From Brevundimonas sp. NIBR10 (GTDB lineage: Bacteria; Pseudomonadota; Alphaproteobacteria; Caulobacterales; Caulobacteraceae): a stretch of DNA of 64,000 bases. The stretch is taken from assembly GCF_027912515.1 (NCBI RefSeq), contig NZ_CP115464.1, positions 2,914,001 to 2,978,000 of the forward strand, given 5' to 3'. Under the pieces are notes generated by a model. The model ran no database searches, was not told the DNA's origin, and saw only the letters and a list, made by a program, of their open reading frames with translations. This document shows, in pieces, positions 1-64,000 of this stretch. Both the position numbers and the translations under genes were made by a program. Positions within the stretch are counted from its first letter, which is position 1. The number at the start of each line of letters is the position of its first letter.

Positions 1-129
1 TTCGGCACCTCGGAAGAACACCATCCGCTCTCCGCAGATCTGACGGCCCAGGGGCTTCTCCGCGATCTCGTCGGGAGTACAGGCCACGTACCAGGCATTT
101 CGGGGCCAGGGGGCGGGCGGATGTTCCAT
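1..129 (-). CDS. vanA: Vanillate O-demethylase oxygenase subunit, 5' end only
   Basis: Only the first 43 codons lie in the window; the gene runs off the left edge. The N-terminus reads NAWYVACTPDEI, then KPLGR, then ICGERMVFFRG, which is the characteristic opening of VanA, the Rieske [2Fe-2S] oxygenase that with VanB converts vanillate to protocatechuate. The Rieske ligands lie beyond the edge and cannot be checked. The ATG start (127-129) sits 33 bp from a VanR-type operator at 162-173, in the position expected for a vanillate-induced promoter. The divergent neighbour ligA acts on protocatechuate, the product of this enzyme. A related aryl-ether demethylase of the same family is possible but less likely given the operator. 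Confidence 0.85.
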   Translation of the reverse strand, partial: MEHPPAPWPRNAWYVACTPDEIAEKPLGRQICGERMVFFRGAE

Positions 130-161
130 GGTGATCCTCGACACGGCCTTGAATGGCGCTT

Positions 162-173
162 ATTGTATCCAAT
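162..173. promoter_or_regulatory. VanR-type operator, copy 1 (imperfect)
   Basis: ATTGTATCCAAT differs at one base from the perfect palindrome ATTGGATCCAAT, the known operator of the GntR-family repressor VanR of Caulobacter. It lies 33 bp upstream of vanA. Binding is inferred; no vanR gene is in the window. Confidence 0.75.
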
Positions 174-202
174 AAGGGCATTTGTGCACGGACCAGTCAA
201 GG

Positions 203-214
203 ATTGGATCCAAT
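203..214. promoter_or_regulatory. VanR-type operator, copy 2 (perfect palindrome)
   Basis: ATTGGATCCAAT is an exact 12-base palindrome identical to the established VanR half of the vanillate switch. It lies 41 bp from copy 1 and upstream of ligA, so one repressor probably controls vanA leftward and ligA rightward. Confidence 0.85.
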
Positions 215-229
215 CTTGGAGATAGCAAC

Positions 230-295
230 ATGATTGCGATGCACGGACGACCGACCCGGTTCGGCAGCATCCGAACGGACGGTGTCCTGTCATGA
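230..295 (+). CDS. Possible 21-residue leader peptide coupled to ligA
   Basis: A short frame begins with ATG (230-232), 8 bases after GGAG (218-221), a better ribosome site than ligA itself has. It encodes 21 residues (starts MIAMHGRPT, ends DGVLS) and its TGA overlaps the ligA ATG in an ATGA junction. This arrangement favours translational coupling. The peptide has no recognisable domain; it may be only a ribosome-delivery frame or the trace of a lost upstream gene. Confidence 0.35.
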   Translation: MIAMHGRPTRFGSIRTDGVLS

Positions 296-702
296 CGGTG
301 TATCGGGATCGGCAGACCGACTTGGACGCCCTCGACGACATTCCCGGTACCCGCATCTTCACCGCGGCCCGGGCGCGACAGGGCTATCACCTCAACCAGT
401 TCGCCATGAGCCTGATGGTGGCGACCAACCGTGACAGGTTCAGATCCGACGAGCGGGCCTATCTCGATCAATGGCCGATGACGGAGGCACAGAAGCAGGC
501 TGTCCTGGTCAGGGACTTCAACCGCGCCATCGAGCTAGGCGGCAACATATACTTCTTGGCGAAACTCATCTTCGCCGACGGCATCAGCTTCGCACAAGGG
601 GTGTCGACGATGACCGACATGAGCTTCGAGGACTATACCGCCATGATGATCGCCGGCGGGCGATCACCGGTGGGGCTGCGATCAATCAGGGACAACTACT
701 GA
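292..702 (+). CDS. ligA: Protocatechuate 4,5-dioxygenase, alpha subunit
   Basis: The 136-residue product has the full LigA layout: DDIPGTRIFTAARARQGYHLNQ near the start, FAMSLM, an ERAYLD segment, GGNIYFLAKL in the middle and GGRSP near the C-terminus. LigA (about 139 residues in sphingomonads) is the small subunit that covers the active site of LigB in the extradiol ring-cleavage enzyme making 4-carboxy-2-hydroxymuconate semialdehyde. It is divergent from vanA, which supplies protocatechuate, and shares the VanR operators. The catalytic LigB subunit normally follows directly, but here only a transposase remnant follows, so this gene may be an orphan unless ligB is elsewhere. ATG 292 is preceded by a poor ribosome site but overlaps the upstream leader frame. 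Confidence 0.88.
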   Translation: MTVYRDRQTDLDALDDIPGTRIFTAARARQGYHLNQFAMSLMVATNRDRFRSDERAYLDQWPMTEAQKQAVLVRDFNRAIELGGNIYFLAKLIFADGISFAQGVSTMTDMSFEDYTAMMIAGGRSPVGLRSIRDNY

Positions 703-779
703 ACCGGGTTTTGTGCGGCCAGGTTGGCGGTGCTGTCAGCCCAATACAAATTCGTCTCCACTGAGCCGGAGCACATCGT

Positions 780-1064
780 GACGATGGATTGAAGGCTTCC
801 GTCGAAGCGGTGGACGCCCTCGGCCCGAAGCATATCCATCATCCCCGGCGACTGCGTGAGAACAACCGGGTCGAGAACTCGCACCTGCCTGTTCGCAAGC
901 GGGAGTGACACTGTCAGCCGTTCAGTCGCAGCCTCGGAGCAGCGGTTTCCGACCGGGCACGGCGTCGTGTACAAAACCTTCTACACAGCGACATCTGACC
1001 TCTCGCAAGACCATTAACGGCTTCGCGGAGCGCGCACCAGGCTTGGCGCGAGGCCGCCGCATGA
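780..1064 (+). pseudogene. Remnant of an IS6-family transposase (C-terminal part)
   Basis: Pieces of an IS6/IS26-like transposase can be read in three frames in order. The frame ending in a TGA near 906 gives LGPKHIHHPRRL, ENNRVENSHLPVRKRE. A second frame (about 918-985) gives SEQRF and VVYKTFYT, a third gives QRHLTSRKT, and the last gives AHQAWREAAA with its stop at 1062-1064. These match the conserved tail of the family (ENSH-P-RRRE, QRHL, AW-EA). At least three frameshifts or stops make it non-functional. No intact N-terminal DDE part or clear terminal inverted repeats are visible. It occupies the place where ligB would be expected. Confidence 0.72.
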
Positions 1065-1361
1065 GCAGACATGGGTGTCTCCTTCAGTTGCGCTAGGACT
1101 AAGTTCACAGCGCTTTCCGGCGATCTCCTATCCGGAGCAATTGTGCAGCAATGAATGCGAAAGGCGTGCCTCGACATTGGCTGAATTCGGTCGACTGGCC
1201 GTCGATCGTTCGCGCAAGTCCTACCTGTTTACCTCTGCTGCAACCGTGGTCTTTGCCTGACTCAGGCTTTGTCGAGCCGATCTTGACCTGAATCAAGGTG
1301 TCGTCGTGCGCTTGACCTAAGGTGCGCCTGGCTCGATCGGGGCTGCGACGGGTTTGATGAT
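1065..1361. other. Intergenic region carrying the P-type ATPase promoter
   Basis: I see no convincing gene here. Short open frames on both strands lack ribosome sites and recognisable domains. The only identifiable element is the FNR-like box at 1283-1296. Confidence 0.5.
1283..1296 (+). promoter_or_regulatory. FNR-like box upstream of the P-type ATPase
   Basis: TTGAC-CTGA-ATCAA matches the TTGAT-N4-ATCAA consensus with one mismatch. Its centre is about 72 bp before the ATPase start, fitting a class II site around -41.5 with a short leader. Regulation by the Fnr-type protein at 10759-11520 is inferred. Confidence 0.6.
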
Positions 1362-3890
1362 GTGGACGTGACATGGCCCGGTCTCGATAAAGATGAGGCC
1401 GACCGACGGCTCCTGGCCGCGGGTCCGAACATTCCTTCGCCTGTGCACGCCCGCAGCCTGGTCAGAATTCTGCTTTCGACCCTGAGAGAACCAATGTTCC
1501 TTCTGCTGGTCGTTGCGGCCGGGCTATATCTGGCTCTGGGCAGTCTCGCCGAGGGTCTCTTTCTGACGCTTGCCGCACTCGGAACGATCAGTCTGGTCGT
1601 GGTGCAGCAAGCCCGGAGCGAAAGCGCTCTGAAGGCGCTGCGCGACCTGTCCGAGCCGACCGCCCGGGTCATGAGATCCGGTGTCGCGTGCACGCTCGCC
1701 ATCGACCGGCTGGTTCAGGGCGACATCCTGCTGGTGAGCGAGGGCCAACGGCTGCCCGTCGATGGTCGTCTTGTCGATGGCGACGTGCTGAGCGTCGATG
1801 AGTCCACCCTGTCGGGAGAGTCCGCCCCGGTCATCAAGACCGTTTGGCAGGCGACCTCGGATCACGGCGGCAGCGGAGACAGCGCCGCCCACGCCGTCTT
1901 TTCCGGCACGCTCGTCGTGTCCGGCCAGGGCGTGGTCGAAGTGCTGGAGACCGGCGCCCGGACGAGATTGGGACAGATCGGAACCTCACTGGCCGCCATT
2001 GGGCCTGACCGGACGCATCTGGAGAGATCGACGGGACGCCTGGTCGCCTTGTTCGGCGTTCTGGCGGTTGTGCTCAGCGCCACGGTCGTCCTGGCCTACG
2101 GGCTGATGCGGGGCGACTGGATCGAAGCCCTGCTCGCGGGCACTACCGTCGCCATCTCGCTCATTCCCGAAGAGTTCCCGACCGTCCTTGCCGTGTTCAT
2201 GGCGCTGGGCGCCTGGCGGCTGGCGCGCCATCAGGTTCTGGTACGGCGCGGCGCGGTGATCGAGACTCTGGGATCCGCCACCCTCTTGTGCGTCGACAAG
2301 ACCGGCACCCTGACGGAGAACCGGATGTCGGTGGCCGAGGTCTGGGTCGAAGGAAAGGGTGTCGACGCCTCGGCCGGCCCTTTGCCGCCCGATGCCGGTC
2401 TGGTCCTTGACGCGGCGGCCTTAGCAAGCGCGTCGCAGCCGACCGACCCGATGGACCGCGCCATTCGCGAGCGGGCGCCATCGACGGGCGGCGGGACATT
2501 GACCCGGGCCTGGCCGCTTGAAGCCAAGCGGATGGCCGTGATCCAGACATGGCGGCTTGCGGACGGCAGCCCGGCTGCTGCGGCCAAGGGGGCACCGGAG
2601 GCGATCTTCAGCCTGTGCAGGGCTTCGGAGAAGACCCTCGCGCCGGCAAGAGACGCTCTTGATGCGATGGCGGCCAGAGGGCTCCGCGTCCTTGGCGTTG
2701 CAACGGTCCGTCAGGCCGACGCTGGATTCACCGATCCGGATCAGGCCCTCTTCACCTTCATCGGGCTGATCGGCTTTCTCGATCCGGTGCGAGAGGATGT
2801 GCCGGGCACCTTGCAGGATGCGCGTCGCGCCGGAATCAGTGTGGCGATGATCACGGGCGACTACCCCGCCACTGCGCTCGAGATCGCCCGGCAGGCCGGC
2901 ATCGATGTGGGACCGGGCGTGATGACGGGAGACGAGATCGCGGCTTTGTCGCCCGGCGAACTTTCCGAACGCATCCGCATGGTCCGGGTTTTTGCTCGCA
3001 TCCAGCCTCAGCAGAAGCTGGCGCTGGTCCAAGCCTTCAAGGCGGATGGCGAGATCGTCGCCATGACAGGAGACGGGGTCAACGACGCGCCCGCGCTCCG
3101 GGCGGCCGACATCGGGATTGCCATGGGAAAACGGGGGACGGATGTCGCGCGGGAGGCGGCCGACATCGTCCTGATGGACGACAGTTTCGGTGCCATCGTC
3201 GGCGGGGTTCGCCTGGGCCGCCGGATCTTCGCCAATCTTCGCAAGGCGCTGACGTTCATCGTCGCAGTTCATGTGCCGCTGGCCGGACTGGCGCTGATCC
3301 CGATCCTGATGGGCGCGCCGCCGCTGCTTTTTCCGGCTCATGTCGTCTTCCTTCAACTGGTGATCAGTCCCGTCTGCTCTCTCGTCTTCGAGGCGGAGCC
3401 CAGCGAAGCTGACGCGATGAAGAAGCCGCCCCGTTCCGATACAGCGTCGCTGTTCGGCCCACTTCAGATCGCGTTCGGGGCCCTGCAGGGCCTGGTCATC
3501 CTGTCCGGGGTGCTCGGCTTCTATGTCTGGATGCTCGCTCAGGCACCGGAAACGGAGGCTCGCGCCGCGGCCTTCATCGCCCTTGCGATCGCGAACATGG
3601 TGCTGGCTCTGACGGACTCGGCCACGTCGGGCGTGTCTCTGTTCGATCCCCACCGCCGGATCTTCTGGCTGATTTGCGCCAGCGCAGCGACCGTTCTTGC
3701 GGTCTGCGTCTGCGTTCCCTTCGTCGAGGGACTGTTCCGGTTCGCCACGCCGTCTGGAGAAGACCTCTTCCTGGCGATGGCTGTGGCCGTTGTTAGCGGC
3801 GGCTGGGCCGGACCCTGGCGCTGGATCATGGGGTGGGCGAGGGCCAGGTCCACAAGACAGCAAGGGTCGCAAGCCGTTCTGGTCGGTTGA
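1362..3890 (+). CDS. Cation-transporting P-type ATPase (P2-like)
   Basis: This 842-residue integral membrane pump couples ATP hydrolysis to cation transport. The actuator motif reads SGES (about 151-154) instead of TGES. A membrane motif IPEEFP (268-273) is followed by the phosphorylation motif DKTGTLT with Asp312, and TGDGVNDAP (569-577) is the hinge. Hydrophobic pairs near 41-80, 225-280 and four to six segments after residue 630 fit ten membrane helices. There is no N-terminal heavy-metal domain and no CPC motif, so it belongs near Ca2+/Mg2+ or Na+/K+-type pumps and not the Cu/Zn P1B class; the ion cannot be told from sequence. The start is GTG at 1362; ribosome site weak. An FNR-like box precedes it, and such pumps are common in low-oxygen gene clusters. 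Confidence 0.9.
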   Translation: MDVTWPGLDKDEADRRLLAAGPNIPSPVHARSLVRILLSTLREPMFLLLVVAAGLYLALGSLAEGLFLTLAALGTISLVVVQQARSESALKALRDLSEPTARVMRSGVACTLAIDRLVQGDILLVSEGQRLPVDGRLVDGDVLSVDESTLSGESAPVIKTVWQATSDHGGSGDSAAHAVFSGTLVVSGQGVVEVLETGARTRLGQIGTSLAAIGPDRTHLERSTGRLVALFGVLAVVLSATVVLAYGLMRGDWIEALLAGTTVAISLIPEEFPTVLAVFMALGAWRLARHQVLVRRGAVIETLGSATLLCVDKTGTLTENRMSVAEVWVEGKGVDASAGPLPPDAGLVLDAAALASASQPTDPMDRAIRERAPSTGGGTLTRAWPLEAKRMAVIQTWRLADGSPAAAAKGAPEAIFSLCRASEKTLAPARDALDAMAARGLRVLGVATVRQADAGFTDPDQALFTFIGLIGFLDPVREDVPGTLQDARRAGISVAMITGDYPATALEIARQAGIDVGPGVMTGDEIAALSPGELSERIRMVRVFARIQPQQKLALVQAFKADGEIVAMTGDGVNDAPALRAADIGIAMGKRGTDVAREAADIVLMDDSFGAIVGGVRLGRRIFANLRKALTFIVAVHVPLAGLALIPILMGAPPLLFPAHVVFLQLVISPVCSLVFEAEPSEADAMKKPPRSDTASLFGPLQIAFGALQGLVILSGVLGFYVWMLAQAPETEARAAAFIALAIANMVLALTDSATSGVSLFDPHRRIFWLICASAATVLAVCVCVPFVEGLFRFATPSGEDLFLAMAVAVVSGGWAGPWRWIMGWARARSTRQQGSQAVLVG

Positions 3891-3902
3891 TCCGTCCTGT
3901 CG

Positions 3903-3916
3903 TTGATCTGTCTCAA
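3903..3916 (+). promoter_or_regulatory. FNR-like box upstream of the phosphoglucomutase/GH65 operon
   Basis: TTGAT-CTGT-CTCAA has one mismatch to the consensus and sits in a wider inverted repeat, CGTTGA-N6-TCAACG. It is 27 bp before the ATG at 3943, which would place transcription start very close to the start codon. Confidence 0.55.
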
Positions 3917-3942
3917 CGACAGGCGGTGCCGACCCCGACAGC

Positions 3943-4731
3943 ATGAAGTCCGAAGGACCGACCCATGCCCAAGCGCCCGCCCATCCTGACGTCGCATTGA
4001 CCGCCGCCAGCCCTTATCGCGACCACGCCGGCCCCAGGACGGCGATCATCTTCGATGTCGATGGCGTGTTGCTGCGTTCGCCGCACGAGCGGGCCTGGCG
4101 CGACGCGCTGGCGGGGTTCGCCGATCCGGCGCGATTCACACCAGCGCTTTATCGTTCAGAGGTCGCGGGCAAGCCGAGACTCGACGGTGCGCTTGCGGCG
4201 CTTTTGGTCCTGGGCGTGCCGGACGCCAGCGAGCGTGCAGCAGACTACGCCGCTCACAAGCAGGCCCGGCTGGAAGCCATGATGGCGGAGGGAAGGGTCG
4301 AGGCCTTTCCAGATGCTCTACGCCTTGTCCTCGCGCTCCGAACGCGCGGCATCCCGATGGCGGCGGCGTCCTCGTCGCGGAATGCGACCGCGATGATGCG
4401 CGAAATCCGCCTCGACGACGGCGAAACCTTGCTGGACGCCCTGACCGCCGACGTCTCGGGCCGCCCCGTCTCGCATGGCAAGCCGGATCCCGACCTATTC
4501 CTGCTCGCTGCCGAGGCGTTGAAGGGGCGGCCCCGCCATTGCGTCGTGATCGAGGATGCGGTCGTCGGCATCGAGGCGGCCCGTCGGGGCGGAATGCGCG
4601 TCATCGGGTTGGCCCGCTCAGGCGAAGCCGATCAGCTGGCTTCGGCGGGCGCGGACATGGTCGTCGAAGATCTGGATGAGATCGACGTCGAGGCCCTCGC
4701 GAACGGCCAGCTCGAAAGACATGCCGCATGA
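3943..4731 (+). CDS. pgmB: HAD-family beta-phosphoglucomutase-like protein
   Basis: The 262-residue product has an N-terminal extension of about 34 residues, then the HAD nucleophile motif FDVDGVLL (nucleophile Asp near residue 38), a cap region, the AASSSRN motif (motif II), the lysine in HGKPDPDLFLLA (motif III) and VIEDAVVGIEAA (motif IV). This set is that of beta-phosphoglucomutase and related phosphatases, which interconvert beta-glucose 1-phosphate and glucose 6-phosphate in the cytoplasm. The next gene, a GH65 phosphorylase, overlaps by four bases (ATGA) and would produce the beta-glucose 1-phosphate, which strongly favours the mutase over a simple phosphatase. The long N-terminus may mean a later start, but no better ATG is evident. 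Confidence 0.82.
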   Translation: MKSEGPTHAQAPAHPDVALTAASPYRDHAGPRTAIIFDVDGVLLRSPHERAWRDALAGFADPARFTPALYRSEVAGKPRLDGALAALLVLGVPDASERAADYAAHKQARLEAMMAEGRVEAFPDALRLVLALRTRGIPMAAASSSRNATAMMREIRLDDGETLLDALTADVSGRPVSHGKPDPDLFLLAAEALKGRPRHCVVIEDAVVGIEAARRGGMRVIGLARSGEADQLASAGADMVVEDLDEIDVEALANGQLERHAA

Positions 4732-7040
4732 CGAGGAATCCACCGCCCGACAACGAGTTCGCGCCGACGCTCGACCCGGCCTGGCGTCTCGAGGCCTTGG
4801 GTTACGATGCCTTGCGCGAAAGCAGCCGGCAGTCGCGCTTCGCACTCAGCAACGGCTTTCTGGGTGTGCGCGGGGAGCGGCCGTTCATCGAGGCCGACCG
4901 CTGGGTTTCGCCGTCGAGGACCCTGGTGGCGGGGCTTTTCGACACGGCCAACACGCCGGGTGCGGTCCCCCGGCTCGTCCCGGCCCCGGACTGGCTCCGG
5001 GTTCGGCTGATCTCGCCGGGGGGACCGATGACCCACGAGCCGGCGGGCGATCCATCCCATGCATTGAGCCTCGATATGCAGCGGGGGCTTCTCCAGACGA
5101 CCTGTCATCACGCCAATGCCGATATCAGCCTGCGGGTTCGTGAACTTCGTCTGGTGTCGGTGAGCCGACGATCCCTGGGTCTGCAGCGGCTGCGGATCGA
5201 TGTGCTTGAGGGCGAAGGGACCGTCAGCCTCATCGCCGGGATCGGCAGCGCGGATCCGGCCCTGATAGCCTTCGATGAAGAAGCGGGTCCGCGGGTCTGG
5301 CGGACCTGCCAATCGCTCTGGCGGCTTGCGATGGCGCTTTCCAATTCACTTACGATCGATGGCGTGGTCCAGCCCGAAGGTCCCGCCACAACGCCGGGCG
5401 GGACGTGGACCTGGTCCGCCCCGTGCGGCCAGAGCGTCACCTTCACACGATTGGTCGTTTTCGGCCGGGGCGGCCCTGAGGTGGAGGATCTCGCCACTGA
5501 AACCAAGGACGTTTGCGATCAAGTCACGCGGCTGGGCTGGAGGGCCGCGCTGGCGGCCCATGAGGCGGCGTGGTCCATGCGTATGGCGGCCAGCGACGTG
5601 GTGATCGAGGGCGACCCGGCGGCACAGCAGGCTGTGCGGTTCGCCGTCTTCCATCTGAACAGCGCCGCCAATCCCGACGACGAGACCGTTTCGATCGCCG
5701 CCCGGGCCCTGACCGGCGACGACTACGCCGGTCACGTCTTCTGGGACACCGAAATCTTCCTGATCCCGTTCTACTGCCTGACCTGGCCGGAGGCGGCCCG
5801 GGCCCTGCTCATGTACCGGTTTCACACCCTGGGCGAGGCCCGCGCCAAGGCGAAACGGCTCGGATGGCGCGGCGCGCTCTACGCCTGGGAATCCGCCGAT
5901 ACCGGCGCCGAGGCGACGCCGGATCACACCGTCGGCCCCGACCGGCAGGTGCTCGCCATCCTGTGCGGGATGCAGGAACAGCACATCAGCGCCGATGTCG
6001 CCTGGGCAGTCTGGCAGTACTGGATGGCGACGGGCGACGAGGCGTTTCTTCAAGACGCCGGCGCCGAGATCATCCTCGAGACGGCCCGGTTCTGGGAAAG
6101 TCGCGCTGCCCTGGAAGCGGATGGACGCCGTCACATCCGTGGCGTGATCGGGCCCGACGAGTATCATGAGACGATCGATGACAATGCCTTCACCAATGGA
6201 ATGGCCCGGTGGAACATCGAGCGAGGGCTGGAGATCGCGGGTCTGATGCAAAGCCGCTGGCCGGATCACTGGGCGGAGTTGGCCGGACGGCTCGACCTCG
6301 GACCGGACGAACTGGATTGCTGGGCTGAGGCGTCACGGACCATCGAGACAGGTCTCAATCCCGACACCGGCCTGTTCGAACAGTTCGAGGGCTACAACGG
6401 GCTTGAGACCATCGAACTCAATGCCTACGCGGGTCGGTCGGTGCCGATGGATGTCGTGCTCGGGCGCGACCGGACGGCCAGATCGCAGGTCATCAAACAG
6501 GCGGACGTGGTCGCCCTTCTGGCGCTTCTGCCGGAGGCTTATTCGACCGGGATCGTCGAGACCAATTTCGACCATTACGAGCCGAGGTGCGGCCATGGCA
6601 GCTCTCTGAGCACAGCGATGCACGGCCTGGTCGCTGCGCGGCTGGGGCAGACCGAAAGAGCACTCGACCTGTTCCAGCGAACAGGAACGATCGATCTCGG
6701 CGACGACAAGGCCGCGATCGCCGGCGGCATCCACATCGCTGCTCAGGGCGGCGTCTGGATGATGGCGGTGCTGGGCTTCGCAGGCGTGTCTCTGCGGGAC
6801 GACGGCGTGGCGCTCAGTCCCTGCATCCCGCAGGAATGGACAGCCCTTCGGATTCCATTGCAGTGGCGCGGACGCCGTCTGTCGATCGCTATCGGGGCCG
6901 GATCGATCCGAATTCTTCTCGAGTCGGGCGAACCGATGACGGTTCAACTGAGAGCTGTTCGCTACGGGCTGGAGCAGGGACGGGCGCTTGTCATCGACCT
7001 GTCGAGCGGGCCGGCCGATGCCGCCGCTGCGCAATCATGA
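4728..7040 (+). CDS. GH65 family disaccharide phosphorylase
   Basis: The 770-residue protein follows the GH65 order: an N-terminal beta-sandwich with FALSNGFLGVRGE, an (alpha/alpha)6 barrel, and a short C-terminal beta domain. The general acid is Glu478 in GPDEYHETIDDNAFTN. The phosphate-binding HGSSLS motif (CGHGSSLSTAMHG) and the KQADVV segment are present, which separates phosphorylases from GH65 hydrolases. Such enzymes split maltose, trehalose, kojibiose or nigerose with phosphate, giving beta-glucose 1-phosphate. Which disaccharide is used cannot be told. It is sandwiched between the mutase gene and a DUF1275 gene, each joined by an ATGA overlap, so the three are one operon. No signal peptide is seen; it acts in the cytoplasm. 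Confidence 0.88.
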   Translation: MTRNPPPDNEFAPTLDPAWRLEALGYDALRESSRQSRFALSNGFLGVRGERPFIEADRWVSPSRTLVAGLFDTANTPGAVPRLVPAPDWLRVRLISPGGPMTHEPAGDPSHALSLDMQRGLLQTTCHHANADISLRVRELRLVSVSRRSLGLQRLRIDVLEGEGTVSLIAGIGSADPALIAFDEEAGPRVWRTCQSLWRLAMALSNSLTIDGVVQPEGPATTPGGTWTWSAPCGQSVTFTRLVVFGRGGPEVEDLATETKDVCDQVTRLGWRAALAAHEAAWSMRMAASDVVIEGDPAAQQAVRFAVFHLNSAANPDDETVSIAARALTGDDYAGHVFWDTEIFLIPFYCLTWPEAARALLMYRFHTLGEARAKAKRLGWRGALYAWESADTGAEATPDHTVGPDRQVLAILCGMQEQHISADVAWAVWQYWMATGDEAFLQDAGAEIILETARFWESRAALEADGRRHIRGVIGPDEYHETIDDNAFTNGMARWNIERGLEIAGLMQSRWPDHWAELAGRLDLGPDELDCWAEASRTIETGLNPDTGLFEQFEGYNGLETIELNAYAGRSVPMDVVLGRDRTARSQVIKQADVVALLALLPEAYSTGIVETNFDHYEPRCGHGSSLSTAMHGLVAARLGQTERALDLFQRTGTIDLGDDKAAIAGGIHIAAQGGVWMMAVLGFAGVSLRDDGVALSPCIPQEWTALRIPLQWRGRRLSIAIGAGSIRILLESGEPMTVQLRAVRYGLEQGRALVIDLSSGPADAAAAQS

Positions 7041-7687
7041 TGCACTATGACCATCGGATCCGCGCACTCGCCGTCTGCTTCTCGTGTGTCGCCGGCTATG
7101 TCGATGCCGTAGGCTTTCTGCTGACCGGCGGCTTCTTCGTCTCCTTCATGAGCGGCAACTCGACACGACTGGGGATCGGAGTCGCGGAGAACACCTCTGA
7201 TGCGGGATTCGCCGCTGTTCTGATCGTCACCTTTGTTGTGGGTGTCATGCTGGGCACCGTCGTCGGACGGTTGGCGGGGCGCCATCGGAGGCCGGCGGTT
7301 CTGGGGCTGGTGACACTTCTCCTGGCGGCGGCGCTTCTCCTGAGTTGGACAGGAGAAGGCGTATTCATCGTGATCCCGATGGTGCTCGCCATGGGCGCGG
7401 AAAACACGGTGTTTGCGGAGGACGGCGAAGTCAGGATCGGATTGACCTATATGACCGGAACCCTGGTCAAACTGGGGAAACGGCTCACGGCGGCGTTGCT
7501 CGGCGGGGACCGCTATGGATGGGTGCCTTTCCTCCTGCTCTGGACGGGATTGCTCGCGGGCGCAGTCGGGGGTGCCCTGGCCTACGGCGCGCTAGGCATG
7601 AACGCCCTGGTCGGGGCTGTCGGCATCATGGCGACGCTGACGACCATCACCATCGTCCTCGGCCCCGATCTCAAGCCTGGGGCGTAA
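7037..7687 (+). CDS. DUF1275 (YoaK-type) membrane protein
   Basis: The 216-residue product is a six-helix membrane protein. The opening CVAGYVDAVGFLL and FVSFMSGNSTRLG are the hallmark of DUF1275/YoaK, whose role is unknown. GAENTVF and LTYMTGTLVKLG are further family motifs in the second half. The start ATG (7037) overlaps the GH65 stop; a second ATG follows immediately. The 3' end overlaps the convergent dehydrogenase gene by 17 bp. Its place in the phosphorylase operon could mean sugar or small-solute movement, but this is inference. Confidence 0.85.
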   Translation: MMHYDHRIRALAVCFSCVAGYVDAVGFLLTGGFFVSFMSGNSTRLGIGVAENTSDAGFAAVLIVTFVVGVMLGTVVGRLAGRHRRPAVLGLVTLLLAAALLLSWTGEGVFIVIPMVLAMGAENTVFAEDGEVRIGLTYMTGTLVKLGKRLTAALLGGDRYGWVPFLLLWTGLLAGAVGGALAYGALGMNALVGAVGIMATLTTITIVLGPDLKPGA

Positions 7688-8648
7688 GGGGGACGGCGTC
7701 CGTCGTCAGGGCGGCGAGGGCTGTCCTCAGGATGCTGGCGGACGCCGCCAGAGCGGCCGTCTCATCCTCGTCGAGTTCCGGAGTAAGGATCCTCTCGACA
7801 CCCTTCGCGCCCAGAATGCAGGGCAGGCTCAGGCAGACATCCGACAGGCCGTATTGCCCGGTCAGCAAGGTCGAGACCGGAAGAACAGCCCGCTCGTCGC
7901 GAATGATGGCCTCACAAATGCGAACGATCGCGGTCGCCACGCCCCAGGAGGTGTAGCCCTTGCCCTTGACGATGTCATAGCCGGCGTCGCGGACCTGTCG
8001 CGCGATCGCAGCCTGGTCGAGGACTCGTGAACCAGCGCAGAACTGTTGAAGCGTCTGTCCGCCGATGCCGACCGTGGAGAAGGCTGCGACCTCGCTGTCT
8101 CCGTGCTCGCCAAGGACGAAGGCTTCGATGGAGGCGGGGGATACCTCCACCGCCTCGGACAAAGTCTGTTTCAGGCGGCTGGTGTCGAGCAGAGTGCCGG
8201 TTCCAATCACTTGAGCGGGCTTGAGGCCGGATCGCCGCACGGCCACGAATGTCATCAGGTCGACCGGGTTGGACGACACCACGATGAGGCCGTGAAAGCC
8301 TGCGGTCATCAGCGAGCCCACGCACTCGGCCACGATCGCGGCGCTTTCGGCGGCCACCGACAGGCGGCTCTGAGTCCCGTGTGTGACGCCCCCGGCTGTG
8401 ATGACGGCAATGGCCGCGCCTGCGGCGTCAGCGTAGTCGCCCGCCCGGACGCGCACAGGCCGTGCGAGCGCGTTGGCGTCTGCGATGTCTGCGGCCTCTG
8501 CTTCGGCCAGGGCGCGATTGCTGTCGATGAGGACGATCTCGTGAAACAGCGCGCGCAGCATGATGGCGTAAGCCGCCGCCGCACCGACATGGCCCGCGCC
8601 GATGATCGCAATGCGGCCTTGGGCAGGACCGACCGGTTCAGATGTCAT
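7671..8648 (-). CDS. L-lactate/2-hydroxyacid dehydrogenase (LDH/MDH superfamily)
   Basis: The 325-residue NAD-dependent enzyme has the Rossmann motif IIGAGHVGAAAA (about 15-26), an acidic residue ending strand 2 (LIDSN), SSNPVDLMT, LDTSR (Asp155, Arg158) and the catalytic histidine His182 in GEHGDSE. These mark a lactate/malate dehydrogenase. The substrate-loop residue that is Gln in LDH and Arg in MDH aligns to Thr89 (TAGGVTHGTQSR, with Arg95 as the catalytic loop arginine), so the natural 2-oxo acid may be neither pyruvate nor oxaloacetate. Its ATG overlaps the stop of the upstream histidine kinase gene (ATGA), making a two-gene operon. In the surrounding FNR-type cluster a fermentative NADH-oxidising role is plausible. 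Confidence 0.82.
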   Translation of the reverse strand: MTSEPVGPAQGRIAIIGAGHVGAAAAYAIMLRALFHEIVLIDSNRALAEAEAADIADANALARPVRVRAGDYADAAGAAIAVITAGGVTHGTQSRLSVAAESAAIVAECVGSLMTAGFHGLIVVSSNPVDLMTFVAVRRSGLKPAQVIGTGTLLDTSRLKQTLSEAVEVSPASIEAFVLGEHGDSEVAAFSTVGIGGQTLQQFCAGSRVLDQAAIARQVRDAGYDIVKGKGYTSWGVATAIVRICEAIIRDERAVLPVSTLLTGQYGLSDVCLSLPCILGAKGVERILTPELDEDETAALAASASILRTALAALTTDAVPLTPQA

Positions 8649-9688
8649 GCCGGCGGATCCGATGCTGGAGGTCGGCAGACGATAGAAACGCGTACGCCGG
8701 GTTTGGCATCGGCGATGTCGATCGTCGCTCCGAGCTGATTGGCGAGCGCCTGGACGATGCCGGTGCCCAGACCCGGTTTGGCGGCCTGTGAGCCGTCGGG
8801 CATCCCGACGCCGTCGTCGCAGACCGTCAGGGTCCACCCCTCGCCATGCGAGCGGTAGTCGACATCGATCTCACCGTCGCGATCATTCGGGAAGGCATGC
8901 TTGAGCGCATTGATCACAAGTTCGGTGACAATCAGGCCAAGGCTGACAGATTTTCCCGATGAGGCAATGCTGTCGTCGACGGTGACCTTCAGGCTGAGCT
9001 GGTTGTGGTCGCGGATCATCGAGTCGCCGATGCTGCGGCACAGGTCGGTAAAATAGCCCCGGAGTTCGACGTCACCGAGATCCGAACTGGCCAGTTGGCG
9101 CTGCACGGCTGCCACCGACATGATCCTCTGGTGGGCGTCGCGCAGGTGATCGCGGCTCTCGTCCGAGCCCACCTTGCGCACCCCCTGCATGAGCACGCTG
9201 GCGATGATCTGCAGGCTGTTGGCTGTTCGGTGCTGGACCTCCTGCACCAGGATCGCCTTGTCGCGGATCAGGTCGTCCTTCTGACGTTCGCTGGCGCGTG
9301 CGTCAGTCACATCCTGAATGGACAGAAGCAGTCTGACGCCATGCCCGTCGCCATAATCCAGGCGCTGAGCATTCAGGACCAGCCGGCGCAGACCACGCGA
9401 GGACTTGAGATCCATCTCGTAAGCCTGGATCGACGCTTGACTGTAGGCTGTCGCCTTCAGCAGCGACCAGAGCTGAGGCACCTTCCATTCGCCCGTGCCC
9501 AAGTCGACCAGTCGCGCGCCAGGAATATCCTCAGGTCCGACATTGAAGCTTTCCAGAAAGCTCCGGCTGGCGGCCAGGACACACAGATCGCCGTCCAGCA
9601 TTAGCACCGGGGCGACCGAGGCAGAGATGAGTGACAGTGCGAGATTCAGGGAAACATCAGAGGGCGGAGCGAGGAGTGTCGTCGGCAT
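8645..9688 (-). CDS. PAS-containing sensor histidine kinase (HisKA_2/HWE type)
   Basis: From the ATG at 9688 the protein has 347 residues. An N-terminal PAS-like domain (ALSLISASVAPVLMLDGD onward) and a SIQDVTD linker lead to the phosphoacceptor EVQHRTANSLQIIASVL, followed by an ATPase domain with the N-box ELVINALKHAF and G-boxes DDGVGMP and GLGTGIV. The HRxxNSLQ phospho-site is that of the HisKA_2 group common in alphaproteobacteria, often linked to general stress or light signalling. No membrane helices or partner response regulator are seen. An alternative ATG at 9763 would add 25 low-complexity Gly/Pro residues across a GC-rich inverted repeat; I prefer 9688, without a strong ribosome site. 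Co-transcribed with the dehydrogenase. Confidence 0.82.
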   Translation of the reverse strand: MPTTLLAPPSDVSLNLALSLISASVAPVLMLDGDLCVLAASRSFLESFNVGPEDIPGARLVDLGTGEWKVPQLWSLLKATAYSQASIQAYEMDLKSSRGLRRLVLNAQRLDYGDGHGVRLLLSIQDVTDARASERQKDDLIRDKAILVQEVQHRTANSLQIIASVLMQGVRKVGSDESRDHLRDAHQRIMSVAAVQRQLASSDLGDVELRGYFTDLCRSIGDSMIRDHNQLSLKVTVDDSIASSGKSVSLGLIVTELVINALKHAFPNDRDGEIDVDYRSHGEGWTLTVCDDGVGMPDGSQAAKPGLGTGIVQALANQLGATIDIADAKPGVRVSIVCRPPASDPPA

Positions 9689-9791
9689 GGTAGGCCCACC
9701 CCGGGGGCCGTTACTCCCGCCGGGGGCCCGGCCCGGTGGGCCCGATCTCGAGGCGGTCATCATCAGTTAGTCCGATCGACGCGCACGCGCC

Positions 9792-9805
9792 TTGATCCAG
9801 ATCAC
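9792..9805 (+). promoter_or_regulatory. FNR-like box between the kinase and the DUF883-like gene
   Basis: TTGAT-CCAG-ATCAC has one mismatch to the FNR consensus. It is 55 bp upstream of the gene at 9860 and lies in the divergent region shared with the histidine kinase/dehydrogenase operon, so it could serve both. Confidence 0.6.
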
Positions 9806-9859
9806 CGACTTCGCCCCACCGATCCGCTTGGATGGCGCGTCATCCAAAGGAGCCTCCCC

Positions 9860-10165
9860 ATGACCCATGCCGCCCTGAAGACCCTGAGCCGCGACCTTCA
9901 TGATTTCGCCGACGAAGCCACCGACCATCTGAAGGACGCCGCGAAGAAGACTGGCTCCGAAGCGAGCGACGCCATCGCGCGATCGACCAAGGCCATCACC
10001 CGCGCCGCCGATCGTCTGCGTGACGAGGCCGAAAATTCTGCGGCGACAACGCGCGCCCAGGTTTCTGAGACCGTCCGGGCCTATCCCGTCAGCACAAGCG
10101 TGGTGACCGGCGCGATCGTGGCCCTGCTCGCCACCTTCGCCCTGGTCCGTCTCTCGCAGTCCTGA
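9860..10165 (+). CDS. Small DUF883/ElaB-like tail-anchored protein
   Basis: The 101-residue protein is amphipathic and helical for its first 70 residues (many Ala, Asp, Glu, Lys, Arg; probable coiled coil) and ends in a single hydrophobic helix (VVTGAIVALLATFALVRL) after a Tyr-Pro. This is the layout of the DUF883/ElaB/YqjD family, small inner-membrane proteins induced in stress or stationary phase, some of which bind ribosomes. AAAGGAG lies about 8 bases before the ATG, a strong ribosome site. An FNR-like box is 55 bp upstream. Family membership rests on layout more than on a sharp motif. Confidence 0.68.
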   Translation: MTHAALKTLSRDLHDFADEATDHLKDAAKKTGSEASDAIARSTKAITRAADRLRDEAENSAATTRAQVSETVRAYPVSTSVVTGAIVALLATFALVRLSQS

Positions 10166-10167
10166 CC

Positions 10168-10683
10168 TCAGAACAGGCGGGCCTCGGCGCTGACTGCGTC
10201 TGGGCCCGCTGCGGCATCGCCAAGAGAGAAGCATTCGGTCTGGCTTCGCCCGGCCGATGCGCTGATGGCGCAGATCAATTCTGGCTTCAGGCAGATGATC
10301 GCGATCGAGCTGGTCGCCGGACAATAGACGCTGACCTGGGGCCAACGCGCGAACATCAGGCGGTTAAGGCGCTCGACCTCGGCCGGGTCGCTGACTTCGA
10401 CCGCGCGCGCTGCCATGGAGACGCCGACCGTACCGCCGACCTCCATGTTCGAATGGATCGCGATCGAGACACGTGGGTCGGCTTGAAGATTGGCCAGCTT
10501 CTGGCTCTCGCGACCGGTAACGAAATACAGGTTCAGGCCTTCGTTCACATAGCCGACGGTGGTCACCTGGGGCCAGCCATCGGGCCGATTGGTCGCCAGG
10601 CTCATCAGCCGCTCATGCTCCAGCAATCGCGCGATGGTTTCCACTGCCGCACCGTGAATGGGCGGAGAGGGTTCAACTGTCAT
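10168..10683 (-). CDS. Pyridoxamine 5'-phosphate oxidase-like flavin protein
   Basis: The 171-residue product begins with LLEHERLMSLATNRPDGWPQVTTVGYV and continues with LYFVTGRESQKLANLQADPRVSIAI, the conserved half of the PPOX-like FMN-binding split barrel family (general stress protein 26 relatives). The exact substrate is unknown; members bind FMN, F420 or heme. It is not the biosynthetic PdxH, which is longer and carries different active-site motifs. An FNR-like half-perfect site lies 52 bp upstream on this strand. It lies tail to tail with the DUF883-like gene, two bases apart. Confidence 0.75.
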   Translation of the reverse strand: MTVEPSPPIHGAAVETIARLLEHERLMSLATNRPDGWPQVTTVGYVNEGLNLYFVTGRESQKLANLQADPRVSIAIHSNMEVGGTVGVSMAARAVEVSDPAEVERLNRLMFARWPQVSVYCPATSSIAIICLKPELICAISASAGRSQTECFSLGDAAAGPDAVSAEARLF

Positions 10684-10734
10684 GGGGGGCGCTCCGGCGA
10701 TCAGCCGATCTACCGCTAGCTAAGGTCGACAACC

Positions 10735-10748
10735 TTGATCTGGCGCAA
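10735..10748 (-). promoter_or_regulatory. Weak FNR-like box upstream of the PPOX-like gene
   Basis: Read on the minus strand, TTGCG-CCAG-ATCAA has one perfect half and two mismatches in the other. The position (52 bp before the start) matches the other sites in this cluster, which is the main reason to list it. Confidence 0.4.
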
Positions 10749-10758
10749 TTTCCGACGG

Positions 10759-11520
10759 TCAGACCTCTCCGGAGGCGTGCTGACGAAGCCGTTCCGGGCG
10801 TTCGACGATGAGTTCATTCTGCGACGGTATGGAGATCAGACCCTTGACCTTCATTCGGGTCAGCACGCGGCTGACCGTCTCGATCGTCAGCCCCAGATAG
10901 TCGGCGATCTCGCCGCGCTTCATCGGCAACCGCACATGTCCCGGCGCGCTGGGGCGGGCAGGGTCGTGACCCGGCAGGTCGAGGAGGAAAGAGGCCATCC
11001 GCTCGATCGCGGTCTTGCGGCCCAGCAGCAGCATCTGGTTCTGCGCCGCCGCCAGCTCGTGCGACGTCCGGTGAAGCAGCATATGCTCGAGCGGTGGCGA
11101 GCTCGCGACCAGAACGCGGAACGGACCTTTGCGGAAACGGCAGACAGTCGAAACCTCCATCGCCTCGGCCGAGAAGACATAGGTCTCGCCGATCGCCAGG
11201 CCCAGAAAGTCGCCGGCGAAGAGGAACCCGGTGATCTGTCGGCGCCCGTCCGGCAGAAGCTTGTAGACCCTCAGCGAGCCGCTTGTGATGTTGAAGACAT
11301 GCGGCGCAAGCTCGCCCTCGCGGATCAGGACGGCACCGGATTTGAGCTTGATGACCTCGGCCAGGCCGCCGAGTCGCTGAAGGTCCGGGTCCTCAGCAGC
11401 ACCGCAAACGCTCAGCGCACGTGCCCCGCAGCTGTCGCAATCGCTGCTTTTCGGTCGATCGACACAGCCTGACAGGGGCGGGGGGCGCGGCGCAAGCGAA
11501 GGCTTCAGAGCAACGACCAT
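10759..11520 (-). CDS. Fnr-type (Crp/Fnr family) oxygen-sensing regulator
   Basis: The 253-residue protein has a cNMP-like sensor fold with four candidate cluster cysteines: Cys28, Cys31 and Cys39 in a CX2CX7C arrangement plus Cys127. This is the FnrL/FnrN/AadR pattern for an oxygen-labile [4Fe-4S] cluster. The C-terminal helix-turn-helix RGEIADYLGLTIETVSRVLTRM carries the E-SR residues that read the TTGAT half-site. It is expected to activate genes when oxygen is low. An FNR-like box lies 44 bp upstream of its own start, suggesting autoregulation, and five more boxes flank neighbouring genes. The ATG at 11520 has no strong ribosome site nearby. Confidence 0.88.
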   Translation of the reverse strand: MVVALKPSLAPRPPPLSGCVDRPKSSDCDSCGARALSVCGAAEDPDLQRLGGLAEVIKLKSGAVLIREGELAPHVFNITSGSLRVYKLLPDGRRQITGFLFAGDFLGLAIGETYVFSAEAMEVSTVCRFRKGPFRVLVASSPPLEHMLLHRTSHELAAAQNQMLLLGRKTAIERMASFLLDLPGHDPARPSAPGHVRLPMKRGEIADYLGLTIETVSRVLTRMKVKGLISIPSQNELIVERPERLRQHASGEV

Positions 11521-11563
11521 GCCCCAGTGTGGACTAGAATGCAGGGTTTACCGAGTCGGTTTA

Positions 11564-11577
11564 TTGATTTGAGTCAA
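11564..11577 (-). promoter_or_regulatory. FNR-like box upstream of the fnr-type gene
   Basis: TTGAT-TTGA-GTCAA matches the consensus with one mismatch and is 44 bp upstream of the regulator's start; autoregulation is inferred. Confidence 0.6.
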
Positions 11578-11624
11578 ATATGATCGCAAAACGGCTAAGC
11601 TAAAAGTTGTGAGTTTGGTGTGAA

Positions 11625-11999
11625 TCACCGAGATGAATGCGTCTGAATGCTTTTAAGATAGGCGATCAAATCTGAATTTTCCTCTGCGGACATGATGAAC
11701 TCGGGCATCGCCGCGTGCGCTGTGTCGATCCCTTCGGCAAAGGCCTCGGCCAGGTCGTCGACCGGATAGCGGAGAGTGAGGTCCCTGAAATGCGGTGCGC
11801 TCGCCAGCGGGCTTTTATCCGTCCAGTTGATCGCGTGGCAGCCGGCGCAGTTCGCTCTGGCATAGGCCGCTCCGCGCTGCTCCGTAGTGATGTTCGGAAT
11901 CGCGGCAGCGACCAATGACTCCCGGGCAACCGGAACGATCGGCTGAACGGCACAGCTCGGCGCCCCGATGAGCAAGGCGAGGGCGACAAGATACTTCAT
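11625..11999 (-). CDS. Small exported c-type cytochrome
   Basis: The 124-residue product starts with a hydrophobic signal (MKYLVALALLIGAPSC), possibly a lipoprotein signal ending at Cys16, and carries one heme site, CAGCH, in ANCAGCHAIN. A methionine in AMPEFIMSAEE is a likely distal ligand, and the C-terminal helix DLIAYLKSIQ is typical of class I cytochromes c. It would shuttle electrons in the periplasm. A perfect FNR box is 52 bp upstream, indicating expression under low oxygen. Longer open sequence upstream in the same frame lacks a signal peptide and crosses the FNR box, so ATG 11999 is chosen. Confidence 0.85.
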   Translation of the reverse strand: MKYLVALALLIGAPSCAVQPIVPVARESLVAAAIPNITTEQRGAAYARANCAGCHAINWTDKSPLASAPHFRDLTLRYPVDDLAEAFAEGIDTAHAAMPEFIMSAEENSDLIAYLKSIQTHSSR

Positions 12000-12050
12000 G
12001 GACGGGCTCCTGACCTGCAGCCAACCTCCCATGCAGGTCCGTCCAGGTCG

Positions 12051-12064
12051 TTGATCAGGATCAA
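12051..12064 (-). promoter_or_regulatory. Perfect FNR box upstream of the cytochrome c gene
   Basis: TTGAT-CAGG-ATCAA matches the FNR/FixK consensus exactly. Its near edge is 52 bp upstream of the cytochrome start codon, as expected for a -41.5 activator site. Confidence 0.8.
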
Positions 12065-12532
12065 GGCGCCGATCGTGGTCACGCGGTTTGATTGCAGCGA
12101 ACAGGATAGATGACACGCGTTTCGCCAGCCTCGGAAGCCCTCGTACTTCCGGAGAAAGTGCGGCGACATTCAGGTCGCGATGCATGTTCACCGCGCCCTT
12201 GTGGAGGGCGAGCAGATCCAGGTCGAGGGCGAGCGGCAGGGGGTGCACATTACGAGGCGGCTGAAGTTCCGGGGCGGGAAAGCGTGGTTGAGCGGCGAGG
12301 CACCGAAGCGCAGCCGGAGGAGCCAGGCCCTGATCAAGGCGCTGAAGCGCAGTCACTGGCTTCTGGCCACAGGGTCCGATGCAGACGGAGAACTGTAGCA
12401 GGTGCCGTCAATCAGGCTCCCCGCTGGCGCAATTTCGCGCTGTCACCTGCCTTCAACGGCGGACATCGGACGCGGGAAAGCCCGCACGGAGCGGGCCGGG
12501 CCGTACCGTGCTGTATCAATAGAGAAAAACGA
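12065..12532. other. Non-coding stretch between cytochrome c promoter and tRNA-Ser
   Basis: Apart from the possible recombinase remnant at 12180-12398 I see no gene. The 3' part (12399-12532) holds no recognisable element. Confidence 0.5.
12180..12398 (+). pseudogene. Possible remnant of a serine recombinase C-terminus
   Basis: A 72-codon frame reads VHITRRLKFRGGKAWL, then DALIK-like QALIKALKRSHWLLATG. The pairing of an RRGG(R/K) strand motif with an (A)L(I/V)KALxRxHxW segment resembles the tail of large phage-type serine recombinases. There is no N-terminal catalytic domain, and the usual sequence after the HRW segment is replaced by a stop. It lies 135 bp from the 3' end of a tRNA-Ser gene. 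Similarity is judged by eye; it could be a chance frame. Confidence 0.35.
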
Positions 12533-12622
12533 TGGCGGAAGAGGTGGGATTCGAACCCACGGACGGGTTTCCCCGTCGCCGGTTTTCAAGACCGGTTCCT
12601 TAAACCACTCGGACACTCTTCC
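12533..12622 (-). tRNA. tRNA-Ser (anticodon TGA)
   Basis: The minus strand folds as a 90-nt class II tRNA. The acceptor stem GGAAGAG pairs with CTCTTCC, followed by G and an encoded CCA. The anticodon loop CTTGAAA has anticodon TGA, and the T arm has GTTCGAATC. The long variable arm (GACGGGGAAACCCGTC) is typical of tRNA-Ser. Confidence 0.95.
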
Positions 12623-12763
12623 TGACAGCGACGCCGCGATCGCCCGGAGGCGTTCGCGCTGCGGCGGGTCCATAGCAGGCCTTGGGCCGATTAACCAAAA
12701 CGGAAATGTCTGACGGCACAATCCGGGTCTCGCCGGGCGCTTCCGGCCGCCGGAGAGCCGTTC

Positions 12764-13555
12764 ATGAGAGCCGCCTGGACACGGGGTGCGCTGATCCTGG
12801 CCCTGACCGGGTTGCTGGGCGCGTGCGCCGGCCTCGGTGGGGCAGGGGGCGGATCACGGGTCCCGGTCGTCCGCGACCCTGCGCCCATCGTCGCCGGGAC
12901 CATGCGGCCCTATCAGGTGCGCGGGCGCTGGTACCGCCCGGCCGAACAGCCGAACTATGACGAGACCGGCATGGCCTCCTGGTACGGAGCCCAGTTCAAC
13001 GGTCGCCCGACCGCCAGCGGCGAACGGTTCGACATGACGGCACTCAGCGCCGCCCACAAGACCCTGCCTCTGCCGGCCCTGGTCGAGGTGACCAACCTGG
13101 CCAACGGCCGCTCGGCCGTCGTGCGGGTCAATGATCGCGGGCCCTTCGCCGAGAACCGCATCATCGACCTGTCGCGCGCCGCCGCCGAGGAGATCGGCCT
13201 GCTGGCCCGAGGCGTCGGCGAGGTCCGCGTCCGCTATATCGGGCCCGCGCCCCGCAGTGGTGGTGCAGGCCTTCAGTACGCCTCCTCTCGCCCGGCCGAA
13301 CCGGCTCGATCGCGCGGCCGCGACGCAGACGACCGCTTCTGGGTCCAGGCCGGATCATTCTCCAACAGCGACGCCGCCCATCTGGCCGCCGAATCGCTGG
13401 GCGATCGGGCCAGGGTCAGCGCCGCCCGGGTCGATGGTCGCCGCTATTTCCGCGTCCTGGTCGGACCCTGGGACGACGCCAACGCCGCCGAACAGGCCCG
13501 GCAGGGCATCGTGGCGCGCGGCGTGCGCGATGCGCTGTTGATATCCGGCCGCTGA
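12764..13555 (+). CDS. rlpA: RlpA-like septal ring lytic transglycosylase lipoprotein
   Basis: The 263-residue product has a lipoprotein signal with the lipobox LLGAC (lipidated Cys21). A double-psi beta-barrel follows (about 67-160) with MASWYGAQFNGRPTASGE, AAHKTLPLP and VRVNDRGPF, including the Asp and His of the RlpA active site. A C-terminal SPOR domain (about 188-262, FWVQAGSFSN to VLVGPW) binds denuded glycan at the division site. RlpA cleaves naked peptidoglycan strands at the septum. It is a single gene 49 bp ahead of tmk, possibly co-transcribed. Confidence 0.92.
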   Translation: MRAAWTRGALILALTGLLGACAGLGGAGGGSRVPVVRDPAPIVAGTMRPYQVRGRWYRPAEQPNYDETGMASWYGAQFNGRPTASGERFDMTALSAAHKTLPLPALVEVTNLANGRSAVVRVNDRGPFAENRIIDLSRAAAEEIGLLARGVGEVRVRYIGPAPRSGGAGLQYASSRPAEPARSRGRDADDRFWVQAGSFSNSDAAHLAAESLGDRARVSAARVDGRRYFRVLVGPWDDANAAEQARQGIVARGVRDALLISGR

Positions 13556-13604
13556 TTTCGTCCCCGGGGTTGGCCCCGGGCGTCCCCGCCGTCATTGTGC
13601 CCCG

Positions 13605-14243
13605 ATGCGCGGACGGTTCATCACATTCGAAGGCGGCGAGGGGGCCGGCAAGTCCACCCAGGTCGCCCGCCTGACCGAAACCCTGCGCAGCCAGGGCATC
13701 GACGTCGTCCGCACCCGCGAGCCCGGCGGCTCGACCGGTGCGGAGCAGATTCGCGACCTGGTCCTGAACGGCGCGGCCGAGCGCTGGTCGCCGATGACCG
13801 AGACCCTGCTGATGTACGCCGCCCGCGCCGATCATCTGGAGCGGACCATCCGGCCGGCCCTGGCCGCCGGCCGGTGGGTCCTGTGCGACCGGTTCGCCGA
13901 TTCCAGCCGCGCCTACCAGGGGGCCGGAGGCGGGGTCGATGCGGCCTTCATAGAGCAGATGGACGCCGCCGTCGTCGGTGCCGACCAACCCGACCTGACC
14001 CTGATCTTCGACCTGCCCGTCGAGATCGGCCTGGCCCGTGCGCTGGGCCGGGGCGATGCGTCCGAAGTCCGCTTCGAATCCAAGGGCCAGGCCTTCCATC
14101 AGCGCCTGCGCGAGGGTTTCGCCGCCATCGCCGCCGCCCACCCCAACCGCTGCCGCGTCGTCGACGCTCAGGGGGATCCCGACGTCGTCTTCGCCCGGGT
14201 CCAGGCGGCGATCCAGCCCCTGCTGACCGCCGTGGCGGCATGA
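13605..14243 (+). CDS. tmk: Thymidylate kinase
   Basis: The 212-residue cytoplasmic kinase phosphorylates dTMP to dTDP. The P-loop FEGGEGAGKST is at residues 8-18, the DR(F/Y) motif appears in CDRFADSSRAYQG, and TREPGGS near residue 40 binds the nucleotide. Length is normal. Its TGA overlaps the holB ATG (ATGA), starting a four-gene operon tmk-holB-tatD-MBL that is conserved in many bacteria. Confidence 0.95.
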   Translation: MRGRFITFEGGEGAGKSTQVARLTETLRSQGIDVVRTREPGGSTGAEQIRDLVLNGAAERWSPMTETLLMYAARADHLERTIRPALAAGRWVLCDRFADSSRAYQGAGGGVDAAFIEQMDAAVVGADQPDLTLIFDLPVEIGLARALGRGDASEVRFESKGQAFHQRLREGFAAIAAAHPNRCRVVDAQGDPDVVFARVQAAIQPLLTAVAA

Positions 14244-15247
14244 GCGAGCATCCGCGCGACCGCTTCGACCTGCAGCCGTCGCCGGACGCCGAACGGGCCT
14301 TTGAGGACGCGCGGACACGCGGCCGTCTGCACCACGCCTGGCTGCTGTGCGGGCCCGAGGGCGTAGGCAAGGCGACCTTCGCCTATCGCGCCGCTCGGCG
14401 ATTGCTGGGTGCAGCGCCCGACCCGTCGCGCGGCCCGCTGGGCAGCCGTCCCGACGATCCGGTCTGCCGCCTGATCTCGGCCCAGTCCCATCCCGACCTG
14501 CTGGTGCTGGAACGGCTGGTCGATGGCGGCAAGACCAAGAAATCCATCTCGGTCGATCAGGCCCGCGACCTCCCCGAGTTCTTCTCCAAGAGCCCGTCCC
14601 AGGCCCAGGCCCGCGTGGCGATCATCGACGCCGCCGACGACCTGAATCTCAACGCCGCCAATGCCTTGCTGAAGATTCTTGAGGAACCACCCGAGCACGG
14701 CGTCCTGCTGATGGTCACCCATGCCCCGGGCCGTTTGCTGGCCACCATCCGGTCGCGCTGCCGTCGCCTGGCCTTTCCTGTCTGGTCACAGGATGCCCTG
14801 CGCCGCCTCGTTCTCGACCGGTCCGACGTCGACGAGGACGAGGCCGAACGGATTGCCGCCATGGCCGCGGGGTCACCCGGCGCGGCCCTGGCCCTGTCCG
14901 GCGGCCCCGCGCTCGACGCTGACCGTCTGGCCTGCCGCTGGGTCAAGGATGGTGCCGTCGATCGCGCCGAACAGCAGAAGATCGCCGACACCTTCCGGGG
15001 TCCCGAGGGACAGGGCCGCTTCGACACCCTGATGGACCGGCTGATCGCAGCCGTGAAGGCCCAGGCGCTGAATCAGCCGCCGGGGCAGGGGAGCGACTGG
15101 GCCGATCTCTGGAGTCGCCTGTCGGAACTACCCGATCGAACCGCCGGGCTCAACCTCGACCGGGGCGATGCGCTGGCCGGGGCCCTGGCCGATCTGGCGC
15201 GGGTCAAGATCAACAGCCGGGCCATGGGGCGAGGTAGAGCCGCCTGA
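14240..15247 (+). CDS. holB: DNA polymerase III subunit delta'
   Basis: The 335-residue AAA+ protein is the delta' subunit of the clamp loader. It has a Walker-A-like GPEGVGKAT (38-46), the segment ANALLKILEEPPEHG and the SRC motif in IRSRCRRLAF, which contacts ATP of a neighbouring subunit. The N-terminal open frame continues upstream in the same phase but overlaps tmk, so ATG 14240 with the ATGA junction is chosen. Compared with gamma/tau it lacks the zinc-binding cysteine set, as many alphaproteobacterial delta' proteins do. Confidence 0.92.
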   Translation: MSEHPRDRFDLQPSPDAERAFEDARTRGRLHHAWLLCGPEGVGKATFAYRAARRLLGAAPDPSRGPLGSRPDDPVCRLISAQSHPDLLVLERLVDGGKTKKSISVDQARDLPEFFSKSPSQAQARVAIIDAADDLNLNAANALLKILEEPPEHGVLLMVTHAPGRLLATIRSRCRRLAFPVWSQDALRRLVLDRSDVDEDEAERIAAMAAGSPGAALALSGGPALDADRLACRWVKDGAVDRAEQQKIADTFRGPEGQGRFDTLMDRLIAAVKAQALNQPPGQGSDWADLWSRLSELPDRTAGLNLDRGDALAGALADLARVKINSRAMGRGRAA

Positions 15248-16047
15248 TGCTGATCGACAGCCACGTCAACCTGCACGCCCACCAGTTCGACGAGGATCGC
15301 GACGCCGTCATCGACCGCGCGCGCGCCGCCGGCGTCGGCCTGATGGTCGAGATTTCCGACAAGCTTTCGACCTTCGAGGCCACCCACGCCTTGGCCATGG
15401 CCCATGACGACATCTGGTGTACCGTCGGTGCCCATCCGCATGAGGCCAAGGACCACGCGGACATGACGGCGGAGAATCTGGTCACACTGTCCAAGCGCCC
15501 GCGCGTCGTCGGCATCGGTGAATGCGGCCTGGACTTCCACTATGACCTGAGCCCGCGCGACCTCCAGGCCGAGGTCTTTCGCCGTCACATCGACGCCGCC
15601 CGCCAGACCGGCCTGCCCCTGGTCGTCCATACCCGCGAGGCCGACGACGTCATGGCCGAGATTCTCAGCGAGGAACAGGCGAGGGGGCCCTTCAAATTCC
15701 TCATGCACTGTTACACCAGTGGCCCAGAACTGTCTGTTCTGGCTGCGGAACTCGGCGGATGGTTCTCGGTCTCGGGCATCGCCACCTTCAAGGCCGCCGA
15801 GGACGTGCGTCAGGTCATTCGCGCCATGCCCGCCGACCGCATCATCGTCGAGACCGACTCTCCATACCTGGCCCCGATCCCGCACCGGGGCCGGCGCAAC
15901 GAACCCGCCTATGTCGGTCACGTCCTGACGAAGCTGGGAGAGATCCGGGGCTGGTCGCCGGAGGAGGCCGACCGCCGCACGACCGATGCCTTCTTCGCCC
16001 TGTTCGACGCCATTCCAGACCCCCGCCGGAGCTCAGACCATGTCTGA
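15247..16047 (+). CDS. TatD-family metal-dependent hydrolase
   Basis: The 266-residue TIM-barrel protein belongs to the TatD DNase/3'-5' exonuclease family. Metal-binding residues are visible in GECGLDFHYD, VVHTREAD, LMHCYTSGP and VETDSPYLAP. The N-terminal motif, normally HxH, reads SHVNLH: the first histidine is kept but the second is replaced by asparagine (His6, Asn8). The ATG shares one base with the holB stop (TGATG). The 3' end overlaps the next gene by eight bases. Confidence 0.9.
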   Translation: MLIDSHVNLHAHQFDEDRDAVIDRARAAGVGLMVEISDKLSTFEATHALAMAHDDIWCTVGAHPHEAKDHADMTAENLVTLSKRPRVVGIGECGLDFHYDLSPRDLQAEVFRRHIDAARQTGLPLVVHTREADDVMAEILSEEQARGPFKFLMHCYTSGPELSVLAAELGGWFSVSGIATFKAAEDVRQVIRAMPADRIIVETDSPYLAPIPHRGRRNEPAYVGHVLTKLGEIRGWSPEEADRRTTDAFFALFDAIPDPRRSSDHV

Positions 16048-16855
16048 GCTGGAGATCACCATCCTCGGCTGCGGTTCGTCGGGCGGGGTGCCGCGCGGCG
16101 ACGGCGACTGGGGGGCCTGCGATCCGGCCGAGCCGAAGAACCGGCGCAGCCGCTGCTCCATGCTGGCCCGACGGCGTGGGCCGGAGGGCGACACCGTGGC
16201 CTTGATCGACACCTCGCCGGACCTGCGAACCCAGATGCTGGCCGCCTCGGTCACGGCCATCGACGCCGTCCTGTACACCCACGACCACGCCGACCAGACA
16301 CACGGCATCGACGACCTGCGGGTCTTCGCCATCCGCAACCGCAGGCGCATTCCGGCCTGGATGGACCCGCCGACCCACGCGGCCATGACGCATCGGTTCG
16401 ACTACATCTTCGAGAGCAGGCACGGCTATCCCGCCATCCTCGAGGCCCGGGCCATCCCGCCGCACGGCGAACCTTGGTCCGTCGACGGGCCCGGCGGCGC
16501 GATTCCAATCGTGACCTTCGACCAGGCGCACGGGCCGATTCGCTCGGTCGGCTACCGGCTGGGGCCGGACCGGGTCGGCGGCGTCAGCTATTCCAGCGAC
16601 GTGTCCGATCTGGATGACGATGCCCTGGACGCCGTGCGCGGTTCCGATCTCTGGATCGTCGACGCGCTGCGCTGGACGCCGCATCCGACACACGCTCACG
16701 TCGACCGCGCCCTGGACTGGATCGCACGCGCTGAGGTGAAGCGCGCCGTCCTGACGAACCTGCATATCGATCTCGATTACAATGACTTGAAGTCGAAAGT
16801 TCCGGGCAATGTGGATGTCGCTTACGACGGCTGGTCCACGACCATACCGCTCTGA
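16040..16855 (+). CDS. PhnP-like metallo-beta-lactamase-fold hydrolase
   Basis: The 271-residue product begins ITILGCGSSGGVPRGDG, a signature of the PhnP/phosphodiesterase branch of the metallo-beta-lactamase fold. The zinc motif HxHxDH appears as YTHDHADQTHG. Further ligands are in YSSDVSD and the late HAHVD. PhnP cleaves 5-phosphoribosyl 1,2-cyclic phosphate, but many relatives in tmk-holB-tatD operons act on uncharacterised substrates, so the activity is open. The start ATG at 16040 lies within the end of the tatD gene. Confidence 0.85.
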   Translation: MSELEITILGCGSSGGVPRGDGDWGACDPAEPKNRRSRCSMLARRRGPEGDTVALIDTSPDLRTQMLAASVTAIDAVLYTHDHADQTHGIDDLRVFAIRNRRRIPAWMDPPTHAAMTHRFDYIFESRHGYPAILEARAIPPHGEPWSVDGPGGAIPIVTFDQAHGPIRSVGYRLGPDRVGGVSYSSDVSDLDDDALDAVRGSDLWIVDALRWTPHPTHAHVDRALDWIARAEVKRAVLTNLHIDLDYNDLKSKVPGNVDVAYDGWSTTIPL

Positions 16856-16902
16856 CCCTGTCCACTATTTCGCATAATATATCTTAGGCGCAAACTGCAT
16901 TC

Positions 16903-18003
16903 ATGTCCGACGTCCTGCCCACCGCCACCTCGGCACCCGTCTCACGCGACTGGACGGCCCACGCCGTGCGCAGGATCGAGGCCGACTACAACCGCTCCGC
17001 CGACACCCATCTGATCCCCGTTGACCTGCCGGCCCTGGCCGACATCGCCCTGTATCTGAAGGACGAGTCCAGCCATCCGACCGGAAGCCTGAAACACCGC
17101 CTGGCACGGTCGCTGTTCCTGTACGCCCTGTGCAACGGCTGGATCGGCGAAGGCATGACCATCATCGAGGCCTCCAGCGGCTCGACGGCGGTGTCGGAGG
17201 CCTATTTCGCCCGGATGCTGAAACTGCCCTTCATCGCCGTGGTCCCGCGCTCCACGGCGCCGGAAAAGATCCAGGCCATCGAGTTCTACGGCGGCCGGTG
17301 CCATTTCGTGGACCGTCCCGGCGACGCCTATGCGGCCTCTGAGCAGCTGGCCCGCGACTTGGGCGGCCACTACATGGACCAGTTCACCTATGCAGAGCGG
17401 GCCACCGACTGGCGCGGCAACAACAATATCGCCGAGAGCATCTTCGCCCAGATGTCGCGCGAGCCATGCCCAACCCCGCGCTGGATCGTCTGCGGTGCCG
17501 GCACCGGCGGCACCTCGGCCACCATCGGCCGTTTCGCCCGCTACAATCTGCATGACACCCAGGTCTGCGTCGCGGACCCTGAGGCCTCCGTCTTCCACCG
17601 CCACTGGGCCGACCGCACGGTTCAGACCACGTCTGAAGCGCCGTCCCGCATCGAAGGCATCGGTCGCGCCCGGGTCGAGCCCTCCTTCATCCCGGGCGTC
17701 ATCGATCGCATGATCGCCGTCCCCGACGTCGCCTCTATCGCCGCCGCCCGTGTGCTGAGCCGCCGTCTGGGTCGGCGCGTCGGCGGCTCAACCGGCACCA
17801 ATCTGTGGGCCTGCGCCCTGCTGGCGACCGAGATGGCCCAGGCCAGTGAACGCGGCTCGATCGTCTCCATCCTGTGCGACCATGGCGACCGCTACGCCTC
17901 CAGCTATTTCAACGACGACTGGCTGTCGGCCCAGGGCTTTGACGTCGGGCCGTACGAGCGCAGAATGGACGCCTTCTTCGCCGATGGCCGCCTCCCGGCC
18001 TGA
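16903..18003 (+). CDS. PLP-dependent cysteine synthase-like enzyme
   Basis: The 366-residue fold-type II PLP enzyme has [16 protein letters not shown] with the pyridoxal lysine at residue 64, the substrate loop [12 protein letters not shown], and the phosphate-binding [12 protein letters not shown]. The family includes O-acetylserine sulfhydrylase, cystathionine beta-synthase and cysteine desulfhydrase (Cds1-type). The asparagine of the usual SSGNTG loop is serine-threonine here, and the SLKHR context is closer to the desulfhydrase branch. It starts 47 bp after the MBL gene, behind an AT-rich stretch (16873-16886) that looks like a promoter, so it is probably transcribed alone. Confidence 0.82.
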
Positions 18004-18058
18004 TGCAGCATACGCCCCCTACCCTCTGATCCTGTTCATATTTCTAACGGAACCCCAC

Positions 18059-18241
18059 ATGGCTGGTCTCAAGGACAAGCGCGGCTTCATCGACAAGGAC
18101 CGCCTCGACCTGTCGGAACGCCAGGCCGTCGAATACTGGATGAAGCGCTGGGGCGTGACCCGCGACCAGATCACCGCCGCCCACCGCAAGGCCGGCCGCA
18201 TGGTCAAGGACATCGCGGCCGAACTGGGCAAGAAGCGCTGA
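18059..18241 (+). CDS. DUF3606-like small protein
   Basis: The 60-residue basic peptide contains DLSERQAVEYWMKRWGVTRDQITAAHRKAG, the typical DUF3606 core predicted to form a short helical bundle. The family is widespread in alphaproteobacteria with no known function. It follows the PLP enzyme by 55 bp and ends four bases before the convergent DUF4861 gene. Confidence 0.8.
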   Translation: MAGLKDKRGFIDKDRLDLSERQAVEYWMKRWGVTRDQITAAHRKAGRMVKDIAAELGKKR

Positions 18242-18245
18242 CGTC

Positions 18246-19613
18246 TCAGGGCTTGCGATCCTCACGCACGGCCACCATCCTCGGCGGGCTGTTGTAGCTG
18301 CGGGCGCTGGCGGCGACGTAGTCGGCAAAGGCCTCCGGCGTCTTCAGCACCTCGCCCTCGCTCCACCCGGCCGCCAGCATATAGCGATAGGTCCCGTCGG
18401 CCCGCGCCGGGATGCGATAGACGTGGTTGCCGCCACGCGATTCCACGAACTGATACCGACCCCCGGCATCGTCGGGTACGATCAGGGCCGTGCCGGCGTA
18501 CAGGATCGGTGCCTGCTGTTGCAGCCCCTCGACATCGTCCGGGTTGCGCAGCGCCTCGGGGGCCGCCGTCACCACCATATTCCCCGCCTGCCGCACGAAA
18601 TTCTCGCCCGGCCGACGCCGCACCCCGACCGCGAAATCGGCCCCCGCCGCCCCCGGCTGCCAAGTCGGAAACCGCACCTCGGCGGTCGTGTAGTTCTGGC
18701 CGGCATAGGCGGTATAGGTCTGTTCGACCGCGTATCGCCCCTGCCCCGTGTCCCAGTTCATCGTGCGGATCCGCACCATGCTCCGCAACGGTCCGTTGAC
18801 CAGGACCTCGAAGCTGTAGCGCGTATCCGCCTGCTGGCCCGCGTTGAACCGGTGTTCCAGATCGGCCCCGGGCGAGAAGCGCGGCCGGGCCAGCACGTCG
18901 CCTTCGAACACCCCGATCCCGCCGCCGCCGAAGCTGTCGTCCACCGACTGGATGTCGGCCCCATAGTCCGGATTCTCGGCCGAGACGCCGTATCCATCCA
19001 GGTTGCCCATATAGAGCCGGTTGGACATCAGCAGGGGTTTGCGCTTTGCATAGATGTCGATGTCGGTCGGAAACCACAGCTTCCACCCTACATTCTCGCT
19101 CTCCCAGAACGGCACCGTGTGCCGCATATAGGAGCCGATCGCCGCATGGGTCCGGTGCGGGTTCCAGCCGCGCTGCTGGAACCCCCTATAGACATAGAAG
19201 GTCCGCCGCTCGCCGGCCTTCAGGTCCGCTACGAAAAACAGCTCGTCCCAGACCCCGTCGCGATCCAGGTCGTCGAACTGATAGTCGATCGCCCGCCCGT
19301 TCGCCTCGCCCCGCCGCTCATGCGGCCCCTGACGCGCCAGCAGAGCCGGCGTCGGCTCCGGTCGGGATTCGCCTGTGGGGTCCACCAGGGTCGCGGTCAG
19401 CTCCTGGATGTCGGCCAGCATCGGCAACTGGTCGCGCCGTATGACGATGGGCTGATCCTTGCGATCCTCGTCCAGATCGTTGGCGATGACGATGGCGACG
19501 CGCTCCACCGGCACGAAATCGCCCTGAGTGTACCAGCCGTCCTGAGCGAAGGCCGAGCCCCCTGCTCCGGCTGCAATGAGCCCGATGGCCAGCGCCGCTG
19601 ATACCTTGACCAT
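18246..19613 (-). CDS. Exported DUF4861 family protein
   Basis: The 455-residue product has a clear Sec signal peptide (ISLIAAG-like hydrophobic core ending near SAFAQDG, residues 1-24). The mature part is rich in beta strands and aromatic residues, with VERVAIVIANDLDEDR, RAIDYQFDDLDRDGVWDELFFVADL and YMRHTVPFWESENVGWKLWF. These belong to DUF4861, often encoded next to plant-polysaccharide degradation genes. Here it is isolated, so a sugar-acid or polysaccharide role is only a suggestion. It acts in the periplasm or outside the cell. Confidence 0.8.
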   Translation of the reverse strand: MVKVSAALAIGLIAAGAGGSAFAQDGWYTQGDFVPVERVAIVIANDLDEDRKDQPIVIRRDQLPMLADIQELTATLVDPTGESRPEPTPALLARQGPHERRGEANGRAIDYQFDDLDRDGVWDELFFVADLKAGERRTFYVYRGFQQRGWNPHRTHAAIGSYMRHTVPFWESENVGWKLWFPTDIDIYAKRKPLLMSNRLYMGNLDGYGVSAENPDYGADIQSVDDSFGGGGIGVFEGDVLARPRFSPGADLEHRFNAGQQADTRYSFEVLVNGPLRSMVRIRTMNWDTGQGRYAVEQTYTAYAGQNYTTAEVRFPTWQPGAAGADFAVGVRRRPGENFVRQAGNMVVTAAPEALRNPDDVEGLQQQAPILYAGTALIVPDDAGGRYQFVESRGGNHVYRIPARADGTYRYMLAAGWSEGEVLKTPEAFADYVAASARSYNSPPRMVAVREDRKP

Positions 19614-19887
19614 GATCGTCCTCCGTCGGTCTCAAGCCGAATTGTCGGACGAATGTCGCGGCTCCGGAGCGTTTTGTCTACCGGTGTCAAATGATCCTGC
19701 GGGTAAAAAGATCGTTCGGGCAAATTGCGTTTGGACCACGGCGCAGAGCACATGGGCGAGCAGAGCGCCCAGGTCAGCGACGACGGCTTCAACTCGTGCC
19801 ATTTCAGCCAGTTGTCCAAATCGGCGGCGGGACAAGCTTGCGGGTGTCGGGGGACCTGTTAACGCTGCTGCAAGCCGGGGGAGATTG

Positions 19888-20559
19888 ATGGCTGATCCGT
19901 ACGCATTCGATAGCCTGCTAGCCGAACGTGAAGCGGCTTACTGGGCGGCCGTTTCGGCATTTGCGACGGTATTCGGGCTTTTCGTAAACGTTGCTGCTGT
20001 TGGGGGGCTGATGTGGCAGCTACGGCAGAACCGCAGGGCTATTGAGGCGTCCACGTTGAGCGCTGGTGCTGCGGCTGAAGCCGTTCGCATCACGCGGGCG
20101 GAGGTTCGTCCTTGGATCAAGCTCGAGGTATTTGAGCCTACAAACGTCGATTTTCAGGCGAACGGGCAGACCATGCTGCGAGTTCCTTACAGGCTTACAA
20201 ATGTTGGATCTCTGGTAGCGCTCAACGTGAGATTCTGGCCTGTCCAATGTGATTATCATCAGACAGATGAAATGAGAGCGATGCTACTCCAAGAGCGCAC
20301 CAACCTGCACGGGGACACAATGTTCCCCGCTGAGGTACGTCCCTCGGAATCGATAATGGTGGCCATCAGAGACTTCAATGGTCGGCCTCAACTTCTCGGC
20401 AGAGTCTTTTACAGAGTGCCGGGTGAATCGTTCGACCGACGAACCTGCGTGATGATCTGGGGTTGCGTGCCGGAAAACCCCGCATTCTGGGGTCAACCGT
20501 CTTGGCCAGTTCTCCTCACAACCACGTTGCCCGAAATGCCAGAAGAACCGATTACCTGA
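19888..20559 (+). CDS. Unrecognised protein with one membrane helix
   Basis: From ATG 19888 (GGGGGAG lies 5-6 bases upstream) the gene encodes 223 residues. After a short amphipathic start there is one hydrophobic segment (about 23-44, ATVFGLFVNVAAVGGLMW), then a basic helix (RQNRRAIEAS) and a soluble domain with alternating strands that includes VRPWIKLEVFEP and LTNVGSLVALNV. I do not recognise the family; the layout resembles small membrane-anchored proteins scattered in mobile regions. Base composition is visibly less GC-rich than in neighbours and codon use is mixed, which suggests recent acquisition. It sits alone between a DUF4861 gene and lpdA. Confidence 0.7.
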   Translation: MADPYAFDSLLAEREAAYWAAVSAFATVFGLFVNVAAVGGLMWQLRQNRRAIEASTLSAGAAAEAVRITRAEVRPWIKLEVFEPTNVDFQANGQTMLRVPYRLTNVGSLVALNVRFWPVQCDYHQTDEMRAMLLQERTNLHGDTMFPAEVRPSESIMVAIRDFNGRPQLLGRVFYRVPGESFDRRTCVMIWGCVPENPAFWGQPSWPVLLTTTLPEMPEEPIT

Positions 20560-20602
20560 CTTCAGCCGTCGTTGAGAAGAGGACCCTCGAGTCTGCTGAG
20601 TC

Positions 20603-22006
20603 CTACAGGTGGATCGTCCGCCCATACGCATCCAGCGCCGCCTCGTGCATGGCCTCCGACATGGTCGGGTGCGGATAGACGATGCCGTGGATGTCTTCCT
20701 CGGTGGCTTCCATGGTGATGGCGGTGACATAGCCCTGGATCATCTCGGTGACCTCGTGGCCGATCATGTGGGCGCCGATCAGGGCGCCGGTCTTGGCGTC
20801 GAAGATGACCTTGACGAAGCCGTCGATCTCGCCCGCCGCCACGGCCTTGCCGTTCACCCGGAAGGGGAAGCGGCCGATCTTGACCTCGCGCTTGGCCTCG
20901 CGGGCCCCCTGCTCCGTCACCCCGACCGAGGCGACCTGGGGTTGGGCATAGGTGCAGCCGGCGATCGGCGAGACGACGTTGGGGGTCTTGTAGCCCGCGA
21001 TATACTCGGCGGCGTGGATGCCTTCGTGGGACGCCTTGTGCGCCAGCCAGGGTGCCCCGGCGCAGTCGCCGATGGCGTAGAGGCCCTTCACGTTCGTGGC
21101 GCAGTGGCCGTCGATCTTGATGTGGCCCCGGTCCAGCACGACGCCCAGCGCCTCCAGCCCGATGCCGTCGGTATTGGCGGTGATGCCGACCGCAGAGATG
21201 CAGACCTCGGCTTCAAGCATTTCCGCCTTGCCCCCGGCCTCGATGGAGACGTGCACGCCCTTGCCGGCCTTCTTGACGGCGGTGACCTTGCAGCCGGTGC
21301 GGAACTTGATGCCGCGCTTCTCGAACGACTTCTGGGCGGCCTTGGAGACCTCTTCGTCCTCGACCGGCATGATGCGATCGACCGCTTCCACCACGGTCAC
21401 TTCAGCACCCAGGGCGCGATAGAAGCTGCCGAATTCGATGCCGATGGCACCCGATCCGATCACGACGATAGAGGCCGGCATCTTTTTCGGAGCCAGGGCT
21501 TCGCGATAGGCCCAGATTCTGTCGCCATCGGCTTCCAGGCCGATCTGCGGGATGGCCTTGGCGCGGGCGCCGACGGCCAGCATGACCGCCTTGGCCTCGA
21601 TCGTGCGCGATCCGCCGGCCTTCAGCGCCACCACGACCTTCGGGGCCGCTGCGCCCTTCTCCAGCTTGGCCGAGCCCTCGATCACCTCGATCTTGTTCTT
21701 CTTCATCAGGAAGGTGATGCCCTTGCTCATCGTCGCTGCGACCACGCGCGAGCGCTGGATGATGGCGTCGAAGTCGAAGGTCGCCCCCGATGCGGACAGG
21801 CCGTATTCCTTGAGGTGGCTCAAGGATTCGAACTTCTCGCCCGACTTCAGCAGGGCCTTGGTCGGGATACAGCCCCAGTTCAGGCAGATGCCGCCCAGGT
21901 TCTCGCGCTCGACGATCGCGACCTTCTGGCCCAGCTGGCTGGCGCGGATCGCGGCGACGTATCCGCCCGGACCGGAACCGATGACGATCAGATCAAACTC
22001 GGCCAT
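20603..22006 (-). CDS. lpdA: Dihydrolipoyl dehydrogenase (E3)
   Basis: The 467-residue flavoprotein has the FAD motif IGSGPGGYVAAIRA, the redox disulfide GGICLNWGCIPTK (Cys41, Cys46), the NAD-binding VIGSGAIGIEFGSF, YAIGDCAG and the C-terminal active-site PHPTMSEAMHEA. It re-oxidises dihydrolipoamide in the pyruvate and/or 2-oxoglutarate dehydrogenase complexes. It is about 1.7 kb downstream of pdhC on the same strand, separated by DUF3667 and glutathione peroxidase genes, which points to the pyruvate dehydrogenase complex as its partner. Confidence 0.94.
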   Translation of the reverse strand: MAEFDLIVIGSGPGGYVAAIRASQLGQKVAIVERENLGGICLNWGCIPTKALLKSGEKFESLSHLKEYGLSASGATFDFDAIIQRSRVVAATMSKGITFLMKKNKIEVIEGSAKLEKGAAAPKVVVALKAGGSRTIEAKAVMLAVGARAKAIPQIGLEADGDRIWAYREALAPKKMPASIVVIGSGAIGIEFGSFYRALGAEVTVVEAVDRIMPVEDEEVSKAAQKSFEKRGIKFRTGCKVTAVKKAGKGVHVSIEAGGKAEMLEAEVCISAVGITANTDGIGLEALGVVLDRGHIKIDGHCATNVKGLYAIGDCAGAPWLAHKASHEGIHAAEYIAGYKTPNVVSPIAGCTYAQPQVASVGVTEQGAREAKREVKIGRFPFRVNGKAVAAGEIDGFVKVIFDAKTGALIGAHMIGHEVTEMIQGYVTAITMEATEEDIHGIVYPHPTMSEAMHEAALDAYGRTIHL

Positions 22007-22102
22007 GGCTCGGTCTCCGCAAAAGGGTGGTCGGTGCTTCTAGCGCCGGATGGCGCGGATCGGAACCCATTGGAATGAGACGGTAACCAGCCGTGACCTG
22101 AC

Positions 22103-23056
22103 TCATGCCTGCATGAATTCGAGGAAGGCGTTGAAGTCCATGGCCGTGATGGCGACGACGATGGCCGCCGGCGCGAGGACCAGCAGGAAATACAGCCCGG
22201 TGTGAAGACCGACGCGCCAGATCGTATCAACCCATCCAAGGCCGTAGAACCGCTGCGCCGCGATCGCGACATAGGCAAGGTAGGGCGGCAACACCAACCA
22301 CACCGGCAGACCCCCACCCCATTTGTTGACCAGGGCCAGACCGATCAGCAGGATGAAGGCGGTCGAATGGGCCCACATGCTGAACACGAGGTGTTCCACG
22401 AACAGCCGCCGGCGTCCGAAGAACAGCGCCAGCCACCCCGCATAGGCCGGCATCAGCAACCACACGGCGTTCGGCAGCCAGGCCGCCAGACGTTCCGAGA
22501 CCACCGACTGCTCCCTATCGGCCTGGATGTCGTACTCCAGGTTCTCCCGGTCCATGGCGGTTGTGGCGCGCGCTGCGGCTTCGGTCATCGCCCGGGTGAT
22601 CCGGGGATCGATGTCGGGCGTCACCCGGCGTTGCATCCACCGGACTTCCTCGACGGTGGCAGTAACGTGGACGGTCACACCATCGGGATCGGCCGTGGCC
22701 ACGATCGTCCCCTGCCCCGGCAAGACCTCGCGAACGTACTGGTAGATCATCACGCCGCTGAAGTTCAGGGTCAGCAGGAACAGGGCGGTCGTCACCACGA
22801 AGATCTTGATCGGCGTGACGTAGCGGCTGCTGGCACCCGAGCGATAGGACCCCAGTAGCCGGGCCGGCTCCACGACCAGCGCCGCAGCGGTCCTGGCCAG
22901 CTTGCTGTCGATCACGCTGGTCTCGGAGAGGATTTCCAGCACCATCTGTCGCAGCGGACGCGGTCGGATGCGGGTGTCCTGCCCGCAGTCGTAGCAATAT
23001 CGGCCCATCAGTGGGACGTTGCAGGCGGGACAGGGACCGGGGTCGGACTCAGACAC
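22103..23056 (-). CDS. DUF3667-like membrane protein with zinc ribbon
   Basis: The N-terminus carries two CxxC pairs, CPAC and CYDCG, forming a zinc ribbon. An RPRPLRQMVLEILSE segment and TPIKIFVVTTALFLLTLNF follow, and then several membrane helices in the second half. This layout matches DUF3667, a family of unknown function. The reading frame is open further upstream to 23149, but that part overlaps the glutathione peroxidase gene. I chose the GTG at 23056 because GGAGGG lies 11 bases before it; this gives 317 residues. Confidence 0.72.
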   Translation of the reverse strand: MSESDPGPCPACNVPLMGRYCYDCGQDTRIRPRPLRQMVLEILSETSVIDSKLARTAAALVVEPARLLGSYRSGASSRYVTPIKIFVVTTALFLLTLNFSGVMIYQYVREVLPGQGTIVATADPDGVTVHVTATVEEVRWMQRRVTPDIDPRITRAMTEAAARATTAMDRENLEYDIQADREQSVVSERLAAWLPNAVWLLMPAYAGWLALFFGRRRLFVEHLVFSMWAHSTAFILLIGLALVNKWGGGLPVWLVLPPYLAYVAIAAQRFYGLGWVDTIWRVGLHTGLYFLLVLAPAAIVVAITAMDFNAFLEFMQA

Positions 23057-23093
23057 GGTAACGATGGCCCTCCCCGCCGCTTTTCGACCCCCG

Positions 23094-23573
23094 TTATAAG
23101 AGGCGGGCGATCTCGGCTTCAAGCGAGCCAGGCGTGACCTGCGGGGCAAACCTGCCGACGACCCTGCCCTCTCGATCCGTCAGGAATTTCGTGAAGTTCC
23201 ACTTGATGGTCCGTGAACCCAGAAAGCCCTTCTTCTGTTCGGTCAGCCAGGCATAGAGCGGGTGACGGTTCGGCCCGTTCACCTCGACCTTGTCGAACAG
23301 GGGAAAGGACGCTCCGAAATGGGTGGTGCAGAAGGTTTCGATCTCGTCCGCCGACCCGGGCTCCTGCGCGCCGAACTGATTGCAGGGGAACCCCAGAACT
23401 TCGAAAGGCTGGTCGGCGAAACGGCTGTGGAGGTCTTCCAGGCCGCTATACTGACCCGTGAAGCCACAGCGCGAGGCCGTGTTCACGATCAGGAGCGCCT
23501 GCCCCCTGAACCGGTCAAGCGAAATGTCGGCGCCATCGATGGCCCGGGCGGTGAAGTCATATACCGTTGTCAT
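23094..23573 (-). CDS. Glutathione peroxidase (cysteine type)
   Basis: The 159-residue thioredoxin-fold enzyme carries NTASRCGFTGQYSGLE with peroxidatic Cys36 in place of selenocysteine, FPCNQFGAQEPG with the conserved Gln, and IKWNFTKFL with the catalytic Trp and Asn. It reduces peroxides with glutathione or thioredoxin. The family's usual length is about 160 residues. No signal peptide; cytoplasmic. Confidence 0.93.
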   Translation of the reverse strand: MTTVYDFTARAIDGADISLDRFRGQALLIVNTASRCGFTGQYSGLEDLHSRFADQPFEVLGFPCNQFGAQEPGSADEIETFCTTHFGASFPLFDKVEVNGPNRHPLYAWLTEQKKGFLGSRTIKWNFTKFLTDREGRVVGRFAPQVTPGSLEAEIARLL

Positions 23574-23726
23574 ACCGCAAGCCTAAAGGCCCGCCGCAGC
23601 GGGGTCCACTCGGACGATCCGCGCCGGCGCCCTGCGATGGCGGTTTCAGCCCCGGAGAGCGTGAACACCGCCTGGGCGATGCTCCCGGTCAAGGGGCCGG
23701 TGCCACCAGCAGATCCGCCAGAGGCA

Positions 23727-25010
23727 TCACGCCAGCATCGTCACCGGGTCTTCGATCAGGGGCTTGAAGGCTTGCAGGAACCGCGCGCCCGTCGCGCCGT
23801 CGACGACGCGGTGATCGCAGGTGACCGTGACGGTCATCACGGTCGCCACGGCCAACTGACCGTTCTTCACGACCGGCCGCTGCTCGCCCGCCCCCACGCT
23901 CATGATCGCGCCCTGGGGCTCGTTGATGATCGAGCTGAAGGCCTTGATGCCGAACATGCCCAGGTTGGACACACTGAAGGTGCCGCCCTGGAATTCCTCG
24001 GGCTTGAGCTTCTTCTCGCGCGCCCGCTTGGCCAGATCCTTCGATTCTACAGCGATCTGCGACAGGGTCTTGGTTTCGGCCTTGAAGATGATCGGAGTAA
24101 TCAGCCCGCCGTCGATCGCCACCGCCATGGCCACATCGGCATGGTGATGCATGGCGATGCCTTCGGGCGAATAGCTGGCGTTGGCTTCGGGAACGGCCTT
24201 CAGCGCCATGGCGGCGGCCTTGATGACGAAGTCGTTGACCGAGACCTTGACGCCGGTCTTCTCCAGCAAGGCGTTCACCTTGACCCGCGCGGCCAGCAGG
24301 GCGTCGATCTCGACGTCGATGGTCAGGGGGAAGTGCGGCACCTGCTGGATCGAGCCGACCATGCGGCGCGCGATGGCCTTGCGCATTCCGTCCAGCGGGA
24401 TCAGGTCATAGCTGCCGTCCGGGATGCCCATCTGGGCCAGGCTCTGGACCTTGGCCGGTTCGATGCCCGAGGGCGCAGCGGCCGGGGCCGAGGCGGTAGT
24501 CCCACCCTTGCCGGCGGCCTCGACGTCGCGCTTGACCACGCGGCCGTGCGGCCCGGTGCCCTTGACCGATTTCAGATCGACACCGGCTTGGGCGGCCAGA
24601 CGGCGCGCCAGGGGCGAAGAGAACACGCGCTCGCCGGATGCAGCCTTGGCGGCGGGTACCGCAGACGGAACGGGCGCGGCGGCGGGCTTGGCGGGTTCAG
24701 CGGCCTTGGGGGCTTCCGCCTTCAGGGCCTCGGCAGCGGGCGCAGTCTTGGCCGCCGGCGCAGCCGCCCCGCCCTCTTCGGCCAGACGCGCGATCGGGGT
24801 GTTGACCTTGACCCCCTCGGTCCCTTCAGCGACCAGGATGTCGGTGATCGTGCCCTCGTCCACGGCCTCGACCTCCATCGTCGCCTTGTCGGTCTCGATC
24901 TCGGCGATGACGTCGCCGGCCTTGACCACGTCGCCGGCCTTGACGTGCCACTTGGCCAGAACGCCCTCTTCCATCGTGGGCGACAGGGCGGGCATCAGGA
25001 TGTCGGTCAT
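23727..25010 (-). CDS. pdhC: Pyruvate dehydrogenase E2, dihydrolipoyl acetyltransferase
   Basis: The 427-residue protein has one lipoyl domain (1-80) with the lipoyl lysine in [11 protein letters not shown], an Ala/Pro/Lys-rich linker, a peripheral-subunit-binding domain ([16 protein letters not shown], then [13 protein letters not shown]) and a catalytic core ending in [16 protein letters not shown] with the active-site His and Asp. It transfers the acetyl group to CoA. The ATG at 25010 overlaps the DUF5076 stop (ATGA). It is the last gene of the pdhA-DUF3291-pdhB-DUF5076-pdhC operon. Confidence 0.94.
24785..25010 (-). repeat. Lipoyl-domain direct repeat, copy in pdhC
   Basis: The first 226 bp of pdhC strongly resemble the first 226 bp of pdhB (26466-26691), in the same orientation. 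The encoded lipoyl domains differ at only a few residues over the first 50. This points to internal duplication kept similar by gene conversion or selection. Confidence 0.75.
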
Positions 25011-25333
25011 TGCGACGCTTCCTTCAGGGAGTTCGTCTTGAATGGTTCGGTCTGGGTCTGGACGTTGTCCGCCTTGATGACAGCGTTCATGCCTTCCAGG
25101 ATGCGGAAATAGGCCGTTCGCTCGTCCACGCCTTTGCGCACCGCATAGGCATGGCCCATGTGTTTCGCCGCCTGGGCCAGCATCTCGCCGTACTTCGCCG
25201 GATCGTTGAAGGCCGGCATGATCGACATGACCGGCTCGTTCTTCGACCACCACATCCGGGTCACCTCGATGGCGTCCGGGTCGGCGGCGACGCTTTCGGG
25301 CGTCTCGATCCTGAACTCCTCGCGTTGGCTCAC
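25007..25333 (-). CDS. DUF5076 family protein within the pdh operon
   Basis: The 108-residue soluble protein contains [33 protein letters not shown] and [13 protein letters not shown], which I assign to DUF5076, found in Caulobacterales next to pyruvate dehydrogenase genes. The start is GTG (25331-25333) overlapping the pdhB stop (GTGA), and its stop overlaps the pdhC start (ATGA). It is therefore translated in strict step with E1 beta and E2. Function is unknown; an assembly or regulatory role for the complex is inference. Confidence 0.78.
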
Positions 25334-26691
25334 GCCATCACCGCCTTCACGGCCGCGACGATCTTGTCCACGCCCGGCAGGGACAGGATTTCCAGGTTGG
25401 CGGCATAGGGCAGAGGCACGTCCTCCTGGTGCACCCGCAGCGGCGGCGCATCCAGATAGTCGAACGCGTGTTCGATCACCCGCGCCACGACCTCTGCGCC
25501 GACGCCCATTGGGCCCCAGCCTTCCTCGGCCGAGACCAGGCGGCTGGTCTTCTTGACGCTCTCTACGACGGTCTCATGGTCCAGCGGACGCAGGGTCCGC
25601 AAGTCGATCACTTCGCAGCTGATGCCTTCGCCTGCCAGTTGCTCGGCGGCCTGCAGGGCGAAGCCGACCATGCGGGCGTGGGCCGTGATGGTGACGTCGG
25701 TCCCTTCGCGGCGAACCTTGGCCTTGCCGATCGGCACGACATAGTCCTCGACGTCCGGCACATCGAACTCGATGCCGTACATCATCTCGTGCTCGAGGAA
25801 GACGACCGGGTTGGGATCGCGGATCGCGGCCTTCAGCAGCCCCTTGGCGTCAGCGGCGTCATAGGGGGCGACGACCTTCAGCCCGGGGACGTTGGCGTAC
25901 CAGGCGGAATAGTCCTGGCTGTGCTGGGCGCCGACGCGGCTGGCGGCGCCGTTTGGACCCCGGAACACGATGGGGGCCCGGATCTGACCGCCCGACATGT
26001 ACAGGGTCTTGGCCGCCGAGTTGATGATGTGGTCGATCGCCTGCATGGCGAAGTTGAAGGTCATGAACTCGACGATGGGCCTCAGGCCCGCCATCGCCGC
26101 CCCGACGCCCAGACCGGCGAAGCCATGCTCGGTGATGGGCGTATCGACGACCCGCTTGTCGCCGAACTCCTGAAGCAGTTCGCGAGAGACCTTGTAGGCC
26201 CCCTGGTACTGGGCGACCTCCTCGCCGATCAGGAAGACGTTCTCGTCCCGGCGCATTTCCTCGGCCATGGCGTCGCGCAGGGCGTCGCGCACGGTCGTCT
26301 TGATCAGCTTGGTGCCTTCCGGGAACTCCGGATCGCGCAGCTCGACCTTGGCGGCGGCAGGCGCAGCGGCCGTGGCCGGTTCGGCGGAAGCCGCCTCGGC
26401 AGCCGGCTCGGCCGCAGCAGGAGCCTCGGCCTTGGCCGGAGCGGCCGCGCCTTCATCCCCCGATAGGCGCGCGATCAACGCATTGACCTTCACGCCCTCG
26501 GTCCCCTCGGCGACCAGGATTTCGAGCACCTCGCCCTCGTCCACGGCCTCGACTTCCATCGTGGCCTTGTCGGTCTCGATCTCGGCGATGACGTCACCGG
26601 CCTTGACCGTGTCCCCCGCCTTGATGTGCCATTTGGTCAGCGTGCCCTCTTCCATCGTGGGCGAGAGCGCCGGCATCAGAATGTCGGTCAT
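25330..26691 (-). CDS. pdhB: Pyruvate dehydrogenase E1 beta with N-terminal lipoyl domain
   Basis: The 453-residue protein is E1 beta (TPP-binding, about 125-450: [36 protein letters not shown] segment, [21 protein letters not shown]) with an extra lipoyl domain at 1-80 that carries the same [11 protein letters not shown] lipoylation site as E2. Such lipoylated E1 beta subunits are known from alphaproteobacteria. An Ala/Pro/Glu-rich linker joins the two parts. With PdhA it decarboxylates pyruvate. The ATG overlaps the DUF3291 stop. Confidence 0.94.
26466..26691 (-). repeat. Lipoyl-domain direct repeat, copy in pdhB
   Basis: This is the partner of the repeat at 24785-25010. The two are 1.68 kb apart in direct orientation, so recombination between them would delete DUF5076 and most of pdhB. 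Confidence 0.75.
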
Positions 26692-27179
26692 GCACAATCC
26701 TTGATGATCTCGGGCAACGCGAGCGGCGCGCCGTCGGCCGCGAACGGCCGGTCGAATGTAAAGGCGTCGGGGCCGTCGCCCTCGGCGTCGAGTTGTCTCA
26801 ATCGGCTGACGGCCTCGGCGACGGTCGGTACGTGACCCTCGTCGATCCACCACAGGACATAGTAGGCACCGCCGAACGACGGAAACCATTTGGACCGCCG
26901 CGCCATTACCGCCGCGTGGGCGGTCTTGTAGACGAACTGTCGCAGCGGTTCGATCCCGGACCACACCGACATGTTCACCAGAACGTCGTCGAACCCTTCG
27001 GCCCGCACGTCGGTCGCGTCGTCGCCGTCTCCGACCAGCCGCCAGACAAATCCCGATGAACGCTCCGCAAGAGCATTGATGTTGTCCAGGGCCGCGACGA
27101 AGTCGGCCATCTCCGGCCCGTCCATCGGGTGGGTCAGGCGCGCGAGATTGAGCTGGGCGAGGTGCCGACCCAAGGTCAC
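26688..27179 (-). CDS. DUF3291 family protein within the pdh operon
   Basis: The 163-residue protein reads [42 protein letters not shown] near the start and [24 protein letters not shown] later, the DUF3291 pattern (a ferredoxin-like fold related to small monooxygenases). It starts at GTG (27177-27179) overlapping the pdhA stop and ends on the pdhB start, so it is translationally coupled between E1 alpha and E1 beta. Function unknown. Confidence 0.82.
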
Positions 27180-28201
27180 GCCTCCAGGTACACGTCGGTA
27201 TAGAGCTCGGACGGGTCCGGCTCCGGGCTCTCCTGGGCGAACTGCACGGCCTCGGCCACGATCGCCTTGATCTCGGCATCGATGGCCTTCAGCTCGTCTT
27301 CCTTGGCCCCGGCTTCGTCGAGCAGCATCTTGATGTGGTCGATCGGGTCGCGGGTCTTCTTGACCTCATCGACCTCTTCCTTGGACCGGTATTTGGCCGG
27401 ATCGGACATCGAGTGACCGCGATAGCGATAGGTCTTCACCTCCAGGATGAAGGGACCGCCGCCTTCACGGGCGCGCGCGACCGCACGGGCCACCGCGTCC
27501 TTGACCGCCAGCACGTCCATTCCGTCGACCTGCTCGCCCGGAATGCCGAACGAGGCACCACGCATATAGAGTTCGGTCGTCGACGAGGACCGCTCAATCG
27601 AGGTCCCCATGGCGTACTGGTTGTTCTCGATGATGTAGATGGCCGGCAGCTTCCACAGCTGGGCCATGTTGAAGCTCTCGTAGACCTGACCCTGGTTCGA
27701 GGCCCCGTCGCCGAAATAGATGAAGCTGACCGAATCGTCGCCGCGATAGCGACCGGCAAAGGCCAGACCGGTGCCCAGCGCCACCTGCGCCCCCACGATC
27801 CCGTGCCCGCCATAGAAGCCGGTCGGCACGTCGAACATGTGCATCGAGCCGCCCTTGCCCTTGGACGATCCGCCCGAGCGACCGGTCAGCTCAGCCATGA
27901 CTTCCTTGGGATCCATCCCGGCGGCCAGCATGTGGCCGTGGTCGCGATAGCCGGTGATGATCTTGTCGTGGCCCTGTTTGACGCTCTCCTGAACGCCCAC
28001 GGCCACCGCTTCCTGACCGATATACAGGTGGCAGAAGCCGCCGATCAGACCCATGCCGTACAGCTGGCCCGCCCGTTCCTCGAACCGGCGGATCAGCACC
28101 ATCTCACGATAGTAGCGCAGCAGATCCTCTTTCGACGCGGTCGGCGTGTTGGGGATTTTGGCGGCGGCTTTGGGGGCGGTCTTCGCGGGGGCTTTCGCCA
28201 T
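27176..28201 (-). CDS. pdhA: Pyruvate dehydrogenase E1 alpha
   Basis: The 341-residue TPP enzyme subunit has [21 protein letters not shown], the TPP motif [27 protein letters not shown] and the phosphorylation-loop-like [19 protein letters not shown]. An Ala/Lys/Pro-rich 20-residue N-terminus precedes it, as is common in this group. It heads the five-gene pdh operon; a promoter probably lies in 28202-28324. Confidence 0.95.
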
Positions 28202-28324
28202 CCAGGATCTCCCGAATGAGCCACGGCGCCACGACGGCGTCAGGCTTCTTATCGTTACGGAATGGGGCTTTAGCAGCCTTCGATCCCGTAAGGCAAAGCG
28301 ACCGGTTCCGCCTGTAACAATAGT

Positions 28325-28654
28325 TCAGGACGTGACAGGTTTTGTGAGCGGTACCACAGGTGCGCTGACCCGCACCACATAGTCGCGTGGATCAGCGAAA
28401 CCCAGCACGACGCGGGCCCGCTCCTCCAGCAGGTCGCGCGACAGACTGCCGGTGCGCATATAGCGGGCACGGACTTCCAGATCGGCTCGGGCTTCGGTCA
28501 GTTCGGCCAGCTGGGCCTGACGCTGTTGCAGCAACTCATCGCGCGCAGACCCGCTCAGGAGTCCACGCTGCCCCGTCAGGGCCTGGACGCCCAGATAGAC
28601 GACCAGCAACAGCAGGAACGCGGACAACGAATACGGCTTCATCCGTTCGGGCAA
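28325..28654 (-). CDS. ftsB: FtsB/DivIC-like septum protein
   Basis: The 109-residue bitopic protein has a short cytoplasmic start, one membrane helix (about 8-25, LSAFLLLLVVYLGVQAL) and a periplasmic coiled coil (about 39-75, LLQQRQAQLAELTEARADLEVRARYM), the FtsB/DivIC layout. FtsB bridges FtsL and FtsQ in the divisome. A TTG start (28652-28654) is chosen because AAGGAG lies 8 bases upstream; the in-frame ATG at 28642 is the alternative. It is between eno and pdhA, the usual place for ftsB in proteobacteria. Confidence 0.75.
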   Translation of the reverse strand: MPERMKPYSLSAFLLLLVVYLGVQALTGQRGLLSGSARDELLQQRQAQLAELTEARADLEVRARYMRTGSLSRDLLEERARVVLGFADPRDYVVRVSAPVVPLTKPVTS

Positions 28655-28754
28655 CTCGAACGCTCCTTCTGAGCGTGGATACAGTTGACTGATCCTGACC
28701 GAAAATGCCTAACAAAACCTAGCTGAGCCGTACGCCTTGCCCGCGTTAACCCTG

Positions 28755-30065
<1,311 letters not shown>

Positions 30066-30107
30066 TTAGCCCGCGACGGCCCCGGACTTCAAGGAACAGC
30101 GTGGTCT

Positions 30108-30722
30108 TTAGGAACAGCCCTCGACCAGCTGGATCGACGGACCGCCCGCCATCACCGTCATGACCTTGCCGTCCGAACCGATCTCGTAGCGGACGCCTCG
30201 GGCGCCCGGATCCTGCACATAGTTGGTCGACCCGCCGCGGCTCCAGGCGAACAGGTCCTCGGCCGGCGCGTCCTGATATTTGTGCGGCTGGGCGATGACG
30301 GCGCCGCCATAGGCCTGTTTGATCGCCGTCGCGGTGTCGCCCACCCCGAACCCACGCTCGGTCTTGACCGTCGCGTCCCGGCTGGCCGCGATGCGGGTCA
30401 GGCGCCCCTCCTCGATCATCACCCGCACGCCGGTCGGCGCATTGGCAGGATGATATTCGTCGCAGGCCTCGGGCTTGGCCCCGCCGACCGCATCGGGATT
30501 GGCGTCCGCGCCCCACGCGGCGGTCACCTCGGCCGTCGTCATCCCGATCTGCACTGGCCCCAACCCCTCGGCCGTCAGCACATTCGGATCGGCGGCGGGG
30601 GCGGGTGTTGGGGGTGCCGCAGGCGCACTGGCCACCGGCGGCGCGGAGGCGGGCTCCCGGGCCTGGTCACAGGCGGCGAGCGCCAGAACGGCAAGCGGGG
30701 CGAGACAGGCGAGACGCATCAT
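30108..30722 (-). CDS. Unrecognised lipoprotein
   Basis: From the ATG at 30722 (AAGGA lies 8 bases upstream) the product has 204 residues. A lipoprotein signal ends in LALAAC, followed by a long Pro/Ala linker (about 20-50) and a soluble domain starting LGPVQIGMTTAEVTAAWGA, with VGDTATAIKQAYG later. The (V/I)xxGMTxxEVxxxxG pattern is seen in many small envelope proteins of the BLIP/SmpA-like fold. No function can be assigned. Confidence 0.75.
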   Translation of the reverse strand: MMRLACLAPLAVLALAACDQAREPASAPPVASAPAAPPTPAPAADPNVLTAEGLGPVQIGMTTAEVTAAWGADANPDAVGGAKPEACDEYHPANAPTGVRVMIEEGRLTRIAASRDATVKTERGFGVGDTATAIKQAYGGAVIAQPHKYQDAPAEDLFAWSRGGSTNYVQDPGARGVRYEIGSDGKVMTVMAGGPSIQLVEGCS

Positions 30723-30766
30723 GAGGTGTCCTTCGTCAGCGAACGATCCCATCACAACGCACGAAA

Positions 30767-30793
30767 ACGGCGCGCGAAGCCATCGCGCGCCGT
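30767..30793 (-). terminator. Rho-independent terminator of rpmF
   Basis: A perfect 11-bp stem (ACGGCGCGCGA and TCGCGCGCCGT, 5-base loop) is followed on the minus strand by a TTTT run. It lies 33 bp beyond the rpmF stop. Confidence 0.75.
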
Positions 30794-30825
30794 CATCAAT
30801 GACGAATAAGCCGCCTGAACGGGGC

Positions 30826-31008
30826 CTAGTCTTCCTTGGGCGTCAGGACCTGGCGGCCGCGATAGGTGCCGGTCTTCAGGTCGATGTGGTGCGAACGACG
30901 CAGTTCACCCGTGTCCTTGTCCTCGGTGTAGGCGTTGGTACCCAGGGCGTCGTGGGCGCGGCGCATGTTGCGACGCGAGGGCGATACTTTGCGCTTCGGA
31001 ACAGCCAT
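30826..31008 (-). CDS. rpmF: 50S ribosomal protein L32
   Basis: The 60-residue basic protein has the L32 opening [21 protein letters not shown] and ends with the expected [16 protein letters not shown] region. Residues in the middle where zinc cysteines occur in some L32 proteins are not cysteines (the cysteine-free form). A hairpin with a T run lies upstream in the leader and a terminator follows the gene. Confidence 0.95.
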
Positions 31009-31050
31009 GTCCGTCTCAATCTTTTAGGGCTCGGCGTCCGGCTGGACGCG

Positions 31051-31082
31051 AAAAACAAGCGGCGGCCCATGTCTGAGCCGCC
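31051..31082 (-). terminator. Terminator-like hairpin in the rpmF leader
   Basis: On the minus strand GGCGGC and GCCGCC pair over a 10-base loop and are followed by GCTTGTTTTT. It lies 43-74 bp upstream of the rpmF start and no minus-strand gene ends just before it. A second small hairpin (GCGTCC/GGACGC) follows. An attenuator is possible but unproven. Confidence 0.4.
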
Positions 31083-31196
31083 TTGCGAGCGGGGGCTTAT
31101 GCCCGAAAGGGTCGCCGATATCAAGGCCGCAACGGCGGCATCTTTTGGACCGTGGTTCGCGTTCTGATCCCGACTGTCATTGAAGGGAAGCCTCCC

Positions 31197-31532
31197 ATGC
31201 CCGCCGACGCCACCGCCCCGGTCATTACCGGTCGGGCCAGACTCAAGCTCTTCCTGATCCTTGATTCGGTCTTCACCGTGCTGGCCGCGCCGCTCGCCCT
31301 GTTCTGGGGCATGATGTCGGTGATGGCCTCGACCACGACGACCGATATGGCCTGGGCCAACACCTACGCCCTGATCAACCTCAGCCTGCCGGTCGTCATG
31401 GTCCTGTGCGTGATCGGCGGCTGGATCGCCTATGGGCTGCGCCGCCAGCGGACCGCCTGGATCAGCATCTTGCTGCCTCTGCTCTGGCTGGCGGCGAGCC
31501 TCGCCATGATGGCGATGTGGCCCTCGCGCTAA
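31197..31532 (+). CDS. Small membrane protein, unrecognised
   Basis: The 111-residue product, from ATG 31197 with GAAGGGAAG about 7 bases upstream, has three hydrophobic segments (about 13-40, 50-75 and 85-107), consistent with three membrane helices. A basic N-terminus and RRQRTAW loop suggest the N-terminus is inside. I do not recognise the family. It is isolated and convergent with the GNAT gene, overlapping its end by four bases. Confidence 0.65.
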   Translation: MPADATAPVITGRARLKLFLILDSVFTVLAAPLALFWGMMSVMASTTTTDMAWANTYALINLSLPVVMVLCVIGGWIAYGLRRQRTAWISILLPLLWLAASLAMMAMWPSR

Positions 31533-32038
31533 CTGCGACCCCACGTCTCCCGGTCCAGGCCGAAATACAGACTGTCCTTCCACTCGCCTCCGATGTTCCA
31601 GGTCCGCTCGGCCGACCCCGTCCGGACGAAGCCGAGCCTTTCCAGTAGTCGGATGGAGGCCATGTTCTCAGGGTCGACGTCCGCAGTCATCCGATCGATC
31701 GGACGATGCGCAAAGACATGGTCCACGGCCGCCCCCACCGCCTCCCCGGCCAGCCCCTGGCCCCAGTGGTCGGGGTGCAGGATATAGCCGACGTCCGGCA
31801 GCCGCCAGAACCCCGCCTTGCCGATGACGATCCCGTCCCGCTCGATGACGAAGTCGTCGCTGCCCCCCGCACTGCCCGCGATCATGTCCTCCAGCCAGGC
31901 CTGGGTCTCGGCGACCGTTACATGCGGCAGTGTCGACCACCATCGCATGGCGCGCGGATCGGACAGGACGGCATGCAGCTCCTCAAGATCGGTCGGCCGG
32001 GCGTGGCGCAGGACCAGCCGTTCCGTCCGCAGGATCAA
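31529..32038 (-). CDS. GNAT family N-acetyltransferase (RimJ-like)
   Basis: The 169-residue acetyltransferase opens with RTERLVLRHARPTDLEELHAVLSDP, the RimJ/RimL branch pattern, and has the acetyl-CoA site HPDHWGQGLAGEAV and the later MASIRLLERLGFVRTG. Substrate unknown. The start is TTG, overlapping the TGA of the upstream oxidoreductase (TTGA), so it is translationally coupled. Confidence 0.87.
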   Translation of the reverse strand: MILRTERLVLRHARPTDLEELHAVLSDPRAMRWWSTLPHVTVAETQAWLEDMIAGSAGGSDDFVIERDGIVIGKAGFWRLPDVGYILHPDHWGQGLAGEAVGAAVDHVFAHRPIDRMTADVDPENMASIRLLERLGFVRTGSAERTWNIGGEWKDSLYFGLDRETWGRS

Positions 32039-33156
32039 ATCGCGTCGCCCAGCAGCCGGTCCGCCACCGCCTCGCCGATCGCCAGCGAACTGGTCAGCCC
32101 CGGGCTCTCGATCCCGAACAGGGCCATCAGCCCGGGCAGGCCGTGGACCTCTGCGCCGTCCAGCTGGAAGTCCGGCTGCGTCTCTCCCGCCCCGTGCAGC
32201 TTTGGCCGTATGCCGGCATAGTCGGGCGTCAGCGCCCCTTCCGGCAACCCCGGCCAGAACCGCCGGATATAGGTCGCGAAGCCCTCGGCCCTGGCCGGAT
32301 CGACCGAATAGTCCTCGGTCTCGACATATTCCAGATCCGGTCCGAACACCGCCTGCCCGCCCAGATCCTTGCGATAGTGCGTCCCCAGCGCCCCCGAGAT
32401 CGGCGGCGGATAGATCAGCCGCTCGAACGGCGCCTTGCCCGTCAGCCGGAAATAGACCCCCTTGCCGAAATGGCCCCTGGGGATGCGGTCGGCGGGAAAC
32501 CCCTCGATCCGCCCCGCCACGTCCTGTGACGACAGTCCCGGCGCCGTGACCAGTAGCCGCGTCGTCACGACCGCGCCGCCTTCCCCTCCGGCCGTCACCG
32601 TGAATCCGCCGCCCGGCAGCGTCTCGGCCCGCTCGAACGGCGTATCGACCACGACCGAACCGCCCGCGTCCTCGATCTCGCCCTGCAGGGCCAGCATGTA
32701 ATCATGGCTGGCGAAGATGCCGCTCTCGGGCGACAGGATGGCGGCGTGGGCGTTCAGCGCCGGCTCCAGGGCCCGCGCCTGTTCACCCGTCAGATGCTCC
32801 AGCCCCTCGACGCCGTTGGCCACCGCCCGCTCGAAGATCGCCTCGATCGACGCCACTTCGTCAGCGTTGGTGGCGACGACCAGCTTGCCGCATTTGCGAT
32901 AGTCGATCTTGCGGCTGTCCAGATAGGTGTACAGAGCCCGCCGCCCCTCGACGCAGAACCGCGCCTTCAGCGATCCCGTCGGATAGTAGAGCCCGCCGTG
33001 GATGACCTCGGAGTTCCTCGACGACACCCCCTGACCGATGTGGCCTTCCTTCTCGAGCACCAGCACGACCAGCCCGCGCTTAGACAGCGCCCGCCCGCAG
33101 GCCAGGCCCACGGCCCCCGCCCCCACCACGACCGCGTCGAAATCGAAGGCCGTCAT
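32035..33156 (-). CDS. FAD-dependent oxidoreductase (L-2-hydroxyglutarate oxidase-like)
   Basis: The 373-residue protein is a DAO/LhgO-type flavoenzyme: VVGAGAVGLACGRALSKRG (FAD dinucleotide motif, residues about 10-28), NSEVIHGGLYYPTGSLKA with the conserved His, CVEGRRALY and a C-terminal FGIESPGLTSSLAIGEAVAD. This set is characteristic of the L-2-hydroxyglutarate oxidase/dehydrogenase family, which clears L-2-hydroxyglutarate to 2-oxoglutarate. Relatives oxidise other 2-hydroxy or amino acids. It lies between a COQ10-like gene and a GNAT gene with ATGA and TTGA overlaps. The COQ10-like neighbour fits electron delivery to ubiquinone. Confidence 0.83.
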   Translation of the reverse strand: MTAFDFDAVVVGAGAVGLACGRALSKRGLVVLVLEKEGHIGQGVSSRNSEVIHGGLYYPTGSLKARFCVEGRRALYTYLDSRKIDYRKCGKLVVATNADEVASIEAIFERAVANGVEGLEHLTGEQARALEPALNAHAAILSPESGIFASHDYMLALQGEIEDAGGSVVVDTPFERAETLPGGGFTVTAGGEGGAVVTTRLLVTAPGLSSQDVAGRIEGFPADRIPRGHFGKGVYFRLTGKAPFERLIYPPPISGALGTHYRKDLGGQAVFGPDLEYVETEDYSVDPARAEGFATYIRRFWPGLPEGALTPDYAGIRPKLHGAGETQPDFQLDGAEVHGLPGLMALFGIESPGLTSSLAIGEAVADRLLGDAI

Positions 33157-33608
33157 GTCTTCGTCCCGTACCGCCGCGCCGCCTCGGCCTCGAAGCTGGC
33201 GATCAGCTTTCCAACCGCCAGATCGAAATTGGCGTGCAGCATGGCGTTCAGGATCGGGCTCCTGAAGGCGAAGTCGATCATGAACTCCAGCCGTGTTCCC
33301 TCTGGAATCGCATGAAAATCCCAGCGGTTCTTCAGATGTTTGAACGGTCCCCGGATCAGCCCGACCTCGACCCGCGGCAGGTTGCGGTCATGCCGCACCC
33401 AGGTCGAGAACCGCTCCTTCAGGAACGAGAACCCCACTTGCGCCTCCGCATCGACCAGATCGACCCCGGGGGCCTCCTCGCGCGCGTTCCAGGTCCGCAT
33501 TGAGCTGACCCATTTCACGAACTGCGGATACGACCCGATGTCCGCCACCAGCTCGGCGAGCTGCTGCGGGGTGTAGGGAAGGACGCGGGTCACACGATGG
33601 ATGGCCAT
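33153..33608 (-). CDS. COQ10/RatA-like START-domain protein
   Basis: The 151-residue protein opens VTRVLPYTPQQLAELVADIGSYPQFVKWV, the COQ10/RatA pattern, and continues with the hydrophobic-pocket sheet FKHLKNRWDFHAIPEGTRLEFMIDFAFRSPILN. Mitochondrial COQ10 binds ubiquinone and supports respiration; the E. coli homologue RatA was described as a toxin. In this bacterium the ubiquinone-binding role is more plausible. Its stop overlaps the start of the FAD oxidoreductase. lipA is 49 bp upstream on the same strand. Confidence 0.87.
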   Translation of the reverse strand: MAIHRVTRVLPYTPQQLAELVADIGSYPQFVKWVSSMRTWNAREEAPGVDLVDAEAQVGFSFLKERFSTWVRHDRNLPRVEVGLIRGPFKHLKNRWDFHAIPEGTRLEFMIDFAFRSPILNAMLHANFDLAVGKLIASFEAEAARRYGTKT

Positions 33609-33657
33609 CAGACGCGATGCCTTGTCATCCCGGCCGGAGCGAAGCGAAGAGCCCGGA

Positions 33658-34620
33658 TCAACGCCGGTTCTGACCTTCCCGCGCCGCCTTCAGCCGCGCG
33701 AAGTCATCGCCCGCATGGTGCGACGACCGCGTTAGGGGCGAGGACGACACCATCAGGAACCCCTTGGCCCGCGCGATGGCCTCATAGGCCTTGAACTCTT
33801 CGGGCGTCACGAACCGGTCGATGGCGGCGTGTTTGCGGGTGGGCTGCAGGTACTGGCCGATGGTGATGAAGTCGACACCGGCCGAGCGCATGTCGTCCAT
33901 CACCTGCATGACCTCTTCCTTGGTCTCGCCCAGACCCACCATGATGCCGGACTTGGTGAACTGGTTCGGATCGCGCTCCTTGACCATCTGCAGCAGTCGC
34001 AGCGAGTGGAAGTAGCGGGCACCCGGCCGGATCTTCAGATACAGCCGCGGCACGGTTTCCAGGTTGTGGTTGAACACGTCCGGGGTCGCATCGATCATGA
34101 CCTCCGCCGCCCCGTCTTTCCTCAGGAAATCGGGCGTCAGGATCTCGATCGTCGTGTTCGGCGCCTGCAACCGGATCTGGCGCACCACCTCGGCGAAGTG
34201 GGCCGCGCCGCCGTCGGCGACGTCATCGCGGTCCACCGAGGTGATGACCACGTGGTTCAGCCCCAGTTGCGACACGGCCAGCCCGACCTTGGCCGGTTCT
34301 TCGGGATCGAGCGGCTGTGGCAGGCCCGTCTTGACGTTGCAGAAGGCGCAGGCCCGCGTACAGGTGTCGCCCATGATCATCAATGTGGCGTGCTTCTGGC
34401 TCCAGCACTCGCCGATGTTCGGGCACGCCGCCTCCTCGCATACGGTCACCAGGCCCTTGTCGCGCACGATCGCCTTGGTGGCGTTGTACTGCCCCGACCC
34501 CGGTGCCTTGACCCTCAGCCAGTCGGGCTTCCTCAGCACCGCCGTCTCCGGCCGGTTCTGCTTTTCCGGATGCCGCAGCTCCGCCGGCGTCTTCGTCAGG
34601 GTGTCGATCAGGGTGACCAT
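33658..34620 (-). CDS. lipA: Lipoyl synthase
   Basis: The 320-residue radical-SAM enzyme has both cluster motifs: [12 protein letters not shown] (auxiliary [4Fe-4S]) and CTRACAFC (radical-SAM CxxxCxxC), and a C-terminal segment ending [17 protein letters not shown], whose RSS motif contributes the serine ligand. It inserts sulfur into octanoyl groups to form lipoyl cofactors, needed by the PdhB and PdhC lipoyl domains in this same window. Confidence 0.96.
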
Positions 34621-35601
34621 GACCGGTATTTCGTCGCTCCTGCCCCATTAGGCAAGCCACGGACGGTTACGGGGGGTGACGGGGCGAAGTCGCCAGGGAG
34701 GGGCAGCCCGATTTGGCCGGTGCAGTCTTCGTGTTCTTCCTCCGTCCTTTACGGGGGAAAGCGGTCCGTCGATCGCGCAGCGATCCAGGACCGATGAGGA
34801 AGGTTCCCCGACTCCCTTCGCACAGCCCCCATCGTCGCTGCCTTCGCTTCGCTCAGGGACGCGACACTTCCCCCGCTGCGCGGGAGAAGAAGACTCTCTC
34901 GGCTTGTCCGACGCCTCCAGGTTTCAAACTTCGAGCGGCCAATCCCTTGCCCCGCAACGGATTGCAGATTTCTGACCCCCTCGAACACGCCCAGGTCCCC
35001 ACCCCCGCTATACTGCTCTTCGTCCCGTCGCGGGGAAGGGCGCAAGGCCTTGCGATCTTGTTGCGGCGGGGGTGTGTGGAGCGGGATTGGACCGGGGGAT
35101 GCCGGCGCAGTTCTTTCGGGGACTGCGTCGCCCCGGATCGTCAAAGGGCCTGGCGCAGAGAGTCGGATCGTTCAGGGGACGGGCACGCAAGGCGCCCGCC
35201 TTCCCGCCGGGGGCGCGGTAGCGGCAAGGGTTAACACCCCCGCTGGTTCGAGCGATCGAGCCGTACAGCTCCTGCGAAAACCACATGCGCGGAGCGTCTG
35301 TCTTTCGCCGAAACGGTATTTTCTATTTCTTTCCGGGCGAGGGCCCGGACGCTCCGCCGACCCTTCCCATCGCCTCAGCGAGAGATCGCGTGAGGGCGAA
35401 TAGGCGTGTGTGGTCAGTGGTCAGTGGTTAGTGGCTCGTGATTGCTGCATCTGGCGACGCGCCGGCTGGCGGCCATGGGCGCTGCGTCGAGGATGCGACA
35501 ACCACGAGCCACAAATCACCAACCACTCTTCCACCCAACCTTATCGTTGTTAACCCGCACCGCCTTCGCTAGGCGTCATCGCGAACACCACGGAGCATCC
35601 G
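34621..35601. other. Long intergenic region with repeat-like sequence
   Basis: About 980 bp without a convincing gene. Open frames exist on both strands but lack ribosome sites, domains or steady codon use. The part at about 34700-34900 (CTTCGCTTCGCTCAGGGACGCG and CCCGCTGCGCGGGAG) and the part at about 35000-35060 look like dispersed intergenic repeats of Caulobacterales. An inverted repeat is noted at 35411-35527. Confidence 0.45.
35411..35527. repeat. Imperfect inverted repeat upstream of moxR-like gene
   Basis: The left arm 35411-35442 (TGGTCAGTGGTCAGTGG, then TTAGTGGCTCGTG) is mirrored by the right arm 35500-35527 (AACCACGAGCCAC, then CACCAACCACT) across about 57 bp. The left arm also contains short direct GTGGTCAGTGGTCAGTGG steps. 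It may be a small mobile repeat or a hairpin former. Confidence 0.55.
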
Positions 35602-36474
35602 ATGTCGCGGACGACCGACCGGTTCGAGGGCACCTCGAACTATATCGCCACCCAGGACCTGAAGATCGCGGTCAACGCCGCCGTCGCCCTGGAACGGCCC
35701 CTGCTCATCAAGGGCGAGCCCGGCACCGGCAAGACGGTGCTGGCCTATGAGATGGCCAAGGCGCTGAACGCGCCACTGATCACCTGGCACATCAAGTCCA
35801 CGACCAAGGCCCACAACGGCCTGTATGAATACGACGCCGTCAGCCGCTTGAGGGACAGCCAGCTCGGCGAGGAACGCGTCCACGACGTCCGCAACTATCT
35901 GAAGCCCGGCAAGCTGTGGGAGGCCTTCACCTCGCCGGTCCGCCCTGTCCTGTTGATCGACGAGATCGACAAGGCCGACATCGAGTTCCCCAACGACCTG
36001 CTCCAGGAACTCGACCGGATGGAGTTCTTCGTCCAGGAAACCGGCGAGACCATCCGCGCCGCCGTCCGCCCGGTCGTGGTCATCACCTCCAACAACGAAA
36101 AGGAACTGCCCGACGCCTTTTTGCGCCGCTGCTTCTTCCACTACATCCGCTTTCCCGACGACGAGACCATGAAGGCCATCGTCGAGGTCCATTTCCCGGG
36201 CATCAAGGGCCGGCTGGTCTCCGAAGCGCTGAAGACCTTCTACGAGATCCGCGACACGCCGGGGTTGAAGAAGAAGCCCTCGACTTCCGAACTTCTCGAC
36301 TGGCTGAAACTCCTGCTCGTCGAGGACATCGATCCCGAAACCCTGCGCGAAAAGACCCCCAACAAGCTGATCCCACCCCTGCACGGCGCCCTGCTAAAGA
36401 ACGAACAGGACGTCCACCTGTTCGAGCGCCTGGCCTTCCTGACCCGTCGCGAAGGGTCCCGCCCCGGAACCTGA
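35602..36474 (+). CDS. MoxR-family AAA+ ATPase (CoxD-like)
   Basis: The 290-residue ATPase has Walker A GEPGTGKTVLAYEMA (residues about 39-53), Walker B LLIDEIDKAD, a sensor-1 SNNEKELPDAFLRRCFFHYI and the RFPDDETM region. Such MoxR proteins act as chaperones maturing metalloenzymes and usually sit beside a VWA-domain gene (CoxE). Here no VWA gene follows; the next gene is a lipoprotein. It is clearly different from the second MoxR protein at 43708-44706. Confidence 0.85.
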   Translation: MSRTTDRFEGTSNYIATQDLKIAVNAAVALERPLLIKGEPGTGKTVLAYEMAKALNAPLITWHIKSTTKAHNGLYEYDAVSRLRDSQLGEERVHDVRNYLKPGKLWEAFTSPVRPVLLIDEIDKADIEFPNDLLQELDRMEFFVQETGETIRAAVRPVVVITSNNEKELPDAFLRRCFFHYIRFPDDETMKAIVEVHFPGIKGRLVSEALKTFYEIRDTPGLKKKPSTSELLDWLKLLLVEDIDPETLREKTPNKLIPPLHGALLKNEQDVHLFERLAFLTRREGSRPGT

Positions 36475-36568
36475 GCCGGTAGATCCGAACACCGTGTCGA
36501 ACAGGTTTCGTCACGGCGATTACCGCGATTTCACTGGAATACGCGCGACCAGAGCGCATGATGATCTC

Positions 36569-37492
36569 ATGAGACCGACCCTGCCATCGCGCATTGCGCT
36601 CCTGGCCTCCTGTGTGGGGGCCGTCGCCCTGATGGCGGCGTGCGACGATGGAGTGCGCATTTCCTCGACCCGGTCCAGCACCGAGGCCAAGGGCGTGCTC
36701 AAGGTCATCGACGCTCTGCAATGCCCCGAAACCCTGGGCTCCCTGACCCGCAAGGGCTCGGCCCAGGCCGACGGCACGGTCTGTACCTATGCCGGGCCGC
36801 GCGGAGCAGAGGTGTCGCTGCATCTGGTCCAGCTTGGCGACGACCCCATCGACACCGTCCTGAAGCGGTTCGAGACCCTGCTGTCCGACTCAATGCCGCG
36901 TACCGTCGCACAGCTGGCGGCGGCGGCGGCGAAGTCGGACGCCGAGGTGGCCCGTGCCGATGCCGAGGCTGCCCGGGCCGACGCCGAGGCGGCCGGAGCC
37001 GACGCCACGGCCCAGGCTGCATCCACCGAAGCGGCCTCTAGCGGTGACTCCGCCCACATATCGGCCCCCGGCATGCAGATCGACGCCGAGGGCGACCGTG
37101 CCCGGGTCAGCCTGCCGGGCATCCACGTCGACGCCGACGGCGACAAGGCCAATGTCCGAATCGGCGGCTTCACCATCCGCGCCGATGACTCCCAGGCCCG
37201 CATCTCGGGTACGGGGCGTGCTCCCGGTTCATCGACCGAAGAGGCCGTGAGTATCCATGCTGTCGACAATGCCGCGGAGTTCCGGTCGAGCGCTCCGGGC
37301 GAGGCGACGCGCCAGACCTGGCGTCTGAACGACGACACCCCCTCGGACGCCGGCTGGCGCATGGTCGGCTACGAAGCGCGTGGTCCTCGCGGCGGCCCTA
37401 TCGTCGTCGCCACCGTCCGCGTCCGCGAGCGCCGCTCCGACGACGTCTTCGACGACGCCAGGGACCTCGTCGCCCTCAACGTCGGGGAATGA
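36569..37492 (+). CDS. Unrecognised lipoprotein with Ala-Asp repeat
   Basis: From ATG 36569 the product has 307 residues. The lipoprotein signal ends in LMAAC (lipidated Cys at about 24). A domain with IDALQCPETLG and CTYAGPRGAEVSLH is followed by a helical stretch of ARADAE/AGADA repeats (about 125-160), then strands in which IDAEGDRARVSLPGIHVDADGDKANVRIGGF repeats a beta-like unit. Two cysteines may form a disulfide. I do not recognise the family. An upstream ATG in frame (36494) would lack the signal at the N-terminus. Confidence 0.72.
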   Translation: MRPTLPSRIALLASCVGAVALMAACDDGVRISSTRSSTEAKGVLKVIDALQCPETLGSLTRKGSAQADGTVCTYAGPRGAEVSLHLVQLGDDPIDTVLKRFETLLSDSMPRTVAQLAAAAAKSDAEVARADAEAARADAEAAGADATAQAASTEAASSGDSAHISAPGMQIDAEGDRARVSLPGIHVDADGDKANVRIGGFTIRADDSQARISGTGRAPGSSTEEAVSIHAVDNAAEFRSSAPGEATRQTWRLNDDTPSDAGWRMVGYEARGPRGGPIVVATVRVRERRSDDVFDDARDLVALNVGE

Positions 37493-37532
37493 CCCGGCCA
37501 GACGTCATCACATACTTGATCGCCACGACGGG

Positions 37533-38219
37533 ATGGGTCACCTGACCGGCCAACCACAGGAACCTCCCAACTTGGCCGCGCCGTCGCTGAAACCATCGAA
37601 CAAGGCGCCTCGTGCCTGGCAGCGGATGCTGTCGGGCCGTCGCCTCGACCTCCTCGACCCCTCGCCCCTCGACATCGAGATCGAGGACATCGCCCACGGC
37701 CTGGCCCGCGTCGCCCGCTGGAACGGCCAGACGATCGGCGAACACGCCTTCTCGGTCGCCCAGCACTCCTGCGTGGTCGAAGAGATCGCCGCCCACATCA
37801 GGCCGGGGCTGGAGCCGAAATGGCGCCTTGCCGCCCTGCTCCACGACGCGTCCGAATACGTCATCGGCGACATGATCTCGCCTTTCAAGGCGGCGCTGGG
37901 CATGAACTACAAGGGCTTCGAGGCCCGACTGGAAGACGCCATCCACGTCCGCTTCGGCCTCCCGCCCAAGTCCCCGCCGCCGATCAAGACCCTGATCAAA
38001 AAGGCCGACCGCGCCTGCGCCTTTTTCGAGGCGACCCAGCTGGCCGGTTTCGACCGCGCCGAATCGCTGAAGATCTTCGGCAGCCCCCCGCCCGGCTACG
38101 ACCTGACCATCGAGCCCCTGCCCGCCCCGGTCGCCCAGGCCCGCTACCTCGAACGCTATCGCGTCCTGGCCGAGGCCGTCGGTCTGATCCCCGCCCCCGA
38201 CGCCTGGCACACGGAATAG
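37533..38219 (+). CDS. HD-domain phosphohydrolase (YfbR-like)
   Basis: The 228-residue protein has IEIEDIAHGLARVARWNGQT, HAFSVAQHSCVVEE, then LAALLHDASEYVIGDMISPFK, giving the H...HD...D ligands of an HD-domain 5'-nucleotidase of the YfbR type. These dephosphorylate deoxynucleoside monophosphates. The C-terminal third (after about 165) is Pro-rich and less conserved. ATG 37533 is chosen because upstream open sequence is low-complexity and overlaps the lipoprotein gene. The NUDIX gene follows after five bases. Confidence 0.85.
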   Translation: MGHLTGQPQEPPNLAAPSLKPSNKAPRAWQRMLSGRRLDLLDPSPLDIEIEDIAHGLARVARWNGQTIGEHAFSVAQHSCVVEEIAAHIRPGLEPKWRLAALLHDASEYVIGDMISPFKAALGMNYKGFEARLEDAIHVRFGLPPKSPPPIKTLIKKADRACAFFEATQLAGFDRAESLKIFGSPPPGYDLTIEPLPAPVAQARYLERYRVLAEAVGLIPAPDAWHTE

Positions 38220-38224
38220 CGCCG

Positions 38225-39163
38225 GTGTCGTTCGGCGCGGAAAACGGTGTCCGGATCGGCCTCTCCGCTGTGGTCATGGCCATCCGCGACCGTCGCCTCT
38301 GCGTCCTGACCACCACGGCGCCGGGAGGCGAGATGGCCCTGCCCTTCGGGCCGTTCGATCCCGCCAACGATCGGACCTTTGAGCTGTCGTTGCGCGCCTT
38401 CGTCACCGCCCAGACCGGCTTTCGCCCCGGCTTCGTCGAGCAACTCTACACCTTCGGCGACGCCGGCCGCGCCTCGCCCCGCCCGACTCCGGGGCCCGAA
38501 CGCCAGCGCGAGATCTCCGTCGGCTATCTGGCCCTGACCCGCGACGCCGCCGGCGCCTCCCTCGCCGACGCCCGCTGGACGCCGCTGTACGACATCTTCC
38601 CGTGGGAGGACCGCCGCACTCAAGCCGACCCCGCCATCCCCGACGCCCTGGCCGCCTGGACCGCTGCCGACCCGCGTCGTCCGGCCCGCGCCGAAAGCCT
38701 GTTCGCCTTGGGCGGCGCTCTGCGCTGGAACGAGGAGCGCGTGCTGGAGCGCTACGAACTCCTCTACGAAGCCGGCCTCGTCCCCGAGGCCCAGCGCGAC
38801 GACGCGGCGTCGGCCGGCACCGCCGATGCCTTCCCCGGCCGCACAATGGTGTCCGATCACCGTCGCATCCTCGCCACCGGCCTCGGCAGGCTGCGATCCA
38901 AGTTGAAGTACCGACCGGTCCTGTTCGAACTTATCGACGGCGCCTTCACCCTGTCCGAACTCCAGGCGGCGGCCGAGGCCGTGGCGGGCCTCACCCTGCA
39001 CAAGCAGAATTTCCGCCGCGGCGTCGAACGCACCGGCCTGGTCGAGCCCACCGGCCGCCTTTCGACCGGCACCGGCGGCCGCCCGGCCGAGCTGTTCCGC
39101 TTCACCGGCACCGACGCCCGCGACGGCCAGGCCCCCGGCCTCGCCCTCCCCGCGCAACGCTGA
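38225..39163 (+). CDS. NrtR-like NUDIX/winged-helix regulator
   Basis: The 312-residue protein couples an N-terminal NUDIX-fold domain (GVRIGLSAVVMAIRDRRLCVLTT onward) to a C-terminal winged helix with KLKYRPVLFELIDGAFTLSELQ and TLHKQNFRRGVERTGLVEPTG, the NrtR_WHTH pattern. The NUDIX box lacks the full GX5EX7REUXEEXGU set, so it probably senses ADP-ribose instead of hydrolysing it. NrtR proteins repress NAD metabolism genes. The start is GTG 38225, five bases after the HD gene, implying an operon. Confidence 0.82.
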   Translation: MSFGAENGVRIGLSAVVMAIRDRRLCVLTTTAPGGEMALPFGPFDPANDRTFELSLRAFVTAQTGFRPGFVEQLYTFGDAGRASPRPTPGPERQREISVGYLALTRDAAGASLADARWTPLYDIFPWEDRRTQADPAIPDALAAWTAADPRRPARAESLFALGGALRWNEERVLERYELLYEAGLVPEAQRDDAASAGTADAFPGRTMVSDHRRILATGLGRLRSKLKYRPVLFELIDGAFTLSELQAAAEAVAGLTLHKQNFRRGVERTGLVEPTGRLSTGTGGRPAELFRFTGTDARDGQAPGLALPAQR

Positions 39164-39250
39164 CCAAAAAAGGATACGAACCCGCTTGCGGCGACGCCCC
39201 CACCCCATTAGGTAGGCCCCTCGCTCGACCAAGCGTACTTACGGCCCCGC

Positions 39251-39340
<90 letters not shown>

Positions 39341-39922
39341 TCGTTTGTCTTCTTAGTTATCAATGATTTGAGACCGCCTTGCCCAGCCCGCGCCTTGCGG
39401 GCTTTCCCGCGTCCAGACGCGACAGGACCGCGAAGGGACCATGGTCCGGTGCCAGCCGGTGCAGGGTCTCGATCACCCAGCGCTCCACGGGCAGCGCTGG
39501 CAGACGGTAGATGCCCTCGGGCCGCCACTAGCCCCGACCGCGATTGACGCTGCTGGACAGATAGTAGCGATGCGCAGCCCCCGACTTGCCGTAAGTGTGG
39601 GCCGGGGTCATCGAGATGCCGTCGCAATCGAACACCAGCCCCTTGAGCGCCACAGGACCCTGGTCCGGGCCACCGCCTCCAGGATTAGACGTCAAACAAC
39701 GGCCTCTGCCGGCCGACGACGCATGAGACCAATCACTTGCAGATCGTCATTGGATCGTCACGGTCGCGGTATGAAGTTTTCGTAATGATACGGACTAACG
39801 GCGTCGATCATTTGACGTCCGCTGGTCGGGTGTCAAAGATGACGCCAGCGCAATCGAGGGCCTCGTCACGGAGCCCGGCAGAACCCTGCGTATTGTGACG
39901 GGCAATCTGGTGGAGAACAGCC
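39341..39922. other. Stretch between tRNA-Ser and the tldD-like gene
   Basis: Apart from the recombinase remnant (39360-39668) I see no gene. 39669-39922 holds only the region upstream of the TldD-like gene with no clear element. Confidence 0.5.
39360..39668 (-). pseudogene. Remnant of a large serine recombinase
   Basis: A 103-codon frame on the minus strand reads LKGLVFDCDGISMTPAHTYGKSG, then HRYYLSSSVNRGRG, an in-frame TAG (39528-39530), and PEGIYRLPALPVERWVIETLH. These match the zinc-domain to coiled-coil part of phage-type serine recombinases (L.GL.FD..G..MTP.H..K.G..YRYY). The catalytic N-terminal resolvase domain is missing. It starts 20 bp from the 3' end of the tRNA-Ser gene, the likely integration target. 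Confidence 0.65.
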
Positions 39923-41557
39923 TTGGATCGACGTTCATTCCTCGCCGCATGCGGCATCGGCGCCGGAGGCCTTCTTGTACCCGGGTTCTCCGGCCGGGCC
40001 ATCGCAGCGGAACAACTGGTTGAAACCATCGATCTGGGGGTCAAGAAGCGTCTCGCCGACGCTGGGCTCAGCGCGGCTGCGGCTGCGGGTGCGTCCTATT
40101 ACGACGTGCGCGTCGGTCGCTACATGCGCCAGTTCGTGATCACCCGCGAAGCCAACGTCCAGAACGTCGTCAACACAGAATCAACGGGCACGGGCGTCCG
40201 CGTCATCGCCGACGGGGCATGGGGCTTCGCCGCCACGAACGACATGACGGCAGAAGCCGTGTCCGCCGCCGCCAGACTGGCCGTCGCCATCGCCAAGGCC
40301 AATGCCAAGCACCAGACTCAGCCGGTCCGACTGGCTCCGACGCCGGGCGTCGGCGAGGTCTCCTGGAAGACCCCGATCCGTCGCAACGCCATGGAGGTGC
40401 CGATCGCCGAAAAGGTCGCGCTTCTGCTGGGCGTCAATGCCGCGGCGATGAATGGCGGCGCCAACTTCGTCAATTCACAGCTCTTCCTGGTCAATGAGCA
40501 GAAGTATTTCGCCAGTTCGGACGGCTCCTACATCGATCAGGACGTGCACCGGATCTGGGCACCCTTCACGGTCACGGCGATCGATCAGGCCACCGGCAAG
40601 TTCCGCACCCGGGACGGCCTGTCGGCCCCAATGGGCCTGGGCTACGAATATCTGGACGGCAACGTCGCCGATCAGATCGTCGCCTCGAACGGCGTGGTCA
40701 GCTACGGCATGTCCTACGACATGACCAAGGACGCGATCGCCGCCGCCCAGCAGGCCCGCGAGAAACTGACGGCCACCTCGGTTCGTCCGGGCTCCTACGA
40801 CCTGGTTCTGGACCCCAACCACCTGGGCCTGACGATCCATGAGTCGGTCGGTCACCCGCTCGAACTCGACCGCGTGCTAGGCTACGAGGCCAACTACGCC
40901 GGCACCAGCTTCGCCACCCTGGACAAGCGCGAGGCGCGTTTCCAGTACGGCTCAGAGATCGTCAACCTGTTCGCCGACAAGACTCAGGTCGGCTCGCTCG
41001 GCGCGGTCGAGTACGACGACGAGGGCGTCAAGACCAAGTCTTGGGACCTGATCAAGGACGGCAAGCTGGTCGACTATCAGGCGACGCGCGACCAGGCCCA
41101 CATCCTCGGCAAGACCGAATCCGACGGCTGTTCCTACGCCGACAGCTGGTCGACCGTGCAGTTCCAGCGGATGGCCAACATCTCGCTGAAGCCCGGCACG
41201 GCCCCGATGAAAGTCGACGACATGATCAAGAACGTCGAGAACGGCATCTACATCCTTGGGCGCGGCTCCTTCTCGATCGATCAGCAGCGCTACAACGCCC
41301 AGTTCGGCGGAACCCTTTTCTACGAAATCAAGAACGGCGAGATCACCAAGCCGCTGGAGGATGTCGCCTACCAGATGCGGACCCCCGAGTTCTGGAACGC
41401 CTGTTCGGCGATCTGCGACGAGAGCGACTACCGGATGTTCGGCTCCTTCTTCGACGGCAAGGGCCAGCCCAGCCAGGTCTCGGCCGTCAGCCACGGCTCG
41501 TCGACGACCCGCTTCGACGGGATCAACGTCATCAACACCGCGCGTTCGCTCGGTTGA
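39923..41557 (+). CDS. TldD-like metalloprotease with Tat signal
   Basis: The 544-residue protein starts at TTG 39923 (GGAGA about 9 bases upstream) with a twin-arginine signal, DRRSFLAACGIGAGGLL, ending near residue 28 (AIAAEQ). The mature part is TldD/PmbA-type: FVITREANVQNVV, and the zinc motif HESVGH (His306, Glu307, His311). A C-terminal domain has SWSTVQFQRMANISLKPG. TldD with TldE forms a cylindrical protease that removes leader peptides or degrades unfolded peptides in the cytoplasm. Here the signal would export it folded to the periplasm, which is unusual for TldD. The next gene encodes a PmbA/TldE-like partner. Confidence 0.88.
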   Translation: MDRRSFLAACGIGAGGLLVPGFSGRAIAAEQLVETIDLGVKKRLADAGLSAAAAAGASYYDVRVGRYMRQFVITREANVQNVVNTESTGTGVRVIADGAWGFAATNDMTAEAVSAAARLAVAIAKANAKHQTQPVRLAPTPGVGEVSWKTPIRRNAMEVPIAEKVALLLGVNAAAMNGGANFVNSQLFLVNEQKYFASSDGSYIDQDVHRIWAPFTVTAIDQATGKFRTRDGLSAPMGLGYEYLDGNVADQIVASNGVVSYGMSYDMTKDAIAAAQQAREKLTATSVRPGSYDLVLDPNHLGLTIHESVGHPLELDRVLGYEANYAGTSFATLDKREARFQYGSEIVNLFADKTQVGSLGAVEYDDEGVKTKSWDLIKDGKLVDYQATRDQAHILGKTESDGCSYADSWSTVQFQRMANISLKPGTAPMKVDDMIKNVENGIYILGRGSFSIDQQRYNAQFGGTLFYEIKNGEITKPLEDVAYQMRTPEFWNACSAICDESDYRMFGSFFDGKGQPSQVSAVSHGSSTTRFDGINVINTARSLG

Positions 41558-41591
41558 TCGGACCCCGCTGACAAACAATGGGAAAAATCAC

Positions 41592-42926
41592 ATGAGCATC
41601 ATGACGCAAGACGAGGCCAAGACGATCCTCGACAAGGTGATCGCGCTGTCGACCGCCGACGAATGCACGGCCCAGTTGGGCGGCGGAACTCAGGGCAACA
41701 TCCGTTTCGCCCTCAACAATGTTTCCACCTCGGGCGTGGTCTCGGACACCCAGCTCAGTGTCCAGGTCGCCTTCGGAAAACGGGTCGGCACGGCCGCAAT
41801 CAACGAATTCTCGGACGAGGCCCTCGCCCGCGTCGTGAAGCGGGCAGAGGAACTGGCCAAGCTCGCGCCGGAGAATCCCGAGTTCATGCCGGCGGTGCAG
41901 AAGCAGGCCTACCGCGCCAGTGACACCTTCAACGCCGCCACCGCTGCCATCACGCCGGAGAACCGGGCCGAGATCGCCCGCGCCTCGATCGATCCCTGCA
42001 AATCACAGAAGCTGATCGCCGCCGGCTTTCTGAATGACGGCGCGGGTTTCACCGCTTTCGCCAACTCGAACGGCAATTTCGGCTATCAGCGCGCGACCAG
42101 CCTCAACTACACCTGCACCGTACGCACCGAGGACGGCCGGGGCTCCGGCTGGGTGGGCCGCAGCCTGAAGGACGCCGGCGACTTCAACGTCGACAACGAT
42201 ATCCAGGTCGCCATGCGCAAGGCCTCGGCCTCTTCCGAAGCCCAGGCGCTTGAGCCCGGCAAGTACACGGTCATACTGGAGCCCGCCGCCGCCGCCGGCC
42301 TGATCTCGTTCATGTTCAACTTCTTCGGCGCCCGTCAGGCCGACGAGGGCCGGAGCTTCCTGTCCAAGGCGGGCGGCGGCAACAAGATCGGCGAGCAGGT
42401 CTTCGATCCCCGCGTCACCCTCACGGCCGATCCCTGGCACGACGAGGTGCCCGTCCTGCCTTGGGACGGCAGCGGTCTGCCGCGCGAGCGGATGGATTTC
42501 GTCCGGGACGGCAAGATCGCCAACCTGAATTACGACCGCTACTGGGCCGACAAGCAGGGCAAGGCCGCCAATGCCGGCCCCGGCAACCTGATCATGTCGG
42601 GCGGCACCAAATCGATATCGGAACTGGTCCGCGAAACCGAACGCGGCATCCTTGTCAGCCGTACCTGGTATATCCGGATGGTGGATCCGCAGACCGTTCT
42701 GCTGACCGGCCTGACCCGGGATGGCACCTTCTACATCGAGAACGGCGAGTTGAAGTATCCGCTCAAGAACTTCCGCTTCAACGAGTCCCCGGTGATCATG
42801 CTGAACAACATCGACGAGCTGGGTCGTCCGGTCCGGGTCGGTGGCGACGAGACCAACCTGTCGATGATGATCCCGCCGATGCGTCTGCGCGACTTCACCT
42901 TCACCTCCCTGTCCGACGCCGTCTGA
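41592..42926 (+). CDS. PmbA/TldE-like partner of the TldD protein
   Basis: The 444-residue protein starts at ATG 41592, 34 bp after the tldD-like gene. It has the TldE-like fold with NIRFALNNVSTSGVV, SVQVAFGKRVGTAAINEFSDEAL, and a C-terminal LVRETERGILVSRTWYIRMVDPQT. The HExxxH zinc motif of TldD is absent, as expected for the non-catalytic E subunit. There is no signal peptide, so if the pair works outside the cytoplasm this subunit would have to ride with the Tat-exported partner. Heterodimer formation is inferred from family knowledge. Confidence 0.85.
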   Translation: MSIMTQDEAKTILDKVIALSTADECTAQLGGGTQGNIRFALNNVSTSGVVSDTQLSVQVAFGKRVGTAAINEFSDEALARVVKRAEELAKLAPENPEFMPAVQKQAYRASDTFNAATAAITPENRAEIARASIDPCKSQKLIAAGFLNDGAGFTAFANSNGNFGYQRATSLNYTCTVRTEDGRGSGWVGRSLKDAGDFNVDNDIQVAMRKASASSEAQALEPGKYTVILEPAAAAGLISFMFNFFGARQADEGRSFLSKAGGGNKIGEQVFDPRVTLTADPWHDEVPVLPWDGSGLPRERMDFVRDGKIANLNYDRYWADKQGKAANAGPGNLIMSGGTKSISELVRETERGILVSRTWYIRMVDPQTVLLTGLTRDGTFYIENGELKYPLKNFRFNESPVIMLNNIDELGRPVRVGGDETNLSMMIPPMRLRDFTFTSLSDAV

Positions 42927-42939
42927 CCGGAGAGGGTGC

Positions 42940-43662
42940 GTGTCGGGTTCGAGTATGACACGCGCCGACGCCTTGCGATTTCTGACCGGCGGCGCGCTGG
43001 GGGCCCTGCTTGCAGGCTTCCCGCGCGCCGCCGACGCGCAGGCCACCTACGATTTCTGGTTCACCCGCCTGCGCTACGATTCCGGAGACTGGGACGTGGA
43101 CCAGCGGATGCCGGCCAATATCCTGACCTCCCTGGTCGACTACACCAACCTGCGGGTCGATCCCGAAGAGCGGGTCGTGGCCCTGGCTGACCCGGCGATG
43201 CTGACGGCCCCCTTCTGTTATCTGGCGGGCCACAAGCTGGTGGAGTTCAGTACGGCCGAGGCCCGCAATTTCGAACGTTATGTCCGGAACGGTGGCTTCG
43301 TTTTCGTCGATGACTGCAACCACGACATCGACGGCCTGTTCGCCGTCACCTTCGAGCGCCAGATGGCCGAGATCTTCGGTGCCGAGGCCCTGAAGAAACT
43401 GCCCAACGACCACGGCATCTATCGCAGCTTCTTCGAGTTCGAGGACGGCCCGCCGGCGACCAGCTTCGAGCTGAACGGCTGGGGCGACGACCTCATCCAC
43501 GACTACCTTAAGGGCATCGAAATCGATGGCCGGCTGGGCGTGCTCTACTCGAACAAGGATTACGGCTGCGAGTGGGACTACGACTGGCGCAACAAGCGCT
43601 TCCTGGCCGAGGACAACACCAAGTTCGCGGTCAACATCATCCTTTACGCCCTGACTGCCTGA
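42940..43662 (+). CDS. DUF4159 family exported protein
   Basis: The 240-residue product has a signal peptide (RADALRFLTGGALGALLAGF, cleavage near ADAQA) and the DUF4159 body: FWFTRLRYDSGDWDVDQRMPANI, LTAPFCYLAGHKLVEFSTAEA, NGGFVFVDDCNHDIDGLF. DUF4159 is found beside MoxR/DUF58/BatA operons and has a glutamine-amidotransferase-like fold. The start is GTG 42940 with GGAGAGGGTG immediately upstream; an in-frame ATG (42955) is the alternative. A MoxR gene follows at 45 bp. Confidence 0.85.
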   Translation: MSGSSMTRADALRFLTGGALGALLAGFPRAADAQATYDFWFTRLRYDSGDWDVDQRMPANILTSLVDYTNLRVDPEERVVALADPAMLTAPFCYLAGHKLVEFSTAEARNFERYVRNGGFVFVDDCNHDIDGLFAVTFERQMAEIFGAEALKKLPNDHGIYRSFFEFEDGPPATSFELNGWGDDLIHDYLKGIEIDGRLGVLYSNKDYGCEWDYDWRNKRFLAEDNTKFAVNIILYALTA

Positions 43663-43707
43663 ATTTGGCCGCCTGACCTTTTCGCCTCCCTCCTCCCCGG
43701 AGTTTCG

Positions 43708-44706
43708 ATGACCACGCCCACCCAATCCGAGATCGACACCCGGCTGGCCCAGCTCGGCAAGCTGAAGGCCGCGATCGGCCAGGCCATCGTCGGTCAGAAC
43801 GAGGTCGTCGAACAGTTGCTGATCGGCCTGCTCGCCGGCGGTCACTGCCTCATCGAAGGCGTGCCCGGGCTCGGCAAGACCCTGCTGGTCCGCACCCTGG
43901 GTCAGGCCCTGCATCTGGAGTTCCGGCGGGTCCAGTTCACCCCCGACCTGATGCCGTCGGACATCCTCGGCACCGAGGTGCTGGAAGAGGATCACGGCAC
44001 GGGCCATCGATCCTTCCGCTTCCAGCCCGGCCCGGTCTTCACGAACCTCTTCCTGGCCGACGAGTTGAATCGCACCCCGCCCAAGACCCAGGCCGCCCTG
44101 CTGGAAGCCATGCAGGAACACACGGTTTCCTACGCCGGGGTGACCCATAAACTGAACGAACCCTTCTTCGTGCTGGCGACCCAGAACCCGCTGGAACAGG
44201 CCGGTACCTATCCCCTGCCCGAGGCTCAGCTGGACCGCTTCCTGCTCAACATCCGCGTCGGCTATCCGACGGCGGAGGAGGAACGCGCCATCCTGGTCGC
44301 GACGACGGGGTCGGGCATCGGCACCGTGCCCCAGGTCATGGTCGGCGAGGACATCGTCGCCCTGCAGAAATGGGTCCGCGACGTCTACGTCGGCGACGCC
44401 CTGCTCACCTGGATCACCTCGCTCGTTCGCGCCACCCGTCCGTCAGCCGACGCCCCCAAGGCGGTGCAGGACTACGTCCGCTGGGGTGCCGGGCCCCGCG
44501 CGGGTCAGGCGCTGGTTCTGGCCGCGAAGGCGCGCGCCCTGCTGCACGGTCGCCTCGCCGCGACGCGCGAGGACGTGGTCGCCCTGGCCGCCCCGGTCCT
44601 GCGTCACCGCATCCTGCTGTCCTTCGCCGCCGAGGCCGAGCGCAAGACGGCGGACGATGTGGTCGCCGCCCTCATGGCCGCCCTGCCCGCGCCCAGGCCC
44701 GACTGA
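43708..44706 (+). CDS. MoxR-family AAA+ ATPase
   Basis: The 332-residue ATPase has Walker A GVPGLGKTLLVRTL (about 52-65), Walker B FLADELNRTPPKTQAALLEAMQE and sensor-1 ATQNPLEQAGTYPLPEAQLDRF. This is the RavA/MoxR main branch. A pre-sensor motif at FVLATQNP is complete. With the downstream DUF58 protein it forms the common MoxR-DUF58 pair, proposed to deliver ATP-driven remodelling to membrane or periplasmic partners. Confidence 0.92.
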   Translation: MTTPTQSEIDTRLAQLGKLKAAIGQAIVGQNEVVEQLLIGLLAGGHCLIEGVPGLGKTLLVRTLGQALHLEFRRVQFTPDLMPSDILGTEVLEEDHGTGHRSFRFQPGPVFTNLFLADELNRTPPKTQAALLEAMQEHTVSYAGVTHKLNEPFFVLATQNPLEQAGTYPLPEAQLDRFLLNIRVGYPTAEEERAILVATTGSGIGTVPQVMVGEDIVALQKWVRDVYVGDALLTWITSLVRATRPSADAPKAVQDYVRWGAGPRAGQALVLAAKARALLHGRLAATREDVVALAAPVLRHRILLSFAAEAERKTADDVVAALMAALPAPRPD

Positions 44707-44714
44707 CCCACGGC

Positions 44715-45599
44715 ATGTCTCCGCTCGACCTGCCCCCGGAGTTGCGTAGTCGCCTTCGTCGTCTGTCCATCGTCCCGCGTCGCGCGGCGGTGCTGGCGAG
44801 CGCAGGCATGCACGACAGCCGCAACAAGGGCGGCGGGCTCGAGTTCGCCCAGTACCGGGCCTATGAGCGGGGCGACGATCTGCGCGCCATCGACTGGAAG
44901 CTCTACGCGCGGTCCGACCGCTTCTTCGTCCGCGACGCCGAGCGTGAAAGTCCGGTCGCCATCTGGATCGTCCTGGACGCCAGTGCCTCGATGGCCCAGG
45001 CCGATCTCGCCCGCCCCGACTGGTCCCGTTTCGACGCCGCTCGACGACTGACGACGAGCCTGATCGAGATCGCCCTGTATCAAAACGACCGGTTCGGCGT
45101 CGTGGTGGAACGCGCGGAAGGCCCCATGGTCTTGACGCCCCACGCCGGCGGCCGCCATCGCGACCGGGTTCTTCTGACCCTGGCTCCGCTGGAAGCATCG
45201 GGCGTCGCCGACTGGACCCGCGACGTCGGCGTCTTCGGCGAGCAGATGGGCGCGCGCGACATCATCGTGATTCTGACCGACGGCTTCGACGACGGCTGTA
45301 TCGCGACCGCCGAACGGCTCGCCGCATCGGGCCGCGACATCTGCCTGATCCAAATCCTGACCGGCGACGAACGCGACTTCCCCTTCGACCAGGGCTACCG
45401 ATTCCATGATCCGGAAACGGGCACCGAGCTGATCGGCGACGGCCGTTCCCTGCGCGCCGACTACCTCACTCGCTTCGCCGCCGCCAGCGCCGCGCTCGCC
45501 GCCCGCCTGGAAACACGAGGCATCCGCCACGTCGAACACTTCATCGACGAGAGCGCGGACACGCCCATCCGCACCCTGTTCCGCGCGCCCGGTCGATGA
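44715..45599 (+). CDS. DUF58/VWA-like protein
   Basis: The 294-residue protein has the DUF58 core GGGLEFAQYRAYERGDDLRAIDWKLYARSDRFFVRD, then a VWA-like metal-ion-dependent adhesion fold with IVLDASASMAQADL (DxSxS motif). It starts eight bases after the MoxR stop. DUF58 proteins bind the MoxR ATPase and its clients at the membrane face. The stop overlaps the next start (ATGA). Confidence 0.9.
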   Translation: MSPLDLPPELRSRLRRLSIVPRRAAVLASAGMHDSRNKGGGLEFAQYRAYERGDDLRAIDWKLYARSDRFFVRDAERESPVAIWIVLDASASMAQADLARPDWSRFDAARRLTTSLIEIALYQNDRFGVVVERAEGPMVLTPHAGGRHRDRVLLTLAPLEASGVADWTRDVGVFGEQMGARDIIVILTDGFDDGCIATAERLAASGRDICLIQILTGDERDFPFDQGYRFHDPETGTELIGDGRSLRADYLTRFAAASAALAARLETRGIRHVEHFIDESADTPIRTLFRAPGR

Positions 45600-46783
45600 G
45601 CCCGGCCCTGCTCCTCCCCGCAGGCTTGGCGGCCCTGCTGACCCTGGCGATCCCGGTCGTCATCCATATCGCACGCCGGACCGAGAGCCGGACCGTGGAC
45701 TTTGCCGCCCTGCGCTGGCTCGACGCCGCGCCAAAGCCCCGCCGCAGTCTGATGATCGACGAGCGCTTCCTGCTCGCCGCACGACTCCTGCTGCTGGCGA
45801 TGATAACTCTCTGGCTGGCCGCGCCTGTTCTGCGGAACGCCGTCGACACCAGGCCCGTCGTCGCCGTCGCGCCCGGCGCGGATACCGAAACCGTCGCCGC
45901 CGCCACGGACAAGGGCGACCACGTCGTCTGGCTCGCTCCCGGGTTCCCCGAGCACGGCACCCTCGCCCCGCCAGCGTCCGATGACATCATCAGCCTCCGC
46001 CAGCTCGACGCGGAACTGCCGGCCGACGCGCCGGTCAAGGTGGTCGTCCCCGCGACCCTCGAGGCCGTCGATGCCGAACGGCCGAAACTGTCCCGCCGCG
46101 TCGACTGGACGGTCGGTGCCGAGGCCCCCGTCCGCCGCGTCGACTGGACGGTCGGTGCCGAGGCCCCCGTCCGCCGCGTCACCGCTCCGGACCCGCTCGG
46201 GCTGTCCGTCCGTTACGCGCCGGAAGCCGAGGATGCCGTCCGCTATTTCCGCGCCGCCGCCACGGCCTGGACCCCGGTGAACGCCGAACCCGCCTTCGAC
46301 GCCGCCGCGATCGGGCGCGCCGTGCCGGGTAACTCGCGCCACCTGATCTGGCTCGCATCCGGTCCGGTCCCGGAGCCCGTCGAGGCCTGGGTCCGCGGCG
46401 GTGGGGTTATCCTGGCGGCGCTCGAGGCCCGCATTTCCGTAGAGGGCGAGACCATCCCCGTCTGGCGCGGCACGGCGGGCGAACCGCTGGCCGTCGCCGG
46501 TCGCCTGGGTCGCGGCCGCGTCATTCGACTGACCCGCGTGCTTGAGGCCGCCGCCATCCCGCAACTGGTCGAGCCCGATTTCCCCGACGCCCTCCAGACC
46601 ATGCTCGACCCCCGCCCCGCGCCCGCCCGCGTCGCCGCCGTCGACCACGCGCCCCTCAGCGGCGCCGCCCCCTACGACCAGCCGCCGCTCGACCTGCGCC
46701 CGTGGCTGGCCCTGCTGATCGCCATCATCTTCGCCGCAGAGCGCTGGCTTGCGACCCGCCGAGCTCGGGCGGCCGCGCCGTGA
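45596..46783 (+). CDS. BatA-type N-terminal double-transmembrane protein
   Basis: The 395-residue protein begins with a double-membrane-spanning motif (LLLPAGLAALLTLAIPVVIHIARR, residues 3-26, then LLAARLLLLAMITLWLAAPVL, 60-80), typical of Bat-operon or aerotolerance-regulator proteins, and ends with a helix near 375-390. The periplasmic middle carries an in-frame tandem duplication of 13 residues (RRVDWTVGAEAPV). It overlaps both the DUF58 and the DUF4175-like gene by four bases (ATGA, GTGA). Confidence 0.8.
   Translation: MSPALLLPAGLAALLTLAIPVVIHIARRTESRTVDFAALRWLDAAPKPRRSLMIDERFLLAARLLLLAMITLWLAAPVLRNAVDTRPVVAVAPGADTETVAAATDKGDHVVWLAPGFPEHGTLAPPASDDIISLRQLDAELPADAPVKVVVPATLEAVDAERPKLSRRVDWTVGAEAPVRRVDWTVGAEAPVRRVTAPDPLGLSVRYAPEAEDAVRYFRAAATAWTPVNAEPAFDAAAIGRAVPGNSRHLIWLASGPVPEPVEAWVRGGGVILAALEARISVEGETIPVWRGTAGEPLAVAGRLGRGRVIRLTRVLEAAAIPQLVEPDFPDALQTMLDPRPAPARVAAVDHAPLSGAAPYDQPPLDLRPWLALLIAIIFAAERWLATRRARAAAP
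46094..46171 (+). repeat. Tandem 39-bp duplication inside the BatA-like gene
   Basis: Two adjacent copies of a 39-bp unit (46094-46132 and 46133-46171), followed by the first bases of a third, are seen directly. Thirty-nine bases are 13 codons, so the frame is kept. This is a likely site of slippage variation. Confidence 0.9.
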
Positions 46784-48948
46784 CCGCCGTCCCAGTACTG
46801 CTGAAGCATCAGAGCGCCGCCCGCGCCCGTGCTGGTCTCGACACGGTTGCTCTTGGCTTGCCCGCCGTCCTCGTCGTCGCGGCTCTGGGCTGGCGACTGT
46901 CCGGCGCGGCTGGTGCCGCCGCCGTCGCCGTCCTTGGCATCATCGGCCTCGCCGCCGTCGCCGTCTGGCGCTCCCGGCGCTTTGACCGGCGCTGGCTGAT
47001 CGGCGAACTGGATGCCCGCATTCCCCGCTTCGAGGACAGCGCCTCGCTGTTGTTCCGCGATCCCGCCACGCTCGCCGGTCTCGCCGCCCTGCAACGCGAC
47101 CGCCTCGAAGGTCGCGTGCCCGAGGCCGCTACCGTTGATTTGCGCCCCGGCTGGTCCCGGCAGCCCATCCTGATCGCCTGGGGCACCGCCGTCATCATGG
47201 TCGCCGCCATCCTGCTCTGGCCCGCCACGAACGGCACCGAGGTTCCCACCGCCGCACCCGCCCGCTCCGCCGTCGGTGCCGCAGCGCCCATGCTGACCGG
47301 CGCTCGCCTGCGCATCACGCCGCCCGCCTACACCGGCCTGCCCGTCCGAGAGCAGACCGCGCTGGACGCCCGTGTGCCCGAGGGGGCCCGCGTCGACTGG
47401 CTGATCGACTTCTCGCCCCAGCCGTCCATGGCCGGGCTCGACTTCCCCGAGAACACCCCGGTTTCCCTGATCCGCGACGGCCAGCGCTGGAGCGGTGCCC
47501 GGATCGTGGACAGGTCCATGCTGTACCGCATTACCGCCCCGGGACTAACGCAACAGCGACTGAACCGTCTCGACGCCGTCGCAGACGCCGAGCCCGTCGT
47601 CCGCCTCGTCGATCCACAGAGCCAGTTGATCCAGCTGACCCCCGGCCAGCGCGCCTGGACCCCGGTGTTCGAAGCCAGCGACGACTACGGCGTCATCGAG
47701 ACCGCCACCCTGCGCATCACTGTCACTCAAGGCGACGGCGAGAACATCACCTTTAAACAGCGCTCCATGCCCCTGCGCGGACAGGGCACGGCCAAGCAAC
47801 TGCGCTTCTCGACCACGCTCGATCTTGCCCGCGAAGGCATGGCGGCGGGCAGCGACCTGATCGTCCAGCTGGTCGTCACCGACAACCGCAGCCCCGAGCG
47901 GCACACAGTCGAGGGCCCCAGCGTCATCCTGCGCTGGCCCGCCAATCTCGCCATGGCCGAGGGCCTGGATGGCATGGCCATGCGCGTCATGCCCGCCTAT
48001 TTCGCCAGCCAGCGCCAGATCATCATCAATGCCGAGGCCCTGATCGCGCGCCGACGCACCCTGACGGGCGACCCCTTCACCGACGCCTCCAACGTCATCG
48101 GCGAGGAACAGGCCGCGCTGCGCCTCCGCTATGGCCAGTTCATGGGCGAGGAGGCCGAAGGTGGCGGATCGGGCGGTGGCATCATCCTGCCCACTGCGGA
48201 CGCCCCGGCGGCGCCCGCCCTGCCGACCGCCGACGCGCCCGCGCCCCGGACCCGCCCTGAGGAACACCATGACGATCACGAAGGCGAGGACCACGCCGAC
48301 GAACCGGCCGCCGGCAGCATGGGCGAAGAGGTCGACGTGCTGCACCAGTTCGGCCATGCCCACGACGACCGCGACGTCGCGACACTGTTCCAGCCTCAGA
48401 CCCGGTCGGCCCTGGCCCGCGCGCTGGACGCCATGTGGGCCTCGGAGCGGGAGCTGCGCCAGGGCCGCCCCGAGGCCGCGCTGCCTCACGCCAACTCGGC
48501 GCTCGAACTGCTGAAGGAGGCCCAGCGCGCGACCCGCATCTTCCTGCCTCGCGTCGGTGCCGACATTCCGCCGGTAGATTTCTCGCGCCGCCTGACCGGA
48601 AAGCGCGAGGACATCGTCGCCGACGATCCTGAACCACCCGAACGCCCCCCCCCCGACGCCGTCGCCGCCGACGCCTGGCGCGCGCTGGAGGAGCGGCCTG
48701 GTTCGACGTCGCGGCCTCTGGCCTTGGGCGCGCTCGATCGCTGGGTGCGCGCGAACGGTGCTCGGTTGGCCGATCCTCTGTCGCTACGTGCCGCCATCGA
48801 CACCGTCCGCAACGAGCCGGCCTGCCTGGACTGCCGCCGCCGTCTGCGCGCCCTGCTGTGGACCGCCCTGGAGCGTCCGGTGCCCGCGCCCGGCCGTCGC
48901 GGGGCTCCCGGTGCCCGGGGCCAGCGCTATCTGGACGGCCTGCGATGA
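46780..48948 (+). CDS. DUF4175-like large membrane protein
   Basis: The 722-residue protein has two N-terminal helices (about 25-58 and 128-148) and a large periplasmic part beginning LRITPPAYTGLPVREQT, the ITPPAYTG motif seen in DUF4175. A second half includes VFEASDDYGVIETATLRI and VTDNRSPERH. A His/Asp/Glu-rich stretch (about 490-510, EEHHDDHEGEDHAD) could bind metal ions. The start is GTG 46780 overlapping the previous stop. Function is unknown; it belongs to the MoxR/DUF58 envelope module. Confidence 0.75.
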   Translation: MTAVPVLLKHQSAARARAGLDTVALGLPAVLVVAALGWRLSGAAGAAAVAVLGIIGLAAVAVWRSRRFDRRWLIGELDARIPRFEDSASLLFRDPATLAGLAALQRDRLEGRVPEAATVDLRPGWSRQPILIAWGTAVIMVAAILLWPATNGTEVPTAAPARSAVGAAAPMLTGARLRITPPAYTGLPVREQTALDARVPEGARVDWLIDFSPQPSMAGLDFPENTPVSLIRDGQRWSGARIVDRSMLYRITAPGLTQQRLNRLDAVADAEPVVRLVDPQSQLIQLTPGQRAWTPVFEASDDYGVIETATLRITVTQGDGENITFKQRSMPLRGQGTAKQLRFSTTLDLAREGMAAGSDLIVQLVVTDNRSPERHTVEGPSVILRWPANLAMAEGLDGMAMRVMPAYFASQRQIIINAEALIARRRTLTGDPFTDASNVIGEEQAALRLRYGQFMGEEAEGGGSGGGIILPTADAPAAPALPTADAPAPRTRPEEHHDDHEGEDHADEPAAGSMGEEVDVLHQFGHAHDDRDVATLFQPQTRSALARALDAMWASERELRQGRPEAALPHANSALELLKEAQRATRIFLPRVGADIPPVDFSRRLTGKREDIVADDPEPPERPPPDAVAADAWRALEERPGSTSRPLALGALDRWVRANGARLADPLSLRAAIDTVRNEPACLDCRRRLRALLWTALERPVPAPGRRGAPGARGQRYLDGLR

Positions 48949-50789
48949 GCCTCGCCAGCCCCGCTTTCTGGACCGCCCTCGTCATTCTGGCGGCCGTCGT
49001 CCTCGGCATCGTCCGCCTGATCCTGTGGCAGCGCTCCGCGGGGCCCGCTCGTGCCGCTCGCTGGCGTCTGATGACCCTGATCGGGCTCCAGGTCCTGGCT
49101 GGCGCAATGCTCTGGCTGACCCTGCATCCTCCCGCGTCCCCCATCCGGACCGGCACGATGATCGTCGCCACCGCCGGTTCCCCCGCGACCATCGCAGCCG
49201 AGCCTGGCGACATTTTGATCGCCCTGCCCGAGGCCGGCCCTGTAACCGACGCAACCCGCGTCCCCGACCTCGCTACGGCCCTGCGCCGTTATCCGACGCC
49301 CGCTCGCATCCGCATCATAGGCCAGGGTCTGACGCCGCGCGACCAGTCGCCCCTGCCCGTCCCGGTCGAATTCTCCGCTCCGCCTCTGCCACGTGGCCTG
49401 ATCGACCTCGCCCTGCCGGAGCCTACTGCGCCCGGCGCCACCTTCGTCGTCGGCGGACAGGTCGGGACCCTGGCCGCCGGGACCCTCGAACTGGTCGATC
49501 CCGCCGACGTCGTCGTCGACCGCGCCCGCATCGCTTCCGGCCAACGTTTCGCCCTGATGGCCGCTGTTCACGCGCCCGGCCTGGCCCTGTTCGATCTCCG
49601 CCTGCGGGACGCATCCGGCGCCGTCGTCGAACGGATCGCCGTCCCGGTCGAGACCCTTGCCCCAACCCCGCCTCGCGTCCTGGTCCTCGCCGGTGCCCCG
49701 AGCGCCGAGACCAAATACCTGAAGCGCTGGGCCGAGGAATCCCGGATTGCGCTGACCCTCGACATCGACATCGGCGGCGGCATCCAACTCGGTGACGCGC
49801 CCATCGCGCTGAACGCAGCGACCCTCGACAGACTCGACCTTGTCATCCTCGACGACCGTCGCTGGGAGAACCTCGCCGGTGGCCAGCGCGCCGCCCTGAC
49901 CGCGGCCGTAAATAACGGCATGGGCCTGCTCCTGCGCCCCACCGGTCCGCTTTCGGCGGCGACCCGCCGCGACTGGGCCGGTCTCGGCCTGAACCTCAGC
50001 GGCGGGGACGACGCCGTCCCGCTGCGTCTCGCCCCCACAGCCCAGACCGCCGCGCCCGACGACACCGCCCCTGTCGAACCCACGGACGATGCCGAAGCAT
50101 CGCCCGAGCTCGCCCGTCGCGATCTGACCATCACGGGCTCTGAAGCCATCGCCCTGCTGCGCGACGCCGATGGCGTCGCTCTGGCCAGCTGGCGTGCCAG
50201 GGGGCGCGGGCGTGTCGGTGTCTGGACCGTCACCGACAGCTATGCCCTCGTCCTGACCGGACGCCCGGACCAGTATGGCGAGATGTGGAGCGCGCTCTTC
50301 TCGCAGATCGGGCGCGCCGGCGAGGACAGCCGGGCGGAACTCTCCGGCGTCGCCCGTGTTGGCACGCGTGTCGCCTTGTGCCATCTACTCGGCCAACCCC
50401 GTGTTCTGGGACAGGACGGCCGCGTCCGCAGCTTGCGGATCGATCCGGCCGCAGGCGATCGCGCCTGCGCCGCCTACTGGCCCAATCAGGCCGGCTGGCA
50501 CGTCGTCCAGGATGACCAACGCCGAGAGACGCCATTCTATGTCCATCCGATCGAAGACGCGCCGTCCTTGGAGGCGGCCAACAGACGATCGGTCACCGAG
50601 GCGCTGGCCAGCCTGACGCCGGCCCGCACCGCGCCTGACTCCACCTCTCATGCCCCCGGATCTCCTTGGCCCTGGTTCTGCGGCCTCCTGTTCGTCCTTT
50701 CCGGACTATGGTGGCTCGAGCGGAACAGGGATCCGGGCGTCGTCGCGCATGCGGTGCGATTCTGGTTGAAGCACAGAAAAGCGGTGTGA
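48945..50789 (+). CDS. Bat/DUF4159-module membrane protein
   Basis: The 614-residue protein has two N-terminal helices (FWTALVILAAVVLGIVRLILW, about 7-27, then about 42-60) and a third near 583-602 close to the C-terminus. The central periplasmic region contains a class-I amidotransferase-like fold (RVLVLAGAPSAETKYLKRWAEE, then ALTAAVNNGMGLLLRPTG). This layout is shared by proteins encoded with MoxR/DUF58 and DUF4159. The ATG overlaps the DUF4175-like stop (ATGA). No function is known. Confidence 0.75.
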   Translation: MSLASPAFWTALVILAAVVLGIVRLILWQRSAGPARAARWRLMTLIGLQVLAGAMLWLTLHPPASPIRTGTMIVATAGSPATIAAEPGDILIALPEAGPVTDATRVPDLATALRRYPTPARIRIIGQGLTPRDQSPLPVPVEFSAPPLPRGLIDLALPEPTAPGATFVVGGQVGTLAAGTLELVDPADVVVDRARIASGQRFALMAAVHAPGLALFDLRLRDASGAVVERIAVPVETLAPTPPRVLVLAGAPSAETKYLKRWAEESRIALTLDIDIGGGIQLGDAPIALNAATLDRLDLVILDDRRWENLAGGQRAALTAAVNNGMGLLLRPTGPLSAATRRDWAGLGLNLSGGDDAVPLRLAPTAQTAAPDDTAPVEPTDDAEASPELARRDLTITGSEAIALLRDADGVALASWRARGRGRVGVWTVTDSYALVLTGRPDQYGEMWSALFSQIGRAGEDSRAELSGVARVGTRVALCHLLGQPRVLGQDGRVRSLRIDPAAGDRACAAYWPNQAGWHVVQDDQRRETPFYVHPIEDAPSLEAANRRSVTEALASLTPARTAPDSTSHAPGSPWPWFCGLLFVLSGLWWLERNRDPGVVAHAVRFWLKHRKAV

Positions 50790-50935
50790 CAATGCGCGCG
50801 TCTCCACTCCTGGCCCAGACCTACGGCCCGACACCGTGACCCGCCCAAAGCTCGCCAATATTGCATGGCGTTCAGGTGACGCCGGCGGACGCAGGGCCTA
50901 AGGCTGGATCACAAGATCATGACACGGAGTACCCC

Positions 50936-53122
50936 ATGCATCGGCGAAACCTTCTCATCGGCGGCGCAAGCCTGATGGCCCTGACCGGCTGCACGACCAT
51001 GGCCGACGCGTCCGGACCCTCGATCCAGGGCGGCGCATCCGCCGCCGGGGTCGCCGAAGAAGCGCGTATCGCGCGCGCGGTCCTTCCGAGCACGTCGCCG
51101 CGCGCCGAGTTGCTCCAACCCTGGACCGGCCCCTATGACGGCGTGCCGCCCTGGGACAAGGTCACCCCGGCCAAGCTGCGTGAGGCGGTGCTGGAAGGCA
51201 TCGAGCTCCAGCGCGCCGACATCGCCGCCATCGCCGACAACCCCGAGCCCCCGACCTTCGCCAACACTCTGGTCGCGCTTGAGCTGGCGGGCGGGGCGCT
51301 GGATCGCGCCAACAACATCTACGGCGTGATGACGTCCAACATCGGCGGCGAGGCCTATGACGCCGTCGACACCGAACTGTCTCCGATCCAGTCGGCCGCC
51401 GGCGACGAGATCACTTTCAACGCCAAACTGTTCCAGCGGATCAAGGCCGTCGCGGACGGTGCCGACGCGGCGGGTCTGAACCCCGAGCAGAAACGTCTGG
51501 CGGAACGCCGGCGCGACGCCTTCATCCGTTCGGGTGCGAACCTGGACGCAGCCGGCAAGGCGGAACTGGGCCGCATCAATACCGCCCTGTCCAACGCTTT
51601 CACTCGTTTCGGCCAGAAGGTCGTCGCCGACGAGAACGCCTGGACGGTGATCCCGACCGAGGCCGGAACGGCGGGCCTGCCGGCCTCAAACAAGGCTGCG
51701 GCCGCAGCCGCCGCCCGAGCCAGGTCGATTTCCGGCTGGATCATCATGAACACCCGGTCGAGTGTCGATCCGTTCCTGACCTTCGCCGACGATCGGGCGA
51801 TGCGCGAGCAGGTCTGGCGCAAATTCGTCAATCGGGGCGACAACGGCGACGCCAACGACACCAATGCGACCATCGCCGAGATCGTGGCGCTGCGGGACCA
51901 GCGAGCCAAGCTGCTGGGTTACCGCAACCACGCCGAACTACGCATGCAGGACACCATGGCCCGGACCCCCGCCGCCGCCAAATCGCTGATGGACCGCGTC
52001 TGGGCTCCCGCCAAGGCGCGCGTGGCCGAAGAGGTCGCGGACATGAAGGCGATCGCCGGCTTCGACATCGAGCCCTGGGATTACCTCTACTTCGCCGAGA
52101 AGGTCCGCAAACAGAAGTTCGACCTCGATCAGAACGAGCTGAAGCCCTATTTCGAGCTGAACGCCGTCCGGGCGGGATCTTTCTACATGGCCGAGCGGCT
52201 CTACGGCTTCCAGTTCAAGAAGCTGCCCGCCGGCACGGTCCCGGTGTTCGAGCCGGACGTCTTCGCCTACGAAGTCCACGACAAGGCAACGGGCCGCCTG
52301 ATCGGTCTCTATTACACCGACGACTATGCCCGTCCCGGCAAGCGGTCGGGGGCCTGGATGACCACCTACCGGGCCTTCTCGACGCTGGAGGGATCCAAGG
52401 TGATTCTGGCTTCCAACAACAACAACTTCACCAAGCCGGAGCCGGGTCAGCCGGTTCTGCTGTCGCTCGACGATGCCGAAACCCTGTTCCACGAGTTTGG
52501 CCACGCCCTGCATTATCTCAGCTCGGTCGTGACCTATCCGTCGTACGGCAATACGCCCCGCGACTTCGTCGAGTATCCGTCCCAGGTTCATGAGCACTGG
52601 GTCCTCAGCCGCCCGATCCTGGACGGCTTCATGAAACACCATGAGACCGGCCAGCCGATGCCGCAGTCGCTGGTCGATAAGGTCGACGCCTCGGGCACCT
52701 TCAACCAGGGCTATGCGACCGTCAGCTATCTGTCTTCGGCCCTCGTGGACATGGATCTGCATACCCAAGCCATGGCGCCCACCGACATCGACGCCTTTGA
52801 AAAAGCATCGCTGGATCGTCTCGGCATGCCGCGTGAGATCGTGATGCGGCACCGGCTGCCGCAGTTCAATCACCTCTTCACGTCCGACGGTTACTCCGCC
52901 GGCTACTACAGCTACCTGTGGTCGGAAACAATGGACGCCGACACCTGGGCCTATTTCGAAGAGTCCGGCGACGTGTTCAATCCGGACATCGCGGGACGCT
53001 TCAAGTCGATCATCCTGGCCCCCGGCAACACGACCGACCGCGCCGAGGCCTATCGCCGGTTCCGGGGCCGCGACGTCGATGTGTCGGCTCTGCTGAAGGT
53101 TCGGGGCTTTCCGACGACCTGA
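50936..53122 (+). CDS. M3 family metallopeptidase, lipoprotein form (Dcp-like)
   Basis: The 728-residue protein carries a signal with lipobox MALTGC (Cys18). The peptidase domain ends with the zinc motif HEFGHALHYL in ETLFHEFGHALHYL; the third ligand glutamate lies downstream. The flanking sequence (NGDANDTNATIAEIVALRDQRAKLLGY and YGFQFKKLPAGTVPVFEPDVFAYE) marks the oligopeptidase A / dipeptidyl carboxypeptidase group. It would digest peptides at the periplasmic face. GGAG lies 8 bases before the ATG. It is 146 bp after the membrane-protein operon and may be separately transcribed. Confidence 0.9.
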   Translation: MHRRNLLIGGASLMALTGCTTMADASGPSIQGGASAAGVAEEARIARAVLPSTSPRAELLQPWTGPYDGVPPWDKVTPAKLREAVLEGIELQRADIAAIADNPEPPTFANTLVALELAGGALDRANNIYGVMTSNIGGEAYDAVDTELSPIQSAAGDEITFNAKLFQRIKAVADGADAAGLNPEQKRLAERRRDAFIRSGANLDAAGKAELGRINTALSNAFTRFGQKVVADENAWTVIPTEAGTAGLPASNKAAAAAAARARSISGWIIMNTRSSVDPFLTFADDRAMREQVWRKFVNRGDNGDANDTNATIAEIVALRDQRAKLLGYRNHAELRMQDTMARTPAAAKSLMDRVWAPAKARVAEEVADMKAIAGFDIEPWDYLYFAEKVRKQKFDLDQNELKPYFELNAVRAGSFYMAERLYGFQFKKLPAGTVPVFEPDVFAYEVHDKATGRLIGLYYTDDYARPGKRSGAWMTTYRAFSTLEGSKVILASNNNNFTKPEPGQPVLLSLDDAETLFHEFGHALHYLSSVVTYPSYGNTPRDFVEYPSQVHEHWVLSRPILDGFMKHHETGQPMPQSLVDKVDASGTFNQGYATVSYLSSALVDMDLHTQAMAPTDIDAFEKASLDRLGMPREIVMRHRLPQFNHLFTSDGYSAGYYSYLWSETMDADTWAYFEESGDVFNPDIAGRFKSIILAPGNTTDRAEAYRRFRGRDVDVSALLKVRGFPTT

Positions 53123-53143
53123 CACCGCACAGTCGTCGATCAC

Positions 53144-53173
53144 GGGCGCGACGCCAGGATACGCGTCGCGCCC
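53144..53173 (+). terminator. Strong hairpin after the M3 peptidase
   Basis: A perfect 11-bp stem (GGGCGCGACGC and GCGTCGCGCCC) with an 8-base loop lies 22 bp after the stop. The T run is poor (TCGCTCCCGTT), so termination strength is uncertain. Confidence 0.6.
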
Positions 53174-53372
53174 TCGCTCCCGTTCGGAGGCAGACCCCTT
53201 CGGGCAACCCCTGTGCGGTACTGAAGAGCTGACCCGCCGGGCCGACTGATCCGTCACGATCCACTGTGCCCCGAAGGGGTTCTGTCGGTCCAAACCGACC
53301 GCCTCCCAGGCCTCGGACCCATTCATGTGATGCGCTCGATCTGACTCAGGCTCTGCGAGGAGACCTGATATC

Positions 53373-53546
53373 AGCGAGCTTGATTGGCTGACGGACGGGC
53401 TGATGGCGCAGTAGCGCACGCGCTTCCCCAATAGCCACGGCAAGCCCAGGGTGAATAATCGCCAGGTGCTGAGCGGGATCACCTTCGTCAATCGCAACGG
53501 GCTTCGCTGGCGTGACGCGCTGGCGGCCTATGGCCCACACGAGCTG
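53373..53546 (+). pseudogene. Remnant of an IS5-family transposase (N-terminal part)
   Basis: One frame reads SELDWLTDGLMAQ, an in-frame TAG (53412-53414), then RTRFPNSHGKPRVNNRQVLSGITFVNRNGLRWRDALAAYGPHEL. This matches the first part of IS5-family (IS427-type) transposases (FPKSHGKPRVDDRRVLSGI.FVNRNGLRW). After 53546 the match stops; the remaining transposase is missing. Confidence 0.75.
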
Positions 53547-53717
53547 GGCTGTGATTTGAAACTCATCAACCACGGCTCACGCTCCCAGCGATCCACGCGA
53601 CCTTCAATGCAGGGCGTACGCCAAGGCCTCGCCGCCATTTCAACTTCCGCTTCGATGGGGTCCGTCGGCGTCATGAGTTCATTGGCGCTAAATAGCTCCT
53701 TGCGCGACAATCCCTAT

Positions 53718-53731
53718 TGCAATCGATTGCA
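53718..53731. promoter_or_regulatory. LacI-type operator before the amylosucrase-like gene
   Basis: TGCAATCGATTGCA is a perfect 14-base palindrome with the central CG typical of LacI-family sites. It is 63 bp upstream of the start at 53795. Near-identical sites precede the TonB receptor gene at the other end of the locus. Confidence 0.8.
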
Positions 53732-53794
53732 TTCGTCGTTTAGGTAGATGAAGGGGTCCGCCCCGTCGGTTGAGTCAGAAGGCGGTTGGCGTCC

Positions 53795-55615
53795 ATGTCG
53801 AATAGATCACGTGATGTAGTCGTCTCAGATCCTGTCCGCGATCACCGGTCATGGTCGGTCTTCGAGGCGCGATTTCAGGACATCTACGGCTCTGGCCCTG
53901 AAAGGACACCAGTGCTGGCGCGCATCGCCAGTCGCCTGGCCGCCGCACTGCGAACGCGTCCTGCCGCACTCGTCGAGTTGGACCGGGCCAGAGCCGTTCC
54001 GCCGAATGAGACCTCTCTGTCGGGCAACGTGGTCTACACCTTCTACGTCGATCGATTTTCACAGGATCTGGCAGGACTGATCGACAGGCTCGACTATCTC
54101 CAGAGCCTCGGCGTGCGCTGGTTGCATCCGCTCCCGCTGCTCAGATCGCGACCCGGCGATAGCGACGGCGGCTTTGCGGTCGCGGACTTTCGCCAGATCG
54201 AGCCTCGTCTGGGGCACATGAACGACCTGAACGCCCTGACTACAGCCCTTCATGAGCGGGGTATGGGCCTGTTGCTGGACGTGGTGTGCAATCACACCGC
54301 CCGCGAGCACGCCTGGGCGGCCGCCGCCCGCGCCGGCGATCCCGCGTGCCGCGACTTCTACCGGGTCGAACCAACCGAGGCGGCGGTCGCCGGCTGGGAA
54401 CAGCATCTGATCGACGTGTTTCCCGACACCGCCCCGGGCAGCTTCACCCACGAGCCCGAGATGGGCGGCTGGGTCTGGACCACCTTCTACCCTTTCCAGT
54501 GGGACCTGAACTACGCCAATCCGGCCGTCTTCATCGAGATGCTGGACGTGCTGCTGTTCCTGGCCAATCAGGGGATCGACGGCTTTCGCTTGGACAGCGC
54601 GCCCTTCCTCTGGAAGCGCGAGGGGACCTCGTGCCGCAATCAGCCCGAGGCCTACCGGATCGTCGAGGCCTGGCGCGCGGCCCTGTCGATCGTGGCGCCG
54701 GGCATCGTCCTGCTGGCCGAGGCGATCGAGAGCATCGACGACGTCCTGCCGTTCTTCGGCCAACAGTCGCCGGGCTGCGACCTGGCCTACAACAACGGGG
54801 TGATGACAGCCCTATGGGGTGCGCTGGGCGACGAGGACGCGGGCATCGCCAGGACCCTGATCGAGGCGGCGTCGGTGCGGCCGGCGCACGCCGCCTGGCT
54901 CAACTATGTTCGCTGCCACGACGACCTGATCTGGAACGCGCTCGCGGCCTATGCGGAGCCCCGCGACCTGAAACGCTGGTCCGACTTCTATGCGGGCGGG
55001 GGTTTCTCGGGCGGGCGGGCCTTCCAGACCGCGCCGGGGGGCGTGCCCTCTACGAACGGCATGGCAGCGGCTCTGGTCGGTCTCGGGCGCGACGGCGTCG
55101 ATCAGGACCTGGCCGCGCGTCGATTGACCCTGCTGTACGGGATCATCCACGGTCTGGACGGATGGCCGCTGATCTATATGGGCGACGAGGTGGCGCTGGG
55201 GAACGACGAGGCCTTCGACCAGGACGCCGCCCGTCGAGACGAGGGTCGGTGGCTGCACCGGCCGGTCATGGACTGGAGCGTGGCGGAGGGGCGTGACGAC
55301 CCCGACCGGGTCCAGGGGCGGACCTTCGCGGCGCTGCGGCGATTCGGCGACCTGGCCCGGTCGCTGGATGGGCTCGACATTTACGGGCCGGCCCGGCCGG
55401 TCGCCCTGACCGAGAAGGCCGTGCTGGCGTTCGAGCGGGTGGAGGGGTCGCGTCGGCTGCTGGTTCTGGCCAATCTGTCGCCCCGTGGCGTGGCGGCCGA
55501 TCTTCCGCCAGGGTGGGCCGGTGGAGGCCGCGATCTGGTGTCGGGCCGAGACCAGAGCGGACCGTCGATCATGCTGGAGCCCTACGACATCCTCTGGCTG
55601 GCGGATCGGGCATGA
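53795..55615 (+). CDS. GH13_4 amylosucrase / sucrose hydrolase
   Basis: The 606-residue protein belongs to the amylosucrase group. The barrel motifs are visible: [33 protein letters not shown] with nucleophile Asp267, LLAEAIES with general acid Glu309, and [10 protein letters not shown] with the stabilising Asp376. [16 protein letters not shown] is the amylosucrase hallmark. It would split sucrose into glucose (or glucan) and fructose in the cytoplasm. It matches SuxB of the Xanthomonas sux locus by context. ATG 53795 was chosen over a TTG nine bases upstream. Its stop overlaps the fructokinase start (ATGA). Confidence 0.86.
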
Positions 55616-56589
55616 GCCGTTTCGCCGGCATCGAACTGGGCGGCACCAAGGTGATGGTGGCCTTCGGCTCGGGCCCGGACGACCTGTCGGCGCCCGTGCG
55701 AATCCCGACCACGACGCCGGACGAGACATTGGCCGCCGTGGCCGACCTGCTGGCGCTAGAGCACGGCCGGCAACCCTTCGACGCGATCGGCGTCGCCACC
55801 TTCGGACCCGTTCGCCTTGATCGCCAGGCCCGGGACTGGGGCCACATCCTGCCCACGCCCAAGCCCGGCTGGACCGGCGCGGACCTGATCGGACGCTTGC
55901 GCCGCTTCGGCGTGCCCATCGCCTTGGAAACCGACGTGTCCGGTGCCGCCCTGGCCGAGGGGCGGTGGGGCGCGTCACGGGGCCTGATCGACCACGCCTA
56001 CGTCACGGTCGGCACTGGGGTCGGTGTCGGGATCATCAGCGGCGGTCGACCCGTGCACGGCCTGATGCACCCCGAGGCCGGCCATGTCCCGGTGTCGCGC
56101 GATCCGGCGCGCGATCCCTTCACAGGGGCCTGTCCCTTCCACGGCGATTGTCTGGAAGGGCTGGTGTCCGGACCGGCGCTGGCGGCCCGGCTGGGCCGGC
56201 CCGGCGAGACGGTCGCGGCGGACGATCCGGTCTGGAGCCTGATCGCCGACTATCTGGCGCAACTGGTCGCGACCCTCACCTACGTGGCCGCGCCCCGGCG
56301 GATTGTGATCGGCGGCGGGGTCGGCGGCAATCCGGCCCTTCTGGAGCGTGTCCGCACAGCCCTGAAGCAGCGGCTCGGAGGCTATCTGCCGGCCCTGGAC
56401 GATGCCGCGGCCCTGACGGCCTATCTGGTCCCGCCCGGCCTGGGCGAGCGATCGGGCGTTCTGGGCGCGATCGCCCTGGCCGCCGACATCTTTGAACAAT
56501 CGAGACCCCGCAAGACGGCGACCGCACCGGCGGCCGACCGGGGGTCCGTGGAGGACGACGCCCGTGACCCAGACCACGACCGCTCCTGA
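55612..56589 (+). CDS. ROK-family fructokinase
   Basis: The 325-residue sugar kinase has the N-terminal phosphate motif [30 protein letters not shown], and a zinc-binding stretch [27 protein letters not shown] that resembles ScrK-type fructokinases. It would phosphorylate the fructose released by the upstream enzyme. The ATG overlaps the amylosucrase stop and the 3' end overlaps the transporter gene by 26 bases. Confidence 0.88.
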
Positions 56590-57802
56590 CCGGGCGCTGA
56601 ACACCCGCCTCATCAAGGGGCTGACGTTCATGATGTTCATGATGTTCGCAATGACCACGGATTCGGTCGGCGTGATCATTCCGGAGGTCATCCGCGAGTT
56701 CGACTTGGGCATGACCGCAGGCGGCGCGTTTCACTATGCGAGCATGAGCGGGATAGCCTTGGCCGGGCTGATGTTGGGCTTCCTGGCGGACCGGATGGGG
56801 CGGAAGCCCGCCATCATCCTGGGACTGGCCCTGTTCGCGGGCGCGGCCTTCCTGTTCGCGGTGGGGCGGTCGTTCGAGTTCTTCCTGGTCCTGCTGTTCG
56901 TCTCGGGGGCGGCGATCGGGGTGTTCAAGACGGCAGCCCTGGCGCTGATCGGCGACATCTCGACCTCGACCAAGTCGCACACCGCCACCATGAACACGGT
57001 CGAGGGCTTCTTCGGCGTCGGAGCCATCATCGGCCCGGCCATCGTCGCCGCCCTGTTGGCCGCTGGAGCCTCGTGGAAATGGCTTTATGTGATCGCCGGC
57101 GTGCTGTCGGTCGGCCTGATCCTGACGGCGTTGATGGTGCGCTATCCGACGGCGGTGAGGACCGCCGCGCCGCCAACCGACCTGAAGTCAACAGTGCGCA
57201 TGATGCGCGACCCTTACGCCCTGGCCTTCAGCCTGGGTACGATGCTGTATGTGGGTGTGGAGACGGCCATCTACGTCTGGATGCCGACCCTGCTGCTGGG
57301 ATACGACGGGCCCGCCGTCTGGGTCGCGGTCTATGCCCTGTCGATCTTCTTCGTGCTGAGGGCGGCGGGCCGGTTCCTGGGCGCCTGGATGATGAGCCGG
57401 TTCCGCTGGACAACGGTGCTGGTCGTCGCCAGCCTGGCCATCCTGGTCTGTTTCGCCGGATCTATCGCCGGCGGACGCGGCGCGGCGGTGTGGCTGCTGC
57501 CGCTGTCGGGCCTGTTCATGTCGGTGATCTATCCGACCCTGAACTCCAAGGGCATCAGCTGTTTCGCCAAGGCGGAACACGGCGCGGTCGCAGGGGTGAT
57601 CCTGTTCTTCACCTGCGTCAGCGCGGTCCTGGCGCCGCTCGCCATGGGCGCGGTCAGCGACATCTTCGGCGCGCCGATCTATGGCTTCGTGCTGGCGACG
57701 GTCCTGGCGGCGATCCTGTTCGGGGCGCTGGCGGTCAACGCGGTCCTGGACCCCGCCAAGGCGCGCCTGGCCCGGTTCGACGACAGCCAGTACGGGGTTT
57801 AG
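56564..57802 (+). CDS. MFS sugar transporter (SuxC-like)
   Basis: The 412-residue major-facilitator protein has about twelve hydrophobic segments and the MFS loop motif [13 protein letters not shown] (after helix 2). It starts at GTG 56564 with GGAGG about 9 bases upstream, inside the end of the ROK gene. Its position between fructokinase and the LacI regulator gives it the role of the inner-membrane sucrose or hexose permease of the locus; specificity is inferred. Confidence 0.85.
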
Positions 57803-57860
57803 AAGCGCGCGATTTCGCGATCTCGAATGACGCGATCTCCGCCATTCACGCCATGTCGCC

Positions 57861-58880
57861 TCAGGCCGACTGACGCACGATCAGTTCGGGGGGCAGGATG
57901 ACCGAGTCCGTCTCCTCGCCCGCGAGCCGCCGCATCAGCAGATCCACCATGGCGATCGCGCCCGCGCCGATGTCCTGACGGATGGTGGTCAGGGCCGGGG
58001 CGGCATGGATGGCGATTTCCAAGTCGTCATAGCCGACCACGGCCACGTCGCCGGGCACCGACAGGCCCCGCTCGGTCAGGGCACGGATCGCGGCCATGGC
58101 GATGATGTCGGTCGCCGCGACGATGCCGTCCACGCGCGCTCCGCCGTCCAGGAACTCGCCGATCGTCTCATAGGCGGTCTGGGGCGTCAGGTGTACGGCC
58201 AGCAGGTGCTCCGGCGGTGCCGCCCCCGCCTTGCGATGCGCCGACAGGAACCCCTCGTAGCGCTCGCCCAGTTCCGGGAAGTCCGGATTGCCGAAGAAAG
58301 CCAGGTGTCGCCGTCCACCGTTCAGCAGATGCAGGGTCGCCATCTCTCCGCCTGTGCGGTTGTCGGTGCCGACGGTGCATTGGACCCGTCCGGGAAAACT
58401 CGCGCCCCAGATCACCAGCGGCGGATAGCGCTGCGCGACCTCCTCGATGGTTTCGATCTGGTCCGACTGGCCGATGATCAGAACCCCATCGACCCGGCCG
58501 GAGTCGGTCATGTTGGCCAGCCAGTCGTCACCCGACGGAATGACCCGCGAGAGCAGCAGATCATAGCCCCGCGCCGTCAGGGCATCGGCCAGATGCCCCA
58601 GCAGGGTGATGAAGAACGGATCCGACACCGGCTGTCCGACGTCGTGACCCAGCGGCAGGATGACCGCGATGGCCTGAGTCCGCCCTGTCCTGAGATTGCG
58701 CCCCACCACATTGGGCCGATAGCCGTACTCGCGGGCCAGGGCGGCGATACGCTCGCGCGTCTCCCGACGGATTGCAGGATTGCCGGCCAGGGCACGCGAC
58801 ACCGTCGAGGTCGATAACCCCGCCAGGCGCGCCAGATCGGCCAGGCTTCCGACGGTTTTCTTCGTAAGCGACATGGGCAT
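57861..58880 (-). CDS. LacI-family repressor (SuxR-like)
   Basis: The 339-residue regulator has the LacI helix-turn-helix SLADLARLAGLSTSTVSRALAG near the N-terminus, hinge region RPNVVGRNLRTG, and a periplasmic-binding-protein fold with VVGYDDLEIAIHAAPALTTIRQD. It converges with the MFS gene and lies between the two halves of the sucrose locus. The palindromes at 53718-53731 and 61512-61538 are its likely operators; the effector is unknown but probably sucrose or a derivative. Confidence 0.9.
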   Translation of the reverse strand: MPMSLTKKTVGSLADLARLAGLSTSTVSRALAGNPAIRRETRERIAALAREYGYRPNVVGRNLRTGRTQAIAVILPLGHDVGQPVSDPFFITLLGHLADALTARGYDLLLSRVIPSGDDWLANMTDSGRVDGVLIIGQSDQIETIEEVAQRYPPLVIWGASFPGRVQCTVGTDNRTGGEMATLHLLNGGRRHLAFFGNPDFPELGERYEGFLSAHRKAGAAPPEHLLAVHLTPQTAYETIGEFLDGGARVDGIVAATDIIAMAAIRALTERGLSVPGDVAVVGYDDLEIAIHAAPALTTIRQDIGAGAIAMVDLLMRRLAGEETDSVILPPELIVRQSA

Positions 58881-58907
58881 TGAATGAGCCGTCCCAACTT
58901 GCGGGTC

Positions 58908-58942
58908 AAAAAGAAAAAGCGGCCCGGTCGAAACCGGGCCGC
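58908..58942 (-). terminator. Rho-independent terminator of the TonB receptor gene
   Basis: On the minus strand a perfect 10-bp stem GCGGCCCGGT / ACCGGGCCGC with a 4-base loop is followed by TTTTTCTTTTT. It lies between the receptor stop (59001) and the LacI start (58880), so the two genes have separate transcripts. Confidence 0.9.
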
Positions 58943-59000
58943 GAGTCGCATCAGCCGTGCCGTCGGAGGGTTGACGGTCGGCGGGTTCAGCTCAGGAAAG

Positions 59001-61454
59001 CTAGAAGGTGTACCGCAGGGTCACGCTGGCCGTGCGCCCGTTCAGGGTCCGCGCCCGCAGGACATTGGCCGCCCCGGCCGTAATCGAGCCTTCCTCGCTC
59101 TCGGTGACCGCGAACTCGTCGAAGACGTTGTTGACGTTCAGCGACAGCGACAGGTCCTCGGTCAGGTCATAGCTGGCGAACGGATTGACGATGACATAGC
59201 CGGGCAGGACCAGCTGGTTGTCGAACTGGGCATAGGAATCGGTCGTGCCCACGACGTTGGCCCCGACCCGCAGGGCACCCCAGCTATAGGATCCCGTCGC
59301 CTGATAGACCCAGTCGGCCTGACGCCGGGGCGTGTTGCCGACGTTGGCGGGGTTCAGGCGATCGGCGGTGATTTCCGCGTTGGTCCAGGTCACGCCACCC
59401 GAAAAATCGAACCCGCCGTTGCGATAGAAGGCCTCGACCTCGATCCCCTTGGCCTCGTACTCGGCGTCGGTGAAGGTCTGACTGGTGGCCTCGAAATTGG
59501 TTTCCTCGGTCCTGGCCAGGAAGGCCGTGGCGAACAGTTGCACCGGGCCGCTGCGATAACGGACGCCCGCCTCGTACTGATCCACCATGTCGACGGCGGC
59601 GTCCGAGCTGCGGATGTTTCCGTTGGCCAGGATGGCCGGGCCGAACAGCAAACGGTCGGCGTTGGCGCGACCGCCCCGGCTGGCGCGACCGAACACGGCC
59701 ATGTCGTCGCTGACCTGATAGTTGGCCCCGATCGAATAGGAGGCGTAGTTCCAGTCGTAGTCGACGGGCTTGGTATTGGCGAAATCGATCACCGTGACCT
59801 TGGTCTCGGGAATCTGGATCACCCCGTCGCCGGAGATGTCGCGGGTGGCGACGATGCCGTCGGCGAAGGTCCCGCTGGCGGTCCCTGAATCGTATCGCAG
59901 CGAGCCATCGATGATCAGCGGGCCGGCCTCCCAGCTCAGCGCCACATAGGGGGCGTCGATGTCATAACCGACGTCATAGGACCGCCGGCAGCAGTTGCCG
60001 AAGAAGGTCGCGCCATAGCCGACCAGACCGTTCTGCGTCTGCTTCACGCCGGCGCTGCTGAAGACGTCGACCAGGGCGGCGTTGTCGCCCTTGACCTCGA
60101 GCAGGTATGAATTCCAGAGCCAGTCCATGTCGATCTGCTGGCTGGAGCGGTAGTAGCCGAAGGTCGCCTTCAGCGTGCCCGTCCCGGCGGCGAACTCGCG
60201 TTCCAGCTTCAGGTCGTTGGCCATGTTGCCGAAGTCGTTGATGTCGACGTCGAACAGGACGATCTGGGCCAGCAGGCCGTTGCCGTTAGCGGTCGTGGGC
60301 ACGATTTGGCCCGCATTTGCGCCGTTGGCATAGCGGGCCACCGAGCCCGCGCCGCCGATGCCGGCGGCGATGGCGCTCGGCGTTCCGGTTCCGGCGGTGA
60401 AGGGCGAGACAAACCCGCCCGTGGCCCTGGCGATGCGGAACTTGTCGGTCAGGGTCCAGCCGGCACCCAGGTCGAAGCTGGCCTCCAGGCCGCCCGAAAG
60501 GACTTCCGGGTGCATGCCGTCGACGATGTCGGAGACGCGCGGGCCGTTCGATCCGTCGAGACCCGGGCTATTGCGGAACAGGGCCGAGTGCAGGGTCTGG
60601 CTGGAGGCGTCATAGCCCGGCAGCGGACCCCAGCTGGGGTCGCTGTTCGTGCCCGTCACCCGGATCGGCGACGGCAGATAGCCGATCGCGCGGTCGTTCA
60701 GATATTTGGCGCTGAGCCGGACGTAGCCGGCCTCGAACTCGCGGGTCAGCGAGGCGCGAACCTGGCCGCCCTCTTCGCCGGTATAGCCCGCGTCACGCGC
60801 GCCTTCGCCCGCGCGATAGAAGCCCCCGATCGAGCCGAACATGCTTTCGCTGATGCGGCCGCCGAACTGGAAGTCGCCGCGCGTGGTGTCGAAATCCAAC
60901 CCCCGGGTCAGGGCGAAACTGCCGCCGTCGCGCGAGCCCGTCTGAGTGATCAGGTTGATGACGCCGCCCGGCGAGTTGGAGGCGAAGGTCGAAGCCGAAC
61001 CGCCGCGCACCGCCTGGACCCGCGCCACGGTCGCGTCATAGCGGGTGAAGATGTCGGCGTTGCCGAAGGCGATGTCGCCGAACTCCAGGACCGGCAGGCC
61101 GTCCTCCTGGATCTGCAGGAATTTGGCGCCGCCCGTCGAGATGGGCAGGCCGCGCACGGCGATATTGGCATTGCCCTCGCCGCCCGACGATTCGGAGCGG
61201 ATGCCCGGAATACTGCGGAAGATTTCGGCGGTGGAGCGCGGCGCCAAGTCCTCTACTGTCTCGGCGCTGAGGGTCGTAACCGAGACGCTGGAGCGCAGGG
61301 TCGTGCTGGAACCTGCCACAGCCGTCACAACGATCTCGTCAACAGTGGTCGCTTCAGGTTCCGCGGGCTGGGAGCCCGCCGTTTGGGCCAAGGCCCCGGT
61401 GGTGCCTAGCGCCGCCATCAGCGCGCCTGCGCAAACAATCGTCATCCGCTTCAT
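59001..61454 (-). CDS. TonB-dependent outer membrane receptor (SuxA-like)
   Basis: The 817-residue protein has a signal peptide (AGALMAALGTTGALAQTA), a TonB-box-like VDEIVVTAV near residue 40, a plug domain (SIPGIRSESSGGEGNANIAVRGLP, then VRGGSASTFASNSPGGVINLI) and a beta-barrel ending in an aromatic residue (SVTLRYTF). It imports substrates across the outer membrane with TonB energy. The double LacI-type operator upstream and its neighbours indicate sucrose as substrate, as in the sux locus of Xanthomonas. Confidence 0.88.
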   Translation of the reverse strand: MKRMTIVCAGALMAALGTTGALAQTAGSQPAEPEATTVDEIVVTAVAGSSTTLRSSVSVTTLSAETVEDLAPRSTAEIFRSIPGIRSESSGGEGNANIAVRGLPISTGGAKFLQIQEDGLPVLEFGDIAFGNADIFTRYDATVARVQAVRGGSASTFASNSPGGVINLITQTGSRDGGSFALTRGLDFDTTRGDFQFGGRISESMFGSIGGFYRAGEGARDAGYTGEEGGQVRASLTREFEAGYVRLSAKYLNDRAIGYLPSPIRVTGTNSDPSWGPLPGYDASSQTLHSALFRNSPGLDGSNGPRVSDIVDGMHPEVLSGGLEASFDLGAGWTLTDKFRIARATGGFVSPFTAGTGTPSAIAAGIGGAGSVARYANGANAGQIVPTTANGNGLLAQIVLFDVDINDFGNMANDLKLEREFAAGTGTLKATFGYYRSSQQIDMDWLWNSYLLEVKGDNAALVDVFSSAGVKQTQNGLVGYGATFFGNCCRRSYDVGYDIDAPYVALSWEAGPLIIDGSLRYDSGTASGTFADGIVATRDISGDGVIQIPETKVTVIDFANTKPVDYDWNYASYSIGANYQVSDDMAVFGRASRGGRANADRLLFGPAILANGNIRSSDAAVDMVDQYEAGVRYRSGPVQLFATAFLARTEETNFEATSQTFTDAEYEAKGIEVEAFYRNGGFDFSGGVTWTNAEITADRLNPANVGNTPRRQADWVYQATGSYSWGALRVGANVVGTTDSYAQFDNQLVLPGYVIVNPFASYDLTEDLSLSLNVNNVFDEFAVTESEEGSITAGAANVLRARTLNGRTASVTLRYTF

Positions 61455-61511
61455 TGTCGTCCCTTTTCCCTCAGACCTCTGATCGAGCCCGTGATAGAAC
61501 TATACATGCTC

Positions 61512-61538
61512 TGCAATCGATTGCTACAATCGATTGCA
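61512..61538. promoter_or_regulatory. Double LacI-type operator before the TonB receptor
   Basis: Two overlapping near-palindromes, TGCAATCGATTGCT (61512-61525) and TACAATCGATTGCA (61525-61538), each differ at one base from the perfect site at 53718-53731. They are 58-84 bp upstream of the receptor start, a fitting position for repression. Confidence 0.8.
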
Positions 61539-62104
61539 TGGCCGCTAGCGAGGCTAGGGTCGCCTGACAAATCTTGCCTGCGAACAGAACAGCGTGGGGT
61601 CGGCTCAACTCACGTATCGATGGTTCAATCGGTGCTTCAGACCAGGGTTAGCGGGACATCGAGGCGCGGAATTCATTGCTGGATTCCTATGGTACTGTGA
61701 TCTGGGCACCGCCCCTGCGCTGTAAGGGTGTATCCGGACTGTGGTGACGCTCTGTCGGGCTTCATCTGGCCGGCAGTGGTGATGTCTGTCAGGCCAGCGC
61801 TGACACGCCCGGTGTCTGCACGCGGCCAAGCCGAATCTCGCACAATCCGGGACTCGGCACCTCGCGTAGGCGTCCACTGAGACGAGGGAGAGTGCAGGCC
61901 CTGCCAGTGGCGCTCCCATCAGATGGGATTGAGTTCAATAGCGGCGCATCCTCATCCACAGCCCCACGCCGGCACAGCCCAGACCGTGTTCGACCAAAGT
62001 CGATCTCCCGTATGAGGCCAAACACGGCCACAGATCGACCTGACGCCCGTTCAGGGGCGACAGAACAGCCGATGAACGGCGAGATCTTCTTGGGAGGCTA
62101 ACGA
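61539..62104. other. Intergenic stretch without recognised content
   Basis: About 565 bp between the receptor operators and the MHS transporter gene. Open frames on both strands are short and have no recognisable domain or ribosome site. Its mixed composition could reflect old mobile DNA, but I see no transposase motif. Confidence 0.4.
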
Positions 62105-63775
62105 ATGACCGACAGCGCCGTGGGTGCGCCCGAAATGGACCAGAAGGCTCTCGACAAGCGATCCCGCCTTGTCATCCTCGCCTCGTCCGTCGGTACCGTG
62201 ATCGAATGGTACGACTTCTATCTGTATGGGTCGTTGGCCGCGATCATCACGACCCAGTTCTTCTCAGGCGTGAACGAGACGACCGGCTACATCTTCGCCC
62301 TCATGGCCTTTGCCGCCGGCTTTGCGGTCCGTCCGTTCGGGGCCATCGTGTTCGGGCGCCTCGGCGACCTTTGGGGACGCAAGAACACCTTCCTGGTGAC
62401 GATGCTGCTTATGGGGCTATCGACCTTCGTCGTAGGCCTGCTGCCGCCCTATGCTGCTATCGGCATCGCGGCGCCGATCATCCTGGTGGCCATGCGACTG
62501 GTGCAGGGCCTGGCGCTGGGCGGCGAGTATGGCGGGGCGGCAACCTATGTCGCCGAGCATGCGCCGCACGGCAAGCGCGGCTTCTACACCTCCTTCATCC
62601 AGATCACGGCGACGGCGGGCCTGATGCTTAGCCTGATCGTCATCGTCGGCGTCCGCTACACGATCGGCGAGGCGGCCTTCGCCGACTGGGGCTGGCGCAT
62701 TCCGTTCCTGGTTTCCATCCTGCTGCTGGGCGTGTCCCTGTGGATCCGGCTGAAGCTGGCCGAAAGCCCGGCCTTCCAGAAGATGAAGGACGAAGGCAAG
62801 GGCTCCAAGACGCCGCTCAAGGACAGTTTCGGCAAGTGGCCCAACCTGAAGATCGTGCTGATCGCCCTGATCGGCCTGGCAGCCGGACAAGCGGTGGTCT
62901 GGTACACCGGCCAGTTCTACGCCCTGTTCTTCCTGGAGAAGATACTCAAGGTCGACGGTGGCTTGACCAACATCATGGTCGCGATCGCGCTTCTGCTGGC
63001 CACGCCCTTTTTCGTCTTCTGGGGCTGGCTCTCGGACAAGATCGGTCGCAAGCCCATCATTCTGGGCGGCTGTTTGATCGCGGCCCTGACCTATTTCCCG
63101 CTGTTCCACGCCCTGACGAACGCGGCAAACCCGCAACTGGCCGCCGCGACGGCTTCGTCGCCGGTCACGGTCTATGCAGACCCCGCCGACTGCAATCTGC
63201 AGTTCGATCCCATCGGCAAGACCGTCTTCAACCAGTCCTGCGACCTGGCCAAATCCTACCTGGCCAAGGCCGGCGTGACCTACTCCAACATCGCGGCTCC
63301 GGCCGGGACGGTGGCCGAGGTCCGTGTCGGATCGGTCGTGATCCCCAGCTTCCGGGGCGAAGCCCTGTCCGCTGCGGACTTCAAGAGCCAGAAGGCCGAC
63401 TGGGACAAGGGCCTGGGAGCGGCGCTCAAGACCGCAGGCTATCCGGCCAAGGCGGACAGCGCCCTCGTGAACAAGCCGGTCGTGATCGGCATCCTGTTCA
63501 TCCTCGTCTTCTATGTGACGATGGTCTACGGGCCGATCGCGGCGGCACTGGTCGAGATGTTCCCGACCAATATCCGCTACACCTCGATGTCCCTGCCCTA
63601 TCATATCGGGAACGGCTGGTTCGGCGGCTTCCTGCCGACGACAGCCTTCGCCATGGTGGCCGCCACGGGCAACATCTACTACGGCCTCTGGTATCCGATC
63701 GTCATTGCGATCGCGACGGCAGTGCTCGGCTTCCTCCTGGTCAAGGAAGGCAAGGACGTAGACATCCACCATTGA
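62105..63775 (+). CDS. MHS-family MFS transporter
   Basis: The 556-residue transporter has the metabolite:H+ symporter signature SSVGTVIEWYDFYLYGSLA, GRLGDLWGRKNTFL, and GLALGGEYGGAATYVAEH, with about twelve helices. A soluble insertion of about 120 residues (roughly 345-465) between two late helices contains two cysteines (PADC and NQSC) and may form an external domain. GGGAGG lies 6 bases before the ATG. Substrate is unknown (family members move shikimate, proline/betaine or dicarboxylates). Confidence 0.85.
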   Translation: MTDSAVGAPEMDQKALDKRSRLVILASSVGTVIEWYDFYLYGSLAAIITTQFFSGVNETTGYIFALMAFAAGFAVRPFGAIVFGRLGDLWGRKNTFLVTMLLMGLSTFVVGLLPPYAAIGIAAPIILVAMRLVQGLALGGEYGGAATYVAEHAPHGKRGFYTSFIQITATAGLMLSLIVIVGVRYTIGEAAFADWGWRIPFLVSILLLGVSLWIRLKLAESPAFQKMKDEGKGSKTPLKDSFGKWPNLKIVLIALIGLAAGQAVVWYTGQFYALFFLEKILKVDGGLTNIMVAIALLLATPFFVFWGWLSDKIGRKPIILGGCLIAALTYFPLFHALTNAANPQLAAATASSPVTVYADPADCNLQFDPIGKTVFNQSCDLAKSYLAKAGVTYSNIAAPAGTVAEVRVGSVVIPSFRGEALSAADFKSQKADWDKGLGAALKTAGYPAKADSALVNKPVVIGILFILVFYVTMVYGPIAAALVEMFPTNIRYTSMSLPYHIGNGWFGGFLPTTAFAMVAATGNIYYGLWYPIVIAIATAVLGFLLVKEGKDVDIHH

Positions 63776-63895
63776 TCGGCCTGTGATCGACATCGTGTCG
63801 GCACCGGATATGAGCCTTCGCGGAGCGGATCGGTCGAAGGACCGGTCCGCTCTTCGGCTTGCGTCCTGGCGCGTTAAGCGGTCTGTGAGGCCTTG

Positions 63896-64000
63896 ATGTA
63901 CGCCCTGATGATCCTGGCGATGGTCGCCGTCTACATGGCGGTGTTGTTCGTCGTCGCCTGGCGGGGCGAACGGCCTGGCGTTCGCAGGCCCCGGCGTGGC
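63896..64000 (+). CDS. Start of a membrane protein, possibly SSS-domain sensor kinase
   Basis: Only 35 codons lie in the window. The start MYALMILAMVAVYMAVLFVVAWRGER is a single hydrophobic helix ending in a WRGER-type motif seen at the N-terminus of sodium:solute symporters and of CbrA-like sensor kinases with a symporter domain. The gene continues past the right edge, so the call is tentative. Confidence 0.5.
   Translation, partial: MYALMILAMVAVYMAVLFVVAWRGERPGVRRPRRG

What the first reader, a model, noticed from the sequence alone, without database searches (positions are those of the whole stretch)
1283..12064. Low-oxygen island: six FNR-like boxes around an Fnr-type regulator gene
Seen: FNR-like sites at 1283, 3903, 9792, 10735, 11564 and 12051, the last a perfect TTGAT-N4-ATCAA, lie 27-66 bp upstream of P-type ATPase, mutase/GH65/DUF1275, DUF883-like (and possibly kinase/dehydrogenase), PPOX-like, the regulator itself and cytochrome c. 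Known: the regulator has the CX2CX7C [4Fe-4S] pattern of FnrL/FnrN. Inference: one regulon for life under low oxygen, combining phosphorolytic sugar use, an NADH-oxidising dehydrogenase, ion pumping and electron transfer. I know of no description of this combined set.
Basis: partly seen in the sequence, partly recalled or inferred. Interest (0 to 1): 0.75.

Follow-up and report, generated by a model that had tools for sequence, protein, structure and literature searches.

The report
FNR-controlled low-oxygen gene island, Brevundimonas
A 12-kb stretch of a Brevundimonas chromosome carries an iron-sulphur oxygen-sensor regulator gene and six of its switch sites in front of the neighbouring genes; the switches are conserved in related species and are set up to turn those genes on when oxygen runs low, in a group of bacteria reported to lack this kind of sensor.

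Summary
All six boxes are at the stated coordinates. In the 4.0-Mb Brevundimonas genome, TTGAT-N4-ATCAA with at most one mismatch occurs 68 times; 5 lie in this 10.8-kb island, against 0.18 expected. Each box recurs in front of the same gene in some other Brevundimonas, though not in every one. In 61 promoters aligned on the box, a TAnnnT -10 element peaks 23 nt downstream (z 7.7), the spacing of class II FNR activation. These look like working switches, not chance palindromes. The regulator keeps all four cluster cysteines.

Best reading: an autoregulated low-oxygen fermentation and standby island under a duplicated FNR. The sister copy lies beside hemN and cbb3 oxidase genes. New here: four-cysteine FNR genes in 33 of 61 Brevundimonas genomes (a 34th is cut by a contig end), FixK-type genes in 11, with no overlap; published work reports only FixK in Caulobacterales. 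The island's kinds of genes are otherwise mostly familiar low-oxygen targets. DUF883, beta-phosphoglucomutase and strict lactate specificity are not supported. No expression or binding data exist.

The parts
1283..1296 (+). FNR box TTGACCTGAATCAA upstream of the P-type ATPase; -10 TAAGGT at 1318-1323
   Evidence: identical box in front of the orthologue in G076, G035 and G122
1362..3890 (+). P2-type cation ATPase (842 aa), cation unknown
   Evidence: Pfam E1-E2_ATPase, Cation_ATPase_N and _C; nearest solved relatives are Ca2+-ATPases such as lmo0841; below every NCBIfam equivalog cut-off listed
3903..3916 (+). FNR box TTGATCTGTCTCAA before the HAD mutase; it overlaps an 11-bp inverted repeat (3896-3923)
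   Evidence: box before the mutase in L017, L019, L020, L026, none in L112
3943..4731 (+). beta-phosphoglucomutase-like HAD protein; the true start is probably downstream of 3943 (in-frame TTG at 3997)
4728..7040 (+). GH65 protein, phosphorylase-type motifs
   Evidence: Pfam GH65 N, m and C domains; best PDB match kojibiose phosphorylase 3wiq; HGSSLS in 4 of 4 copies read, GPDEYHE in 2 and GPDEYHD in 2
7037..7687 (+). DUF1275 membrane protein (ATG at 7037 or 7040)
   Evidence: Pfam DUF1275
7671..8648 (-). L-lactate-dehydrogenase-like 2-hydroxyacid dehydrogenase; ATG overlaps the kinase stop (ATGA)
   Evidence: TIGR01771 above cut-off
8645..9688 (-). HWE/HisKA_2 sensor histidine kinase with weak PAS match; ORF open from 9763, start probably 9688
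   Evidence: called orthologues start near the matching Met
9792..9805 (.). FNR box TTGATCCAGATCAC shared by the 101-aa gene (+) and the kinase operon (-)
   Evidence: 14 of 14 bases identical in 8 of 8 aligned genomes, with TA of the kinase-side -10 at +23/+24 also invariant
9860..10165 (+). 101-aa protein with a hydrophobic C-terminus, family unassigned
   Evidence: no match over a cut-off in Pfam or NCBIfam; conserved in relatives
10168..10683 (-). PPOX/PNPOx_N flavin-binding-type protein
   Evidence: Pfam PNPOx_N
10735..10748 (-). weak FNR box (two mismatches; TTGCGCCAGATCAA on the - strand) before the PPOX gene
   Evidence: one-mismatch boxes at the same place in L021, L022, L025, L026; none at that cut-off in the closer L017-L020 and L024; -10 TAGATC at +23
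10759..11520 (-). FNR-type regulator (FnrL/FnrN kind), C28-X2-C31-X7-C39 plus C127, ETVSR recognition helix
11564..11577 (-). FNR box before the regulator gene (autoregulation)
   Evidence: boxes before the regulator in L018, L019, L021, L023, L025, L026; not found there at one mismatch in L017, L020, L022, L024, L029
11628..11999 (-). cytochrome c, single haem
   Evidence: Pfam Cytochrom_C
12051..12064 (-). perfect FNR box before cytochrome c
   Evidence: perfect box at the same place in L017, L018, L019, L024, L029

Best explanation
This is a self-contained FNR regulon island. Shown by sequence: an FNR-type regulator gene with the four cluster cysteines, boxes in front of seven predicted promoters (ATPase, mutase-GH65-DUF1275, 101-aa gene, kinase-dehydrogenase, PPOX, regulator, cytochrome c), conservation of each box in at least some relatives, and -10-like elements at class II spacing. 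Inferred: under low oxygen the [4Fe-4S] regulator dimerises, binds the boxes at about -41.5 and recruits RNA polymerase to switch all units on, including its own gene, while oxygen destroys the cluster and switches them off. Inferred physiology: survival at low oxygen, with phosphorolysis of an alpha-glucoside to hexose phosphate (saving ATP), NADH reoxidation by a 2-hydroxyacid dehydrogenase, ion pumping, and a small cytochrome c feeding a terminal oxidase. The regulator is an accessory copy; the second FNR lies beside hemN-cco, and the two probably share sites.
For: Clustering: 5 of 68 genome-wide sites in 0.27% of the genome. Density in 11 island-type loci, chosen by the protein and not by boxes: 38 sites in 36,609 intergenic positions against 3 in 176,325 coding positions. 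Boxes in front of the same genes in relatives; the 9792 box is invariant in 8 of 8 aligned genomes. TAnnnT score at +23 is 1.68 of 3 against a mean of 0.54 (sd 0.15) at other offsets and a maximum elsewhere of 1.03, over 61 promoters in 12 groups; in the window all seven promoter directions score at least 2 of 3 at +22 or +23. Four cysteines in 27 of 29 regulator rows read, the window copy included; the two misses are the distant L043 and L044. Second FNR beside HemN, CcoN, CcoP and CcoG, with a strict box before hemN.
Against: No expression or binding data. Box 10735 has two mismatches, and the closer relatives L017-L020 and L024 lack a one-mismatch box there. The regulator box is missing at that cut-off in 5 of 11 island-type loci. 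A GH65-mutase pair in L112 has no box in front, and 9 of 16 other ATPase loci have none within 140 bp. Box 3903 overlaps an 11-bp perfect inverted repeat (fold z -3.9) just after the ATPase stop, so it may also, or only, act as an RNA hairpin; its -10 (CAGCAT) overlaps the listed ATG. Regulator promoters have weak -10 elements (island type 1,1,1,2,2,0,2; second type 1,1,1,1,1,0). Substrate assignments of GH65, HAD mutase and dehydrogenase are tentative. A perfect match is not proof by itself: both other perfect genome sites (333731, 723031) lie inside called genes.
Confidence: 0.85

Rival explanations
1. The island is an FNR regulon, but the sister FNR beside hemN-cco is the main controller in the cell and the island copy is a minor amplifier.
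For: Both regulators carry four cysteines and the ETVSR helix (sequences), and both loci carry the same box type. All 7 genomes with an island-type copy (79% or more) among 61 also hold another FNR copy. The ATPase box is kept in G035, which has only a 63% copy at the threshold used. In Sphingopyxis granuli one of two fnr genes is dominant (PMC7713065, passages read).
Against: The island regulator clade is conserved (14-row clade, support 100/98) and keeps its neighbours, which suggests a non-redundant role.
Confidence: 0.35
2. The boxes are sites of another CRP/FNR-family protein that senses NO or another signal, so the island is not an oxygen regulon.
For: FNR, FixK and DNR share very similar DNA targets (PMC2908626, section 9 part 1). 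The genome has two further CRP-type proteins at E below 1e-10 and weaker ones.
Against: Those two proteins lack the N-terminal CX2CX7C and the ETVSR helix when read; the nearest regulator gene is a four-cysteine FNR.
Confidence: 0.07
3. Chance palindromes in a GC-rich genome.
For: Matches with up to two mismatches are common in the window (27), and four of the 11 strict sites genome-wide lie inside called genes.
Against: About 60-fold intergenic enrichment, permutation control, conservation and -10 spacing.
Confidence: 0.01

Closest known systems
FnrL core regulon of Rhodobacter sphaeroides and other Alphaproteobacteria (Dufour 2010, PMC2908626)
   Same: FNR regulator, same kind of box, regulator gene, hemN and cbb3 genes, a P-type ATPase and USP among predicted core targets (section 9 part 1 read). 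The second FNR locus of this genome matches this pattern.
   Different: The Table 1 shown there lists no GH65, HAD mutase, DUF1275, PPOX or lactate dehydrogenase, and its P-type ATPase is the heavy-metal kind. A passage says Caulobacter lacks an FNR-type regulator.
FixLJ-FixK regulon of Caulobacterales (Tsoy 2016, PMC4999443)
   Same: FNR/FixK-type DNA motif; cco, cyd, hemN targets; autoregulation in some species.
   Different: FixK lacks the cluster cysteines. The paper states Caulobacteriales have only FixK (four genomes; Brevundimonas absent from the main text; passages and section 24 read, supplements not seen). Here the regulators are four-cysteine FNR, and no match to a Brevundimonas FixK was found in this genome at E 1e-60.
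Microoxic response of Bradyrhizobium diazoefficiens (PMC6515984)
   Same: USP, a PPOX-family protein, a P-type ATPase and an alcohol dehydrogenase are in its table of microoxia-responsive products (passages read); relatives of this island also carry USP and ADH genes.
   Different: Its P-type ATPase in the passage is the copper pump FixI; the terms lactate dehydrogenase and glycosyl hydrolase do not occur in the text.
Two-FNR system of Sphingopyxis granuli TFA (PMC7713065)
   Same: Two four-cysteine FNR-type proteins in one alphaproteobacterium.
   Different: Nitrate-respiring sphingomonad (passages read); its target list was not compared in full.

Membership tests
FNR/FnrL/FnrN regulator | N-terminal CX2CX7C plus an internal fourth cysteine | tested here: met
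   C28, C31, C39, C127 in the window copy; 27 of 29 rows read have all four, the window copy included; misses are distant L043 and L044
FNR/FnrL/FnrN regulator | CRP-type HTH with E-SR recognition residues | tested here: met
   HTH_Crp_2; ETVSR at 214 in 145 of 149 aligned proteins, ETISR in 2
FNR/FnrL/FnrN regulator | NCBIfam FnrL or FixK equivalog cut-off | tested here: not met
   FnrL 146.7 and FixK 149.4 bits, cut-off 300 for both; so FNR-type, not filed as an FnrL or FixK equivalog
FNR/FnrL/FnrN regulator | binds an oxygen-labile [4Fe-4S] cluster | not testable with these tools
   needs purified protein
FixK | no N-terminal cluster cysteines | tested here: not met
   cysteines present
Class II FNR-activated promoter | box centre about 41.5 bp upstream of the start, i.e. 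-10 at +22 to +23 after the box | tested here: met
   peak at +23, z 7.7; promoter geometry rule is recalled knowledge; real start sites not mapped
GH65 phosphorylase | three GH65 domains and phosphorylase-type motifs | tested here: met
   that HxSSLS marks phosphate binding is recalled
GH65 phosphorylase | phosphorolysis of a named disaccharide | not testable with these tools
   below both NCBIfam GH65 cut-offs listed
beta-phosphoglucomutase | NCBIfam bPGM or PGMB cut-off | tested here: not met
   86.8 of 189.4 and 118.4 of 153.35 bits
L-lactate dehydrogenase | TIGR01771 cut-off | tested here: met
   328.9 against 303.55 bits
L-lactate dehydrogenase | Gln at the pyruvate-specifying position (Gln102, recalled) | tested here: not met
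   Thr in the alignment to the best PDB L-LDH, 2e37, and in 6 of 6 copies aligned
DUF883 (ElaB/YqjD) | Pfam DUF883 match | tested here: not met
   no match at E 10

The most novel reading that the evidence does not exclude
Brevundimonas shows an oxygen-regulator swap inside one genus. Some species use an Fe-S FNR, others a cysteine-free FixK, never both in the 61 genomes sampled, while boxes in front of shared low-oxygen genes are kept in some members of both groups (the P-type ATPase box within 140 bp is present in FixK genomes G012 and G032, though not in G006, G018 or G021). In one FNR lineage the regulator duplicated and built a rearranging island that puts phosphorolytic sugar use, NADH disposal, stress proteins and in some species an alternative oxidase under direct oxygen control. 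If so, the published statement that Caulobacterales have FixK only does not hold for this genus, and the genus is a natural test of how regulons survive replacement of their regulator.
Probability: 0.45. Interest if true: 0.6.

Novelty: new variant of a known kind. Interest (0 to 1): 0.45.

Why it matters
It extends four-cysteine FNR oxygen control to Caulobacterales, where one regulon study reports only FixK and another no FNR in Caulobacter, and offers closely related species that differ in regulator but share boxes. It also predicts that a genus usually regarded as aerobic (recalled) keeps an oxygen-controlled fermentation and standby module, and names the promoters to test.

Tried and rejected
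The listing of the 68 one-mismatch sites shows 54 distinct places; the other 14 are not listed (one of them, before the second regulator, was seen in L054). DUF883 was tested and rejected. Alternative oxidase as a marker of the island was tested: present in 20 of 61 genomes, only 4 of which hold an island-type regulator, and no match in this genome (the tool warns that nothing rang in its controls, but the same model rings in relatives). So it is an occasional passenger. A chance origin was tested and rejected. Site 11615 (two mismatches) near the regulator was only displayed.

Literature: Brevundimonas+FNR+low oxygen+regulon gave 0 papers; Brevundimonas+FixK+oxygen gave 6, listing and abstract starts seen only; searches showed no description of this gene set in the listings. 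The library is open-access PMC only.

My own mistakes found on checking: the group I labelled ccoN is cytochrome bd subunit I (cydA) in L032, the one locus tested, with a divergent ABC transporter gene. So in other species the second FNR type lies near cydA, not shown near cco; the statistics do not depend on the label. My checkpoint note says the second copy is always cco-linked; that was shown for this genome only. I first counted five strict sites in genes; it is four. The 62-aa and 1806-aa entries of my gene caller are artefacts; the latter runs through masked bases and had no Pfam match. The caller also extended cytochrome c over the 12051 box, so that box is counted as coding. On these corrections I lowered the novel reading from 0.5 to 0.45.

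Dropped rows: one search left 10 of 61 doubtful or divergent rows out of its column counts; one search used 61 promoters chosen by me from boxes near orthologous genes, divergent sides included.
Full report
What was checked. The window is C1:2914001-2978000 of a 4.006-Mb single-contig genome. The named relatives of the regulator are mostly Brevundimonas, and a B. subvibrioides protein is 92% identical.

Chance. Genome-wide, TTGAT-N4-ATCAA with at most one mismatch occurs 68 times. Five lie in 1283-12064, against 0.18 expected (P 1.5e-6; about 5.5e-4 corrected for 371 windows). The stricter TTGAY-N4-RTCAA occurs 11 times: three here, four between genes elsewhere, four inside called genes. In 11 loci fetched by regulator similarity alone, boxes occur 38 times in 36,609 intergenic positions and 3 times in 176,325 coding positions; the other 19 orders of the half-site give at most 3 against 41 in the same loci. 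In 15 loci of the second paralogue type the figures are 29 in 26,049 and 6 in 254,553.

Conservation of each box, misses included. Cytochrome c: perfect box about 50 bp upstream in L017, L018, L019, L024 and L029. The 101-aa gene and kinase: all 14 bases and the TA of the kinase-side -10 are invariant in 8 of 8 aligned genomes. Regulator: a box before it in 6 of 11 island-type loci, none at one mismatch in the other 5. Mutase: box in L017, L019, L020, L026, none in L112. PPOX: one-mismatch boxes at the same place in L021, L022, L025, L026 but not in L017-L020 or L024, so the window's two-mismatch site looks like a decayed version. ATPase: of 131 genomes, 16 besides this one have a match at E 1e-200; a box lies within 140 bp of the gene in 7 of 16 (identical in G076, G035 and G122; near matches in L096, L099, L101, L103), and 9 have none that close, though L100 and L104 have a perfect one about 200 bp upstream.

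Promoter geometry. Aligning 61 promoters on the box, a TAnnnT -10 element peaks at +23 (score 1.68 of 3; other offsets mean 0.54, sd 0.15, maximum 1.03 at +18). A box centred at -41.5 puts the -10 at just this distance (class II FNR geometry, recalled). Every window promoter scores at least 2 of 3 at +22 or +23, including the kinase side of the 9792 box. This supports activation and suggests that the 9792 box works both ways. The weakest groups are the regulator genes themselves. The predicted start near 3951 means the mutase ATG at 3943 cannot serve this promoter; the next in-frame start is TTG 3997. The kinase start is then 9688, in line with orthologues. The dehydrogenase ATG (8648) overlaps the kinase stop, so it belongs to the same unit.

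The regulator. C28, C31, C39 and C127 are present in 27 of 29 rows read, the window copy included. Nearest solved relatives are FixK2 and an FNR. It is below the FnrL and FixK equivalog cut-offs, so I call it FNR-type. The genome has a second copy (64% identical) beside HemN, CcoN, CcoP and CcoG, a standard FNR neighbourhood, with a strict box between regulator and hemN. In L032 the second type lies a few kb from cydA instead. Island-type copies form one clade (14 rows, support 100/98). Copies at least 79% identical occur in 7 of 61 genomes, all 7 of which hold another FNR copy.

FNR against FixK within the genus. Of 61 genomes, 30 have a match to this regulator at E 1e-60 and 4 more lie just above that threshold. 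Four cysteines were read in 33 of these 34; the copy in G058 is cut by a contig end. FixK-type proteins occur in 11 of 61, as 12 copies; three were read and lack the cysteines. The overlap is 0 (hypergeometric 3e-5, not corrected for kinship). The other 16 genomes have neither at these thresholds; three of them have weak matches (L126-L128) without the four cysteines. In L098, L104 and L105 the ATPase gene sits beside fixK, but without a box within 140 bp; the FixK genomes G012 and G032 do have one. One regulon study states that Caulobacteriales have FixK only (PMC4999443, passages and section 24), another that Caulobacter lacks FNR (PMC2908626, passages); Brevundimonas does not occur in either main text.

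The gene set. Relatives carry further genes in the same islands: USP, nitroreductase, acetyl-CoA hydrolase/transferase, DUF6544, BON, alternative oxidase, VIT1, cytochrome b561, zinc alcohol dehydrogenase, in changing combinations. GH65 keeps HGSSLS in 4 of 4 copies and GPDEYHE or GPDEYHD in 2 each, and its best solved relative is kojibiose phosphorylase, so phosphorolysis is likely but the sugar is unknown. The dehydrogenase passes the L-LDH model but has Thr at the specificity position in 6 of 6 copies.

Verdict. A real, conserved, FNR-activated low-oxygen island: a new variant of a known kind. The surprise is less the gene list than the presence of duplicated four-cysteine FNR in Caulobacterales and its separation from FixK within one genus. 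Oxygen control of these genes remains a strong prediction, not a shown fact.

Noticed in passing
window 9690-9757, - strand: The predicted 5' leader of the kinase transcript carries a conserved GC-rich stretch (GAGATCGGGCCC-N3-GGGCC) that is kept even where a different (BON) gene follows the promoter; L023 has paired changes (GACCC/GGGTC) in the possible stem. Not folded.
   Followed up: partly
window 3896-3923: Box 3903 overlaps a perfect 11-bp inverted repeat right after the ATPase stop codon (fold -25.7 kcal/mol for 60 nt, z -3.9); it may be a hairpin that ends or stabilises the ATPase message.
   Followed up: partly
L017, L019, L020: In relatives the mutase and second cytochrome c ATG lies about 33-38 nt after the box, about where the message should start, so these may be leaderless messages.
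   Followed up: no
L017:13363-14088: An alternative oxidase gene (Pfam AOX, E 8.5e-85) lies downstream of the FNR-boxed kinase promoter in L017, L023, L024 and L029, possibly putting a quinol oxidase under FNR control.
   Followed up: partly
L055:2817-7609 (C1:286013 box): A strict FNR-like box lies between an AhpC/TSA-ArsR pair and a metallo-beta-lactamase, sulphur transport and BLH-phosphatase/flavoprotein gene row that looks like sulphide handling.
   Followed up: partly
L021, L022, L026: Brevundimonas mediterranea carries three FNR paralogues of the island clade within about 71 kb, plus a fourth copy on another contig.
   Followed up: no
L032:12407-15801: A perfect box lies between divergent cydA and ABC-transporter genes near the second FNR type.
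   Followed up: partly
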